From Sulfurimonas sp. (GTDB lineage Bacteria; Campylobacterota; Campylobacteria; Campylobacterales; Sulfurimonadaceae), in NCBI GenBank assembly GCA_030949945.1, contig JAUZRZ010000060.1, positions 28,195-92,194 of the forward strand: a DNA stretch of 64,000 nt, in the 5' to 3' direction. Below, piece by piece: positions 1 to 64,000 of the stretch; the first letter of the stretch is position 1; each line of letters starts with the position of its first letter. The position numbers were made by a program, and so were the translations under genes. The notes under the pieces were generated by a model. That model worked only from the letters and a program-made list of their open reading frames with translations. It was not told the origin of the DNA and made no database searches.

Positions 1-90
1 AAAAATTCTCTGCCCTTTATAAATAGCAGCATTAGCAGTTGAGAGAGAGATAATAGTTAAAGATAGAAAAATCAATAAAAATTTAGTCAT
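1..90 (-). CDS. partial secreted protein (signal peptide MTKFLLIFLSLTIISLSTANAA-IYKGQRIF), possibly a c-type cytochrome
   Basis: Minus-strand ATG at 88-90, hydrophobic signal peptide with ANA-A cleavage site; ORF runs off the window edge. Confidence 0.5.
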   Translation of the reverse strand, partial: MTKFLLIFLSLTIISLSTANAAIYKGQRIF

Positions 91-182
91 ATGTTCCCTT
101 TTAAAATTATAAAACCATATTACATTAGAAATTATTATAAATTCCTTATATTAGTAAATATCACAAAAAAATTATAAGAAAA

Positions 183-1997
183 TTACAATTGATACTTTTT
201 ATTTAACTTTTCATCTAAATCCCAGAGTGATTTTTCTTTTAATTGTCTAAGCACACTTTGTGTACAGACGACATCATCAGGCCATTCTCTACTAAAACCA
301 TCTATACTTGACTTGTTTGTTCCATCGATTCCGACCATAAGACCAGCTATAAAAACATCTCTTTGTGCATCCATATTGTTTGTAACTCTCCAAATAAGCA
401 TATAAGGGTTAAAAATATCATTATCATTTGCATCTACAAAAACAACTATCCTAATATGTGGACTAAGTGCAACTAAAGAATCAAAATAAACTTTTGCATT
501 TTTAGTTTTATTAATACTTACTACAGTAATAGGATTTTTACTTTTTATCATAAACTGATGCACCTCTATAGTATCAGGAAGAAGCTCTTTTACTTTTACT
601 AACAGTTCCTTATCACCTAAAACAATCGGTGCTTCAACAAGCTTTGCAGCAGTTGCATCAATGCCTAGTTTCCCACCAACAAGTGTCTCATCTGAAGAGT
701 GATCAAGTGCATCTAAAATTCCAGATGTAATAAACATAGATTTTGGTGTAAAACGGTTGAGTACATATGAAGCAAAAACTTCATAGTTTTCAAGACGAGG
801 AGCTTTTTCATCAACAAAAATTGCATGTTTTACAAAACTCATCTGTCCTGCACCCCAAAAAGCATGCATAAACTGTTTGGCATGACCTTTATATAAGGGT
901 TGCATTTTAGCGAGTATAAGATTATGAAAACCTGCATTTTCAGGCATGTGATAATCAAGTAAATCTGGTACAGTTGTTTTTAAAAGAGGAAAAAATATCT
1001 TCCCAGTCGCCCAACCCATATACTTATCTTCCAAAGGAGGTTTTCCAACAACTGTTGCTAAAAATGTCGGCTCTTTTTTCATACTAATTGCACTAACTTC
1101 CATAACAGGGTAAGGCTCTTCTAAAGTATAGTAACCTGTATGGTCACCAAAAGGTCCTTCAACTCTCATCTCACTTGTATCGACCCAACCCTCAATAACA
1201 TAATCAACATCACGAGGAATATACAGAGGTGTTGTCAGTGACTTAACAAGTTGTGCAGGTTTTTTAGTGATAAGACCGTACATTAAAAGTTCATTTACAC
1301 CATAAGGAAGTGGTGCAGTTGCACACCAAGTATAGAGAGGATTACCACCTATTGCAACAGTTACAGGCATTTTCTTACCTGCTTTTTGATACTGATCAAA
1401 AAAGTGTGAAGAGTCTTTATGAATCTGCCAGTGCATACCTAAATGATTTTTATCATAAACTTGAAGTCTATACATTCCAAGGTTTACCATCTCACCATCA
1501 AGACTCTGTGTATAAACCTGTCCCATTGTGATAAAAGGACCTCCATCTTGCTCCCATGTTGTTAAAACAGGTAAGGTAGATAAATCGATTTCATCTTCAA
1601 AAAATTGTATCTCTTGACAAGCACCCTCACCTTTTAGTTTTTTCGGAAAGATATTTTTGAGAGAAAAAAGCTCTTTTGCCATACTTATTTTACCCATAAG
1701 TGTAGCTGGTGGCTTCATATGCAGAAGGTTTGTTATCTCATCAGCTACAGACTCAATTGTCCGACCAAAAAGAAGTTCACAGCGTTTATATGAACCAAAA
1801 ACATTCATAAGAACTGGAACATCAAACTTTTTATTTGACTTTTTATCTACTACATTTGTAAAAAGAAGGGCTTTACCACCATCCTCTTTTTTTACCTCTG
1901 CATATGCAAGGTGGGCTATTTCAAGATATATGTCTAACTCTACATCAATAACTCTTATTTCATCATGTTTTTTAAGTAATGCTATAGTCTCTTTCAT
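183..1997 (-). CDS. UbiD-family menaquinone biosynthesis decarboxylase
   Basis: 604 aa ORF; UbiD-like motifs (GGPFITMG, GPFGDHTGYY). Confidence 0.85.
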   Translation of the reverse strand: MKETIALLKKHDEIRVIDVELDIYLEIAHLAYAEVKKEDGGKALLFTNVVDKKSNKKFDVPVLMNVFGSYKRCELLFGRTIESVADEITNLLHMKPPATLMGKISMAKELFSLKNIFPKKLKGEGACQEIQFFEDEIDLSTLPVLTTWEQDGGPFITMGQVYTQSLDGEMVNLGMYRLQVYDKNHLGMHWQIHKDSSHFFDQYQKAGKKMPVTVAIGGNPLYTWCATAPLPYGVNELLMYGLITKKPAQLVKSLTTPLYIPRDVDYVIEGWVDTSEMRVEGPFGDHTGYYTLEEPYPVMEVSAISMKKEPTFLATVVGKPPLEDKYMGWATGKIFFPLLKTTVPDLLDYHMPENAGFHNLILAKMQPLYKGHAKQFMHAFWGAGQMSFVKHAIFVDEKAPRLENYEVFASYVLNRFTPKSMFITSGILDALDHSSDETLVGGKLGIDATAAKLVEAPIVLGDKELLVKVKELLPDTIEVHQFMIKSKNPITVVSINKTKNAKVYFDSLVALSPHIRIVVFVDANDNDIFNPYMLIWRVTNNMDAQRDVFIAGLMVGIDGTNKSSIDGFSREWPDDVVCTQSVLRQLKEKSLWDLDEKLNKKYQL

Positions 1998-2000
1998 CTA

Positions 2001-2960
2001 CTAAAGTCTTTGTGGCATTTCATCTTTAAAAGCCTCTCTTTGTGCATCTTCTAAGAGTTTCATAGCACCTGCATCTATCATCTTTTGTGCAAGTTGTGCA
2101 CCTAAGTTTTCACACTCACTCAAAGGTTTTATCACTTTTTCTTGCATAATATTTGTTCCATCAGCAAACCCAAGCATAACTCGAAATGTAACTTCTCCTG
2201 CATTTACCACTGCATTACAAGCAACAGGGGCAGAACATCCTGCACCTATTTTAGAGATAAACTGACGTTCTATCTGTGTACATGCAAAAGTATTTTCATC
2301 TTTGAGTGACTCTGCAATTTCACGAACTTTATCATCATTACATACTATCTCTATCCCTAGTGCAGCCTGACCCATAGGAGGAATCATCATATCAAGAGAG
2401 AGTTTTTGAGTAAAAGGAATATCTTTGAGTAGGTCTAGGCGTTTAAGTCCAATCCATGCAAGGATAATAGCATCATACTGTCCCTCTTCTAGCTTACGAA
2501 GCCTTGTATTTACATTTCCTCTAAGCTCTTTTACTTTAAGGTCTGGTCTCTGTTTGAGGAGTTGCATTCGTCGTCTCAAGCTTGTAGTTCCAACAACAGC
2601 CCCTTTAGGTAAGGAGTCTAAATCTTTATACTGGTGTGATAAAAAAACATCACTTTGATCTTGTCTCTGAGTAACAGCTATAAGTTCTAAACCATCAGGT
2701 ATATAGGTAGGCACATCTTTAAGACTATGAACTGCAATATCAGCCTCACCTCGAAGCATCGCATCTTCTAACTCTTTTGTAAAGTGACCTTTACCACCGA
2801 TGAGTGCAAGGGGTTTATCTAAAACCTTGTCTCCATTACTCACAATTTTATTTAAGACTACTTCTACTTCAGGATATGAGGTCTCAATTCTCTCTTTTAT
2901 ATGGTAAGCTTGCCAAAGTGCTAGGTCTGATACCCTTGTTGCTATTGTAATTTTTTTCAT
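2001..2960 (-). CDS. hemC: porphobilinogen deaminase (hydroxymethylbilane synthase)
   Basis: HSLKDVPT, GTTSLRRRMQL, LRGNVNTRLRKL, IGAGCSAPVA motifs. Confidence 0.96.
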   Translation of the reverse strand: MKKITIATRVSDLALWQAYHIKERIETSYPEVEVVLNKIVSNGDKVLDKPLALIGGKGHFTKELEDAMLRGEADIAVHSLKDVPTYIPDGLELIAVTQRQDQSDVFLSHQYKDLDSLPKGAVVGTTSLRRRMQLLKQRPDLKVKELRGNVNTRLRKLEEGQYDAIILAWIGLKRLDLLKDIPFTQKLSLDMMIPPMGQAALGIEIVCNDDKVREIAESLKDENTFACTQIERQFISKIGAGCSAPVACNAVVNAGEVTFRVMLGFADGTNIMQEKVIKPLSECENLGAQLAQKMIDAGAMKLLEDAQREAFKDEMPQRL

Positions 2961-2963
2961 TAC

Positions 2964-3799
2964 TTATTTTACTGTCTTGTATTTTTTTCTTGTTTTATCT
3001 ATCTTATTATCTAAGTAAATAGTAGGAGTTCCACTGACAAATAGATCTGATGCGAACTCAGTATCTTTATTAATAGCCTCTGTTACAGATGCTACTTTAA
3101 TATCTTTTTCTTGTACATTTGAGCCAACAGCTTTGTTAAACGCAGTCAAAATCTTTGCAACATTTTTTTCTCTTGCATTCACTTTAATATCATACATTTT
3201 AATATTAACATCTTTTATTCCTTGTCTCTGTGCTACAACTGCAGCTCGAGTGATAATAGCTGATGCAGGATGAATACGTAAAAGTGGAAAGTGATAATAA
3301 TAAACAGCAAACTTTTTTGGATGCTCTTTTTCATATATTTTAGCGCCTCAGGTGCAAAATCTTTACAAAATGGGCATAAAGGGTCTGAAAATATTGCTAC
3401 CTTATGTTTCGCATTTTCATTACCATAAATAAGGTTTTCTCTTGAGTACTCAGAGGGTTTAATATCTGGTTTAATCTCATCTGTATATTGAGAACCATTA
3501 CTTAAATTTGTAAGTTCTTTAGTAATTACCACTCCATTCGAGAACCAAATAGCTTTTTGTTTTATTATCTCTTTTGGTTTACTTTTAAGTGTCGCTTCTA
3601 AAGCTACTATATAAGCATCCCATCCATCTAAATCTTCTAACGGTTTAATCTCTTCAACTTTTACTATAATGGTTTTTAGCTTTGGATTATCCTCATACTC
3701 ACCTGTTAAATAACTCTCAATCTTACTGCTCGTACTTTGTGCAAATACCCCACTAGTTAATAGTAGTGTTGTTGCTAATAATTTCAACATCAATGACAT
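2964..3799 (-). CDS. thiol:disulfide interchange / DsbA-DsbC-like thioredoxin-fold protein, interrupted by a frameshift at ~3320-3345
   Basis: CPFC active site (DPLCPFCKDFAPEALKYMKK); reading continues in another frame as EHPKKFAVYYYHFPLLRIHPASAIITRAAVVAQRQGIKDVNIKMYDIKV...SGTPTIYLD (cis-Pro loop). Confidence 0.8.
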
Positions 3800-4184
3800 C
3801 TGAATCCTTTGTTAAATTGTTTTGTGGAGTGGGTGACTCATCACAATTACCTGATTTTACATTATAACGGTTAACAAACATACTCGTAATAACACTAAAC
3901 TGCATTAAAATACCTAGTATATCTGTTAAGAAACCAGGAACTATAAGTAAAACTGCTCCAAAAAGTGTAAAAAGATTCAGTCTTTGAAACTGAGCTAAGT
4001 CTATACAGTTGTAAGAGACAGCTGTCATATTTTCGACAAGTGTTTTTCTAAAGTTTATGAGTATACTTATACCGATAAAAGCACTTGCCATTATCTCTGC
4101 AAATGTCATTAATCCACCAATGCTAGAAGAGATATTTACTGAGAGTAATACTTCTAAAAAGAGATAGATGACAAAGTAAAACAT
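3753..4184 (-). CDS. FxsA-family membrane protein
   Basis: 143 aa, membrane segments, LLIVPGFLTDILG motif. Confidence 0.7.
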   Translation of the reverse strand: MFYFVIYLFLEVLLSVNISSSIGGLMTFAEIMASAFIGISILINFRKTLVENMTAVSYNCIDLAQFQRLNLFTLFGAVLLIVPGFLTDILGILMQFSVITSMFVNRYNVKSGNCDESPTPQNNLTKDSDVIDVEIISNNTTIN

Positions 4185-4185
4185 C

Positions 4186-5889
4186 TTAAATAATGTCCAT
4201 CATATAAGATAATATTTCATCTGCATTTACTACTGTTTTTTCAGTAGATACACGCTCATATACCTGAACATTTCCATTGGCTAACTCTTTACCGATGATA
4301 ACAGTATATGGAAATCCGATAAGTTCAGCATCTTTCATCTTAAATCCAAAACGCTCTTTTCTATCATCAAAGATAACTTCAACATTTTTATCTTGAAGCT
4401 CACGGTAGAGTTTCTCTCCTAAAGCCATCTGTGCCTCATCTTTAATGTTACTTACCATGATATTTACCATATATGGAGCAGTTGCTTTTGTCCAGATACA
4501 ACCATTCTCATCATGATGCTGTTCTATAACTGAAGCTACTAAACGCGAGATACCCATTCCATATGTTCCCATGATAAAAGGCTGTGCTTTTCCATTTTCA
4601 TCTAAGTACTCCGCTTTTAATGCCTTAGAGTAAGTAGTACCAAGCTTGAAGATGTGACCCACTTCTATACCCTTAGTAAAGGATAGCTCTCCATCACATT
4701 TTGGACAAGAATCCCCTGCGTTTACCTCAGAAATATCTGAAAAATAGGCAACTTCACTGATAACTGACATATCAACTCCAACAAAGTGATAGTCCTGCTC
4801 ATTTGCTCCACAAATCATATTTTTTGCACCCTTAAGAGTAGGGTCTATAACATGTTTTGCCTTATCTTGATCAAGAGGACCCATAAAACCAGGAACAAGA
4901 CCTAAAGCTGTTAACTCCTCTTGGCTTACATCTTCTATCTCAAGACCACCTGCTGCATTTAGTGCTTTTACTTCTTGTAAATTATCACAGCCTCTTAAGA
5001 AGAAAAGTACTATTTCACTCTCCTCTTCATAAATGACTCTTTTAGCTACACACTTCACTGTATAAAATGGATCTATCTTAAAAAATGATGCCAATTCTTC
5101 TATGCTTTTCACATCTGGTGTGGCAAACTTATTAAACTCAGCCTCTGGAGCTTCTGGTATCTCTTTTCTCTCTCCACGAACCGCTGCTTCTATATTTGCA
5201 CCATATTCACATTTTGAGCATATTGCTATGGTATCTTCACCACTATCTGCGATAACCATAAGTTCTTTAGAACCACTACCACCTATAGCACCACTATCAG
5301 CTTCAACCACACGGTAATCAAGACCTAAACGAGTAAGTATCTTTTTATATGCAACTTCCATTGCTTCAAACTCTCTATCTAAGTCTTCTTCTGATGAATG
5401 AAAAGAGTAACCGTCTTTCATGATAAACTCACGTCCACGCATAAGCCCAAAACGAGGTCTTGCCTCATCTCGAAACTTTGTTTTTATCTGGTACAAGTTT
5501 AGTGGCAGATTTTTGTATGAAGTGATACGATTACGGACTAAATCAACCATCATCTCTTCATGTGTTGGTCCAAGAACAAAAAGGTTCTCTTTTCTATCAC
5601 GAAAACGCAGAAGCTCTTTACCAAACTTCTCTATTCTGCCACTTTTTTCCCATAACTCTGCAGGTGTAACAAAAGAGAGTTCAAGCTCTTGTGCTCCTAC
5701 TTTTGTCATCTCTTCGTTTACAATGTTTTCTATCTTTTTTATAACTCTCTTTGCAAGAGGCAGATAGTTATAAAGTCCCGCAGCACTCTGTGAGATAAAC
5801 CCAGCCCGAGCTAAAAATATATGACTTGCTAACGATGCATCTGATGGTGCTTCTTTACTTGTTGGTATAAATGCCTTAGTTCTTCTCAT
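4186..5889 (-). CDS. proS: prolyl-tRNA synthetase
   Basis: 567 aa, class II aaRS motifs ([32 protein letters not shown]). Confidence 0.97.
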
Positions 5890-5897
5890 AGTTGTCC

Positions 5898-7139
5898 TTA
5901 ACTTTTTGCTTTCATCATTGAAGCCATCGCTCCACTTATAAGATCTGTGTGTCTGTCATCTGTTGTATTTCGCATATTTGCAGTAAACTCATGTAAAAAA
6001 CGTTTAAGTGCTTGTTCGCACATCTTCTGAGCTTCTTTTTGATACTCTTTAGGAATATATCCCGCCTTAATACTTCTTTGTGTCTCTTCTTTAGCCGCTA
6101 TATCAGCACGACTGTATATCTCTTTTATAAGTGGTTCTAAATCCTGAGTATTAACCGACTCAAAAAACTCAACAATAGCTCGACCGATGACTCCATGTGC
6201 TGCACGCGATGCTAGTTCACGAGATGCTATATTTGTATCTACTATAGTTTTAAGGTCATCTATCACGAAAAGATGAATATTTTCACCCTTGTTATAATGA
6301 ATATCACGAGGAAGGGCTAAATCAAACCAATATCTATCAAAGTCTCTTGATTCTATAATCTCATCCGTAATTATAGGTTCTGGAGCAGAAGTGGCTGTGT
6401 AGAGTATCTCAAAATCGTTTATTGCATTTGAGAGTTCACTAAAATCAATAACTTTTGTAGAACACTCTTTTGCTAAAGCTTGTGCCTTATGTTTTGTGCG
6501 GTTCATTATATAAACATCCGCACCTGCATTTACTAAATGTTTTGCCGTTATCTCACTCATCTCCCCCACTCCAATAATAAGTGCTTTTTTTGCACTAATA
6601 TCACCAAGTAAAGATTTGAGCTGATTTACTGCTACACTCGCCATAGAGACTGGTTTTGAAGATATATCTGTAGCATTTCGTACTTTTGCAGCACACTTAA
6701 ACGCAGACTTCATAGCCCGAGCGAGTTTTTTTGAGCAAAAAGTATTATCATAAGCAAAACGAAATGCATCTTTGAGCTGTCCTACTATCTGCGTTTCACC
6801 TATTACCATTGAGTCTAATGATGCAGCCACACTAAAAAGATGATGAATAGCAGAACTATCATCAAAAATATCAGCACGACCTTCAAGCTCTTCTATACTT
6901 ATGCCTGAACGCATTGAGAGCATCTCTAGTATATGCATAGTAGCCGCTGAGACATCACTACAACTACACATAACTTCCATTCTATTACAAGTAGAGATTA
7001 GAACAGCCTCAGAGATAGTCTCTGTAGAGAGTAGTTTTTCTAAACATGCTCTTTTGTGTTCATTATCAGGATAAGAGAGTTTTTCTCGTATTTCAAGTGT
7101 AGCATTTTTGTGTGTGAAGCTTATGTTTAAGTAGTGCAT
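5898..7139 (-). CDS. hemA: glutamyl-tRNA reductase
   Basis: [28 protein letters not shown] motifs. Confidence 0.96.
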
Positions 7140-8026
7140 TAAAAAGTTCTCTTTATCATAGTTTCTAAAATTGCAACAAGTTCACTCTCTTTACTCATTA
7201 TCTCTTTTGCCTCGTTAGACAACTTTTGTGCAAGTTCAAAAGATTTTTCTATTGTTTTATGCTCTTTCATTTTTTCTTGTATCCAAAGAGTCTCTTGGGG
7301 TTTAATCTCTTTGGCATGTAGGGTAACTAATCTTTTTTTGTCATCTTCACTGAGTGCTTTGTAAAGATAGATATAAGGGAGTGTACATTTTCCCTCAACA
7401 AAATCATTCATAGCAGGTTTTCCAAGCACTTCTTCTGAAGCTGTAATATCTAAAATATCATCAATAATTTGAAAAGAGAGTCCTAAATTTCGACCATATA
7501 AAGCATATGCAGAGGCATCTTTTTCGCTCAAAAGAGCACTAGCAGCAGCTGCCGCTTCAATAAGTGTGGCAGTTTTAAGATAAAGCATATCAAGATAAGC
7601 AGTCTCATCTGTGTTAAACTTCTCTGCCATTTTTACATCCATCATCTCGCCCTTAGACAGAGCCGTAACAGAAGAAGCAACTATCTCTGCCACATCTCTT
7701 GGAAATGAAACAAGTTCACTAAAAGCTTTTGAGTATAAAATATCACCAAGCATTACCGCTACTTTACTACCCTCACTGGCATTTACAGATCTTACACCTC
7801 TACGTGTCATAGCATCATCTATCACATCATCATGCAGAAGTGAAGCCCCATGAATAAGCTCAACTATTGCCGCTAAAAGAGGGGCCTTTTCATGATCTGG
7901 TGCAATTTTTAAAATCAGCTTTGCACGTAAACGCTTCCCACCACTCAGAGTATTAAAAAGCTCTGTTACCTCATCGTAGTCTATCTCTTTTATAAGTCTA
8001 GCTATCTCTTGTTCTACTCTTTGCAT
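7139..8026 (-). CDS. polyprenyl diphosphate synthase
   Basis: LLHDDVIDDAMTRRG and IIDDILD Asp-rich motifs. Confidence 0.92.
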   Translation of the reverse strand: MQRVEQEIARLIKEIDYDEVTELFNTLSGGKRLRAKLILKIAPDHEKAPLLAAIVELIHGASLLHDDVIDDAMTRRGVRSVNASEGSKVAVMLGDILYSKAFSELVSFPRDVAEIVASSVTALSKGEMMDVKMAEKFNTDETAYLDMLYLKTATLIEAAAAASALLSEKDASAYALYGRNLGLSFQIIDDILDITASEEVLGKPAMNDFVEGKCTLPYIYLYKALSEDDKKRLVTLHAKEIKPQETLWIQEKMKEHKTIEKSFELAQKLSNEAKEIMSKESELVAILETMIKRTF

Positions 8027-8445
8027 CAGCTCTTCTTCTTAATTTTTTCTAGCTTTATTTGAGATTTTTTATCTGATAAAAAAACTTCAAATTTTGCTCT
8101 GTTTTTTTTCAAATCAAACTCTTTAAATTTCACTAAAAGGTATGGTGCTTCGTAATTAGCACTACTTGATTGTTTTAGAAAAACCTTAAAACTTTGATTT
8201 GTTGTATTTAAGTACAGTATATTTTGTGACATCTTAGCATCATATGAGTGAAATATAACTAAACCTTCGTTAACATAAAGTGTCCAACGAAACTTAAATT
8301 CTCTTATATAATTATTATATTTTACAAGAAATTTTGTTGATTCATCCTTTTTTAAAGATATTTCATACATATCTGTGAATTCTATGGCACTAAGTGTGTT
8401 AAAAAGGAGTGAAAATGTTAGTAAAAAACGGATAATGCCCTGCAT
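8026..8445 (-). CDS. hypothetical secreted protein
   Basis: 139 aa ORF with N-terminal signal peptide, adjacent to neighbouring genes. Confidence 0.6.
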   Translation of the reverse strand: MQGIIRFLLTFSLLFNTLSAIEFTDMYEISLKKDESTKFLVKYNNYIREFKFRWTLYVNEGLVIFHSYDAKMSQNILYLNTTNQSFKVFLKQSSSANYEAPYLLVKFKEFDLKKNRAKFEVFLSDKKSQIKLEKIKKKS

Positions 8446-8448
8446 TCT

Positions 8449-9300
8449 CTACTCTACTATCTCCGTTCCAACACCCTCTGAGGTAAAAAGTTCTAAAAGC
8501 ATAGAGTGCTCTAACCTACCATCTATGATGTGAGCTTTGGCAACACCACCATTTATAGCTTCAAGACAGGCATCAACCTTTGGCACCATCCCACCGTGAA
8601 TAGTTCCATCGGCTTTGAGTGCTTGAACTTCAGCTTTTGTTAAAGAAGAGAAGAGTTCTTTATCATTGTTAAGAACACCTGATGTGTCTGTTAAAAAGAT
8701 AATCTTATTTGCCCCGATAGCTTTTGCTACATAGGAAGCACAAAGGTCTGCGTTTATGTTAAATCCAGGGTGTCCCATCTCACTTCCAGCAGCAATAGGA
8801 GCGATAACAGGAATAAATCCATCATCAATAAGTTTGGTTATTACATCTGCTTTTACTTCTGTAATATTTCCTGTCAGACCCCATTTCGCAAAATCTTTTG
8901 CTTGTGCTTTGATAAAGTGAGCATCTTTACCACTCACACCAATAGCTTTTGCAGAGTGAGAGTTAAGCAGTGAGACGATCTCTTTGTTTATCTCTCCACT
9001 TAAAATCATCTCAGCAATTCGCATAACTTCTTTTGTAGTTACACGTTGCCCATCTATAAACTTAGTCTCTATGTTTAAGGCATCAAGCATCTCAGTGATT
9101 TTTTTGCCACCACCATGAACGATAACAGGCTTAATCCCCACAAGATACATAAGTAAAATATCTTCAGCAAATTTCTCTTTTAACTGTGGTGAAGTTTGTG
9201 CTGAACCACCATACTTTATAACAACTATCTCTTTACGAAACTCTTTTATAAATGGTAGGGCATCAAGGAGTGTTTTTACTGTTTCTATTTTTGCTTGCAA
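8449..9300 (-). CDS. argB: acetylglutamate kinase
   Basis: VIKYGGSAQ, IVHGGGKKI motifs, 283 aa. Confidence 0.95.
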   Translation of the reverse strand: MQAKIETVKTLLDALPFIKEFRKEIVVIKYGGSAQTSPQLKEKFAEDILLMYLVGIKPVIVHGGGKKITEMLDALNIETKFIDGQRVTTKEVMRIAEMILSGEINKEIVSLLNSHSAKAIGVSGKDAHFIKAQAKDFAKWGLTGNITEVKADVITKLIDDGFIPVIAPIAAGSEMGHPGFNINADLCASYVAKAIGANKIIFLTDTSGVLNNDKELFSSLTKAEVQALKADGTIHGGMVPKVDACLEAINGGVAKAHIIDGRLEHSMLLELFTSEGVGTEIVE

Positions 9301-9417
9301 TATTTTTCCTAATATAATGTATAAATATTTCTGTTATTTTATCCAAAAATAGGTTGTTTTATTATAAAAGTATGTGATATACTATTCAAAAGCTAAAAAA
9401 TGATTGGTGGCTACAGA

Positions 9418-9913
9418 ATGAAAAAGACTCAAAATAAAATCTACTTTTATAGTGCCTTATTAAGATTATTTCTTGTTCTTAAGCATTTGGCTTATTCTTG
9501 TAAATGGTGATGTTTCATCTTTGTGGCTTGGTCTACCTTTTGTATTGATTGCTACGATAATGAGCATGACCCTCAACCCTCCAATTTGTTGGAAGTTTAG
9601 TGCATTTTTGAAATTTATTCCTTTTTATTTTAAACACTCTTTAATGGGTGGAGTTGATGTCATGCTACGAGTTTTTCATCCAAACCTTCCTATTAATCCT
9701 GGTCTGATTGAGTATCAGTTAAGTATACAAAAAGGGCTACCACAAGATATGATTGCAAATGTATTAAATCTACTTCCTGGAACACTGAGTGTAGAACTTG
9801 AAGATGATTTATTGTACATTCATGTTTTAGATATTGAAAATGACATTAAAAAAGAAGTCCAAACTATTGAGAATTATTTAAATAATATATTTTGTGAAGG
9901 AAAAGAACAGTAA
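9418..9913 (+). CDS. mnhE: Na+/H+ antiporter subunit E (MnhE/MrpE), probable frameshift near 9470
   Basis: MrpE-like sequence (LPINPGLIEYQL...NVLNLLPGTLSVEL...HVLD); N-terminus MKKTQNKIYFYSALLRLFL is encoded in a different frame from 9418. Confidence 0.78.
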
Positions 9914-10188
9914 TGAATACTATATACATAGCTATTGTGCTCTTTTTATTTCTCAACCTTCTTGTTGGAATTTGGCGTATTATTTATGGTCCTAGTGATG
10001 AAGACCGCATCTTAGCATCCCAACTCTTTGGTACTATTACAGTTATCATACTGCTTCTACTCGCTCAGATTAATGATTATGATGCTTTGCGTGATGTTGC
10101 ACTACTTTTTACCTCACTTGCTGCTGTAACAGCTGTAGCCTTTGTTCAGAGTAGTGTTTTAAAGAAGAAAAAGAGTTATGATGATTGA
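9913..10188 (+). CDS. mnhF: Na+/H+ antiporter subunit F (MnhF/MrpF)
   Basis: 91 aa, RIIYGPSDEDRILASQL, operon position. Confidence 0.85.
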   Translation: MNTIYIAIVLFLFLNLLVGIWRIIYGPSDEDRILASQLFGTITVIILLLLAQINDYDALRDVALLFTSLAAVTAVAFVQSSVLKKKKSYDD

Positions 10189-10474
10189 TATAATCTCTTT
10201 TATTTTACTTATCATAGGTGCTATTTTCTTTTTAGCAGGGACAGTAGGACTCCTGCGTTTTCCAGATGTTTACACCCGTATTCATGCCCTAACAAAGGCT
10301 GACAATATTGGAGTAGGTTTCATTGTACTCTCTCTTTGTCTTCAAGCCGAGTCACTTTTTATAGTTGGAAAACTACTGCTCATCTGGTTTTTAATATTTT
10401 TAGCAGGTTCAGGTGTCTCTCACTTAGTAGCTAAAAAAGCCTTTCGTAACGGAGTTGATATATGGAAACGATAG
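10178..10474 (+). CDS. mnhG: Na+/H+ antiporter subunit G (MnhG/MrpG)
   Basis: 98 aa, GTVGLLRFPDVYTRIHA motif. Confidence 0.88.
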   Translation: MMIDIISFILLIIGAIFFLAGTVGLLRFPDVYTRIHALTKADNIGVGFIVLSLCLQAESLFIVGKLLLIWFLIFLAGSGVSHLVAKKAFRNGVDIWKR

Positions 10475-10725
10475 GTATATTACAGATACTTTTTGATGTT
10501 TTACTCTCAAGTTCCCTACTCCTGCTTGCTTGGAAAACCCTCACAAGTAAAAACCTCTTACAAGCTATTGTCTTTTTTATCACTTTTGGTTTACTGATGG
10601 CTTTAACATGGGGACGACTTGGTGCATTTGATGTTGCGATGGCAGAGGTGGCTATTGGTGCTGGACTTACAGGAGCACTGCTACTGAGTGCTTTAGTTAA
10701 ACTCAAAAAAATGAACGTAAAGTAA
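10462..10725 (+). CDS. DUF4040/MbhD-like antiporter subunit
   Basis: 87 aa, AFDVAMAEVAIGAGLTGALLL motif, operon position. Confidence 0.75.
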   Translation: METIGILQILFDVLLSSSLLLLAWKTLTSKNLLQAIVFFITFGLLMALTWGRLGAFDVAMAEVAIGAGLTGALLLSALVKLKKMNVK

Positions 10726-10738
10726 AAAGGTTTTATAT

Positions 10739-11398
10739 ATGACTCGTTTTTTCCTACTACTAACACTTTTTGCACTCTTTATAGGACTTAGTTATGCTGT
10801 CATATCTCTGCCACAAGAGGCACAAGGTCTTGGAGGGCTTGTAAACGCAGAGATACAAAATAGCGGTGTCTCAAACCCTGTAACAGCAGTGCTTATGAAC
10901 TTTCGTGCTTATGATACTTTCCTAGAGATGGCTGTTTTATTTGTAGCTCTTTTAGGTGTGTATTCGCTCAACACTTCAGAGTCACACTCAAAACTTTTTC
11001 TTCAAAGTTCAGTATTAAAGAGATTAGGAGCTGTTTTAATCCCCATCCTTATACTGCTTAGTGCTTATCTATTATGGGTAGGTGCTCATGCTCCAGGTGG
11101 TGCTTTTCAAGCGGGGTCTGTTTTGAGTGCCCTTTTTATTTTGATTTTTCTGAGTGGATGGAAACTCTATTTCTCTCCTAAAAACTGGATAGTACAACTC
11201 TTTTTAGTTGCAAGTCTGCTCACCTTTCTTACTATTTCAGTAGTAAGTCTTTTTATCTCAGGAAAACTCCTTGAGTTGCCACAAGAGTATGCTACATTTA
11301 TTATTTTTATCCTTGAAGCTCTAGCAACACTCTCTATAGGTATAACACTTTTTAATCTTTTTGTGAGTACTTTTTCACAATCAAAGGATAAAAGTTGA
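10739..11398 (+). CDS. MbhE/MnhB-like antiporter subunit
   Basis: VTAVLMNFRAYDTFLE plus GAHAPGGAFQAGSVLSA motifs. Confidence 0.82.
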   Translation: MTRFFLLLTLFALFIGLSYAVISLPQEAQGLGGLVNAEIQNSGVSNPVTAVLMNFRAYDTFLEMAVLFVALLGVYSLNTSESHSKLFLQSSVLKRLGAVLIPILILLSAYLLWVGAHAPGGAFQAGSVLSALFILIFLSGWKLYFSPKNWIVQLFLVASLLTFLTISVVSLFISGKLLELPQEYATFIIFILEALATLSIGITLFNLFVSTFSQSKDKS

Positions 11399-11682
11399 AT
11401 ATACTCTTTTTTTATGCAGTTATAGCTATTGGGCTTTTTTGTATAGGGCTTTATGCACTCATCATGCAAGCACATCTTCTGCGTAAACTGCTCGCCATCA
11501 ACATTATGGGAAGTGGTGTCTTTCTTCTGCTTATATCCCTCTCTTCTCGTAGTGAGTTTATGCAAGACCCAGTTCCACATGCTATGGTCATCACTGGAAT
11601 TGTTGTTGCAGTATCAGCAACAGCCTTAGGCTTAGTCTTGATGATAAAGATTGCTCTTAAAACGGGTAAAGCAGAGTTATGA
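11395..11682 (+). CDS. mnhC: Na+/H+ antiporter subunit C (MnhC/NuoK-like)
   Basis: DPVPHAMVITGIVVAVSATALGL motif. Confidence 0.88.
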   Translation: MNILFFYAVIAIGLFCIGLYALIMQAHLLRKLLAINIMGSGVFLLLISLSSRSEFMQDPVPHAMVITGIVVAVSATALGLVLMIKIALKTGKAEL

Positions 11683-13143
11683 TGAATACTATGATGATTA
11701 TTCCTTGGGAGGTGTTACTTATTTTACTACCACTTTTTGGTGGAATTCTCTCTTTTGTTTTTAAAAAAATTGCTAAAGTAGTGGCAGTAGCCACACTCTT
11801 TACTACTCTCATTTTTGTTTTTATGATAGCTTTAAAACTCTTAGAAGACTGGTGCTTACTATCATCTTGTTGGAGGATGGGATGCACCTTTGGGGATAAA
11901 TCTTTATGTAGATGGGCTAAGCCTCTTAATGCTCGGACTCACAGCTCTCATCGGAGTTCTTGTCACTCTCTACTCTACAAAGTATTTCACACAAGAGTCA
12001 TCCATACTATTTTGGCCACTCTACCTCTTTATGACAGCTGGATTAAATGCACTCTTTTTATCTCAAGATATATTTAATTTTTATGTCACCTTAGAACTTA
12101 TTGGCTTAGCCTCGGTTGCTTTGAGTACACTTAGCAGTACTAAAGAGGCACTCACAGGTGCCATGCGTTACCTCTTAGTCACACTTGCAGGCTCACTTGC
12201 CTATCTTTTAGGTGTTGCCCTACTCTATCATGGTTTTGGAAGTGTTGATATAAGTATTCTTTCACAGAAAATAGAGTCCACTCCTGTTGTTTGGGCAGCT
12301 ATGGGATTAATGAGTGCAGGTTTACTCCTCAAAAGTGCACTCTTTCCCTTTCATTTTTGGCTTCCTCCCGCACATGCAAATGCTCCTGCTCCCATCAGTG
12401 CTATTTTATCAGCACTCATTATCAAGGCTTCCATCTATATACAGCTGCGTTTAGTTTTATACCTTTTTATGCCTCTAGGCGATATATATTTAGAAGTATT
12501 GTTTGGGGTTTTAGGAACTATGGCTATTGTATGGGGTTCAGTTCAAGCACTCCTACAAACGCGATTAAAACTACTTATTGCCTACTCAACAGTGGCACAA
12601 ATCGGGTACATATTTATAGCCTTCTCTTTAGCTATAGGCGGTGTACCCATAGCATGGAATGCGCTTGTTTATCTTATCTTGTCTCATGCCCTAGCAAAAA
12701 GTGCTATGTTTCTTGTAGCTGGAAATCTACTTCACTTTTGTGGGCATGACCGCATAACTGACTTAGACCGCCTTGCACAGAGATTACCTTTGAGTATTAC
12801 TGCGTTTGCTTTGGCAGGAGTGAGTATTATTGGGCTACCAATCAGCGGTGGATTTATAGCCAAATGGTTTTTACTTGAGGCAGCACTTATAGATGAGAAC
12901 TGGATTTTTATCCTAGTTATACTTGTGGGTGGTCTGCTCGCTGCTGCTTATATATTTAAAGTGTTAGGCTTCGCGTTTACAAAAGCACCTCAGTCTCACG
13001 AAGGTGAAATGCTTTCTCCTTATATGGAATTCACTCCTCTTATTTTAGCCATATTGTCCATAGTTATAGGATTTTTTGCTATACCTATACTCTCTTTAGT
13101 AGAGATAGGAAATCCTTTTAACATAGCAGGAGTTCGACCATGA
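11679..13143 (+). CDS. antiporter subunit D-like (NuoL/M/N family) 1, frameshift at ~11850
   Basis: N-terminal ORF 11679-12077 and C-terminal ORF 11890-13143 join as ...KLLEDGAYYHLVGGWDAPLGINLYVDGLSLL...; proton_antipo_M motifs. Confidence 0.85.
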
Positions 13144-14633
13144 GTATAGATGCACTTATTCCACTTTTTGTAATTTTAAGCTCTTTTATACCAGCAATTA
13201 TTATCTTTACTCTTCCTCAAGAGAAACACTATACTCGTACACTTTTAAATCTTTTAGGAATTTTTTTCACTCTCGTTTTTGTAGTGTGGATGTTTGTAGG
13301 TGTCTATCATGGGCATAACTACGAAATACATTTGCCACTCATACACAATCTCGATATAAGTTTAAACGCAGGACCTCTAGCACTCTTTTTTACAGGACTC
13401 TCTAGTGTTTTATGGTTTCTTACAACTATTTATGCCATTGGCTATCTTGAGGGTTCTGCTCACAGTAGCCGTTTTTTTGGTTTTTTTAGTTTATGTATCA
13501 CGGCTACCATTGGGGTCTCCTTATCTGGAAACCTCATCACATTTTTAATTTTTTATGAGATTTTAACACTATCAGCATATCCACTTATTATTCACAGAGG
13601 AACAGAAGAGTCTCGCATTGCTGGGGGAAAGTACCTTACTTATACACTTATTGGAGGTGCTCTACTGCTTTTAGGAACTGTCTGGCTCTATACACTAACA
13701 GGTACATTAGAGTTTACTCCAAAAGGATTTATTGGTGTAATTGAAGCTCAGCACCATTTTGCAGTTATAATGATTTTTATTCTTTTAATAGCAGGTTTTG
13801 GTGTCAAGGCTGCTCTTTTTCCTCTACATGGCTGGTTACCCCTAGCCATGGTAGCACCAGCACCAGTGAGTGCCTTGTTACATGCAGTTGCTGTTGTAAA
13901 AGCAGGAGCATTTGGTATAGTTCGTGTTGTTTATGAAGTCTATGGAGTTGAAACAGCAGCACTCCTTGGTCTAACAACACCCCTTGCTATCTTAGCCTCC
14001 ATAACCATCATCTATGGTTCTCTAAAAGCACTCTTTGAAGATAATCTCAAACGCAGACTAGCCTACTCTACTGTTAGTCAAGTCTCCTATATTATCCTTG
14101 GTATTGCCATAGTAGGACCTATTGCGACTATAGGAGGTATTATTCATTTAGTACATCAAGGAGTTATGAAAATAACACTTTTTTTTGGAGCAGGAAACTT
14201 TGCTGAGACACTCGGCATACATCATGTCAGCGAGATGAACGGTGTAGGAAAACGGATGCCATGGACTATGGCAGCTTTTAGCATTGGAGCCTTTGGTATG
14301 ATAGGCATACCTCCAATTGCAGGGTTTATCAGCAAATGGTATCTCGGATATGGAGCATTAGAGGCTGGGCAAGAGTGGGTTATACTTGTACTCGCTCTTA
14401 GTAGTCTCTTAAACGCAGGCTATTTTTTGCCCATACTCTATAGAGCATGGTTTTTAGCTCCAGCAGAGTCATGGCCAGATGAGCATGATTTTGGAAGATG
14501 GGAGACAAAGTTAAGCCTACTTTTACCACCAGTCATTACTGCATTTTTTGCACTTATATTTGGTCTCTTTGCAGGATCATCATGGAGCCCTTTGTCATGG
14601 GTTTATCTTATTATACAAAGGGAATTTTATTGA
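13140..14633 (+). CDS. antiporter subunit D-like (NuoL/M/N family) 2
   Basis: 497 aa, LFPLHGWLPLAMVAPAPVSALLHAVAVVKAGAFG motif. Confidence 0.88.
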   Translation: MSIDALIPLFVILSSFIPAIIIFTLPQEKHYTRTLLNLLGIFFTLVFVVWMFVGVYHGHNYEIHLPLIHNLDISLNAGPLALFFTGLSSVLWFLTTIYAIGYLEGSAHSSRFFGFFSLCITATIGVSLSGNLITFLIFYEILTLSAYPLIIHRGTEESRIAGGKYLTYTLIGGALLLLGTVWLYTLTGTLEFTPKGFIGVIEAQHHFAVIMIFILLIAGFGVKAALFPLHGWLPLAMVAPAPVSALLHAVAVVKAGAFGIVRVVYEVYGVETAALLGLTTPLAILASITIIYGSLKALFEDNLKRRLAYSTVSQVSYIILGIAIVGPIATIGGIIHLVHQGVMKITLFFGAGNFAETLGIHHVSEMNGVGKRMPWTMAAFSIGAFGMIGIPPIAGFISKWYLGYGALEAGQEWVILVLALSSLLNAGYFLPILYRAWFLAPAESWPDEHDFGRWETKLSLLLPPVITAFFALIFGLFAGSSWSPLSWVYLIIQREFY

Positions 14634-14634
14634 T

Positions 14635-16176
14635 ATGTATGAGAACTTTATTAATAGTTTACTTTTATTAGCTGTAGTTTCCCCCTTAGTTATAGTACTT
14701 CTTTTGTTTATAAAAAGCATCCGTAGCATACTCTTATATCTTGCTGCTTACTCAGCTATACCAGCACTTTTAGCTAGTTTATTAGTATCACCAGATCAAC
14801 TTCAATGGGATTTTCCATGGTTGCTTCTTGGTGTTAAAATAGGATTAGATACTACGGGGCAGATATTTTTACTTGTAAGTGCCTTACTTTGGAGTGTTTC
14901 GGGTATATATGCGAAAACATACTTTAAAGATGAAAATCAACAGCTTCGTTTTTACCGCTTTTTTCTTCTAGCAATGGCTGGAAATTTTGGTCTTATTGTC
15001 TCTGGAGATATTTTTAGTTTTTATCTCTTTTTTACTTTGATGAGCTTTGCTTCTTATGGTTTAGTAGCGTTTAGGGGAGATAAAGAAGCATTTCATGCGG
15101 GCTTAGTTTACATAGTCTTAGTTGTTGTGGGAGAGGTGATGCTTTTTGTTGCATTGTTAATGCTTGCTCATGCATCTGATGCAACAACATTTGAAGCTAT
15201 TAGAGAGAGTTACTTTGATAATCCAAATAAAAACATAATAATCTTTTTACTTTTTACTGCTTTTGGGATTAAAGCTGGAGTTATTGGGGTACATGTATGG
15301 TTACCTCTCGCACATCCTCTCGCCCCTACACCTGCAAGTGCAGTTCTCTCAGGTGCTATGATAAAAGCGGGGCTTTTAGGATGGTTACGACTCTTGCCCT
15401 TAGGGGAAAATATTTTGCTTGAGTGGGCTATAGGTATTATGCTTGTAGGGGTTTTAGCTCAAGTCTATGGAGTGATTATCGGCTTAACACAGCGTAACCC
15501 TAAGACACTCTTAGCTTATTCGAGTATCAGTCAGATGGGAATTATGACTATGCTCATAGGTTTAGGCTTTTATGCACCAGAGAGTTGGGAGATAATCCTC
15601 ACTGGAATCATCTTTTTTACCCTACACCATGGATTAAGTAAGGGAGCACTTTTTTTAGGAGTGGGAGCTCTTGGTACTCACAACAGAGTCCAAAGGTATG
15701 CTATCTGGTTTGGACTTTTTATACCTGCCCTTGCCTTAGCAGCAGCACCTTGGAGTAGTGGTATGATAGCAAAACATCTTGTCAAGAGTTGTTCTACTTA
15801 TCTCCCCTCTCCTTGGGATACAGCACTTGAGATAGTTCTTTTTATAGGTGCGATAAATACAGCACTACTGATGATTAGGCTACTCTATCTAGTCCGTCCT
15901 AATGCAACTCCCTTTGGCATAAACCCTAGTCTCTCACTCCTCTACCCTTGGATAGGACTACTTCTAAGTATTATACTCCTACCTTTTGTTTTTCAATCCT
16001 CATATGCGCAGATGTCACATCTGCCTATACTAGCGTTTATATACCCCATACTCCTTAGTATCATCATAGCTACACTTGCCTTTAAAACAAAAATACTACA
16101 AGATATAAAACCTGTACCAGCTGGTGATATTTTGGTTCTTTTTGAGAGGGGTATAAAACTATTAAATATGAAGTAG
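14635..16176 (+). CDS. antiporter subunit D-like (NuoL/M/N family) 3
   Basis: VHVWLPLAHPLAPTPASAVLSGAMIKAGLLG motif; start chosen at in-frame ATG 14635 within the provided ORF. Confidence 0.82.
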   Translation: MYENFINSLLLLAVVSPLVIVLLLFIKSIRSILLYLAAYSAIPALLASLLVSPDQLQWDFPWLLLGVKIGLDTTGQIFLLVSALLWSVSGIYAKTYFKDENQQLRFYRFFLLAMAGNFGLIVSGDIFSFYLFFTLMSFASYGLVAFRGDKEAFHAGLVYIVLVVVGEVMLFVALLMLAHASDATTFEAIRESYFDNPNKNIIIFLLFTAFGIKAGVIGVHVWLPLAHPLAPTPASAVLSGAMIKAGLLGWLRLLPLGENILLEWAIGIMLVGVLAQVYGVIIGLTQRNPKTLLAYSSISQMGIMTMLIGLGFYAPESWEIILTGIIFFTLHHGLSKGALFLGVGALGTHNRVQRYAIWFGLFIPALALAAAPWSSGMIAKHLVKSCSTYLPSPWDTALEIVLFIGAINTALLMIRLLYLVRPNATPFGINPSLSLLYPWIGLLLSIILLPFVFQSSYAQMSHLPILAFIYPILLSIIIATLAFKTKILQDIKPVPAGDILVLFERGIKLLNMK

Positions 16177-17034
16177 TTCTACTTCTAAATCTAGCAAAGA
16201 AAGCGGTAGATTAAAATCAACTATTTTTACATAATCTTTATAAGTCACTAAAAGTGAGTCAGACTTGTCATGAGAAAGAATAGCCTCTAACTCTTCTTTA
16301 GAAAAAGAGTGATGATCTGCAAAATAGTTTTTACTTACTACACTTGGTAAAAACTCATCTAGTCTTTGTGGTCTTGCTATTGCTGTTACTAGTGACATTT
16401 TTTTTGTAGCATTTTTTAGCTCAACCTTGCGTTTAAAGTCTCTTCCTTCTTTGTATAGACTTACCTCTTTAGTACTCCAAAGTCTTTCACGAAAGGCACC
16501 AGCTGGTAAACATCTACTGTTTTTTGTATTTACTTCTATTAGAATATCTTGTTTTTTAATATCGTGTTTAGAATAGGCATCATCCAAAAACAGACTCTCC
16601 ACACCCATCTCTTTAGCTTTTTTTATACCTTTTTTTCTATCTTCACTTACTATAACTACTGCGTTTGGTAGTTTATGTGCATATATCATCGCCTCATCAC
16701 CGCTAATACTTACATCACAAAGTATTTTTTCTTTATCTTTTACTACATAAAGCCCTGAGGAGTCTCTTCCATAGCCACGCAGGATGATAGCTGTATTTTT
16801 TTCATTTTTAGCTAGTGCTATGACTAAAGGAGTTTTTCCACTCCCCCCAACAGTCAAATTTCCCACACTCACTATCTTTAATCCAAAATCTTCGGGTGTT
16901 TTACTCTTAAAACGCAGCCACATTAAAAAACAGTAGAGATAAGAGAGAGGAAGTAGAAGAAAAGAGATGAGTTTTTGGAAAATATTTGGGTTGTAGAAGT
17001 ACTCCTCAACCCAAAATACAAGAGAGTTTTTCAA
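16162..17034 (-). CDS. lpxK: tetraacyldisaccharide 4'-kinase
   Basis: VGNLTVGGSGKTPL Walker motif, LDDAYS... Confidence 0.88.
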   Translation of the reverse strand: MKNSLVFWVEEYFYNPNIFQKLISFLLLPLSYLYCFLMWLRFKSKTPEDFGLKIVSVGNLTVGGSGKTPLVIALAKNEKNTAIILRGYGRDSSGLYVVKDKEKILCDVSISGDEAMIYAHKLPNAVVIVSEDRKKGIKKAKEMGVESLFLDDAYSKHDIKKQDILIEVNTKNSRCLPAGAFRERLWSTKEVSLYKEGRDFKRKVELKNATKKMSLVTAIARPQRLDEFLPSVVSKNYFADHHSFSKEELEAILSHDKSDSLLVTYKDYVKIVDFNLPLSLLDLEVELLHI

Positions 17035-17042
17035 GAAAAAGT

Positions 17043-18164
17043 CTACACTCTTGTTTTAGCTATTTTTTTCACTTTTTCTATAACAGATTTAACCTCAGCA
17101 TCACTCATATTTGCATAAATAGGAAGAGAGAGAACTTGCTGGTAAGAGCGAAGTGCTACAGGGTAGTCATTTACTCGTAAAGAGTATTTTGTTTTGTAGT
17201 ATGATAAAAGATGAAGTGGAATATAGTGAAGCCCAGTTCCTATGCCGAGATTTCTCAGTTCAACTGCAAAAGAGTCACGGTTTTTATCAATTTTTATAAC
17301 ATACAGAGAAAAAGGGTTCTCTTCATTATCCATACTTGGAATACTAACATGATCAATAGTCTCTAAAGCAGTAGAGTACATATGAGCAATCTTTTGCTGT
17401 CTTTGTATAACTGCATCTTGATCAGCAACCATAGCACGGATATATGCTGCGTTTAAAGCACTTAGAGAGTAGTCATTTCCAATATCTACAACATCATAAA
17501 TATAATCAAGTACATTTTCCTGACGAACTATTGCATGGTTCATAAGTAATCTAGCTCTCTCTATGATTTCATCACTATTTGTTACAAGCATTCCACCATT
17601 ACAGATGTTTTTCTTCAGGTGTGGAGAGAAGTTAAAACATACTATATCAGCACCTGTTGAGCCTATCTTTTGACCCTTATAAGTAGCACCTAAAGCATCA
17701 CTTGCATCTTCTACTATTTTGACACTATAGCGTTTACCCATGGCATAAACACGCTCTAAATCTACAGTTGCTCCACCGAGGTGAGTTATGATAACAGCTT
17801 TGAGTTTTTTACTTTGGTTTTCATCCAGATAAACATCTAGTTTATCAAGGTTGATGTTATACGAGTCTGCATCAATATCAACAAATATCGGCTCCGCATC
17901 AAAATGACGCACAACTTCTGGTACACTTGGATGTGCATTTACTGAACATACTACTTTATCACCGCGTTTAAGGTCAAGTGCAAGCATCGCTAAATGTAAG
18001 GCAGAAGTACCATGAGAGGTAGCAAGAACATGCTCAGCTCCAACATAATCGGCAAATTCACTCTCTAACTCTTCTACCTGATTTACATCTTCTCCATCAA
18101 GTGTGTCACTTACATGTGAGTGAGCATCACGAGAACTTTCATATCTATTAAATGGTATTTTCAT
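17043..18164 (-). CDS. DegT/DnrJ/EryC1/StrS-family aminotransferase
   Basis: GTSALHLAMLAL, VEDASDALGATYKGQKIGS, PLH motifs. Confidence 0.88.
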   Translation of the reverse strand: MKIPFNRYESSRDAHSHVSDTLDGEDVNQVEELESEFADYVGAEHVLATSHGTSALHLAMLALDLKRGDKVVCSVNAHPSVPEVVRHFDAEPIFVDIDADSYNINLDKLDVYLDENQSKKLKAVIITHLGGATVDLERVYAMGKRYSVKIVEDASDALGATYKGQKIGSTGADIVCFNFSPHLKKNICNGGMLVTNSDEIIERARLLMNHAIVRQENVLDYIYDVVDIGNDYSLSALNAAYIRAMVADQDAVIQRQQKIAHMYSTALETIDHVSIPSMDNEENPFSLYVIKIDKNRDSFAVELRNLGIGTGLHYIPLHLLSYYKTKYSLRVNDYPVALRSYQQVLSLPIYANMSDAEVKSVIEKVKKIAKTRV

Positions 18165-18174
18165 TATTTATTCC

Positions 18175-18981
18175 TTATAAAGTTATATCTCTTGGATAGT
18201 TAAAATCATGGTTTAGTGTTCTAGATGTTAGTTTCGCGATAAGAGGCATCTTTCGCTTAAAATGATTGCGAAAAATCTTCTGCACAATCATATCTAACAT
18301 CTTCTCATCTATACCTTTAGCGATTATTTCTTCTATGCTAAGTCGATCTTCTACATAAAGCTTCATTGCCGCATCAAGCTGGGCATAGGTATAACCCAAA
18401 TCAGCCTCATCACTCTGTCCATCCCACAAATCTGCAGAGGGAGGTTTTTTTATAATACTTTTGCTAACACCTAAGTACTCTGCGAGTTCAAACACTTCAC
18501 TTTTATATAAATCGCCTATGGGATTCACAGCCGAAGCCAAATCTCCATAGAGTGTTCCATATCCTAGCATCAACTCACTTTTGTTACTTGTACCTAAGAC
18601 CAAAGCACTCTCTCTTGCACTTATGTCAAAAAGTGTCGCCATTCGCATTCGTGAAGAGAAGTTTCCTTTTCTCAAGTTGTCAAGCTCTGGGTTTAACTCC
18701 TCATATGCTCTAAGCATTGGCTCTATTGATGCTGTTATTGAGTGTAGTGAAAAATCTCTGCACAACTCATCTGCATCATCAAGTGAGCTTTGCGAGGAGT
18801 ACTGCGATGGCATTTTAACACAGAGCAAATCTTCTTTAAAAACTGCCTCTGCCAAAACTGCCACAACAGCAGAATCCAAACCACCACTCAGACCAACTAC
18901 AACCCGACTCAGTCCTGTTTTTTTAACTTCATTTTCTAAAAAAGCTTGTAGATATTCAGTTATTTGACTATATTTACTCAT
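18175..18981 (-). CDS. nadE: NAD+ synthase
   Basis: VVGLSGGLDSAVVA, GTSNKSELMLGYGTLYGDLA motifs. Confidence 0.95.
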   Translation of the reverse strand: MSKYSQITEYLQAFLENEVKKTGLSRVVVGLSGGLDSAVVAVLAEAVFKEDLLCVKMPSQYSSQSSLDDADELCRDFSLHSITASIEPMLRAYEELNPELDNLRKGNFSSRMRMATLFDISARESALVLGTSNKSELMLGYGTLYGDLASAVNPIGDLYKSEVFELAEYLGVSKSIIKKPPSADLWDGQSDEADLGYTYAQLDAAMKLYVEDRLSIEEIIAKGIDEKMLDMIVQKIFRNHFKRKMPLIAKLTSRTLNHDFNYPRDITL

Positions 18982-19105
18982 TTAAAAACAAAACCTTTAC
19001 AAATTATTAACTAATTTTATTATAACTAAGTTTTGTAACAAATTATACTTTAAGTTAAAGTTACTACCATTATATAATAAAAAATTATTCTTACAAGGCT
19101 TTGAA

Positions 19106-19387
19106 ATGTTTAAAAAAATAGTAATAATCTCCTGTTTATTCTCAACTCTCGCACTCTATGCCCAGTACGAAGAAGCAAAAGAACTTTTTGATGATGCTGC
19201 TTGTATGGAGTGCCATAACAATGAAGATTTTGTAGTGAAAAAAAATAAAGTTAGTGATTTTAAAAAATTATGTAGGGTTGTTGATGCATGCCGTTTCAAT
19301 AATGAAGTAGAGTGGTTTGATGATGAAAGCCTAGATGTATCAAGGTACCTAAATCACAAATTTTACAAGTTTAAAGAAGAAGAGTAA
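19106..19387 (+). CDS. small periplasmic protein with a single CXXCH (putative mono-heme c-type)
   Basis: Signal peptide MFKKIVIISCLFSTLALYAQ and CMECH motif. Confidence 0.65.
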   Translation: MFKKIVIISCLFSTLALYAQYEEAKELFDDAACMECHNNEDFVVKKNKVSDFKKLCRVVDACRFNNEVEWFDDESLDVSRYLNHKFYKFKEEE

Positions 19388-19391
19388 GCTT

Positions 19392-20215
19392 TTAACACAC
19401 TTCCCTTTTCGCCATTACTTTTAACTCCTGACAAGAGAATCCAGCTTTTTTTCTTGCTTCAATATTTAAGTCATTTGGTCGTGAGAAAACTTCTTGGATA
19501 GTACTTTTTTATGATTTCAAAAAACAGATCAGTAGAGACTCCCTTTTGCTCACATACATAAGAGAACCAGACATCTCCTTTATAAACATGTTCTACTTCT
19601 TCATCTAAAATAGTACTTAGAACTCTAATTATCTTCTCTATACTTTCACTCTTTGGTAGTTTTTTTAGTTTTTTAAGTATCATAGGAGTTGCATCTAAAC
19701 CATTTGCTTCTAAGTAACGAGGAACTACAGCCATTCTCTCCACTACATCTAAAGTTTTTTGTCCTGCTTCAAAAAGAGCATCATGTACAGCCACACTCCC
19801 ATAAGATGAGCCTAAGTCTTGTAGTAGTCCCTCTAGCATCAAAAAGTGACGGATTTCATCATCTCCCACAGCTAGCCAGTCATCATAGTAAGCCTTTGGT
19901 AAACCACGAAACCTATAAGCCCCATCAAGTGCTAAATCTATTGCGGAGTACTCTATGTGTGCTATTGCATGGATGAGATTTATCTGCCCATCTACTGCTG
20001 TAAGGTTTTTTTCGTTTAGGAACATCTTGGGGTGCAACTGAGCTACAAAATGGATAATAAGAAGGTTTACTAAACTCCAAAGCAGGAGTTATCTCTTCAA
20101 AGCTCAGCTCATCTTTTTTGTATTTTTCATAAAAATCTAAAAAAAGTTCTATTTTTTCTAAAGGTTTTTTTGCAAGTAATACTGTTTCTAAAGTCTTAAA
20201 ATAATTCATGGGCAC
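19392..20215 (-). CDS. DUF455 ferritin-like protein, two frameshifts (~19485 and ~20040)
   Basis: Three segments in different frames join: MPMNYFKTLETVLLAKKPLEK..., MFLNEKNLTAVDGQINLIHAIAHIEYSAIDLALD..., and SFSRPNDLNIEARKKAGFSCQEL... Confidence 0.75.
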
Positions 20216-20243
20216 ATAATGCTATAATCTGCATAAAAAAGAG

Positions 20244-20843
20244 ATGAATATGAAGATAAAAGTACAACCGATGGGAGTTTACCAGACAAACTGCTACATT
20301 GTAAGCTTAGAAGGGAAAGATTTTATCATAGACCCAGGTGTAAATTCCTTAGAATGGATAAAGGCTAATGTCACAAACCCAATAGCTATTTTAAACACTC
20401 ATGGGCATTTTGATCATGTTTGGTCAAATACACAAGTCCAAGAAGAGTATGGCATAGACCTTTATACTCCAGAGGGTGATGTTCCTCTGCTCACAGATAG
20501 TTCTTGGATGCCAGATTTGCCACCCTCTTTCCCTGATGTTATTGTCAAAGGGGATGAGGAGTTAGACTTTGATGGCATAAAAGTAAAATTTCGCCATTTT
20601 CCAGGTCACTGCCCAGGGTGTTCAACTATAGAAATAGGTGATGCTATGTTTAGTGGGGATTTTATATTTGAGAGAAGTATCGGTCGTACTGATTTTCCGA
20701 TGTCATCTCCTGCAGATATGAAAGCATCCTTAGAGAAGTTTAAACTCCTTGATTATGATAAGACAATTTATCCAGGACATGGTGGAACTACCACTATAAA
20801 ACAAGAACAACGCCATGCTGATTACTGGATTAGTACTTTATAA
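20244..20843 (+). CDS. MBL-fold metallo-hydrolase
   Basis: NTHGHFDHVW, PGHCPGC, GDFIF, YPGHGGTT motifs. Confidence 0.9.
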   Translation: MNMKIKVQPMGVYQTNCYIVSLEGKDFIIDPGVNSLEWIKANVTNPIAILNTHGHFDHVWSNTQVQEEYGIDLYTPEGDVPLLTDSSWMPDLPPSFPDVIVKGDEELDFDGIKVKFRHFPGHCPGCSTIEIGDAMFSGDFIFERSIGRTDFPMSSPADMKASLEKFKLLDYDKTIYPGHGGTTTIKQEQRHADYWISTL

Positions 20844-21439
20844 TGGCTGATTATTTTAAAAACAAAGCAGACAAGTGGGATGATGGAACTCTTAGAAAAA
20901 GTACTCCACTCGCTATTGCTGAGGCTATCAAAAAAAGATTTGATTTAACTAAAGAGATGGAGATTATGGACTTTGGTGTAGGAACTGGTCTTTTAGGATT
21001 TGAGATTGCAAAAGATGTCAAAAAAGTTTTTGGTGTAGATATGTCACCGAGTATGCTGAGTAAACTTCGTGAAAAAAACACTCCTGAACTCTCTATTGAA
21101 GCGATTGAGCAAGACATCATCAAAGAGCCATTAGATGATATTTTTGATGGAATTATTAGCTCCATGACACTCCATCATGTAGAGAATTTAGAAGCTTTTT
21201 TTCAAAGTATCTATAAAAACCTCTCAGAAGGTGCATTTATAGCGATTGCTGATTTAGAAAAAGAGGATGGGAGTTTTCATTCTGATAATACAGGTGTATA
21301 TCATTTTGGCTTTGAGAAAGAAAAACTATGTGAAATTGTAAAAAAATGTGGTTTTAAAGATGTAAGTTTTGAAAATATTACAACTATCAACAAACCCCAA
21401 AAAGATTTTGGAGTTTTTCTTCTCAGTGCTAAACGATAG
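20843..21439 (+). CDS. class I SAM-dependent methyltransferase
   Basis: MDFGVGTGLLGFEIA motif I, 198 aa. Confidence 0.88.
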   Translation: MADYFKNKADKWDDGTLRKSTPLAIAEAIKKRFDLTKEMEIMDFGVGTGLLGFEIAKDVKKVFGVDMSPSMLSKLREKNTPELSIEAIEQDIIKEPLDDIFDGIISSMTLHHVENLEAFFQSIYKNLSEGAFIAIADLEKEDGSFHSDNTGVYHFGFEKEKLCEIVKKCGFKDVSFENITTINKPQKDFGVFLLSAKR

Positions 21440-21923
21440 AGCCACTCTCTAGGCTCTCTCCATCTTCATCGAGTAGGTGCAGTTTTAAGACATGTCTCTC
21501 TGTTACTACTGTTTTAAATTCGCCCTCAAATACTTTAATATCTAAGACATATCCTTGAACATTCACATTGCGTTTGCGTCCCTCTTTGTGTCGTACTTTT
21601 GCTATAAATTTTACTTCATCATGAAATTTTACAGGAGAGAGAAACTGACAACTACTTGCAACTAAAACAACATTTTTTTCATTGACAGCTAGCATAGCAG
21701 CATAATCAGCTGCACCAAAAATAAAACCACCATGAATCAATCCAATCTCATCAGCAAGCATTTCTCCAATAGTAATAAGTCTTGTTTCAACATAGCCACG
21801 TTCTAAAACAAGTACTTCACCGCATAAGTCTGTGTTAACTCGCTCATGTGTACTAAGCATAACTTCATTTTCATTTTCATCATACGAATCTATCTGTAAC
21901 TCTTCTTCAAATTCTTCAGCCAT
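21429..21923 (-). CDS. hotdog-fold thioesterase-like protein
   Basis: [22 protein letters not shown] motif. Confidence 0.8.
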
Positions 21924-22824
21924 TTTTTTTATCCTTTATTAATTTTACATATACTCTTGCAGGAGCACTATACCCTTCTACTGTTTTAGAGCTATCATTT
22001 GGGTCAAGAAAATCTTCTAAAGATTGTCCCTCTATCCACTCTGTTTTTCTCTGCTCATCTACTTGTGTCACACTTGTTTCTAAAACTTCAAAACTACTAA
22101 ATCCAGCACGCATACACCAGTTTTTCAAAGCTGGGATTGTTGGTACGAAGTAAATATTTGGTATTTTAGAGTAAGAGGACTCAGGACATAGTGCCATCTC
22201 CTCTTCTCCCTCTATATAAAAAGTGTCTAAAATCACTTCACCTTTGGTATCAAGCCCTTTATAGAGTTGCTTGAGCATTGCCACAGGGTCACTTCTATGA
22301 TATAAAACACCCAAACAGAAGATAGTATCGAACTTCTCTTCATAAAACTCAATATGCTCAACACCTAAAAGCTCATACACAATAGAACTTTTCACAAAAT
22401 GGTTTATAAAGTCAAACTGCGTTTTGTACAGAGGCGAAGGGTCAAAGCCTACAAGAGATTTTGGCTCATCTTCAAGCATTCTAAACATATAGTAACCATT
22501 ATTACACCCAATATCTGCTACACGCTTATTTTTTAAATCAAAATGAGGGCGAAGTAGATTATACTTTATATTACTCCTCCACTCGGTATCTATAAAAGTA
22601 CTTCCTATCTCAAAAGGACCTTTTCGCCATGGCATAAGAGCTTTAGCATCTCTTAAAAGCTTTTCATCATCCATCGCACCACTGATTTTAACTACATCTC
22701 CAAAGCTCACACTAGCTTCTATCTCTTCTAAATTTTCTATTACCTCACGAAGTGGTAGTATATTTTTCCAAGTCATCCACTTCTTGCGTTCTTCTCTTAG
22801 TTTTTTTAAGTCCATTTTAATCAC
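21916..22824 (-). CDS. cmoB: tRNA U34 carboxymethyltransferase
   Basis: WRKGPFEI...[28 protein letters not shown]. Confidence 0.93.
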
Positions 22825-22865
22825 TATAGTATATAAATTTTACTATAATTATATCCATTTAATAG

Positions 22866-23044
22866 CACTCTAAAACCTGATATATCTCAGTAAAAAGAGG
22901 TAAGATTGTGCAAAACTTTTTTTGAGTCATAGCCAAAGCTACGACGATGAAAATTTTGTGCAAGATGGCTTCTCTATTTTGCTCCCGTAGGGCATTTTAG
23001 CATCTTTGCTATAATGTTGAGACATATCAGGGTTTTTAGAGGTG
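22866..23044. repeat. fold-back (MITE-like) element with imperfect ~24 bp terminal inverted repeats
   Basis: Left CAC-TCTAAAA-CCTGATATATCTCA (22866-22889) vs reverse complement of right end CACCTCTAAAAACCCTGATATGTCTCA (23018-23044). Confidence 0.6.
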
Positions 23045-23063
23045 CCCACAATAGGAATATTTT

Positions 23064-23957
23064 ATGCGCTTAGAAAAAAAAGCAACTCTTATCTCCACAT
23101 CTATTGCAGGAGTATTAGTAGTACTAAAGATGAGTGTTGCTCTTTTTAGCGGAAGCATTGCTGTACTTGCTTCTGCCATCGACTCTATGTTAGACCTTTT
23201 AGTATCTCTTTTTAACTTTTTTGCTCTCCACAATAGTGAAAAAGACCCCGATAGTAAGTTTCATTTTGGACGTAGCAAAATAGAACCACTTGCTGCCGTT
23301 ATAGAAGGTGCGGTTATCTTGTTTTCTGCTCTTTTTATCCTCTATAATGCTCTTTTAAAAATTGTACATCCCAAAGAACTCACTTATATGAATGAGAGTG
23401 TTGTAGTGATGCTTCTCTCCTTTGTTATCACTGCATTTTTAGTTCTTTTCTTGCGTTATGTCTCTAAAAAAACAAACAACTTAGTTATCCGTTCTGATGC
23501 CCTGCACTACCAAACTGACCTCTTCTCAAACGGTGCTGTCTTATTTACCTTAGCAGCTATTTCTTATACGGGAGAGCAGCTTATAGACCCTATTTTAGGA
23601 ATTGCTATCTCTTTTTATATGATTTATTCTGCAATACCTATCATAAAAGATGGAGTTTTAATGCTCCTCGATGCTGCCCTTCCACCAGAGGACATCCAAG
23701 CAATACAAACAATACTAGAGTCAGAACCTATTATTAAAAGTTATCATAATCTACAAACAAGAGAATCAGCTTCTCATGTATTTATCTCTGTACATGCAGT
23801 TTTTAATGCTAGTATCTCTTTGTTTGATGCACATATAATATCAGATAAGGTAGAGGCAAAAATAAAAGAGTATTTTAAAGATAAAAAGACCCATATGATT
23901 ATGCATATGGACCCTTATGATGATTCTGATCTTAACGAAGATAAAGAAGAGTGGTAA
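23064..23957 (+). CDS. cation diffusion facilitator family transporter
   Basis: ASAIDSMLDLLVSL, HFGRSKIEPLA, SDALHYQTDL motifs. Confidence 0.92.
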   Translation: MRLEKKATLISTSIAGVLVVLKMSVALFSGSIAVLASAIDSMLDLLVSLFNFFALHNSEKDPDSKFHFGRSKIEPLAAVIEGAVILFSALFILYNALLKIVHPKELTYMNESVVVMLLSFVITAFLVLFLRYVSKKTNNLVIRSDALHYQTDLFSNGAVLFTLAAISYTGEQLIDPILGIAISFYMIYSAIPIIKDGVLMLLDAALPPEDIQAIQTILESEPIIKSYHNLQTRESASHVFISVHAVFNASISLFDAHIISDKVEAKIKEYFKDKKTHMIMHMDPYDDSDLNEDKEEW

Positions 23958-23963
23958 GAAAAC

Positions 23964-24993
23964 CTAGCGTTTTGATTGTGGTTTTTTAATCTTTTTAGCT
24001 TTAAACTCTTTACTCGCAATATTTTCTAAAAATACAGTTGCATAAGAACCTTTTGGCAGTGTAAATGCTATGTGCATTTTGTCAAAACCTTGTGTGTACT
24101 TCATCTGTATATCTTTTGGAAATATAATTGCCGCACGACGAAGACCTTTATCATAAAGAAATCCATCATCATATTTTGCTTCTATTTCACCCGCACGAGC
24201 ACTCGAACGATAAACGCCACGACCACATAAAAGTCCAGTAGGGAGAACTTTTTTTGCCTCAAAGTCTTTTTGTTGTGGATTTTTTGGAGTAAATAGTTTT
24301 CCCTTAGAGTCTTGATATAAATCACCCTCTAAAAGCATAAATTTATTTGCATTTTCATCACGGCTAATTTGTACACGCTCAGCTAGCCATTCATTAAAAA
24401 GAGTGCTTTGATAGATAGAGATTAAAAACTTTTTGAGTTTGGCATCTTCTATGTGTAAGTCACCCTCTATCATCTTTTTTGCTTGTTCTACAGAGTCACC
24501 ATCACGACCAAAACGCTGGTAGCCAAAGTAGTTTGGAAGTCCAAGTTTTTCACTTTTTCGTGCTAATTTTTCTATTTGTCCTGCTTGAATTTGATTTACT
24601 TCAAAAAGATTAATACTAAAACGATTTCCCATTAAATCACCCATACGAATAGACTGAGAATGATCGAGTAGCACTTAATATCTTAATCTGTGGATGCTTA
24701 AATCTTTTTAACTCTTTTTCATATCTCGCTTCTATACTTATGTACTGAGTAGTCGTTGCATGTTTATCTTTAAGCCCTGCATAGCCTATCTTCTCTGCGT
24801 TTATGTTAAGGAACTCTGCAAATGTTGCTATCATATCCCATGTTGTCATCTCTACTTTTTTTATATGATAGATAGAAAAGTTTCCACTTCCTTTCCACTC
24901 AAGTCCCACTTCATCTACGATAAAATCATCTTGATTTTGCTCAAACTTAAAATGGATTGGCTCTTTTTCTTCTAGGTATATTCTTTGCATCAC
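23964..24993 (-). CDS. truD: tRNA pseudouridine(13) synthase, frameshift at ~24660
   Basis: GYAGLKDKHATTTQ, ...NYFGYQRFGRDG; ORFs 24637-24993 and 23964-24674 join as KILSATR-HSQSIRMGDLMGNRF. Confidence 0.9.
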
Positions 24994-24999
24994 TGCCCT

Positions 25000-25821
25000 T
25001 TATAGTTGTAAAAACTTTAGCTCTTTACTTGCTTTAGCTATATCTGATTTGATAGCTTTTTTTAAAGACTCTAATGAGTCAAATTTTTCATTTTCTCTGA
25101 TAAATGAGACAAACCGTATATCAGCTTTATCTTCACACACAACCTCACCATCAAGTATATGTGACTCTATCGCAAACTCTCCATCTGTAGTAACGCGATG
25201 TCCAATGAAGCTGACACTCGGATGAAAATGCTCTTCATCATCTATACGAGTTAAAGTAGTATAAACACCCTCTTTTGGTATTAAAAAACCCTCTGCCTCA
25301 ATGTTAACAGTTGCAACTAACTCTTTTTTACCAAGACCTTGACCTTTTATCACACTACCTGCGATAGTATAGTTATGCCCTAGAAACTCATTTGCACCTT
25401 TAATATCACCAAGTTTTAATTTAGCTCGTATCTTATGTGAATGTACAGAATCATTTTTATGTTTTACTTCATCAACTATAATTACCTCACCCTTAAATAT
25501 ATCGTTTAAATCTTTGTGAGAGTAGCATCTATCCTTACCAAAGTGAAAGTCATATCCAACAACTATCTTTTCTAAGTCAGGAAAACGCAGCTCAAGAAGC
25601 TTTACAAAACCTACACCATCAAGATGGCGAATTTCATCTAATTTTAGATAGACAATAGGGTAAGATGTAAATTTTTCTCTATTTTTTTGTGGAGTAAGAT
25701 TCGCATACCCTGTCTCAATAACAACAATAGTACCAGAATCATGGAGTTCTCTAAAAAGTGCCTGATGTGCAATATGCATCCCATCAAAACCACCAATTGC
25801 AATAGCTTTTATATTTCTCAT
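25000..25821 (-). CDS. ribF: bifunctional riboflavin kinase / FAD synthetase
   Basis: AIGGFDGMHIAHQAL, GYDFHFGKDR, VIKGQGLGKKELVATVNI. Confidence 0.9.
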   Translation of the reverse strand: MRNIKAIAIGGFDGMHIAHQALFRELHDSGTIVVIETGYANLTPQKNREKFTSYPIVYLKLDEIRHLDGVGFVKLLELRFPDLEKIVVGYDFHFGKDRCYSHKDLNDIFKGEVIIVDEVKHKNDSVHSHKIRAKLKLGDIKGANEFLGHNYTIAGSVIKGQGLGKKELVATVNIEAEGFLIPKEGVYTTLTRIDDEEHFHPSVSFIGHRVTTDGEFAIESHILDGEVVCEDKADIRFVSFIRENEKFDSLESLKKAIKSDIAKASKELKFLQL

Positions 25822-25901
25822 TAATGAAATTATACCTGAAAGTTTTATATTGAGAGTGAGAAGATTATTAAAAATGATTATTTTTGAAAAAAGTCTTCAA
25901 G

Positions 25902-25991
25902 TGGTGGAGAAGGAGGGATTCGAACCCTCGGTAGGATTGCTCCTACACACCCTTAGCAGGGGCGCGGATTCAACCACTCTCCCACTTCTCC
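25902..25991 (-). tRNA. tRNA-Ser (GCT), CCA encoded
   Basis: Minus strand GGAGAAG...CCCCTGCTAAGGG...GGTTCGAATCC...CTTCTCC-A-CCA; long variable arm; anticodon GCT. Confidence 0.95.
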
Positions 25992-26034
25992 GTTTGAAGA
26001 ACGAGATTATAGTCATTTTATAATAATAGTAAGC

Positions 26035-26718
26035 TTAAATTTTCTCTAAAATTCTTCTTACTACTTCAGATGGTTCTTCTGCTTGATAAATAGGGCGACC
26101 AACTACGATAAAATCAACAAGAGCCTCTGAAGCAAATGCCACATCAGCCACTCTCTTTTGGTCCCCTACATCTTCGCCAAATGGGCGAATTCCTGGTGTT
26201 AAAGTCATAAACTCTTTTGAAGTTATGTTTTTAATAGATTTAGACTCATAAGCAGAACAGACAACACCATCAAGTCCACTATCCATCGCATCTTTTGCAA
26301 ACTGATCTGCCTTAGTTGCAATATCTTTCTCATATATCGCCAAAAACTCCTCTTCACTAAAAGATGTAAGAGCCGTGACCGCTAAAACTATGGGACGAGA
26401 CTCATAACTGCTCAAACGCTCCATTACACTCTTCATAGCTCTCTTACCAGCACTTGCATGGACATTAAACATATCTACACCTAAACCCATGATAGACTCA
26501 GCTGAATCAGCCATAGTGTTTGGTATGTCATAGAGTTTAAGATCTAAAAATATTTTAAAGTCGGGATTGATTTTTTTAATCGCTTTTAGAAAATCTTCTC
26601 CATCACGGATGTAAGTACGAAGTCCCACTTTAAGCCAGACATCGTGTTCTTTAATTTTTTGGATTAAATCTAAGTTTTCTTCTTTTGTAGGTAAATCTAA
26701 GGCAACACATAATTCCAT
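26035..26718 (-). CDS. pyrF: orotidine 5'-phosphate decarboxylase
   Basis: FLDLKLYDIPNTMA motif, VVGRPIYQA. Confidence 0.95.
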   Translation of the reverse strand: MELCVALDLPTKEENLDLIQKIKEHDVWLKVGLRTYIRDGEDFLKAIKKINPDFKIFLDLKLYDIPNTMADSAESIMGLGVDMFNVHASAGKRAMKSVMERLSSYESRPIVLAVTALTSFSEEEFLAIYEKDIATKADQFAKDAMDSGLDGVVCSAYESKSIKNITSKEFMTLTPGIRPFGEDVGDQKRVADVAFASEALVDFIVVGRPIYQAEEPSEVVRRILEKI

Positions 26719-26996
26719 AATATTCTCTTTATAAGTTAATTATGAGATTATAACATTATTAATAATATCTTCTTCTTATTGGGTAACATCTTCAACTAAA
26801 CTTATACTCATTAAAAATGTATTAAGATTTTTAGCCATTTAGTATTTCCTCCAATTTTTTGATTATAGCATTAATAGCTTTAAGTTCTTCGACCTGAATG
26901 TGACTCAAAAAATACCTGGGTTTAGCTGTGACAGTTAAGTTTTTTACATTAAACTAGGTATATTTTTCAAAAAAAATGGAACACTTTAGATTATTT

Positions 26997-27015
26997 TAAT
27001 ATAATTATTATATTA
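26997..27015. promoter_or_regulatory. perfect 9-1-9 palindrome upstream of the tetR-like gene (candidate operator)
   Basis: TAATATAAT-T-ATTATATTA, 32 bp upstream of the ATG at 27047. Confidence 0.4.
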
Positions 27016-27046
27016 TGGAACTAGAATATACAAGGACTACATATTA

Positions 27047-27643
27047 ATGGCAAGAATTTCAAAAGAAGAAAAGAAGAGTAAAATTATATCGGTCGCTTTA
27101 AACCTCTTTTCAGAAAATGGTTTTTATCTTACAACTGTCCCAGATATAGCAAAAAAAGTTGGCATGAGTGTTGGAAATTTTTATAACTATTTTAGCTCAA
27201 AAGACATACTAGCTAAAGAACTTATTATGTACATATCTGAGTACTTAGGGAGTGAGATTAGAAAAATTAACGATAAAGATATTAGTACTGAAGAAAAAAT
27301 ATACGAAATTGTAAATATGTACTTTAATATGGCAGATAAACGACCTGAAATGATAGAGTATTTCTTACGTGTTTATCTCTCAAACCGTGAAGTCTTTGGT
27401 GAAGGTTGTGAGGGGATGGTATGTGTTTCTCCTTTTATAACTGAGATGATGATATTTTTTGAAGAGGGTGTGAGTTGTGGTGACCTTCATAATCAAGACT
27501 TCTTCTCTGCGTTTGGTCTTTTTATGGGCTACCTTGGCGGTATGGTCTTCCTTTTTGGAGAGAAAATACTTCCTATTTCATTAGAAGAGTATAAAAAACC
27601 TATCTCTGAGAATATATTTAATGCCCTCAAATCAAGAACCTAA
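27047..27643 (+). CDS. TetR/AcrR-family transcriptional regulator
   Basis: N-terminal HTH: ALNLFSENGFYLTTVPDIAKKVGMSVGNFYNYFSSKDILAKEL. Confidence 0.92.
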   Translation: MARISKEEKKSKIISVALNLFSENGFYLTTVPDIAKKVGMSVGNFYNYFSSKDILAKELIMYISEYLGSEIRKINDKDISTEEKIYEIVNMYFNMADKRPEMIEYFLRVYLSNREVFGEGCEGMVCVSPFITEMMIFFEEGVSCGDLHNQDFFSAFGLFMGYLGGMVFLFGEKILPISLEEYKKPISENIFNALKSRT

Positions 27644-28525
27644 ACCCAAACTCCTCTGGATTCAAGGTGTTACTTGTAATGGTAACACCCACTCTTTTTT
27701 AAATCTTCCCTACTTGGAAACGCTACTAGCTAAGTATGAGCTTTTATATCACCCTATCCTTGCATCTCTGTATAATTTTGAGACTATTATAGAGCTAAAA
27801 CTTGAGTGTGATGTTCTTATTTTTGAGGGTACTTTTGACCCCCTTTTAAAACGCCATGATGTCTTACTCAAAGATGTTTTAGAGTACTATTCAAACATAT
27901 CTCATACTATTATAGGTGCTGGTAGTTGTGCTAGTTTTGGTGGTGTTTTTAAGGCATCTGCACCAGAGCGAAATTCTGGGCTTATCTTTAACGAGTCTGA
28001 TTCATTTGGACCGCTTTTAGGACATAAGCAAAAAGTCATCAACCTCTCTGGCTGTCCTATCCATCCTGAATGGATGGGCTATACTTTGAGTATGATAGCT
28101 GACAAAAAGAGATTTTAGTTGATGAGCTTCATCGTCCCCTTGAGCTTTACAGTACACTTGCACATCATGGATGTACTAGAAATGAGTACTTTGAATGGAA
28201 GGTAGATACTAAAAACTTTGGAGAAAAAGAGGGTTGTCTGTTTTATAAACATGGTTGTAGAGCACCTATGACACACTCCTCATGTAATAAAATACTTTGG
28301 AATGATGTCAGTTCTAAAACGAGAGCAGGTACTCCATGTTTTGGATGCACTGAACCTGACTTTCCTCGCTCAAACCTCTTTAGTACAAAGACAAATATGT
28401 CTATCCCCGAAGATATACCACTTGGTGTATCTAAACGCAGCTACTTAACCTTAGCAGGGATTGCTAAAACATTTCATGTAAAAAGATTAGAGGAGAAACT
28501 CATTGATTACAAAAGAGATAATTGA
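27621..28525 (+). CDS. cytoplasmic (group 2-like) [NiFe] hydrogenase small subunit, frameshift at ~28100
   Basis: No signal peptide; WIQGVTCNGNTHSFLN, GAGSCASFGGVF, LSGCPIHPEW, then in shifted frame EILVDELHRPLELYSTLAHHGCTRNEYFEWKV...KHGCRAPMTHSSCN...PCFGCTEPDFP. Confidence 0.88.
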
Positions 28526-29803
28526 CCACATAGAGGGTGAAGCCTCTATCTACTTTGATATGAAAGATGAAAAAGTGGACTTTGCAACTGTCACATTTCC
28601 TCACTTTAGAGCTATGGAGACAATGCTTAGCGGAAAAAATGCACTTGATGCACTTGTCATTACACCTAGAGTTTGTGGCATTTGTGGGCATGCTCATCTA
28701 CTTGCCTCTGTCAGAGCCATAGAAGATGCTTATAAAAACGCAGGCAAAGAGATACCTCTTACTCAAAAAGCCCAAAAATTAAGAGAGTTTACTATAGTGA
28801 TGGAAATCATCCAAAACCATTTTAAATGGCTCTATCTCACCATCATCCCTGAGCTTGCAAAACTTACATCTTCAGAGCAACTTCAAACGCCACTCAAAGG
28901 TGCATTTGCTGCACAAATCGCTACAAAAGCACTTGCACTCTTTGGAGGTCAATGGCCCCACTCTTCGTATATGATTCCAGGAGGAGTAACAGCTGACCCT
29001 ACACATATGGAGCTTATAAAAGCAAAAAGTTTTATAGAAGAGTTGATACAGTTTTTTCAAAAAGAGAGTGCTGGAAGCTCTTTAGATAAATTTTTAGCTA
29101 TTGAGACTTGTAAGGGTTTTAAAGATTTAGATAGTGATATATCTCGACTTGAAGAGTCACTTACAGACTTAGATATGCACAAAAAAGGTTTTGCTTATGA
29201 TAGGTTTATAAGCATAGGAGAACATAGTTTTACAACTCCCTCAAAACTACTCCATACCGTAAGTCATCCTATACAATTAAAATACATCTCAACAGAAGAC
29301 TCTTTTTCTCCTCAGCAAAAATCTTATGCTAAAAATGCTCTGTATAATGACAAGTACTATGAAACAGGACCACTAGCCCGCCTAATGGCACAAAAAATCC
29401 CCTTAATCAAAAATATGCATAGACGGTTTAAAGATAGTGCTCTATACAAGAGTAATGGCAAGAGTATTTGAGATTCCCCTTTTGCTCAAGCACTCATTAG
29501 AACTACTAGAGCAGATAGAGATAGAAGAAGTTTCATGTGCTAAATGTTGATGATATATCTAGCATAACAGCACAAGGCATGGGAGTAGTTGAAGCACCTA
29601 GAGGACCTCTTGTTCATCAAGTCAGTATTGAAAAAGGTATAATAAAGGAGTATAAAATCATCACTCCAACGCAATGGAATATAGGAAGTGGGACAAAAAA
29701 CAAACCTATGCCTGCACAAAAAGCGATGCAAAATTTAAGTAAAGAAGAGGCTATCTTTGTTTTTAGAACTTTCGATGTCTGTTCTGTTTGTACAACACAC
29801 TAA
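28503..29803 (+). CDS. cytoplasmic (group 2-like) [NiFe] hydrogenase large subunit, two frameshifts (~29455-29470 and ~29535)
   Basis: RVCGICGHAH (L1) and C-terminal FDVCSVCTTH-stop (L2); intermediate segment ARVFEIPLLLKHSLELLEQIEIEEVSC in a third frame. Confidence 0.88.
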
Positions 29804-29815
29804 GGAAAAATATAA

Positions 29816-30355
29816 ATGATAATAATCGGTATTGGAAATGTACTACAAAAAGATGATGGTTTTGGTGTTTATGCCTCTACATACCTCAAACGCAACTATA
29901 GTTTTTCAAAAGAATTAGCGATAATAAACGGTGGAGTTGAGGGGATAAATCTTTATAACCATTTAGTAGAAAACGACCATGTTCTTATCTTAGATATACT
30001 CAATATTGATGATGATGCTGCCTCTATTTATGCTATTCCTGCACAAGAAATTTCTGGATACGGTATAAACAATGGTGGTGCACATGAGATAGGAATTATT
30101 CAGTGTTTAGATATGCTTGAGATGCAAGGAAATGATATACCCCAAACTATGCTTATAGGTATAGTTCCAGGTGAAGTTACCTTTGACTTTTCTCTCAGTG
30201 AGGAACTTATAAATGCCTTTGAAGATTATATATCAGTTGTAATTCAGTACTTAAATAAGCATGAAATTACAGCTACAAAAAAAGAAGAAACTATCACTCT
30301 CCAAGAGATTATTGACAGAGCAAAAGACCCCTCAGGTGTGATGAGTTTAGTTTAA
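29816..30355 (+). CDS. hydrogenase maturation protease (HyaD/HupD family)
   Basis: IIGIGNVLQKDDGFGVYA, ING(G)VEGINLY, LILDILNID, GGAHEIGI, GIVPGEV. Confidence 0.9.
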   Translation: MIIIGIGNVLQKDDGFGVYASTYLKRNYSFSKELAIINGGVEGINLYNHLVENDHVLILDILNIDDDAASIYAIPAQEISGYGINNGGAHEIGIIQCLDMLEMQGNDIPQTMLIGIVPGEVTFDFSLSEELINAFEDYISVVIQYLNKHEITATKKEETITLQEIIDRAKDPSGVMSLV

Positions 30356-31100
30356 ACCTTAACTAAACTCGTCTCCCATCCATCATAAGATGCTCCATAG
30401 TCTTCACATAACTCAATAAGTTCTAGTGTAAGCTTGTCTATCTCATAGTAAAAAGGTGTATCTATACGGTAAAAACTTAATCCTGCTACTCCCTCTTCAT
30501 TGGAAATTTCATCTTTTATCTTAAACTCTTGTTTTGTTAGTGCCGCTAAAAGTTCCTCTTTTTTCTCATCTGATACAAAGAAAAGTTTATGCTCTATTGC
30601 ACGAGGGACTTGAAGAACATCTCCTAACTCTTTGAGAGAGTCACATGCCTTATGGTTTTGTATAATCTGCCACTCTTGTGGAGTAGGATAGAGTAGTTTT
30701 TTATAGTAGTTCCACTCACTATCTTCACTATGCCCACTTGTAGTCTCATAAGTAGTATGTTCATTAAGACCAAACTCAACAAAATCTGGCCAATTATATG
30801 TAAACTCAACATAGTATAAAAATGTAATATAGCCATCAGATATAACACGTCCTACATATTTACCAATACGAAACTTGATGATAGCAGCTTCAAGTTTATC
30901 TTCCATAAAAGTATCTCAGGCTCTTCGTTTTCACTTAATAGACCAGACTCTGAAGGCTCTTTTAGTTTAGCCTTTACAAAGGCTATCGTTGGATGTGTGA
31001 AGACCAACTCATCTATATCCATAGATATACCCGCATTAAATTGTATAGAGGCAGGTTTACCCTCCAAACTTTTCATATAAAGTTCCCAGTATTCTTGCAT
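30352..31100 (-). CDS. DUF695/RraB-like domain protein, frameshift at ~30900
   Basis: MQEYWELYMKSLEGKPASIQFNAG...EPEIL joined to MEDKLEAAIIKFRIGKYVGRVISDGYITFLYYVEF...PTPQEWQIIQN. Confidence 0.65.
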
Positions 31101-31121
31101 TATAATCTCCTTTGATTCAAA

Positions 31122-31463
31122 TTATTGCATCTCTAAACTCATGAGGTACATATCTTCCCCATCGAGTACTTTCACACTTAGACTTTCGCATTTTAAACAG
31201 TAGTAACGCACTTCATCGACTTCAAAAATATTACCACACTCTTTACACTCTAGTTTTAATTTTTGCACATTTTGGACTAACTCCGCGTTTGCACACATAG
31301 TTCCCTCTTTAAATGTATCAAAGGCAACTTGTAAAAGTTGTACTTCTATGCCAGACATTACTCCGATTTTTGTTATCACTCTGTTGACTACTGTAGCCTT
31401 ATTACTCTGCGCTATCTCTTCACACTGATTTATTAATGCTTGTACGACACTGTACTCATGCAT
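31122..31463 (-). CDS. hypA: hydrogenase nickel incorporation protein
   Basis: MHEYSVVQALINQCEE; CKECGN...CLKCES zinc site. Confidence 0.95.
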   Translation of the reverse strand: MHEYSVVQALINQCEEIAQSNKATVVNRVITKIGVMSGIEVQLLQVAFDTFKEGTMCANAELVQNVQKLKLECKECGNIFEVDEVRYYCLKCESLSVKVLDGEDMYLMSLEMQ

Positions 31464-33103
31464 GCAAATTCTCCTTAGTTAATGTTATTAATCTTTTAGG
31501 TGTCTCTCTTGGACAGACCTTATGTACAAAATCATACCGAAGAGCATGAAAAGGGCTTGAGTCTTGCCAAAATTCAGGATGCATGACTGCTAACTCTTCC
31601 TCTTTTTTCTGCTCTATCATAGCTCTGTTTTCTTCAAGGTAATCCTGTTTATCCCATATAAATTCACTATCATATTTTGAGAGTGCATAATTATGTAAAT
31701 CTTCGTAATAGCTATTAGCCTTAAATACTTCATCTATCATTTTACAAGATTTTGCTCTCTTTACTGATAGGGGTAAGCATGACTCTAGCATCTCATCTGC
31801 CTGCGTTTGTCCTACTCGTTTTGGGAGTGTATAGGTATGGTACTCACTTCCACTGAGTCCTAATGTTTTATAGTGAGGATTTAAAACAACCCCCTCTTTT
31901 GCTACAACATAGTCACAAGCAAGACCCATAAAAACACCACCAGCTCCAGCATTTCTTCCAAAAGAAGCGATAGTTACAACTTCGTCTGCATAAATAATGG
32001 CTGAGACTAAATCGTTCATAGCATTTATGTTCGCCCAACCATCTTCACCTTTTTTTTGTGAATCTTCTAATATATTTAAGTGTATCCCATTGGAGAAAAA
32101 GTCCATACCCCCAACTAAAACAAGTACCTCACACTCAGTTTTGAGATACTCAACTGCATACTTTAAACGTATACATTGTGCCGTACTCATGGCACCATTA
32201 TGAAAGTTAAAACAGAGATAAGCGACACTGTCTCGCATCTCCATACTGATTTCATAAAAAGTATCATAAGATTTATCAAAAATTAGAGGAAGTCTTAGCT
32301 CTTTAACTCCCTTGAAGTTTCTCTTTAAGTACATAAGTTGCAGGAAGTTTAAAACCACCGAGTTCTTTTAAGTGGCTTATCCATACAGCCCCATCAAGAG
32401 TTCCCACACAGATAGCACCATCGCGTTTTGCAAGTATCTCTTTTACATCACCTTTTAAATTAGCTTCAAGATGTGCACCATAAAGATAACAACTCACACC
32501 CAGTATCTCATCTAAAACACCAGGAAATGAGTCTGAGAGGTGAATTTTTCCGACTATAGTTTTTGTAGTGTCCCTACTCCAATCAATTTGACGAGAAGCT
32601 TGTGTAAACTTTTCATGAATAGGATTTAAAATCTGTGGTATTTTTGTACCTGTTTGTAAATTTTTAAAAAATAGATTTAAGGCTTCAATTGAAGCTTGTG
32701 TTACCTCTTGTCTATAGAGTGAAGCCTTATATGTATCTCTTACTTTAAAATCAACTTGTGCATAAATATCGCCACCATCATACTCTTCGTTCGCTCTCAA
32801 AATCACTACACCCCACTCTTTGGTATGGCTTACAAGTGCATACTCTAAAGAGTTTGGACCACGATCACCTCTTGGACCTGGATGAAAAATATATGTTGGA
32901 TAGGAGTCATAAACAGAAGAAGGAAGATAAAACTTTAAAAATGGACATAAAATAATCTCTGGTTCAAACTCTTTAACTTCTGCTAGTATCTGCGTTTCAT
33001 TGATAGCAAAACAGACAGAGACTCTATGTTCTCTGTCTTGGAGGTAAGTATAAACTCCCTGCGTTTGTGAATTAAATGCAGTAACTAAAAGCAGTATTTT
33101 CAT
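31456..33103 (-). CDS. hypX: hydrogenase maturation factor HypX/HoxX (formyltransferase domain + enoyl-CoA hydratase domain), frameshift at ~32320
   Basis: N-ORF 32303-33103: FHPGPRGDRGPNSLEYAL...QIDWSRDT; C-ORF 31456-32358: GGMDFFSNGIHLN, SFGRNAGAGGVFMGLACDYVVAKEGVVLNPHYKTLGLSGSEYHTYTLPKRVG. Confidence 0.88.
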
Positions 33104-33112
33104 TTAATATTC

Positions 33113-34107
33113 TTAGCAAATTCTTGGTAAGAGTTCACCTGTTGGTAAATCTAAAAAGCGTTTTGTTCCCCATGAAGAGTTAAGTAAAACTTTTCCTTTG
33201 TACTGATGCGTTACAGTAGCAATAAGAGCAGAGCTTATATGTCTCTCTTGTAGTAAAGAGAGTGCTTTTTCTTCATCCTCTTTTGGCACACAAAGAACAA
33301 ATGTTCCCTCATTTGCCAAATCAAGAGCCTCAAAACCGAGCATCTCACAAATACCTTGTACTTCCTCAGCAACAGGAATAGTCTCTTCTTGAATCTCTAT
33401 ACAAACATCAGAACTCTTAGACCACTCATTTAAAACAGCACTGACACCGCCACGAGTAGCATCACGCAGTGCTACAATAGTAATGCCTGAGTCAATCAAT
33501 ACTTTGACTTGTGGATAAAGTGAGGCACAGTCGGTTTGAAGACTACTCTGTAACTCCATTCCCTCACGTGCTGCAAAAATAGCTGCCCCATGTGCACCAA
33601 TATCACGACTCACTAAAACACTCATTCCCTCTTTTAAAGCAGATGCACTAATTCCTTTGTACTCTATCTCTCCAATAGCGGTAGTGTTTATAAATAGCTT
33701 ATCAACAGCACCTTTTGGTACCACTTTTGTATCTCCACTCACGACTATTGCACCGTTTATCGCAAGCTCATCTTTCATAGATTTAACTATTTTTTCTAAG
33801 TCTCTTGTAGCAAAACCCTCTTCTATGATAACAGAACAGGTCATATACTTTGGTCGAGCTCCCATCATCGCTAAATCATTACAAATGTTCCACATATAGA
33901 CAACTTCCCTATATCTCCACCATTAAAAAAAAGAGGACTTACGGTAAAACTATCCGTTGTAAACGCAAGTTTTCCATCTTCAATAACAGCAGCATCTTCA
34001 CTTTTATCTAAAATATCATTTTTAAAATTCTTATAAAAAATCTTCTTTATGAGTTCATTACTTTCTTCACCACCATTTCCATGTGCGAGCGTAATGGTTT
34101 TTGTCAT
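33113..34107 (-). CDS. hypE: hydrogenase expression/formation protein HypE, frameshift at ~33895
   Basis: ITLAHGNGGEESNELI...TTDSFTVSPLFFNGGDIGKLSICGT then MWNICNDLAMMGARP; C-terminus LPRIC-stop. Confidence 0.95.
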
Positions 34108-35236
34108 ATTAAATTCCCATACTTATAGTAAGCAGCGCAAGCACCCTCACTACTCACCATACATGAGCCAATAGGAGTACTAGGCTTGCATGCTGAACCA
34201 AAGATAGTACACTCTTTAGGTTTTGCCATACCACGAAGTATATCGCCACATATACAGAGTTTGTGATCTTCTATCTCAGCCATAGGAAGCACATCTTTAT
34301 ACTTCACTTCTGCATCAAACGCAGCAAACTCAGGACGCAAACGCAGTCCACTATCAGGTACATTTCCGAGTCCACGCCATTTAAAAAGGCTTGTTTTTTC
34401 AAAATAGGTATTGATTAAAGCTTGTGCTTTTAGGTTACCATCATGATTTACAACTCTTTTATACTGCACTTCTAGTTCGCATCTCTTCTCAACAAACTGT
34501 TTGATTATCATCGAAATACCCTCCATTGCATCTACTGGCTCAAAACCAGTTACAACTACAGGGCGTCCATAATCTTTTGGGAACTTATCATATATTTTAG
34601 AACCACTTATTACGCTTACATGGCTTGGTCCTAGAAATGCATCTATTTGATTATTGTAAGAGTCAACATGCACATCACGACTATCGATAAGTTCAACCAT
34701 AACCTCTGGTACTGTTACATGGTTTATATGAAAAAGTAAGTTAGGTATTTTTTGCTTTATAGCTTGTTCAACCACTACTGCTGTCATCGTGGGGCTACGT
34801 CTCAAAAACCTATAGCAAAAAGCTTGTTATCAGCTGCTATTTTTAAGCACTCCATAGGAGAGTAAACAAATCGAACATCCGCACCTTTTGCTCGTGCATC
34901 TTGCAGACTTCCATTACTTCCTGGTACTTTTATCATGTCACCCAAAGTTACTAAAATCACATTCTCTTGCATAGAGAGCACATAAGCATGGTCGATTCTC
35001 TCTTTTGGCATAATACATACAGGACAGCCTGGACCATGAATAAAGTTTACATTTGCAGGTAAAAGCTGTGGGAGACCAAACTTCATAATAGTATGAGTAT
35101 GCCCACCACAAACTTCCATGATATTTATCGGTTTTTCGAGTTTTTTGGCATCTTGTGCAATGATTTTTGCATAGGCTTTAATAGTCTCTCCATCACGAAA
35201 ATCATCATAAAGATTTTTCAGTTCTAGTTGTGACAT
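34104..35236 (-). CDS. hypD: hydrogenase formation protein HypD, frameshift at ~34803
   Basis: MEVCGGHTHTIMKFGLPQLLP, HGPGCPVCI, then FHINHVTVPEVMVELIDS, PVVVTGFEPVDAM, CICGDILRGMAKPKECTIFGSACKPSTPIGSCMVSSEGACAAYYKY. Confidence 0.95.
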
Positions 35237-35526
35237 TAGATCTCCCTATTTGGACAATTATCATCATCTGTAATTGCTTCGAGCCTCTCTTGTTCGTTCA
35301 TGGCTTCGAGTATCTCTCTGTATGTTTCTAAAGATTTTTCAGCTTCTTCATCATCTATTTTATTCATAACAAAACCAATATGCAAGAGAACATAATCGCC
35401 AACTTTTACATCATTATCTTCCATCATCATAAGATTTGCATCGCGTTGAACACCCATGGTGTCAACTGTACACATTGTCTCATCATCACTGATTTTTACA
35501 ACTTTACTCGGTATAGATAAGCACAT
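35236..35526 (-). CDS. hypC: HypC/HybG/HupF-family chaperone
   Basis: MCLSIPSKV, VGDYVLLHIGFVMNKID. Confidence 0.95.
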   Translation of the reverse strand: MCLSIPSKVVKISDDETMCTVDTMGVQRDANLMMMEDNDVKVGDYVLLHIGFVMNKIDDEEAEKSLETYREILEAMNEQERLEAITDDDNCPNREI

Positions 35527-35527
35527 A

Positions 35528-36346
35528 CTAAACTCTCATCTTGCGTTTAAACTCTATCCAATCAGCAACTGCTTTTATGGAGTCTAAATCATTTACATTC
35601 ACTTCTAAGATGTCAACATTTGGCTTTATTCGTCTAGCCTCCGCTTTTTCAGCTTCAATATCGTACTTAAAATGTGGTAATAAATCTGTTTTAGTGATAA
35701 GAATCAAATCTGCTTGACGAAACATCACAGGATACTTAGCAATTTTATCTTCACCCTCAGGTATAGAGACTAAAACGATGTTAAGGTGTGTCCCTACATC
35801 ATAAGAAGCGGGACAAACAAGATTACCTACATTTTCTACAAAACAGACATCAATTTCATCTAGCTCAATATCATGTAAACCTTTGTGTACCATAAAAGCA
35901 TCTAGGTGACATGCTGTTCCTGTTTGAATCTGTACAGCTCTAACTCCCTTGTCTCTTAAACGCTGTGCATCTCTCTCTGTCTCTAAATCACCCTCAACAA
36001 CAGAAAATTTAAACTTTGCTAAATCAGCTAAACTCTCAAGCAGACTCGTTTTTCCAGAACCAGGGCTTGACATTAGGTTAATTCCAAGCACTTTTTTAGC
36101 TTCTAAATGCGTTCTATTATGATCTGCTTCTTGATCATTTTTATCCAGTATTTTCTGTATTACTGAAATTGTTTTAACATCATTAAGCTGAGGATTATGA
36201 TGCAGATGTTCATGTGCTTTTTGATGTTCATGAGAATGATCATGTGAATGAGCCTCTCCATGTGAGTGACTATGTCCCTCTTCGTGTGCATGCTCATGAG
36301 CACTCTCTTCCATTCCTCTTATACTACAACCACAATCTAAACACAT
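35528..36346 (-). CDS. hypB: hydrogenase nickel incorporation GTPase HypB with His-rich N-terminus
   Basis: MCLDCGCS, His-rich stretch, GSGKTSLLESL, VEGDLETERDAQRL. Confidence 0.96.
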   Translation of the reverse strand: MCLDCGCSIRGMEESAHEHAHEEGHSHSHGEAHSHDHSHEHQKAHEHLHHNPQLNDVKTISVIQKILDKNDQEADHNRTHLEAKKVLGINLMSSPGSGKTSLLESLADLAKFKFSVVEGDLETERDAQRLRDKGVRAVQIQTGTACHLDAFMVHKGLHDIELDEIDVCFVENVGNLVCPASYDVGTHLNIVLVSIPEGEDKIAKYPVMFRQADLILITKTDLLPHFKYDIEAEKAEARRIKPNVDILEVNVNDLDSIKAVADWIEFKRKMRV

Positions 36347-36470
36347 ATTATCTCCCTTATGCTACTAAAATATTTATTTATCAGTAATACTACACTAATA
36401 ATAGTACATGCTTCTTAACATTTGTAAGATTTTCTCAGCATATATTCTCTTCATCCAAAATTATTCTAAA

Positions 36471-36485
36471 TGAATGTATATTCGT
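36471..36485. promoter_or_regulatory. palindromic motif TGAATGTATATTCGT in hypB/CDGSH divergent region
   Basis: 13/15 match to TGAATGAATATTCAT upstream of hydA (45765-45779). Confidence 0.4.
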
Positions 36486-36564
36486 TATAATAGTCTGTTA
36501 TATTTAAATATAAATTAAAAAACTGTATACTACCGTAGAAATTGATGTATTTAAAGGAAAGTTT

Positions 36565-36813
36565 ATGAAACAACCTGTTTGTGTAACACTTGAAAAAGGA
36601 AAGACCTATCATTTTTGTACTTGTGGTAAAAGTGCTAATGGTGTTATCTGTGATAACTCTCATAAAGGTAGCGAATTTGTACCAGAAGAATTTATAGCAA
36701 CTAGGAATGCTGGTTCTTACTTATGTTTATGTAAAAAAACGCAGGGTCCTCCCTACTGTGATGGAACACATGCAAGACCTGAAAAGTTAAATTTAGATTT
36801 TTTACTTGAGTAG
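36565..36813 (+). CDS. dual CDGSH-type iron-sulfur domain protein
   Basis: CTCGKSANGVICDNSH and CLCKKTQGPPYCDGTH. Confidence 0.9.
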   Translation: MKQPVCVTLEKGKTYHFCTCGKSANGVICDNSHKGSEFVPEEFIATRNAGSYLCLCKKTQGPPYCDGTHARPEKLNLDFLLE

Positions 36814-39021
36814 TGTAGAAGCAATTTGACCCAAAGCAATTCCTCCATCATTTGGAGGGAATCTGTTTCCTATGATTGCATTTGGAAACTTATCCAAGAC
36901 AAGCTCTAAAAGTACCCTATTTTGAAATACTCCTCCTCCAAGAACAATTGGAAGTTCATAATCTTTATATACTGCACTGATAATTTCAACGAGAGTATGA
37001 AAAAATTTACTCACAGCAACACTTTTACTCTCTTGTAAAATAATCTCCTTAATCATAGGCTCAATATCAATTATATCATCCTTATAAGTAAAACTGTAAG
37101 TACCTTTGACTCCCTCATCATACAAGGCTTCAAGCATCATCCCACTCTCGCCCTCATAGCTCATTATATGAACTATCCCAAGCAGTGAAGCCACACCATC
37201 AAAAAGACGCCCTACAGAGGAGCTTAGAGGTGCATTTAAAGAGTTTTTCCATGCTACAAAGTAAGTATTTAACTCTGTCTTTGAAAAAGCCTTTATTGCT
37301 GGAGTATCTAGGCTAAGTGCCTCTCTTCCAAAGCAGTCAAAAAGTAGGCTGAGTGCCACTCGTTTTGGCTCTTTGATAGCTTTTGCTCCACCTAAGAGTT
37401 TAAAGTATTTTATGTGTGCTACTCGCTCATATCCTGCATAATCACAAGTCATAAACTCTCCGCCCCACAAATGCTTATCCTCTCCATATCCAGTTCCATC
37501 AAAGACTACACCAAAAACTCTCTCTTGTAACTTCTTCTCTGCCATTACACCAAGTATATGTGCATAATGATGTTGGACTGCATTTGTTGTTTTTTTGGTT
37601 TTGAGTGCTAACTTTGTGCTCTCATAGTTTGGATGTTTATCATGAATAAGCACATCAGGCTCAAAATCATAAATGCGCTTCAAAGTTTGTATGTTTTTTT
37701 CATAATGCTCTACTGAACTAATACTGTTTAAATCACCGATATGAGGAGAGAGAATAGCCTTATCGTCCATTGCAATTGCTATAGTACTTTTTTGATTTGC
37801 ACCCATAGCTAAAAGATTATTTTTTGTTTTAAAGGGAAGTTTCACACTTGTTGGTGCGTATCCTCGTGCACGTCTAAGCATAATCTCTTGCCCCTTAACT
37901 ATCATCATCACTGAATCATCACAGGCATTCACAATTATCCGGTTATGCTCTAAGATATAGTCATAAATTCCTTCTAGTTTTTGTATCTCTTCTAAGCTTG
38001 TACAGATGGGGTCATCACTAAGGTTTGCTGATGTTACAACTAAGGGAGTTTTGAGTTTATCTAGCAGTAAAATATGTAATGGAGTATAAGGTAGCATTAA
38101 ACCAATGTAGGAAATATTTGGTGCAATTAAATCATTTTTACAAAGTGCCTGTAGTAAAACTATAGGGCGTTCTTTAGAGAGAAGTAATTTCTCTTCTGCT
38201 TCTGAGATTTTTGCTAAACTTTTTACCATTTTTATATCTTTAACCATCAGTGCAAAAGGTTTTTTAGCTCTTTTTTTTCTCTCTCTTAATCTTTTTATAG
38301 CCTCATCATTACCAGCATCACAAACAAGATGATACCCTCCAACACCTTTTATGGCAAAAATATTTCCCTCTAAAAGTAAATCCACAACCCTTTGGGGTAT
38401 ATCTTTTTGTTGAAGTGGTGTGTATTTATTAGTTGCATCAAGGAGTTGTAGTTTTGGACCACAATCAAAACATCCAATAGGCTGTGCATGGTACCTGCGA
38501 CTTAGTGGATTTGTGTACTCTTGGCTACACTGCTTGCACATCTCAAACTCTTTCATAGAAGTGTTCTCTCTATCATAAGGTAAATCATAAATCATAGAGT
38601 ACCTTACACCACAGTGAGTACAACTTATAAAAGGATAGTTAAAACGGCGATTTTTACTATCAAGTAGTTCTTTTTCACACTCTGTGCAAGTATATATGTC
38701 AGGGGGAATATCAGCACTAGATTCGCCATTCACCTCAGAATCTAAAATCTCAAAAGAGGTAAATTTTTCGGTTTTTATTTTTTGTGTAGTAATATTGTCA
38801 ATGAAAGCTAAAGGAGGAAACTCTTTTTCTATCTTTTCTAAAAAAATGTCTAATATTTCGGGAGTGGTTGTAACACTTATCAATACCCCTTGAGTATTGT
38901 TAAGTACACTGCCATAGAGGTTTAATGAAGTAGCTAATGTATATATAAAGGGGCGAAACCCAACCCCTTGGACTCTTCCTCTTATCTCAATTTTATAAGT
39001 AAAGTGCCCCATATACCGCAT
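36802..39021 (-). CDS. hypF: carbamoyltransferase HypF
   Basis: GRVQGVGFRPFIY, CxxC zinc fingers, QHHYAHI, DGTGYGED, GGGVFQN. Confidence 0.96.
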   Translation of the reverse strand: MRYMGHFTYKIEIRGRVQGVGFRPFIYTLATSLNLYGSVLNNTQGVLISVTTTPEILDIFLEKIEKEFPPLAFIDNITTQKIKTEKFTSFEILDSEVNGESSADIPPDIYTCTECEKELLDSKNRRFNYPFISCTHCGVRYSMIYDLPYDRENTSMKEFEMCKQCSQEYTNPLSRRYHAQPIGCFDCGPKLQLLDATNKYTPLQQKDIPQRVVDLLLEGNIFAIKGVGGYHLVCDAGNDEAIKRLRERKKRAKKPFALMVKDIKMVKSLAKISEAEEKLLLSKERPIVLLQALCKNDLIAPNISYIGLMLPYTPLHILLLDKLKTPLVVTSANLSDDPICTSLEEIQKLEGIYDYILEHNRIIVNACDDSVMMIVKGQEIMLRRARGYAPTSVKLPFKTKNNLLAMGANQKSTIAIAMDDKAILSPHIGDLNSISSVEHYEKNIQTLKRIYDFEPDVLIHDKHPNYESTKLALKTKKTTNAVQHHYAHILGVMAEKKLQERVFGVVFDGTGYGEDKHLWGGEFMTCDYAGYERVAHIKYFKLLGGAKAIKEPKRVALSLLFDCFGREALSLDTPAIKAFSKTELNTYFVAWKNSLNAPLSSSVGRLFDGVASLLGIVHIMSYEGESGMMLEALYDEGVKGTYSFTYKDDIIDIEPMIKEIILQESKSVAVSKFFHTLVEIISAVYKDYELPIVLGGGVFQNRVLLELVLDKFPNAIIGNRFPPNDGGIALGQIASTLLK

Positions 39022-40921
39022 TCTCCTTGCCCATAGGAAGATTTTTATTTGTCAGTGGTTTATACTGTCCTATTGTTTTTTGTATTCTAGCATAGAGTGA
39101 TTGATTTGCAAATGTTTCTCCCGTAAGTATTACAGTATTTGTTTTTACTTTCTCTAAAAGCTGAGGGATAATTTCACCAATATAGTCTCCAAATGATTCA
39201 TAAATACTATAACACATATAGTCATTTTCAACATCTCCTAGCTGATAACTCATAATACTTGTTAAAAACGCATAATTATCAAAACGATTATCTTTAACTT
39301 TTGTATCAATCTGTAGACCACCTTTACCTAAAAAGCTGAGTGCTTGAGCTGAGATACCCTCAAAACTTTCATCTTCTAAACCAAGAGTAATGGCTGTCAC
39401 TTCAAAAATATCCATATCCCCCTCTAAGTTATCAAGTCTTTCCCAGATTTCTGGATATGCTTTTTTATAGTTTCCTACAAGTCTGTCTGAGCCATCTCTT
39501 AAAGTACTTATCTTTTCCCATAAGTTGTCTGACTCAAAATCTATTGCAGGTACTGCGTTTATAACCTTTGTGCCATTATAATATAAAAAGTTTAGTGAGC
39601 CATCAAAGTGAACACCAACAGCTTTTTGTCCTAACTTTCCATGTTCTGCAATTACTGAAAGCATTGATGCCTCATATTGATTAAACTGTTTTTCATGAGC
39701 AGCTTCTGTCTCTAAATCTTCATTCTCGTAGATATATATTTCATCTGCATGTATTGCATCAAAAATTTCTAAGGAATCTATAATATTATTTCCTTCTACA
39801 TTTACACAGGCTAAACCATGTGCAACACTCACCCTATTTATAGCACTTTGAACTTGTGTCGGATATAAAACTCTCTCCCCTGAGACAAAAAGTGTGACAT
39901 CTTGGTTAATAAATATTTTTGTGTCTTTTTGTGTCTGAATTGGCATATCAAAATCCACTAAAAAGTCTGCATCTTCATTCTCATCACACTCTTTATAAGC
40001 GATATAATCAAGTCCAGCCGATATAACCTCCTTTGCTAGTAACATAGTCATACCCTCATCAGGGTACTTTACTAAAACAGATGAGCCATAAAGTTCTTTA
40101 AGCTCATCACTTTTTGTAGCAACTCTAAGAAGAGGTCTCTCTATACTCAGCAGAGCATTAAACTCCTGTTCTACTATCATTAAGTGAGTATTTATAGCTG
40201 TTGCAGATGCTATTAAAAGTGTTGTGCCACTTACTAAATCTTTATTGTTTTTTGGATTAAAAAACTTTCTGTAACCATGTTGTGTTTTCATTAGCACACT
40301 TTTTCCAGCGGCAACAGCACCTCCACTCACTTCAAAAAGTTTTCTAAAGTCACCTTTATTATGGGCTAGATGTTCACTCTCTTTATCAAGCATTCTAATA
40401 GATATTCCACATTCAATACATGAAATTAGTTTATAATCTAGGCGCAGTGCATTCACTTTTGCCTCATTCTCACACTCTTTACATGGAACAAGAAACTTCA
40501 TTGTGGTATTAGCACGCTTATATGGATACTTCGTTAAAAAAGGATGTTGTGAACCACAGTTGTTACAAGAGGTAAATGGGTAATAATAGCGGCGAGATGA
40601 GACATCAAACATCTCTTTTTGACATGTAGGACAGGGTGCAATGTTTAAAGGTAATTCTACCTCATTTATTGGGGCATATAGTGGTTTTTCCTCACTAAAA
40701 TAGTGTTTGCTTTTTCCTAAAAAAAGTGATGAGGGGAGAATCTCTTCTAAGCCTAATAAAAAAGACTCAAGTTTTTCATCTTCCTGATTACAAATTAAAA
40801 TAATTTTTTCATTTGTCTGAAGGACTTCAGCCATTATCTCTTTTTTGAGAGCAAAAGCTCGAATAAGTTGTGTGATATAATTTTTGTTTGATGAAAATTC
40901 CATTTCAAAGATAAAATACAT
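38993..40921 (-). CDS. hydE: degenerate HypF paralog, HydE-like hydrogenase accessory protein
   Basis: HypF-like zinc fingers (CPTC-x18-CNNC, CKEC...CIEC), YrdC-like and Kae1-like segments; downstream of hydABCD as in Campylobacterota hydABCDE. Confidence 0.75.
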   Translation of the reverse strand: MYFIFEMEFSSNKNYITQLIRAFALKKEIMAEVLQTNEKIILICNQEDEKLESFLLGLEEILPSSLFLGKSKHYFSEEKPLYAPINEVELPLNIAPCPTCQKEMFDVSSRRYYYPFTSCNNCGSQHPFLTKYPYKRANTTMKFLVPCKECENEAKVNALRLDYKLISCIECGISIRMLDKESEHLAHNKGDFRKLFEVSGGAVAAGKSVLMKTQHGYRKFFNPKNNKDLVSGTTLLIASATAINTHLMIVEQEFNALLSIERPLLRVATKSDELKELYGSSVLVKYPDEGMTMLLAKEVISAGLDYIAYKECDENEDADFLVDFDMPIQTQKDTKIFINQDVTLFVSGERVLYPTQVQSAINRVSVAHGLACVNVEGNNIIDSLEIFDAIHADEIYIYENEDLETEAAHEKQFNQYEASMLSVIAEHGKLGQKAVGVHFDGSLNFLYYNGTKVINAVPAIDFESDNLWEKISTLRDGSDRLVGNYKKAYPEIWERLDNLEGDMDIFEVTAITLGLEDESFEGISAQALSFLGKGGLQIDTKVKDNRFDNYAFLTSIMSYQLGDVENDYMCYSIYESFGDYIGEIIPQLLEKVKTNTVILTGETFANQSLYARIQKTIGQYKPLTNKNLPMGKENAVYGALYL

Positions 40922-40969
40922 ATAGTTCCTTGTGTTTTTAAATTAAGTGTTAGGTAATAATAATTTATT

Positions 40970-41060
40970 TATATATTATTGAACTGAGTAAATAGTAGTA
41001 GTAGTTACATTAAATCAAGGAGATAACAAAATATAAAATTACTCAGCTCAATAGTATATA
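40970..41060. repeat. inverted repeat (22 bp arms, 20/22 matching) with 47 nt loop upstream of hydE
   Basis: TATATATTATTGAACTGAGTAA (40970-40991) vs reverse complement of 41039-41060 TATATACTATTGAGCTGAGTAA. Confidence 0.6.
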
Positions 41061-41085
41061 AATTAAACTATTCCTAAAGTCGTTG

Positions 41086-41235
41086 TAACTGATGTTACGG
41101 ACTTTCTTAAAAACCTTTTTTATAGCTTTAGGGGTTATAGGACAAGATGTCCCGACTATAAGGGCTTCTGGCACTAATGCCGACCCCGTCATAAAGTGTA
41201 AGTGTGGTGTTGCCTATGGTCCGTAACATCAGTTA
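41086..41235. repeat. 150 bp fold-back element with perfect 17 bp terminal inverted repeats (copy A)
   Basis: TAACTGATGTTACGGAC (41086-41102) and GTCCGTAACATCAGTTA (41219-41235); core GCTTTAGGGGTTATAGGACAAGATGTCCCGACTATAAGGGCTT shared with copy B. Confidence 0.75.
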
Positions 41236-41786
41236 TAACTAGCAACAGTAGGATTAGCAGATGACTCAATAATTGCTTCATAAGAAACATGCGGTGAGTT
41301 TTTTCTAACAAGGTTTATATCAGATTTTTTTAACTCATCTAATGTAGCATCAAGAAGTTTTGGCATATGTTCAAGTGCTTCAGGTGTAAGTCCATTTTTT
41401 ACTTCGATAATATCATGAGGAACCATAGTGATAAGTTGTACTTCCCCCATATCTTCATGAAAAGTACAAATCTCAATCATCATCGTAATTTCAACTTCAT
41501 TAGCAGTTTTGCGAGTAGCACCCTCATTTGACATTACTTCATCAGCATTTTCAGAACTAATAGTTCCAACAGGACCCTCTTTTGAACCTGTTCCAACTAC
41601 AATTACCTTATCATACTCTTGATAATATGTCATCAGACTAAATCCAAGTGTACCACCTTCAACAATTGTAAGATTTTGAGGTTTCTCATAGTTCTCTTCA
41701 ATATACTTTACTAAGTAGGCACCAAGTCCTTCATCATGAAAAAGAATATTTCCAATGCCAATAAGTGCTATTTTTTCTAGTGCCAA
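41229..41786 (-). CDS. hydD: hydrogenase maturation protease HydD
   Basis: LIGIGNILFHDEGLGAYLVKYI, EGGTLGFSL, MVPHDI; directly downstream of hydC. Confidence 0.92.
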   Translation of the reverse strand: MALEKIALIGIGNILFHDEGLGAYLVKYIEENYEKPQNLTIVEGGTLGFSLMTYYQEYDKVIVVGTGSKEGPVGTISSENADEVMSNEGATRKTANEVEITMMIEICTFHEDMGEVQLITMVPHDIIEVKNGLTPEALEHMPKLLDATLDELKKSDINLVRKNSPHVSYEAIIESSANPTVASYN

Positions 41787-41814
41787 ATTTTACCTTTATA
41801 GTAAATACAGAAGC

Positions 41815-42597
41815 CTAAGCTTCTGTACCATTTTTATCTTCTTTTACAAATTTACTACCGCCAACAACAATAGCGATATCACCCTCTTGCCAGAAAATAG
41901 TTCTCCATACTTGATAGTATACATGAAATGAAATCCAAGCAAGTACAAGCCACATCGTAATGTGATGAGAAATACGTACATCCATTAGAGAAGGTGTAGG
42001 TCCACTTCCAATTAAAAATGATGAAACTGGAATAGTCCAATCAGTCACTAAGTGTAACACAGTAGGCCACCAAGTACCAACACTACTTAGTCCAGAAGCG
42101 AGTCCATGAACATACATCTGAAGACCTGTAAAGAGCATCCATCCTATTAAAAGGTGAAATATTGCAAAATAAACAGTATTAAAACTATCCGCATGTGTAG
42201 AATCAAAATTCTTCACACGGTTTAGAGTAAATAAGTTTACTAAAACAGCACCAAACTCTTTTATGTTTTTAGCATTAGGTAAAAGCTTTTTATAAGGCTT
42301 TTCAAAACGTGAAAAGAAATATAAATAAGCAATTACAATAGAAGTCACATCAAAAATAATTGCCACCATAAAGTGACCCCATCTATTCCATGCCATTACA
42401 TATTTATCTACTGCATCTTCATCCATAAATGCAGCATAATAAGGCTCTGCGATATAGAGTCCGGTAGCAACAGCTACCATCATACTAAAAACATTTACCC
42501 AGTGGATAATTCTCATAGCCCCTGTCATTCTCTCGACTTTTGTATATCCTTCTTTAGTAGACATTATAGCCTCCTTAGAATGCACAAGTAGGGTCAA
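41815..42597 (-). CDS. hydC: [NiFe] hydrogenase cytochrome b subunit
   Basis: TGAMRIIHWVNVFSM, multiple TM segments, IHWVN...FHVYYQVW. Confidence 0.92.
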   Translation of the reverse strand: MTLLVHSKEAIMSTKEGYTKVERMTGAMRIIHWVNVFSMMVAVATGLYIAEPYYAAFMDEDAVDKYVMAWNRWGHFMVAIIFDVTSIVIAYLYFFSRFEKPYKKLLPNAKNIKEFGAVLVNLFTLNRVKNFDSTHADSFNTVYFAIFHLLIGWMLFTGLQMYVHGLASGLSSVGTWWPTVLHLVTDWTIPVSSFLIGSGPTPSLMDVRISHHITMWLVLAWISFHVYYQVWRTIFWQEGDIAIVVGGSKFVKEDKNGTEA

Positions 42598-44419
42598 CTT
42601 TATAAGTAGCTAACTCCTTACCTTGTGTATCCATGATATGAACAGAACATGCTATACATGGATCAAAACTGTGAACCGTTCTAATGATTTCAAGTGGCTC
42701 TTCAGGATTTGCAACAACTGTTCCTATAATTGCTGCTTCATAAGCACCAACTTCTCCATTAGGTCCACGAGGTCCAGCATTCCATGTAGAAGGAACTACA
42801 GCTTGGAAGTTTGCAACTTTACCATCTTTAATTCTCATCCAGTGACCAAGTGCCCCACGTGGTGCTTCAGATAAACTTCTACCTTTACAATCAACAGATA
42901 CTTTATCAAAATCAAAATCTTGCCAAGTTCTTAAATCACCACTTGCTGCATTTTTTGCGAGTTCAGCAGCCCATTCAACCATTGCATCACCAATCATTTC
43001 AGTCTCAATAGCACGTGCTGCTGTTCTACCAACTGTAGAAAAAAGTACCGTTAAAGGTAAACCTGAACGTTTAAGGAAATTACCAGCATACTTAATAGTA
43101 CGCTTATCTCCCCCAACATAACCAACAACTATACGAGCAAGAGGACCAACTTCCACTTTTTTACCATCATAAAGAGGAGATTTTATCCATGAATACTTCT
43201 CGTCAGTTTTAAGATATGCATATCCATCATCTCTTTTGTCAAGTCCTGTATATTTAGGAATAGTAGTTCCATCATAAGGATGCTCTGGAGCACCAGTACC
43301 CTCATACCATGAGTGTGTTACATCTTCTGTAACTTTTGTCTCATCTAGTTCATGTAGTTTTGAAATATCTCCATCAAGCACTACTCCACTTTTAAAGAAT
43401 GTCTCAGCATTATAAAAACCTGTATCATCAAGTCTAAAGTCTCCATAAGCCATATAAGAAAGGATACCACCACCAGTACCACCAACAGCTTTTCCTAATG
43501 CACCTTTATGATTACTTGCATGGAATGTTGCATTACCATCAGTAGCCTCAGCAGCATACATAGTACCAGCCATATAAATATCTGGAAGATAAGCACCTTT
43601 AATAAACTCATTTGTCTCTTGTAGCAATTGTTGAAAAAGAGCAATACGTGCAGGATTTTGAATATCTTGAACACATGTAACACCACCAACTACTAAAGAT
43701 TGTGGGTGCGGATTTTTACCACCAAAAATTGCTTGCATTTTTGCCATTTCTCTTTGCACATCAAGTGCTTTAAGGTAGTGGGCTACACCAATAAGGTTTT
43801 GTTCAGGTGTTAATTTATAGTTATTGTTACCCCAGTAACCATTTCCAAAGATACCTAAACGACCCTCTTTTACAAACTTAATAATACGATCTTGAATTGC
43901 TTTAAAGTCAGCAGCTCCAGAGATAGATGGTTTATGACCTGCTACATCTGCCCATTTTTGTGCTTCTTTTGCAGTAGCTACAGGATCTGCTTTAGTTGCA
44001 TCTACCACATCAACAAAGTCTAGTGCATGTAGATGGTAAAAGTGAACCAAGTGATCATGCACATACAGACAACCCTGAATAAGGTTACGAACTAAACGAG
44101 CATTTTTTGGAATTGTTATATCAAATGCATCTTCAACTGCTTCAATACTTCTTTGGTAGTGTGTACCTGTACAAACACCACAAATACGCATAGTCATTAG
44201 ACCAACATCTCTAGGGTCACGACCTTTTACTATTGTCTCAATTCCTCTAAACATAGTAGAAGATGAATAAGCATCAATAATTTTATTGTTACTATCAATT
44301 ATTGCTTCTATTCTTAAGTGTCCCTCAATCCTTGTTATAGGATCGACAATTATATGTTTGTTTCCATTTTCATCAGTTGTATGAAAATTTCCATCTTTGT
44401 TATTGTGTTTTCTTGACAT
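42575..44419 (-). CDS. hydB: [NiFe] hydrogenase large subunit (group 1)
   Basis: DPITRIEGHLRIE, RICGVCTGTHYQRSIEA, SFDPCIACSVHIMDTQGKELATYKVDPTCAF. Confidence 0.97.
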   Translation of the reverse strand: MSRKHNNKDGNFHTTDENGNKHIIVDPITRIEGHLRIEAIIDSNNKIIDAYSSSTMFRGIETIVKGRDPRDVGLMTMRICGVCTGTHYQRSIEAVEDAFDITIPKNARLVRNLIQGCLYVHDHLVHFYHLHALDFVDVVDATKADPVATAKEAQKWADVAGHKPSISGAADFKAIQDRIIKFVKEGRLGIFGNGYWGNNNYKLTPEQNLIGVAHYLKALDVQREMAKMQAIFGGKNPHPQSLVVGGVTCVQDIQNPARIALFQQLLQETNEFIKGAYLPDIYMAGTMYAAEATDGNATFHASNHKGALGKAVGGTGGGILSYMAYGDFRLDDTGFYNAETFFKSGVVLDGDISKLHELDETKVTEDVTHSWYEGTGAPEHPYDGTTIPKYTGLDKRDDGYAYLKTDEKYSWIKSPLYDGKKVEVGPLARIVVGYVGGDKRTIKYAGNFLKRSGLPLTVLFSTVGRTAARAIETEMIGDAMVEWAAELAKNAASGDLRTWQDFDFDKVSVDCKGRSLSEAPRGALGHWMRIKDGKVANFQAVVPSTWNAGPRGPNGEVGAYEAAIIGTVVANPEEPLEIIRTVHSFDPCIACSVHIMDTQGKELATYKVDPTCAF

Positions 44420-45654
44420 TAGTTTACTCCCTCATCATCTTTTTTACCTGCTACTGCACTCGCTGCTGCATGAATACCTATACCAATTCCGGCTGCTGTT
44501 AACAGACCTAAACCAAATTCATCAACTGTTTTCTCAACTCCACCTGTCGGTGCTTTAATATTTGCACTTGCCATTGGTCTCTCATAAGCATACTTATCCC
44601 AGAAATCTGGCTCAGAACAACCAATACATCCTCGTCCAACACCAATAGGCCAGTTAACACCTTCGTTATAACGGACAATAGAACAGTTATTAAATGTCAT
44701 TGGACCTTTACAACCTACTTTATAAAGACAAAAGTTATTTTTTGCACCCTCATCACCAAACTCTTCTACATACTCACCTGCATCAAAGTGTGCACGTCTT
44801 TCACAGTTATCGTGAATACGATACCCAAATGCAAACTTAGGACGTAAAAGAGAATCAAGTTCTGGAATAGTTCCTGTAAGTACATAGTGTAAAATTACAC
44901 CTACCATATTAGATGGGTTTGCTGGACATGCTGGAATGTTAATAATAGGTTTACCTTTAACAACATCCATTACACCAACTGCATCAGTAGGATTTGGGGC
45001 AGCTGCTGGAATACCACCAAAAGTAGCACAAGAACCAACTGCAACTACTGCTGCTGCACCTTCTGCTGCACGGTGAAGATGTTGCTCAAATGTCTCTCCA
45101 CTTGCTCCAATAGTTCCATACTGACCATTCATTCCTAGAGGTACTGCACCCTCTACAAATAGTAAATATTTACCATGAAAATGTTCCATCGCTTCATCCA
45201 TCTGCTTTTCAGCTTGATGTCCTGATGCAGCTTGAAGTGTTTCATGAAACTCAAGAGAGATAATATCTAAAATGATTTCATCAATTTGTGGTCCATCTGA
45301 GCGAAGAAGTGCTTCAGAGTTACCCGCGCAATCTTGAAGTTCAACCCAGATAACAGGTACTCTGTTCATAAGTTCAGCCGCTTTAGCAACTAATGGAGTA
45401 AAAGAAGCAGGTAGCATTAACATAGCTGTTGTTGCTGATGCCCATTTAAGGAAATCTCTTCTTTGTAGTCCTTGTTCCTCAATAGTTTGAGTAAAGTCCA
45501 TTCTGTTGTTTAGTGGTGTGAGTTTTTGCAACTCATCTAAACGGTCCTGACATTTTAAATAAAGGTCATCATAGTATGTATCACCTCTATTAGTATCTAC
45601 CTTAGCACTCTCTGCTGTAAATAGCTTTTTAATTCCATCAATTCTATCGCTCAT
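44419..45654 (-). CDS. hydA: [NiFe] hydrogenase small subunit (group 1), Tat signal
   Basis: RRDFLKWASATTAMLMLP Tat motif; GSCATFGGIPAAAPNPT, PACPANP, GRGCIGCSEPDFWD. Confidence 0.96.
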   Translation of the reverse strand: MSDRIDGIKKLFTAESAKVDTNRGDTYYDDLYLKCQDRLDELQKLTPLNNRMDFTQTIEEQGLQRRDFLKWASATTAMLMLPASFTPLVAKAAELMNRVPVIWVELQDCAGNSEALLRSDGPQIDEIILDIISLEFHETLQAASGHQAEKQMDEAMEHFHGKYLLFVEGAVPLGMNGQYGTIGASGETFEQHLHRAAEGAAAVVAVGSCATFGGIPAAAPNPTDAVGVMDVVKGKPIINIPACPANPSNMVGVILHYVLTGTIPELDSLLRPKFAFGYRIHDNCERRAHFDAGEYVEEFGDEGAKNNFCLYKVGCKGPMTFNNCSIVRYNEGVNWPIGVGRGCIGCSEPDFWDKYAYERPMASANIKAPTGGVEKTVDEFGLGLLTAAGIGIGIHAAASAVAGKKDDEGVN

Positions 45655-45764
45655 TACGAACCCCTTTTTCTGTATTATGAATTACTGTTCACTATAGTAC
45701 AACCTTATATCTTAAAGTAATATTATATATACAAAATTTTTACTATAAATTTATTTAATGTAAC

Positions 45765-45779
45765 TGAATGAATATTCAT
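45765..45779. promoter_or_regulatory. palindromic motif TGAATGAATATTCAT upstream of hydA
   Basis: Contains the perfect palindrome ATGAATATTCAT; similar motif upstream of hypB; further ATTCA/TGAAT half-sites nearby. Confidence 0.4.
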
Positions 45780-45998
45780 AGGTTTTTATATAAGTTTAAC
45801 CTATACTGAACATTAATTCATTTTTGAATGTTTTTTTAAATTAAATATAAATAAATATTATTATTCATGGATTCTTCTGACCTAGATTTATACTAATACT
45901 AAAGTCTAATATAAAGTATGCTATTCATTTCTCACATCAAATCTTCAATTAATTTTATTTAACTATAATTACGAAAATATATACTAAAGGTTAAAAAA

Positions 45999-46505
45999 AT
46001 GTTTGGACAAAAAGAATTAAAAAAATACGATATTAGTGCAGAAGATTCACTAAAACAACAGTATGCGAAAGTAGATACAGCTAAGGGAGTTATTTGGATT
46101 AAACTTTTTCCAGAAGAAGCACCAAATACAGTTGCGAACTTTGCACACTTAGCAAATACTGGGTACTATAATGACCTTAACTTTCACCGTGTTATCCCTG
46201 GGTTTATGGCTCAAGGTGGTTGCCCTGAAGGTACTGGAACAGGTGGTCCAGGTTGGGCTATTGAGTGTGAAACTTCTACTAACACATCTATCCATGCTCC
46301 AGGTACTCTTTCAATGGCACATGCAGGACCAAATACAGGTGGAAGCCAATTTTTCATCACTTTTGTAGCAACACCTCACTTAGATGGTGTTCATACAGTT
46401 TTTGGTGCGATTGAGCCAGAAGATAGTGCTAGCTTTGATGTTTTAGCACAGATTCAAGGTCAAGATGCAATTAAATCTATTACTGTAGTTGAGAAAAGAG
46501 ACTAA
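45999..46505 (+). CDS. peptidyl-prolyl cis-trans isomerase (cyclophilin type)
   Basis: FHRVIPGFMAQGGCPEGTGTGGPGW, GSQFFITF. Confidence 0.95.
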   Translation: MFGQKELKKYDISAEDSLKQQYAKVDTAKGVIWIKLFPEEAPNTVANFAHLANTGYYNDLNFHRVIPGFMAQGGCPEGTGTGGPGWAIECETSTNTSIHAPGTLSMAHAGPNTGGSQFFITFVATPHLDGVHTVFGAIEPEDSASFDVLAQIQGQDAIKSITVVEKRD

Positions 46506-47597
46506 ATGTTAGTACATATTTGCTGTAGTGTTGATAGTCACTTTTTTTTAGAAAAACTACAAGCAGATTACCCGCAGGAGAAGCTAACAGGCTTCTTCTA
46601 CGACCCCAATATTCACCCCTACTCAGAATACAAACTGCGTTTACTCGATGTAGAGAGATCTTGTAAAAAGTTAGGTATTGACCTCATTGAGGGAGAATAC
46701 GATTATGAAAACTGGCTTCAAGCCGTCCGTGGACTTGAAAATGAACCCGAAAAAGGGGCTCGTTGTGAAGTCTGTTTTGATAAACGTTTTAGTGTAAGTG
46801 CAGAAAAAGCGCTAGAAATGGGTGAAAAAACTATAACTACTACCCTCCTCGTTAGCCCACTAAAGTCTCAAGAACAACTCAAACGAGTTGGTGATGCTTT
46901 TTATGAAAAAAATGGTGTGGAATTTATAGCAGTTGATTATAGAAGTGGTGGTGGAAGTCAAGACCAAAGCCGTGTAACTAAAGAAGAACAGCTTTACCGT
47001 CAAGACTACTGTGGTTGTATCTTTGGCTTAACTATGCAAAGAGAACAGCAAGATAAGCTTATGGATGAGATGTTTAGTCCTATTTCAGGTTCTATTCTTC
47101 CAGCTTCTATAGAAGAGCGAATCGCTATGTATACTTTAAGAAATGAGTTAGAAGATGAAAATAAAGAGTACAGAATAATTAAACAGAAGTTTCTCAACTA
47201 TAGAGAATTTAACTTTAAAGTTATCAAAGGCAAAACAAATGTACTTGATGCTTATGCACTCTCCTACTCTACTCTTCCTAGAAAACGTGCACAAGGAAAA
47301 GTTGAATATAGTGTAGAAAATATTCACTATTTTAATCGTGAAGAGATAAAATTTATCACATTAGATTTTTTTAATAAGCAAAACAAGACAGAGTATCAAA
47401 CTATTAAAGAGTTAATTTATAAGCCTTTAAGTCAAGAAAAAGAACTTATTTTTAGAGCTAAAATAAACGATACGAACTATGATTTAAGCCCTATTATAGT
47501 TGTAGAAGAGATTCCACAAGGGAAGCTAACTATTACTCTTGATAGTAAAACATATGAAGACACTAAAGAGAAGCTAATTCTTGTCAGGCACTTATAA
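46506..47597 (+). CDS. queH: epoxyqueuosine reductase QueH
   Basis: LVHICCSVDS, FYDPNIHPYSEYKLR, GARCEVCFDKR, YCGCIFGL. Confidence 0.9.
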   Translation: MLVHICCSVDSHFFLEKLQADYPQEKLTGFFYDPNIHPYSEYKLRLLDVERSCKKLGIDLIEGEYDYENWLQAVRGLENEPEKGARCEVCFDKRFSVSAEKALEMGEKTITTTLLVSPLKSQEQLKRVGDAFYEKNGVEFIAVDYRSGGGSQDQSRVTKEEQLYRQDYCGCIFGLTMQREQQDKLMDEMFSPISGSILPASIEERIAMYTLRNELEDENKEYRIIKQKFLNYREFNFKVIKGKTNVLDAYALSYSTLPRKRAQGKVEYSVENIHYFNREEIKFITLDFFNKQNKTEYQTIKELIYKPLSQEKELIFRAKINDTNYDLSPIIVVEEIPQGKLTITLDSKTYEDTKEKLILVRHL

Positions 47598-47648
47598 TCT
47601 TTATTTGGGTAAAATAACCAAAAATATTACAATATAAGGCTTTTAATA

Positions 47649-48095
47649 ATGATTATGGATGTTACAGAGATACAAGAGATACTCCCACATAGATACCCTT
47701 TTTTACTAGTAGACCGTGTTACACAACTCGTAAAAGGCGAAACTATACACTCTTATAAAAATGTCTCTATCTCAGAACCTGTTTTTCAAGGACATTTTCC
47801 AGATCATCCTATCTATCCTGGTGTTATGATTTTAGAAGGAATGGCACAAGCTGGCGGAATTCTTGCATTTAAAAGTATGGACTTAACTCCTGAGGATGCA
47901 GCTACTAAAGTTGTTTACTTTATGAGTATAGATAAGGCTAAGTTTCGTGCTCCTGTAAAACCAGGTGATAAACTAGAGTACAAAATCTCTGTTATAAAAA
48001 ACAAAGGTGCTATCTGGGTGCTCAAAGGTGAAGCTTATGTTGATGGAAAGTTAACAAGTGAAGCAGAGCTTAAAGCTATGATAGTTGATAAGTAA
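47649..48095 (+). CDS. fabZ: 3-hydroxyacyl-ACP dehydratase
   Basis: [36 protein letters not shown]. Confidence 0.96.
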
Positions 48096-48103
48096 GCCTT
48101 AGA

Positions 48104-48886
48104 ATGTCTAAAATATCTAAATTAGCCCTCATTGAAGATGGTGCAGTTATTGGGGAAAATGTTGAAATAGGTGCTTTTTGTTTTATCTCCTCTCAAACAA
48201 CTATTGGAGAGGGAACAACAATCGCTCAAAACTCTTGCATATATGGTAAGACAACTATTGGAAAAAATAATAAAATATTTTCTCATGCAGTAATAGGTTC
48301 TATTCCTCAAGATTTAAAATTTAATGGTGAAGATGTTGAACTTATTATCGGTGATGATAACACTATCCGTGAATTCACACTTTTTAATCCTGGAACAAAG
48401 GGTGGAGGAAGTAAAACAATCATTGGTAATCATAATCTTTTTATGGGTTATGTTCACTTAGGTCATGATGTTATCATTGGTAATCACTGTATCTTAGCAA
48501 ACGCAGCAACACTTGCTGGTCATGTAGAGATTGGTGACTATGTTGTGATAGGAGGGATGACCCCTATTCATCAGTTTATCCATATAGGTGACTATGCTAT
48601 GATAGGTGGAGCTTCTGCTCTAGCCCAAGATGTACCTCCATTTTGTATGGCTGAGGGAAATCGTGCTAACCTTAGAGGATTAAACCTCACCGGACTTCGT
48701 CGCCATTTAGAGCGTGATGATATAAATATATTAAAATCTGCTTATCGTGATCTTTTTGAGTCGGGTCAACCACTTAAAGAGACTGCAAGTAGACTACTAG
48801 AAGAGACTAAAAACCACTATGTTAATGATTTATGTGACTTTGTTTTAAAAACAAAACGTGGAATCCCATTTGAGAGAAAAAAATAA
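48104..48886 (+). CDS. lpxA: UDP-N-acetylglucosamine acyltransferase
   Basis: Left-handed beta-helix hexapeptide repeats; GLNLTGLRR. Confidence 0.95.
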
Positions 48887-50130
48887 TGATAAATAGAAAC
48901 TGTAGTTTTTGTGATGCCACTGAGAGTGAAGTAAACCCTCTTATAGCTGGTAATGGTGTTTATATCTGTAAAAACTGTGTAGTTTCAGCATATAAAATTA
49001 TGTTTGGTGATGAGAGTGAATCTCAATCCCAAAAAGATGAAGAGTTACTTGAAGCTGTCAATAATTTAATGACACCTAAAGAGTTAAATAACTTTTTAGG
49101 TGACTATATTATTGGTCAAGAGAGAGCTAGAAAACTTTTAAGTGTTGCTGTTTACAACCACTATAAAAGAATCTTTAAAACACATCAAGTAAGTGATGAT
49201 GATACTGAAATAGCAAAATCAAATGTGCTACTCATTGGTCCAACAGGAAGTGGTAAAACACTTATGGCACAAACTATAGCAAGAGTTTTAAATGTTCCTA
49301 TCGCTATCGCTGATGCTACAAGTTTAACTGAAGCTGGCTATGTTGGTGAAGATGTGGAAAATATCCTTACTAAACTTATTCAAGCAGCCGATGGTGATGT
49401 TGAGCGTGCACAAAAAGGAATTATCTTTTTAGATGAAGTTGATAAAGTAGCTCGTATGAGTGAAAACCGTTCTATCACTCGTGATGTAAGTGGTGAGGGT
49501 GTACAACAAGCACTACTAAAAATCATAGAAGGCTCATCAGTAAACATTCCACCAAAAGGTGGACGTAAACATCCTAATCAAGAGTTTACATCTATAGATA
49601 CAAGTAACATTTTATTTATCTGTGGTGGTGCGTTTGATGGTCTTGAAGAGATACTCAAACGCAAGCAAGGTGCTAATATTCTTGGATTTGGACATGAGAA
49701 AAAGTCTAAAGATGAACAAAAACCTACATTTGATATGGTTGAGCCTGATGATTTAGTTCATTTTGGTCTTATTCCTGAACTTGTTGGACGTCTTCCAATT
49801 ATCGCTTCACTGAGTGAAATCACTGAGGAAGATATGGTGCGTATTTTAACAGAACCTAAAAATTCTCTTGTTAGACAGTATCAAAAACTTTTCGCTATTG
49901 ATGAAGTTGAGTTAAACTTTGAAGAAGAAGCACTTTTAGCCATTGCAAAAAAATCAATTAAACGCAAAACTGGAGCTCGTGGGCTTCGTGCAATTTTAGA
50001 AGAAAATATGATAGACATTATGTATGAACTTCCAGAATATGCTGGATATGAAGTGTTAATCACAAAAGAAGTTATAGATGATGGTGCAGAGCCTGTTTAT
50101 ATCAAAAAAACTAGTAAAAAAATAGCATAA
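48886..50130 (+). CDS. clpX: ATP-dependent Clp protease ATP-binding subunit ClpX
   Basis: N-terminal zinc finger CSFC...[30 protein letters not shown]. Confidence 0.97.
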
Positions 50131-50135
50131 GGTAA

Positions 50136-51164
<1,029 letters not shown>

Positions 51165-51178
<14 letters not shown>

Positions 51179-51932
51179 AGAGTTATTCTCTTATCTCTTT
51201 GTAATCATAGCACTTCTTATAGGTGCTCTGTATTATAACAACGCTATCCAGTCCCCTATTATTTCTTCTCTAAATACTATAAAAACCTCATATCATAATA
51301 TCAATGAATCTATTAAAAACAGTATCGATGAGTATTTCACTCAAGCAAGTGCAATTAAAGAGTTACGACAAAATCTTCTAAAATATGAAAACAACCATCT
51401 AGTTATGCAAGAACTAGCAAGTGAAATTCATGATTTATATCAAGAGAACCGCTCTCCTTTAAAACTCAATACAAAAGTAGAACTTGTACGTGCTATATCT
51501 TATGAAAAATTTGGAAATTTTAACCGATTATGGATGGAAGTTCCTGATTATAATAGTTCTAAAATTTATGGTATAAGCTATAAAGAACTAGTTGCAGGTA
51601 TCATTATTTCAAAAAATGGTAGAGCATTAGCACTTCTTAATCAAGATATAAAAAGTGCTTATGCTGTTTATGTAGGTAATAATAGTGCACCTGGAATAGT
51701 ACATGGAAATAATAATAACTTACTTATTGTCAACTTTATCCCTGCATGGTCTAAGATAGAAAAAGGTGATGAAGTTATCACTTCTGGACTTGATAATATT
51801 TTTATAAAAGGTCTCAAAGTTGGTCGAGTTATCTCTGTAACAACAGAACAAGGGTATCAAAACGCCATTATAGAGCCATACTATAAGAGTAATGAACCGA
51901 GTTATTTTCACATGATAAGGAGTATTCGATGA
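51165..51932 (+). CDS. mreC: rod shape-determining protein MreC
   Basis: Position after mreB; GDEVITSGLDNIFIKGLKVGRV. Confidence 0.9.
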
Positions 51933-52681
51933 AATACATACTGCTACTAAGCCTCTTGCTCATCTCACTGAGTGCACAAGAGACTCAAAAAAAACAAAAA
52001 GTTACAGTTGGACTTGGACCATACCTGCAAACACAACCCTACAAAGGTGTAGATCCACTTCTAGTACCCTCACCTGTTGTCTTTTTTGATAATGGTATTT
52101 TTTATGTAAGATGGAGTCGTGTGGGAGTCTATTTTTTAGGAAATAAAGGTGATGAATTTTCTTGGGGATTCTCCTTGACTATGCAACCCAGAGTATATGG
52201 CTATAAAGCTGAAGATTCAGACTATTTAACAGGTATGGATGATAGAGAGACTACCATTGAAGGAGGTCTCGCATATAGTGCCTCATATAAAAAAATGTAT
52301 ATAGAGACTATGCTCATAACAGATATGTTAGCAAGATATGACTCATGGCTATTTAAAACAGAAATAGGTGATGAGTATACTCTGGGGAATTTTACTTTTT
52401 ATCCAAGTCTTATTCTTATATATGAGTCAGATGAATTTGTAAACTACTACTATGGTGTTAAAGAGAGTGAGGCTACATTTAACAGGCCTCAGTTTACTCC
52501 AGGTGCAGGATGGCAACTCGGTGCACAAACATTTATTGACTATCCTTTTACAGACAAACTTTCTGGACTTATCAACTTAAGAGTAGATAGACTACCTACA
52601 AGTGCATTAAATTCTCCTCTAATTGATAGTGATTACATCTATTCTGGAATAGTTTCATTAATATATACATTTGAGTATTAA
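51929..52681 (+). CDS. MipA/OmpV-family outer membrane protein
   Basis: Signal peptide; VTVGLGPYLQTQPYKGVD..., beta-rich, terminal aromatic (YTFEY). Confidence 0.7.
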   Translation: MKYILLLSLLLISLSAQETQKKQKVTVGLGPYLQTQPYKGVDPLLVPSPVVFFDNGIFYVRWSRVGVYFLGNKGDEFSWGFSLTMQPRVYGYKAEDSDYLTGMDDRETTIEGGLAYSASYKKMYIETMLITDMLARYDSWLFKTEIGDEYTLGNFTFYPSLILIYESDEFVNYYYGVKESEATFNRPQFTPGAGWQLGAQTFIDYPFTDKLSGLINLRVDRLPTSALNSPLIDSDYIYSGIVSLIYTFEY

Positions 52682-52720
52682 TAAACTCATCAAATTTTAA
52701 GTGCCCTTTAGCTATAATAA

Positions 52721-52782
52721 TTAAGTAGTTAGCCAAAAGAAACCCCCCAACTTAATGGGATTTCTTTTGGCTAACTACTTAA
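52721..52782. repeat. strong hairpin upstream of carB (22 bp perfect stem, 18 nt loop)
   Basis: TTAAGTAGTTAGCCAAAAGAAA (52721-52742) / TTTCTTTTGGCTAACTACTTAA (52761-52782). Confidence 0.85.
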
Positions 52783-52812
52783 ATTTCTATAAACATATTT
52801 TGAAGGGTAAAA

Positions 52813-55800
52813 ATGCCAAAACGTACCGACATTACTACTATTTTACTTATAGGTTCTGGTCCGATTATTATCGGTCAGGCTTGTGAATTTGACTACTCTG
52901 GAACACAGGCTGTTAAGACTCTTAAAGAGTTAGGATACCGTGTAATCCTTATCAACTCTAATCCTGCAACTATTATGACTGACCCTGAGTTTGCTGATAG
53001 AACATACATAGAACCTATCAAAGAAGATGTAATTGCTGAGATTATTAAAAAAGAGAATGTAGATGCTGTACTTCCAACTATGGGTGGACAGACTGCTTTA
53101 AATGTTGCTACAAGTATGTATGAAAAAGGGATGCTAGAAGGTATAGAGTTTTTAGGTGCATCACCAGAAGCTATTCACAAAGGCGAAGACCGCTCTGCAT
53201 TTAATGAGGCGATGATTAAAATCGGTATGGACTTACCAAAAAGTAAAAATGCTTATAGTGTTGAAGAAGCTATAGAGGTCGTTAAAGAGATAGGTTTCCC
53301 TGTCATATCTCGTGCATCTTTCACCCTAGCTGGTGGTGGTTCAGGTGTTGCTTACAATATGGAAGAGTTTAAAAAACTTGCACAGGAGGGTCTCTCAGCT
53401 TCTCCAGTAAATGAGATTGAAATAATGGAATCTTTACTTGGGTGGAAAGAGTATGAGATGGAAGTCATCCGTGACAAAGCAGATAACTGTATTATTATCT
53501 GTACTATTGAGAACTTTGACCCAATGGGAGTGCATACTGGAGATAGTATTACAGTAGCACCAGCACTTACTTTGACAGACAAAGAGTACCAAAGAATGCG
53601 TACTGCCTCTTTTGATATACTTCGAGAGATAGGTGTTGATACTGGTGGTTCAAATGTTCAGTTTAGTATAGACCCAAAAACTGGTCGAATGATAGTTATA
53701 GAGATGAATCCTCGTGTTTCTCGCTCATCTGCTCTTGCATCTAAAGCAACTGGGTATCCTATCGCTAAGGTTGCAACACTTTTAGCTGTTGGTTTTACTC
53801 TTGACGAGATTACAAATGATATTACAGGAACTCCTGCTTCATTTGAACCTGTAATTGACTATGTTGTTACAAAAATTCCTCGTTTTACATTTGAAAAATT
53901 CCCAGAAGCGCAGAGTACACTCTCTACTTCCATGAAATCTGTTGGCGAAGTTATGGCGATTGGGCGTACTTTTAAAGAGTCTATGCAAAAGGCTCTATGC
54001 TCACTTGAGACAGGTATCTGTGGTTTTGATGAAATTGATGCAGATGAAGAGTTTATAAAACATGAAATTCGTCGTCCAAACGCAGAGAGAATGCTCTATG
54101 TTGCAGAAGGTTTTCGTCGTGGAATGAGTATAGACGAGATGTTTGACACATGTCAGATAGACCACTGGTTCCTCTACCAACTTAGTGAACTCGTCCAAAA
54201 AGAAGCAACTATTACAGATAAAATTCTTTTTGATGCTGAGATTATGCGTGATGTAAAAGTAGATGGTTTTTCAGATAAACGTATCGCACAGCTCATAAAG
54301 AAAAACTCAAAACATACAGTCAGTGAAAATGAAGTTTATGATGCACGAAAAAAGCTTGGTGTGAATCTAGAGTTTAATGAAGTTGATACATGTTCGGCTG
54401 AGTTTAAAGCACTCACTCCCTACCTCTACTCAACAACTAATATCACTAAACTTCCAAATATCAAAAACCGTGTTAGCGATAAGAAAAAAGTACTTATCCT
54501 TGGTGGTGGACCCAATAGAATTGGGCAAGGAATAGAGTTTGACTACTGTTGTGTTCATGCTGCGTTTGCTCTAAAAGAGATGGGTATTGAGTCTATTATG
54601 TACAATTGTAATCCTGAAACTGTATCTACAGATTATGATACTGCGGATGTTCTTTACTTTGAGCCTATCGACTTAGAACATGTACGTGAAGTGATAGAAA
54701 ATGAAGAACCTGATGGCATTATCGTTCACTTTGGTGGTCAAACACCTCTTAAACTTGCAGATGCCCTTACAAAAATTGGTGCAAATATCTCAGGAACACC
54801 ATCAGCTGTAATTGACTTAGCAGAGGATAGAGAACTCTTTAGTAACTTTGTTATTAAACATGGACTAAAACAACCCAAAAATGGTCTAGCCCGTGCAAAA
54901 GAAGAAGCTGCACCAATTGCTAATAAACTCGGTTACCCTGTACTTGTTCGTCCTTCACTTTGTTCTTGGTGGACGTGGTATGAAAATCGTTTATAGCGAA
55001 GATGAACTTAACCAATATATGGAACTTGCAATCAGCGTATCTAATGATGCCCCTGTTCTTATTGATAAGTTTTTAGATCAAGCAATTGAGCTTGATGTTG
55101 ACTGTATCAGTGATGGTGAGGAAGTTTATATCGGAAGTGTTATGCAACATATAGAAGAGGCTGGAATACACTCTGGAGATAGTGCATGTTCGCTTCCTCC
55201 TGTAAATCTTACTCAAGTGATGATAGAAAAAGTAGAGCAGCAGACAAAAACTATTGCTCTAGGACTTCAAGTTATCGGACTTATGAATGTGCAGTATGCA
55301 ATCTATCAAGATGAAATATATCTTATTGAAGTAAATCCTCGTGCAAGCCGAACGGTTCCTTTTGTAAGTAAGGCGACTGGGATGCCTTTAGCAAAAGTTG
55401 CAACTCGTGTTATGATGGGTGAGAAGCTTGTAGATGCACTTTCATATTATGACAAATATAACATAGTTGAAATTGCAAATGGTCTGCGACGACCAAAACT
55501 TAAAGGTCATGTTTCAGTAAAAGAGGCAGTTTTTCCTTTTCATAAACTCTACGGTGCTGACTTAGTACTGAGTCCGGAGATGAAATCAACGGGTGAAGTA
55601 ATGGGGATTAGTAAAAACTTCGGAGTGAGTTTTGCCAAAGCACAACTGAGTGCTGGAAATAACATTCCAACAAGTGGAACATGTTTTCTCTCTTTTGTCG
55701 ATACAGATAAAATTCATGCAGCAGAGATTGCTAGTGGCTTAGTTAAACATGGTTTTAAACTTGTAGCTACAAAAGGAACACAAGCTGTTTTAGAAGAAGC

Positions 55801-56071
55801 AGGTATAGAGTGTCAAAGAGTTCTCAAGATATCTGAAGGTCGTCCAAATATCGAAGACAGTATGAAAAATGATGAGATTGCAATGGCAATAAACACTTCA
55901 GATAATAACACATCTAAAAAAGATGCTGTAGTTATAAGGCAAGAGGTATTGCGTCGAAGCATACCATATTTTACAACTCTAAGTGCTGCACGTGCATTAA
56001 TCCTTGCACTAGATGAGATGGGTGATGGTTCATGGACAAAGTCAACGGCACTACAAGATTTTCTAGTTTAA
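52813..56071 (+). CDS. carB: carbamoyl-phosphate synthase large subunit, frameshift at ~54957
   Basis: [21 protein letters not shown]-terminal half in another frame from [21 protein letters not shown]. Confidence 0.97.
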
Positions 56072-56505
56072 CATCAAAAGTTCTTCTTATGCAAACCGAC
56101 ACTACTGTCGGTTTTTTGTCTCAAGATGAGATAAAATTACAAGAGATAAAAGAACGTCCCTCAACAAAACCATTTATTCTTGTATATAAAAGTTTTGATG
56201 CTTTAAAAAAAGCAAAACATCGAATTCCCCTTAAACAAAAAAGAGCTGTTCGGCGTGCTAAAAAAACAACATTTATTGTAAAAAACATAGCTTTTCGAGT
56301 TGCTAAAGATACTCTTGACTCAAAACTATTAAAAAGCATAACATGGAACTACTCAACATCAGCAAATGAACGCTCAAAAAACTTTGATAGAGTATTTTGT
56401 GAAGAAAAAGCTGATATAATAATCGAAGATAAAAATTCTCTTTATGAGGGAGCATCATCTAAACTTTATAAAATCAACAATATAAAAAAAGTGAGGTTGC
56501 GATGA
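56032..56505 (+). CDS. Sua5/YciO/YrdC-family protein
   Basis: LMQTDTTVGFLSQDEIKLQEIKERPSTKPFILV; 157 aa. Confidence 0.78.
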   Translation: MDKVNGTTRFSSLTSKVLLMQTDTTVGFLSQDEIKLQEIKERPSTKPFILVYKSFDALKKAKHRIPLKQKRAVRRAKKTTFIVKNIAFRVAKDTLDSKLLKSITWNYSTSANERSKNFDRVFCEEKADIIIEDKNSLYEGASSKLYKINNIKKVRLR

Positions 56506-56949
56506 GTAAAGTAGTACAAGCATTTTTAAGTGGTCTTCTTATTACCTTTATCTTAGACTTTTTTCTTTTTTTAGGCATATTTGAGAACTATATAAAAGCT
56601 ACAAGAGATTGAAGTCTATTATAATATTCTATTTGCAGACCATCAAAATATTATTATATTTCTTCTTTTCACCCTCATACTTGGCTATATCACAATTTAT
56701 AAAAGTACAAAACTTTCTTTAATTGTTATCGGCTTATTGAGTCTTCTCTCTTTATCTACACTCATTCCTCCTATTGGTAGTAGTTTAGGTGAAGTTCTTT
56801 TAATGAAAAGTGATGTAGAAATACATATGAGTAAATACTCTTACAAAGGTGATATTCTTTATGATGGTAGAGACAAAGTTACTTTTTATGATTATAATTT
56901 CAAAAAAGTGTTAAATTTAGATAAAAACAAAATTATAGGTGAATACTAG
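56502..56949 (+). CDS. hypothetical membrane protein, frameshift at ~56611
   Basis: MSKVVQAFLSGLLITFILDFFLFLGIFENYIKATRD continues in another frame as IEVYYNILFADHQNIIIFLLFTLILGYITIYKS... Confidence 0.55.
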
Positions 56950-56950
56950 A

Positions 56951-57514
56951 ATGAATAAATTTACAAACAATGTTTTACTAGGAACTACTGGTGCACTGAT
57001 GATGAGTGTGTTAACAGGTTGTGAAGCTCCACAAGAAGAGCAAAAAAATCGATTTTTAGTTATTGAGCAGCAAGCAAATGGAAAATATATTGTTGTAGAA
57101 GAGATGCCAACTGATGGACCAAGTCGTGCTATCATCCGTGAGAAAGATGCACAGGGCAATACAGTAGAGCGTTTTATGAATGAAGCAGAGATGAAAGCAC
57201 TAGCCGAGCAAGAGTACCAAAAAGTACAAAATGGTACAAGTGAAACTCTTCAAGAGGGTGGAGGTAGTGCAGGAATGGGACTTGCAGGTACTATTCTTGC
57301 AGTTGCTGCAGGTAGTCTAATGGGAAATATGATAGGAAATGCCTTAATGAATAATAAAAACTTCTCTAAAAACCGTACTAGCACAAACCGTAGTGCTTAT
57401 AGTCGCTCTGCCGCGGGTAAAGCTTCAAGAAGTGGATCTACTAAAAAAAGCTTTTTTGGTGGTGGTTCTAAAAGTTCTTCATCTAGTAGAAGCGGAGGTT
57501 TTTTTGGTGGATAA
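56951..57514 (+). CDS. UPF0323-family lipoprotein
   Basis: Lipobox LTGC; Gly/Ser-rich C-terminus; start ATG 56951. Confidence 0.8.
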   Translation: MNKFTNNVLLGTTGALMMSVLTGCEAPQEEQKNRFLVIEQQANGKYIVVEEMPTDGPSRAIIREKDAQGNTVERFMNEAEMKALAEQEYQKVQNGTSETLQEGGGSAGMGLAGTILAVAAGSLMGNMIGNALMNNKNFSKNRTSTNRSAYSRSAAGKASRSGSTKKSFFGGGSKSSSSSRSGGFFGG

Positions 57515-58460
57515 TATTAATATAACAGAGCAAGAAGCACAAAGCTATTATGATGCTGCTGATGAACTCTACGATATGTATGTAGAAGCGGCTGATTATG
57601 TCATTGAGAATGAACTTTTTTTTGATTTAGGGATTCCATTTAACCTTGTAGATGCAATCAAAAAAAGTTGGGAGAGTGATGTGCATTGGCATATTTATGG
57701 TGCCTTTGTTTTTGGTGGTGGTTACGACAACAAGCCTATAAAACTATTAGAGTTTCAAGCAGATACACCAAGTAAACTTTTACAGACATCGCAAGAACAA
57801 CTAGATGAGAATAGCTTTAATGAAATTTATGAAAAAGTAAGTGAAAACTTTAAAAGACTTGTAACACTCGATGATGGTATAGAACTATTTGATGAGCGTT
57901 ATGATGGATGGAAAATACTATTCTCATCTCCAAGTGATGATGAGGAAAAAGAATCAACATCAAGGTTTTTAGAGCAACTAGCTTCAGAGGCTGGTTTTGA
58001 AACTGGTTTTTCTTATCTCAACGAAGTAGTGTTTGATGATACAGGTATTTGTGATCAAGATGGCAACAACTATGAGTATTGGTGTAAAAACTACTCATGG
58101 CTAGATATAGCAACTGATGAGGGAGAGCTGGCAACAACTCTTACTGATATAATGAATAAGCAGCAAGCTATTATCATAAATCCTGCCTATACACTACTCT
58201 TTGAGTCTCGTGGTATGCTAAAAATTCTAAAAGAACTCTATCCAGATTCACCCTACCTTCTTGATGTCTCTTTTGAGAATTTTGAAGGTGCTATCGAGAG
58301 AACTGTTTTTGGAGAAGGAGAAGAGTATAATAATTTTAAAAAGATTTACCAAGAGCCATCAGATGACCTCTACAATGCAAAAGTATTTTTTGCTTATGAG
58401 GCTTGTGGACTTAGTTTTTTTAGTGAAGATAGAAATTTTATAAAAGCAAATATTATATAA
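57507..58460 (+). CDS. glutathionylspermidine synthase-family protein
   Basis: GTG start at 57507 overlapping the previous gene; ...HIYGAFVFGGGYDNKPIKLLEFQADTPSKLLQTSQ; NPAYTLLFESRGMLKIL. Confidence 0.78.
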   Translation: MDNINITEQEAQSYYDAADELYDMYVEAADYVIENELFFDLGIPFNLVDAIKKSWESDVHWHIYGAFVFGGGYDNKPIKLLEFQADTPSKLLQTSQEQLDENSFNEIYEKVSENFKRLVTLDDGIELFDERYDGWKILFSSPSDDEEKESTSRFLEQLASEAGFETGFSYLNEVVFDDTGICDQDGNNYEYWCKNYSWLDIATDEGELATTLTDIMNKQQAIIINPAYTLLFESRGMLKILKELYPDSPYLLDVSFENFEGAIERTVFGEGEEYNNFKKIYQEPSDDLYNAKVFFAYEACGLSFFSEDRNFIKANII

Positions 58461-58559
58461 CTGACATTACCGCTTTTCAAGCCCTTTTTGCTTTAGGGGT
58501 TGTAGGGACAAACTTGTCCCTGCGACTACAAGGGCTTTGCTCTATAGTCCATAACATCA
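58458..58559. repeat. fold-back element related to 41086-41235 (copy B)
   Basis: TAACTGACATTACCG... core GCTTTAGGGGTTGTAGGGACAAACTTGTCCCTGCGACTACAAGGGCTT ...AGTCCATAACATCA. Confidence 0.7.
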
Positions 58560-58589
58560 AATATTAAGTAGGCTTTTATAAAAATATAG

Positions 58590-59438
58590 TTAACTTTTAT
58601 TTGTCTTGCTGTAGAAATAATTTGTAGCCTCTACAAAACCATCTACATTTCCACAATCAAAACGTTTACCCTCAAACTTATATGCTATTACTTTTCCTAT
58701 TTTTGCCATTTCAAGAAGTGCATCTGTTATTTGAATCTCTCCACCTTTTCCTGGTTTTGTATCTCTAAGTACATCAAATATATCTGGTGTTAGGATATAA
58801 CGACCTATAATAGCTAGGTTACTTGGAGCATCCTCTGGTTCTGGTTTTTCCACCATGTCATTTACTCTCACAAGGACACCATCCTTATAATCTTTATCTT
58901 TTATAACATCACCAGCAATAACACCATACTTGTTACTATTTTCTATAGGTATCTCTTCTACTGCAACTATACAGCACTTGTACTTTTCATATAGCTCTAC
59001 CATTTGTGTAAGTACACCCGCACTCTCACTATCACATAAATCATCTGCAAGAACAACACCAAAAGGTTCATCCCCTATAAGTGTTTCCCCTGTAAGTATG
59101 GCATGACCTAATCCTTTCATCTCAACTTGGCGTGTATATGAAAAAGTACATGCATTAATAACACTTCTAATTTCTGTAAGGTAACTCTCTTTTGATGTTC
59201 CCTTTATCTGATGTTCGAGTTCATAAGATATATCAAAATGATCCTCTATTGAGCGTTTTCCTCTACCTGTAACTATTGCCATAGTCTCTAACCCAGCAGC
59301 TATCGCTTCTTCAACTCCATACTGTAGTAAAGGTTTAGTAAGTACAGGTAACATCTCTTTAGGGATAGCTTTAGTTGCGGGAAGGAAACGGGTTCCATAT
59401 CCTGCTGCAGGGAATAGACACTTTTTAATTTTACTCAT
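58590..59438 (-). CDS. galU: UTP-glucose-1-phosphate uridylyltransferase
   Basis: FPAAGYGTRFLPATKAIPKEMLPV. Confidence 0.95.
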   Translation of the reverse strand: MSKIKKCLFPAAGYGTRFLPATKAIPKEMLPVLTKPLLQYGVEEAIAAGLETMAIVTGRGKRSIEDHFDISYELEHQIKGTSKESYLTEIRSVINACTFSYTRQVEMKGLGHAILTGETLIGDEPFGVVLADDLCDSESAGVLTQMVELYEKYKCCIVAVEEIPIENSNKYGVIAGDVIKDKDYKDGVLVRVNDMVEKPEPEDAPSNLAIIGRYILTPDIFDVLRDTKPGKGGEIQITDALLEMAKIGKVIAYKFEGKRFDCGNVDGFVEATNYFYSKTNKS

Positions 59439-59502
59439 TTATCACTCTCTTTGTATAATAATTTTTCACTTTTAAAAATTATACTCAAGAGTTACTTGCA
59501 AC

Positions 59503-60663
59503 TTACTTATTTTGTAAATTCTTTTTAAGTATAATTTTTCCACTCTCAACACCAGGCTGATCATAAGCATTAATGTACATAAATTTAGCACATACAGAAG
59601 TTAATAACTCATACTCATACATAAGACTAGCTATCGCTCCTTCATTAACTCCATCTATCGTAATCACATCACAAGGAATATCATTGAGTGCATTAATAGA
59701 CTCTATTGTCGCATCTGCTTGCTTGTTTATAAGAGAAGAGAACTCTATATCATGGAGATAATTCAACTCTTCTAAACCATCAAGTTCTATTGCAGGTATT
59801 TTAAGATCATTTGCAAAGTTATCTACTTTTATGACAGTAACCGTTTTGTCACGTTTTCCACCTACTATAAGTTGTAAAAATGAGTGCTGATCAATAGGAC
59901 CTATTATTCCTACGGGTGTAAGTCCTTGTCTGGTATTATTTATATCTATTTTACCCAGAGACTCTCCCCATAGTTGAATATACCACTTGTTAAATCCTTC
60001 TAAACGCGAAGAGTAAGAAAAAACTACATTTATATTAAAGTTATTTTTATACTCAACAAAAAATCTTCCTTTTTTGATGATATTCTTATAGACATTTTTT
60101 TTCTCAAAAAAAGAGTCATGACTCTTTTTTATAGCACCTAGTATCACATCTATATCTATTCCAACGATAGCTAAAGGAAGAAGACCTACTGCTGAGAAGA
60201 CAGAAAAGCGACCACCTACATTTTTAGGTATTTCAAAAACTTTCATCTTATGTATTTTTGCATAAGCATTGAGTTTAGAATCAAACTCTGTCACTATAAC
60301 TGTATTATTTTTGTCTATTTTTACAAGAGAGTTTATATATTTAAAAATAGATATAGTCTCTACTGTCGTTCCTGATTTTGATATAACTATAAAGAGTGTG
60401 TCGTTTAAGTTTATATCCTCTAGTTTTGATTGTATATCTATGGGGTCAGTTGTCTCTAAAAAGTAGAGTTTTTTACTTAAGACTTTTGAGTGTTTTAAGA
60501 ACTTATATATTGCATATGTTCCTAGTGTACTCCCTCCAATACCAATAACTACAACATTTCTCTGTTTTATATCTTTAGCAAAATCTTTTATCTCATTTGT
60601 ATCTTGCTCAACAAGGTTATAGTAACCTATACTCTCTTTCTCTTCTAAAATTTTATTAAACAA
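59503..60663 (-). CDS. pgi: glucose-6-phosphate isomerase
   Basis: VIGIGGSTLGTYAIY, VISKSGTTVET, NVGGRFSVFSAVGLLP, QHSFLQL. Confidence 0.93.
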   Translation of the reverse strand: MFNKILEEKESIGYYNLVEQDTNEIKDFAKDIKQRNVVVIGIGGSTLGTYAIYKFLKHSKVLSKKLYFLETTDPIDIQSKLEDINLNDTLFIVISKSGTTVETISIFKYINSLVKIDKNNTVIVTEFDSKLNAYAKIHKMKVFEIPKNVGGRFSVFSAVGLLPLAIVGIDIDVILGAIKKSHDSFFEKKNVYKNIIKKGRFFVEYKNNFNINVVFSYSSRLEGFNKWYIQLWGESLGKIDINNTRQGLTPVGIIGPIDQHSFLQLIVGGKRDKTVTVIKVDNFANDLKIPAIELDGLEELNYLHDIEFSSLINKQADATIESINALNDIPCDVITIDGVNEGAIASLMYEYELLTSVCAKFMYINAYDQPGVESGKIILKKNLQNK

Positions 60664-60721
60664 GTTCTGTATTTGATATAGTTGGATTGTAGTTATCAGT
60701 ATAGTGCATTATTTTATTCCC

Positions 60722-62853
60722 TTATATTTTTAGTTTATAAACTTTAACATTTGGATTTAAGACTACCGCCTCAAACAACTCACTATTTACATTTTCTAAA
60801 ACCATAAGCTGAATATATAAAGAGTTATACATTCTCTCATCAAGGACTAAAAAAGTGTTGTAATTAGACATATAGATAACATTTAAGTCTGCTGTTGCAT
60901 TTACTATTTGTACATTAGTATGAAGTTTCATATTTTTATCATAAGAAGTTTTAACAAACCTTTTTATAGGAAGAGTTTGTTTTCCAATAACTATGTTTGA
61001 TGTTGTTTTATCTAGATAAATACCTCGACCAAATTCCACCTTAGAGCCATTATCTTTAAACTGACGACTTATAAAAAAGAATGGTGTCTTCTTCTTTTCT
61101 CCACTCATCAGGTCTAAGTTAGAAAAAAGTCCTATAGTAGGTAAAATATTTAGCATCCTAAATGGTAGATAGAAGTAAATATCCCGTGTTTTATCTGGTA
61201 AATTTATATCTGTTTGCAAGGAGAGTAAAAAGTCATTTGTATCATTAAACCCATAATCTTTTGTCATCTGCTCAATATTTGAACCTGTACGATTAGACTC
61301 AAAGTTTTTCTCAGTATACTCAACATCAAGTCTTGCCATTTTCGCCGCTTCTTCTTGAGTGTTTGTAAGCATATAACTAACAGGGAAGTTCACCTGTCCT
61401 GAGTGTTTTCCTCCATCTACCAATGTTTTTACATCAGCATAATAGCGAAGTGGATACCCATAATCCCACCATCCAATCATATAATCTTCTCTATGCGCTA
61501 TATTTTTCATCTTATCTAAAACTTCTACTTCTGTCTTGTTAAAAACAGTTGGAACTTTATATGCATCAATATGTTTGTAGTTTGGATAAAGTATAGCTAA
61601 GGTAAACATTACCATGCTCAGCAGTTTCATTTTTTGTGTGGGAAGATTTTTTGAAACCTCTGTAATTAAAAAAGCGATACCGAGTGCTAAAATAGGCACA
61701 GCATAGATAGTAAAACGCAGACCACTTGTACTTGCTAAAAATCCAAGTCCTACCATAGGAAGAGCTAAAAGCATTACTTTATGTTTGAAAGAAAGATAAA
61801 TATACCCAAGAATAGAAAGTATAAAAGTAATAGTATGCCCACTTATACGGTTAGCAAATGTTTCAAAAGGAATATGCCCAGCTTCACGAACTGTCTGCAT
61901 GACCGTAAAAAAGTGTAAACCCAAGCCTTCATCTGATGCAGAAACACTTGAAGGGAAGACATAAAGTTCTAAACGGTACCATATCGGTTCAAAACCTCCA
62001 CTTATAAAAAATGCTGCTATTGAGAGACCTAAAATATAATAAATATATTTATCAAACTTCTCTTGCACTAAAACATAAAAAGTAAGCCCTACTAAAGCGA
62101 TTCGCACAAATCCGTCTAAGTTCATCATGGCAAACATCATGATTGCAAGAAGTTTATAGTTAAAACTATTTTTTCTATCAAAGATAAGAGTATATGCTAA
62201 GATAAGTCCAAAAAATGAGAACTCTAAAGAGTAAGACTGTGGATACCACCATCTATAGACTAAAATATCTAAAGCAGTAAGAAGTAGATAAATATTTTGT
62301 TTTGTTTGTATAGCCCAGATAATAGACCATAACAAAAACATTGGAAGCACTATGTTTAACATATCAGTATCATAGTAACCAGCCATCGTACGGTTATAAT
62401 AACTCCATGCAACAGCTGCTAAAAGTGCCGCTATAAAACCCATTTCTAAATTTTTCAGAACTTTAGCAATTAAAATTATAGGGATTACGACAAGAGAACT
62501 CAAAAATACGGGCAGATAAAAGATAATAGTTTCAAATGAAAAAGGTAATATCTTTGCGATAAAAGCTGTAAGTTGTGATGCAGCAAATGTTGTGGGAGAA
62601 TAATCATTAGCTTGATGAAATTTATCAAAATAATTTAGAGCATCAGGATTGAGTATATTACCCGCAAGTAAATCCCTTGCACCCTCCGCAAAAAGTAACC
62701 ATCGTTTGTGTTTATCATAAACTGAGCATTAAATTTAAAAGCTTCCATATCAGCAAACTGATAAACCCAAATAAGACGCATAAGAATAGAAAAGGTCATC
62801 GCCAACAGTATATAAAAAAGTGTAAGTTTAGTTTCATTGCTAATTTGTATCAA
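60722..62853 (-). CDS. pglB: PglB/STT3-like oligosaccharyltransferase, frameshift at ~62690
   Basis: MIGWWDYGYPLRYYAD (WWDYG), N-terminal NTNDGYF(F)AEGARD and multiple TMs; N-terminal fragment 62635-62853 in another frame. Confidence 0.88.
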
Positions 62854-62956
62854 ATAATTGCCTTTAGAAGAATTAAGTGTTATTTTAGCATATTTTTAGT
62901 GATAATATATTGGTTTTTCAGTTTAAATTAGTGTTTTGTGGGGAATTTCTTGAAAG

Positions 62957-63031
<75 letters not shown>

Positions 63032-63059
63032 ATGTGAGGAGAATTATATCAGTAGAAAA

Positions 63060-63885
63060 TTAAAATAATCTAAAACTTAGTAATTTTACCTCATAAATTT
63101 TTATATCTTCTTCTCTTTGATGTTTTATAGCACCTTTTAGTAGTATTTCATACTTGTTTTGAAGCTCTTTTTCTATTACTTGAACTTTCTCATTCGCTAT
63201 ATTTTTACTCATTTGAAGTAATTTTTCTAAACTAAGAACTCTAAATCTATCCATACCCCAGTACTTAAAACTTAACTGCTCCTCATGCCCTGCATACTTT
63301 TTTATAAGTTTTTTATCTATTAAAGCTATTTTATGCCTAAGAAGTATTCGTAACCATAAATCATAATCCTCACAAACTTCCAAACTCTCATCAAACAGAC
63401 CTACATCATCAAATATACTTTTATGTATCATAACAGAAGAAGGAGCATATATTACAAAAAGAGAGATTTTCCAAAAAAATATCTTTTCCTATTTTTTTAA
63501 ACTTTTTAGGAATTTTTATAATTTTCTCATCTCGTATCCATATTTCATCACTATAGCTCATAAGAACATCAGAGTCTTTTATATGTAAGCTTACTTGTTC
63601 TTCTAGTTTTGTACTCAACCACTCATCATCTGAGTCTAAAAAAGCCACCCACTCATAGCTTGCATTTGTAATGCCTAAATTTCTAGCAGATGAAACACCT
63701 CTATTTTCTTGATAAATATATTTTATATTGGGGAATTTCTGAATTATTTTAGAAGTATCGTCAGTTGAGCCATCATCTATCACTATAATTTCATCCACAG
63801 GGAGGGTCTGCTGCAAAACAGACTCTATAGCTCTTTGTAAAAGTTCATATCTATTATATGTTGGGATAATAACAGATATTTTAAT
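63060..63885 (-). CDS. GT2-family glycosyltransferase, frameshift at ~63425-63450
   Basis: KISVIIPTYNRYELLQRAIESVLQQTLPVDEIIVIDDGSTDDTSKII...ARNLGI...FLDSDDEW; start codon uncertain. Confidence 0.82.
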
Positions 63886-63891
63886 AACTAT

Positions 63892-64000
63892 TTACCACTC
63901 TTTTATCTCGTTGTAAAGGCTATCGCGTTCAACAGGGATAAAACCACTATTTTTGATAAGTGCTGTAAAATCTACTACATTTACACCATTAGCACTTGCC
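63892..64000 (-). CDS. C-terminal end of an unidentified CDS (partial)
   Basis: Frame reads ...ASANGVNVVDFTALIKNSGFIPVERDSLYNEIKEW-stop. Confidence 0.45.
   Translation of the reverse strand, partial: ASANGVNVVDFTALIKNSGFIPVERDSLYNEIKEW

Follow-up and report, generated by a model that had tools for sequence, protein, structure and literature searches.

HypF (TIGR00143; crystal structures 3vti, 3vth, 4g9i and 3tsp) is the closest described relative of HydE, the protein studied here. HydE resembles it in domain order and fold over the full length, in the spacing of its zinc fingers, in its maturation context and as its phylogenetic neighbour, but it has lost all three active sites, its score against TIGR00143 is 93.3 bits (below the curated cut-off of 466.1), there is one copy for every hydABC operon instead of a single general one, and it is absent where a Tat small subunit is lacking. 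Among epsilonproteobacteria, HydE is represented by HP0635 of Helicobacter pylori and hydE of Wolinella succinogenes, each, as in the locus described here, the last gene of hydABCDE; the identity of our protein with HP0635 rests on synteny. The HydE of [FeFe]-hydrogenase maturation, a radical SAM protein, belongs to an unrelated pathway and is itself unrelated, with only the name in common. Judging from its title, a 2003 study by Gross and Simon reportedly found hydE of W. succinogenes to be required for hydrogenase activity. In H. pylori, HydE is needed for hydrogenase activity (PMC7695850). That requirement has been known since 2004, when no function was given; later papers describe the function as unknown or not fully understood, and HydE does not appear once in a 2025 review of how the [NiFe] cofactor is assembled.

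Three other systems invite comparison. HoxV/HupK is an inactive large-subunit paralogue that has been proposed to serve as a dedicated scaffold in the maturation of an exported hydrogenase (PMC12134894); HydE, whose inactivity is predicted from its residues, would likewise be an inactive paralogue, confined to a single class of hydrogenase (among loci whose choice was biased), but HoxV/HupK derives from the large subunit and not from HypF, and HoxV carries Fe(CN)2CO. TsaB, an inactive paralogue of TsaD/Kae1 without metal or nucleotide support that is yet needed for activity, is like HydE a degenerate Kae1 fold and a non-catalytic partner (PMC9654439), but it always occurs with TsaD, whereas HydE does not always occur with HypF. 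The truncated, HypF2-type protein of the Acidovorax plasmid pEP1 is also encoded by a second HypF-like gene of a hyp cluster and annotated as a hypothetical protein; it consists of the Kae1 domain only, with QHHHAH, the DG motif, GGGCFFN and DAGLALGQ intact, and is thus the opposite of HydE.

Genomic context of hydE

The window (a 64,000-nucleotide stretch of a Sulfurimonas sp. contig, in whose positions all coordinates are given) contains the genes hydA-hydB-hydC-hydD-hydE-hypF, in this order and all on the minus strand. The same order is found in relatives, and its position makes hydE a member of the hydABC(D) operon. hydA (44419..45654) encodes the small subunit, whose translation has the twin-arginine motif LQRRDFLK; hydB (42575..44419) encodes the [NiFe]-hydrogenase large subunit, hydC (41815..42597) the cytochrome b membrane anchor (its orthologue is annotated as cytochrome b/b6) and hydD (41229..41786) the hydrogenase maturation endopeptidase, with a gene order as in the annotated operon of Sulfurovum mangrovi. 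hydE (38993..40921) encodes 642 a.a. and is followed by hypF (36802..39021; 739 a.a.), which scores 789 bits against TIGR00143 and is predicted to encode an intact catalytic carbamoyltransferase. As the initial annotation had described, the 3' end of hydE and the 5' end of hypF share 29 bp (38993..39021); a second in-frame ATG of hypF at 39012, with AAGGAG ∼10 nt ahead of it, means that the overlap may be 20 bp.

Two HydE orthologues are labelled hypothetical protein in RefSeq. That hydE is a pseudogene is ruled out by a dN/dS of ∼0.07 (window versus L038) and by its retention in at least 322 out of 397 Campylobacterota genomes.

HydE is a full-length homologue of HypF

Comparison of a profile of 22 HydE proteins with a profile of 36 HypF proteins (hhalign) gives an E-value of 1.8e-37 across 596 columns. 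Single domains of HydE also match HypF, all in register: the acylphosphatase-like domain (residues 1–92, 40646..40921) at 1e-7, the YrdC-like domain (residues 189–354, 39860..40357) at 4e-8 and the Kae1-like domain (residues 355–642, 38996..39859) at 2e-8, against E-values of 0.13–0.4 for column-reversed decoys. A similarity confined to the zinc fingers is ruled out, as the non-finger domains match HypF alone and the reversed decoys fail. The two HypF-type fingers (residues 93–188, 40358..40645) retain eight out of eight cysteines with the spacing read in the initial annotation (C97PTC100-x18-C119NNC122 and C147KEC150-x17-C168IEC171), and the YrdC–Kae1 layout reported there is present too. A Pfam search of HydE finds the two zf-HYPF fingers (2e-14) and HypF_C_2 (8.8e-7), and no match to Acylphosphatase, YrdC or HypF_C.

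The AlphaFold2 model of HydE (pLDDT 92.5) leads to the same family: at E < 1e-20, Foldseek returns only HypF crystal structures (3vti, 3vth, 4g9i and 3tsp, from 5e-32 to 9e-22; 4.9e-32 for 3vti), and the best non-HypF fold has an E-value of 7e-6. Homology to HypF, which a contrary structure could have overturned, thus stands, and the ranking of structure matches is identical for a 510-a.a. HydE that has no zinc fingers. In the domain, family and structure libraries searched, no other enzyme scores above HypF. HydE has the four-domain order of HypF (acylphosphatase, zinc finger, YrdC, Kae1) by both hhalign and Foldseek, and is a full-length HypF homologue.

Loss of the active sites

Mapping active-site residues across 43–78 HydE homologues, a check proposed in the initial annotation, showed that all three HypF centres are replaced. 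In the acylphosphatase site of the window protein, R23 of HypF corresponds to T17 and N41 to Q35; among 78 HydE proteins the arginine is mostly E, A, K or I, and the asparagine mostly Q, K or R. The signature GRVQGVGFR is absent, as first reported, but the domain has not gone with it: it is present and degenerate. In the YrdC-like domain the ATP/carbamate site of KxR...SxN type is lost: KxGG, KRxxxKP and SAN are eroded, while K212 and L257-S-I-E261-R-P263 are retained (the lysine is kept in 34 out of 78 HydE proteins). The Kae1 metal ligands H484/H488/D508/D725 of HypF become Q415/S419/D440/K632, so that both metal-binding histidines are gone, and the metal site HxxH...D is lost throughout the family; the altered motifs first listed, NQYEASMLSVIAE (414–426), DGSLNFLYYNG (440–450) and TGETFAN (600–606), were all found. 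Ligand positions were cross-checked with GdmN (H133/H137/D156/D333; PMC9633730) and with the KxR...SxN and HxxH...D motifs (PMC9654439). Since none of the three active sites is retained, no HypF-type catalysis is expected: by sequence and fold, HydE should be a pseudoenzyme, incapable of carbamoyl phosphate hydrolysis, carbamoyl-adenylate formation and HypE carbamoylation. Profiles, structure prediction, phylogeny and residue mapping agree in supporting the original proposal that HydE is a catalytically degenerate HypF paralog.

The pattern of conservation also differs from that of HypF: 16 columns exceed 0.7 identity in HydE versus 205 in HypF, and conservation is inverted, with the Kae1 C-lobe most conserved and the catalytic N-lobe, which contains gaps, among the least. 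Residues D539, S558 and E575 are HydE-specific invariants of the Kae1-like domain (D539 is Asp in 77 out of 78 HydE proteins, at a position where HypF has an invariant Glu; S558, E575 and also E261 are almost invariant), and in the adenosine loop G601 never varies. All eight zinc cysteines are found in only 20 out of 78 HydE homologues and are thus optional in the family; for this reason those of the window protein are a retained ancestral feature.

Phylogeny and distribution

In a tree that includes both long and clade-2 HydE proteins, HydE is monophyletic (UFBoot 100) and groups with campylobacterotal HypF (UFBoot 100), which is best explained by an ancient duplication of HypF within Campylobacterota. 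A single HydE profile retrieves HydE throughout the families of the order; none was found outside Campylobacterota in plasmids or in a GTDB pattern scan, which reaches close relatives only. There are two HydE clades in this one monophyletic family, mirroring two HydB clades. The window protein belongs to clade 1 and is of the long type, its zinc fingers intact; members of clade 2 are shorter and come from small-genome families (f2 and f3), to which Helicobacter and Campylobacter presumably belong. HydE, Tat export, HydC and the HydB clade are inherited together, so that association by itself points to each of them alike as partner.

Association with Tat-exported hydrogenases

All 75 HydE-linked operons contain HydC, and every one with an intact HydA ORF encodes a Tat HydA, although these counts are biased, as most loci were fetched for containing HydE. 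HydE was found next to none of 31 hydrogenases for which no Tat small subunit was detected, and regions carrying two hydABC operons have one HydE per operon. At the genome level (36 genomes, a small sample but less biased than the operon count), genomes with HypF and no HydE lack hydABC, their large subunits being cytosolic-type or remote only; among them are complete genomes with other [NiFe]-hydrogenases. The genomes of L070 and L090 combine hydABC with the cytosolic fused hydrogenase. There are two loci of other composition: L088 has hydA-hydB-hydD-hypF-hypBCDE and no hydE, and L101 has a Tat HydA–HydB pair without HydC or HydE (another HydE is found elsewhere in the L101 genome). The strict correlate of HydE is the Tat-exported HydABC hydrogenase.

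Possible roles of HydE

HydE is probably a HypF-derived pseudoenzyme that acts as a dedicated, non-catalytic maturation factor of exported hydrogenases; the association is observed, and the role is what we infer from it. Catalytic HypF would supply all hydrogenases of the cell, and HydE would be kept by purifying selection, one per hydABC operon, for the Tat-exported, cytochrome-b-anchored HydABC. In the cytoplasm, before export, it may act as a scaffold between the HypF-dependent iron–cyanide machinery (HypE or HypCDE) and the HydA/HydB precursor before its processing; the cofactor would then be inserted and folding completed ahead of Tat uptake of the dimer. Taken alone, the bridging step to HypE or HypCDE is a tentative suggestion. 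By analogy, HydE would play in Campylobacterota the part of HoxV/HupK and of HupF/HoxL (a HypC paralogue) in Pseudomonadota.

A somewhat unlikely alternative is that HydE is a Tat-proofreading chaperone, which binds HydA (its signal peptide or iron–sulfur state) and delays export for as long as the large subunit is not loaded, taking the place that HyaE/HupG/HoxO and HyaF/HupH/HoxQ have in other phyla. HydE does accompany Tat-exported hydrogenases and not those without a detected Tat small subunit, HupH_C is absent from all 25 genomes searched (the Escherichia coli control is positive), and in a table in PMC7695850 HydE is credited with placing the hydrogenase complex at the membrane. In clade 1, mirror-tree correlations favour HydA (r 0.73 for HydE–HydA co-divergence, exceeding HydB in 98.8% of bootstraps); in clade 2, however, they favour HypF and HydB. 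The absence of HyaE is not cleanly established either: PF07449 gives short partial matches to thioredoxin-like ORFs (model positions ∼47–104), as it does in Bacillus subtilis and archaeal controls. Moreover, a contact with HypE or other Hyp proteins is more natural for a HypF-derived fold.

An unlikely but more specific proposal is that HydE is a phylum-specific receiver, whose old carbamoyl-adenylate/metal cleft, rebuilt on D539/S558/E575, binds HypE or Fe(CN)2CO and passes it to exported hydrogenases only. If true, a route of cofactor insertion built from HypF would run alongside those of HypC and HoxV.

The initial annotation took the gene overlap to suggest co-translation and a HydE–HypF complex. 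The corresponding role, a regulatory partner that HypF requires for the cyanide ligands, in a heterodimer like TsaB–TsaD, is quite unlikely. The overlap is real, hypF lies within 3 kb after HydE in 52 out of 78 cases (stretches examined), TsaB offers a precedent and HydE–HypF correlation in clade 2 is high (r 0.88), but the step from the overlap to co-translation and a complex is not specifically supported: the rest of the 78 HydE genes have no hypF following within 3 kb, co-divergence with HypF is weaker than that with HydA or HydB in one of the clades and similar to it in the other, and where two hydABC operons share a region, a single adjacent hypF accompanies the two HydE. HypF is also found without HydE in complete genomes with other [NiFe]-hydrogenases and in L088.

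It is improbable that HydE is a neofunctionalised enzyme with a new ligand- or nucleotide-binding pocket on E261/D539/S558/E575/G601. The strong conservation of these residues would fit such a pocket, but a handful of conserved columns is few for an enzyme, gaps fall within the Kae1 N-lobe, and the library searches favour HypF over any other enzyme. That HydE is still a carbamoyltransferase using alternative residues is hardly credible, for although the fold is kept and the YrdC-domain lysine survives in some members, almost every HydE protein has other residues in place of the acylphosphatase Arg/Asn, KRxxxKP, SxN, HxxH and the last Asp, with no consistent substitute.

Significance

With an inactive HypF sibling linked to exported hydrogenases, an orphan gene now poses testable questions about its binding partner and about a cofactor intermediate that it may carry. 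HypF joins HypA and HypC as Hyp factors with hydrogenase-specific paralogues, here a predicted pseudoenzyme and not a working copy. The hydrogen use of Helicobacter and Campylobacter relies on operons of the hydABC type.

Homology of HydE to HypF

The hydE and hypF reading frames are as described in the initial annotation: hydE (38993-40921, minus strand) encodes 642 aa, hypF (36802-39021, minus strand) encodes 739 aa, 29 bp are common to both, and every motif quoted for HydE is found in the translation. In HydE, Pfam recognises only the pair of HypF zinc fingers and the final Kae1 subdomain, and the score against TIGR00143 (hypF) is 93 bits, far below the 466-bit cut-off; phmmer against the PDB retrieves HypF chains only. 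A profile of 22 long HydE proteins matches that of 36 HypF proteins with an E-value of 1.8e-37 over 596 aligned columns. Separate segments also match in profile comparisons: the N-terminal 92 residues to the acylphosphatase domain (E 1e-7), residues 190-405 to YrdC (E 4e-8) and residues 405-642 to Kae1 (E 2e-8), with no match for reversed-profile controls of these domains (E 0.13 or worse). The acylphosphatase signature had been described as lost; the catalytic residues are indeed gone, but the separate N-terminal match means that the domain itself is present without them. The AlphaFold2 model of HydE (pLDDT 92.5, pTM 0.89) retrieves nine HypF chains with Foldseek (E 5e-32 to 9e-22), followed by other ASKHA folds (E 7e-6 or weaker); the ranking is identical for a 510-aa HydE that lacks the zinc fingers.

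Loss of the active sites is family-wide among the 78 HydE sequences. The positions concerned are invariant in HypF. In the window's HydE the acylphosphatase Arg and Asn of HypF are replaced (R23 by T17, N41 by Q35), the YrdC motifs KRxxxKP and SAN are lost, and the metal-binding His residues are gone as first proposed (H484 is Q415, H488 is S419). Among the other Kae1 ligands, D725 is replaced by K632, and D508 is kept as D440 but is a serine in 50 of the 78 proteins. These HypF ligands (H484/H488/D508/D725) match H133, H137, D156 and D333 of GdmN (PMC9633730) and the HxxH...D motif in PMC9654439. Zinc-finger spacing is kept in the window's HydE as claimed. Since all eight cysteines are complete in only 20 of 78 sequences, the finger is a relic kept in the window's lineage.

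Relative to HypF, the conservation profile of HydE is inverted: mean pairwise identity peaks in the Kae1 C-lobe (0.27) and is lowest in the zinc finger (0.09) and the catalytic N-lobe (0.11). Only 16 columns exceed 0.7 identity, versus 205 in HypF; near-invariant residues new in HydE are D539 (an invariant E in HypF), S558, E575 and S65. The dN/dS of hydE against its 89%-identical relative in L038 (a stretch from another genome) is 0.067/1.03, so hydE is under purifying selection.

Origin and distribution

In an IQ-TREE tree that also included HypF from Escherichia, Aeromonas, Cupriavidus, Pandoraea, Embleya, Thermus and a haloarchaeon, HydE forms one clade (UFBoot 100), whose stem is 1.9 substitutions per site long, and groups with campylobacterotal HypF (support 100). 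This grouping is informative, because long-branch attraction would be expected to draw HydE towards the outgroups. HydE is most likely the sister of campylobacterotal HypF, a clade with a support of only 57; the tree is not informative on the exact branching.

HydE is found (E <=1e-20) in 322 of 397 Campylobacterota genomes and 61 of 68 genera. Relatives with a name that carry it are Sulfurovum, Sulfurimonas and other Campylobacterota. The hyd-hyp module may be mobile, as hydE-containing clusters are plasmid-borne in Sulfurovum mangrovi (NZ_CP087125.1) and Sulfurimonas paralvinellae (NZ_CP041407.1), with transposase or integrase genes nearby. Two hydE frames are broken with open neighbours, one in three pieces (L056:9043-11016, in the second hydABC operon of genome G163) and one in two (L066:9013-10781, genome G036); either loss in nature or an error of sequencing may account for them.

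Hydrogenases accompanied by HydE

We classified the hydrogenases in about 80 stretches, with loci partly chosen for HydE content. All 75 HydE-bearing operons encode a cytochrome b (HydC) and a Tat-type HydA; the three that seem not to fit have an ORF extended far upstream or a HydA that is split. No Tat small subunit was detected in 31 of 32 hydrogenases without HydE, the sole Tat case being in a genome (G004) with another HydE. There, an orphan Tat-type HydA-HydB pair lacks HydC and HydE (L101:8724-11544), and a complete hydABC-HydE operon lies elsewhere.

Group-1-like enzymes without HydE have a HydA of ~810 aa with no Tat motif. Such enzymes, also without HydC, occur in eight stretches (L087, L088, L089, L090, L091, L045, L046 and L070); read from its sequence, this HydA seems to carry a flavin/NAD oxidoreductase part at its N-terminus, joined to the small subunit, and the [NiFe]-hydrogenase seems cytosolic. 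In L045 it adjoins a homologue of a small CDGSH-type iron-sulfur ORF of the window (36565-36813, plus strand), which is convergent with hypF and overlaps its 3' end.

At the genome level, HydB at >=50% identity is present in 21 of 21 HydE-positive genomes tested and absent from 15 of 15 HydE-negative ones, six of which encode another hydrogenase together with a HypF that is full or nearly so. In each of three stretches (L078, L081 and L083) there are two hydABC operons, one HydE per operon and a single hypF; in L045 a second set of hydrogenase genes is flanked by another HydE, which is more diverged. The two HydE clades match two HydB clades. This link is an association, in which HydB clade, HydC and Tat export are inseparable.

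The hyp cluster of the window

Within 31456-35236, frame breaks lie in hypX (~32310), hypE (~33885) and hypD (~34805); two other ORFs (~28080 and ~30900) are also broken, and no breaks were found in 36.5-45.7 kb. The assembly is 83% complete in 90 contigs, and the broken hypD is its only copy. The hyp genes of the L038 relative read through, and there are no long homopolymers at the three hyp breaks. The breaks may reflect either errors of assembly or genuine decay of the cluster. Because a HypX-like gene with formyl transferase and enoyl-CoA hydratase-like parts (31456-33103) sits inside the cluster, CO-ligand synthesis under oxic conditions is suggested.

Proposed role of HydE

The overlap with hypF had been taken as a hint of a HydE-HypF partnership; it is not a reliable one, because hypF lies within 3 kb after hydE for only 52 of 78 HydE (several stretches are too short to tell). 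Co-divergence does not choose among HydA, HydB and HypF as partners. HypF carbamoylates HypE, with which it forms an alpha2beta2 complex (PMC12134894); a non-catalytic relative of HypF, retained for each exported hydrogenase, therefore fits a dedicated scaffold, which might link the Hyp machinery to the HydA/HydB precursor before Tat export. The main rival is that HydE might replace Tat-hydrogenase accessory factors such as HupH_C proteins, since none of the 25 genomes searched has this Pseudomonadota family.

hydE is already known by phenotype: H. pylori needs it for hydrogenase activity (PMC7695850). Its products in S. mangrovi and S. paralvinellae are labelled hypothetical in RefSeq; a 2025 review (PMC12134894) does not mention it. 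We found no statement of a HypF origin in the open literature searched; a 2003 W. succinogenes paper, outside that scope, may contain one. A 393-aa HypF2-type protein of an Acidovorax plasmid (L138:2495-3676, annotated as hypothetical protein) differs from HydE in having the Kae1 domain only, with catalytic motifs intact. Precedents for a HydE scaffold are HoxV/HupK, a large-subunit paralogue that is inactive, and the HypC paralogue HupF; we rate HydE as a paralogue, here of HypF, that is inactive and has been recruited for the maturation of one particular enzyme.
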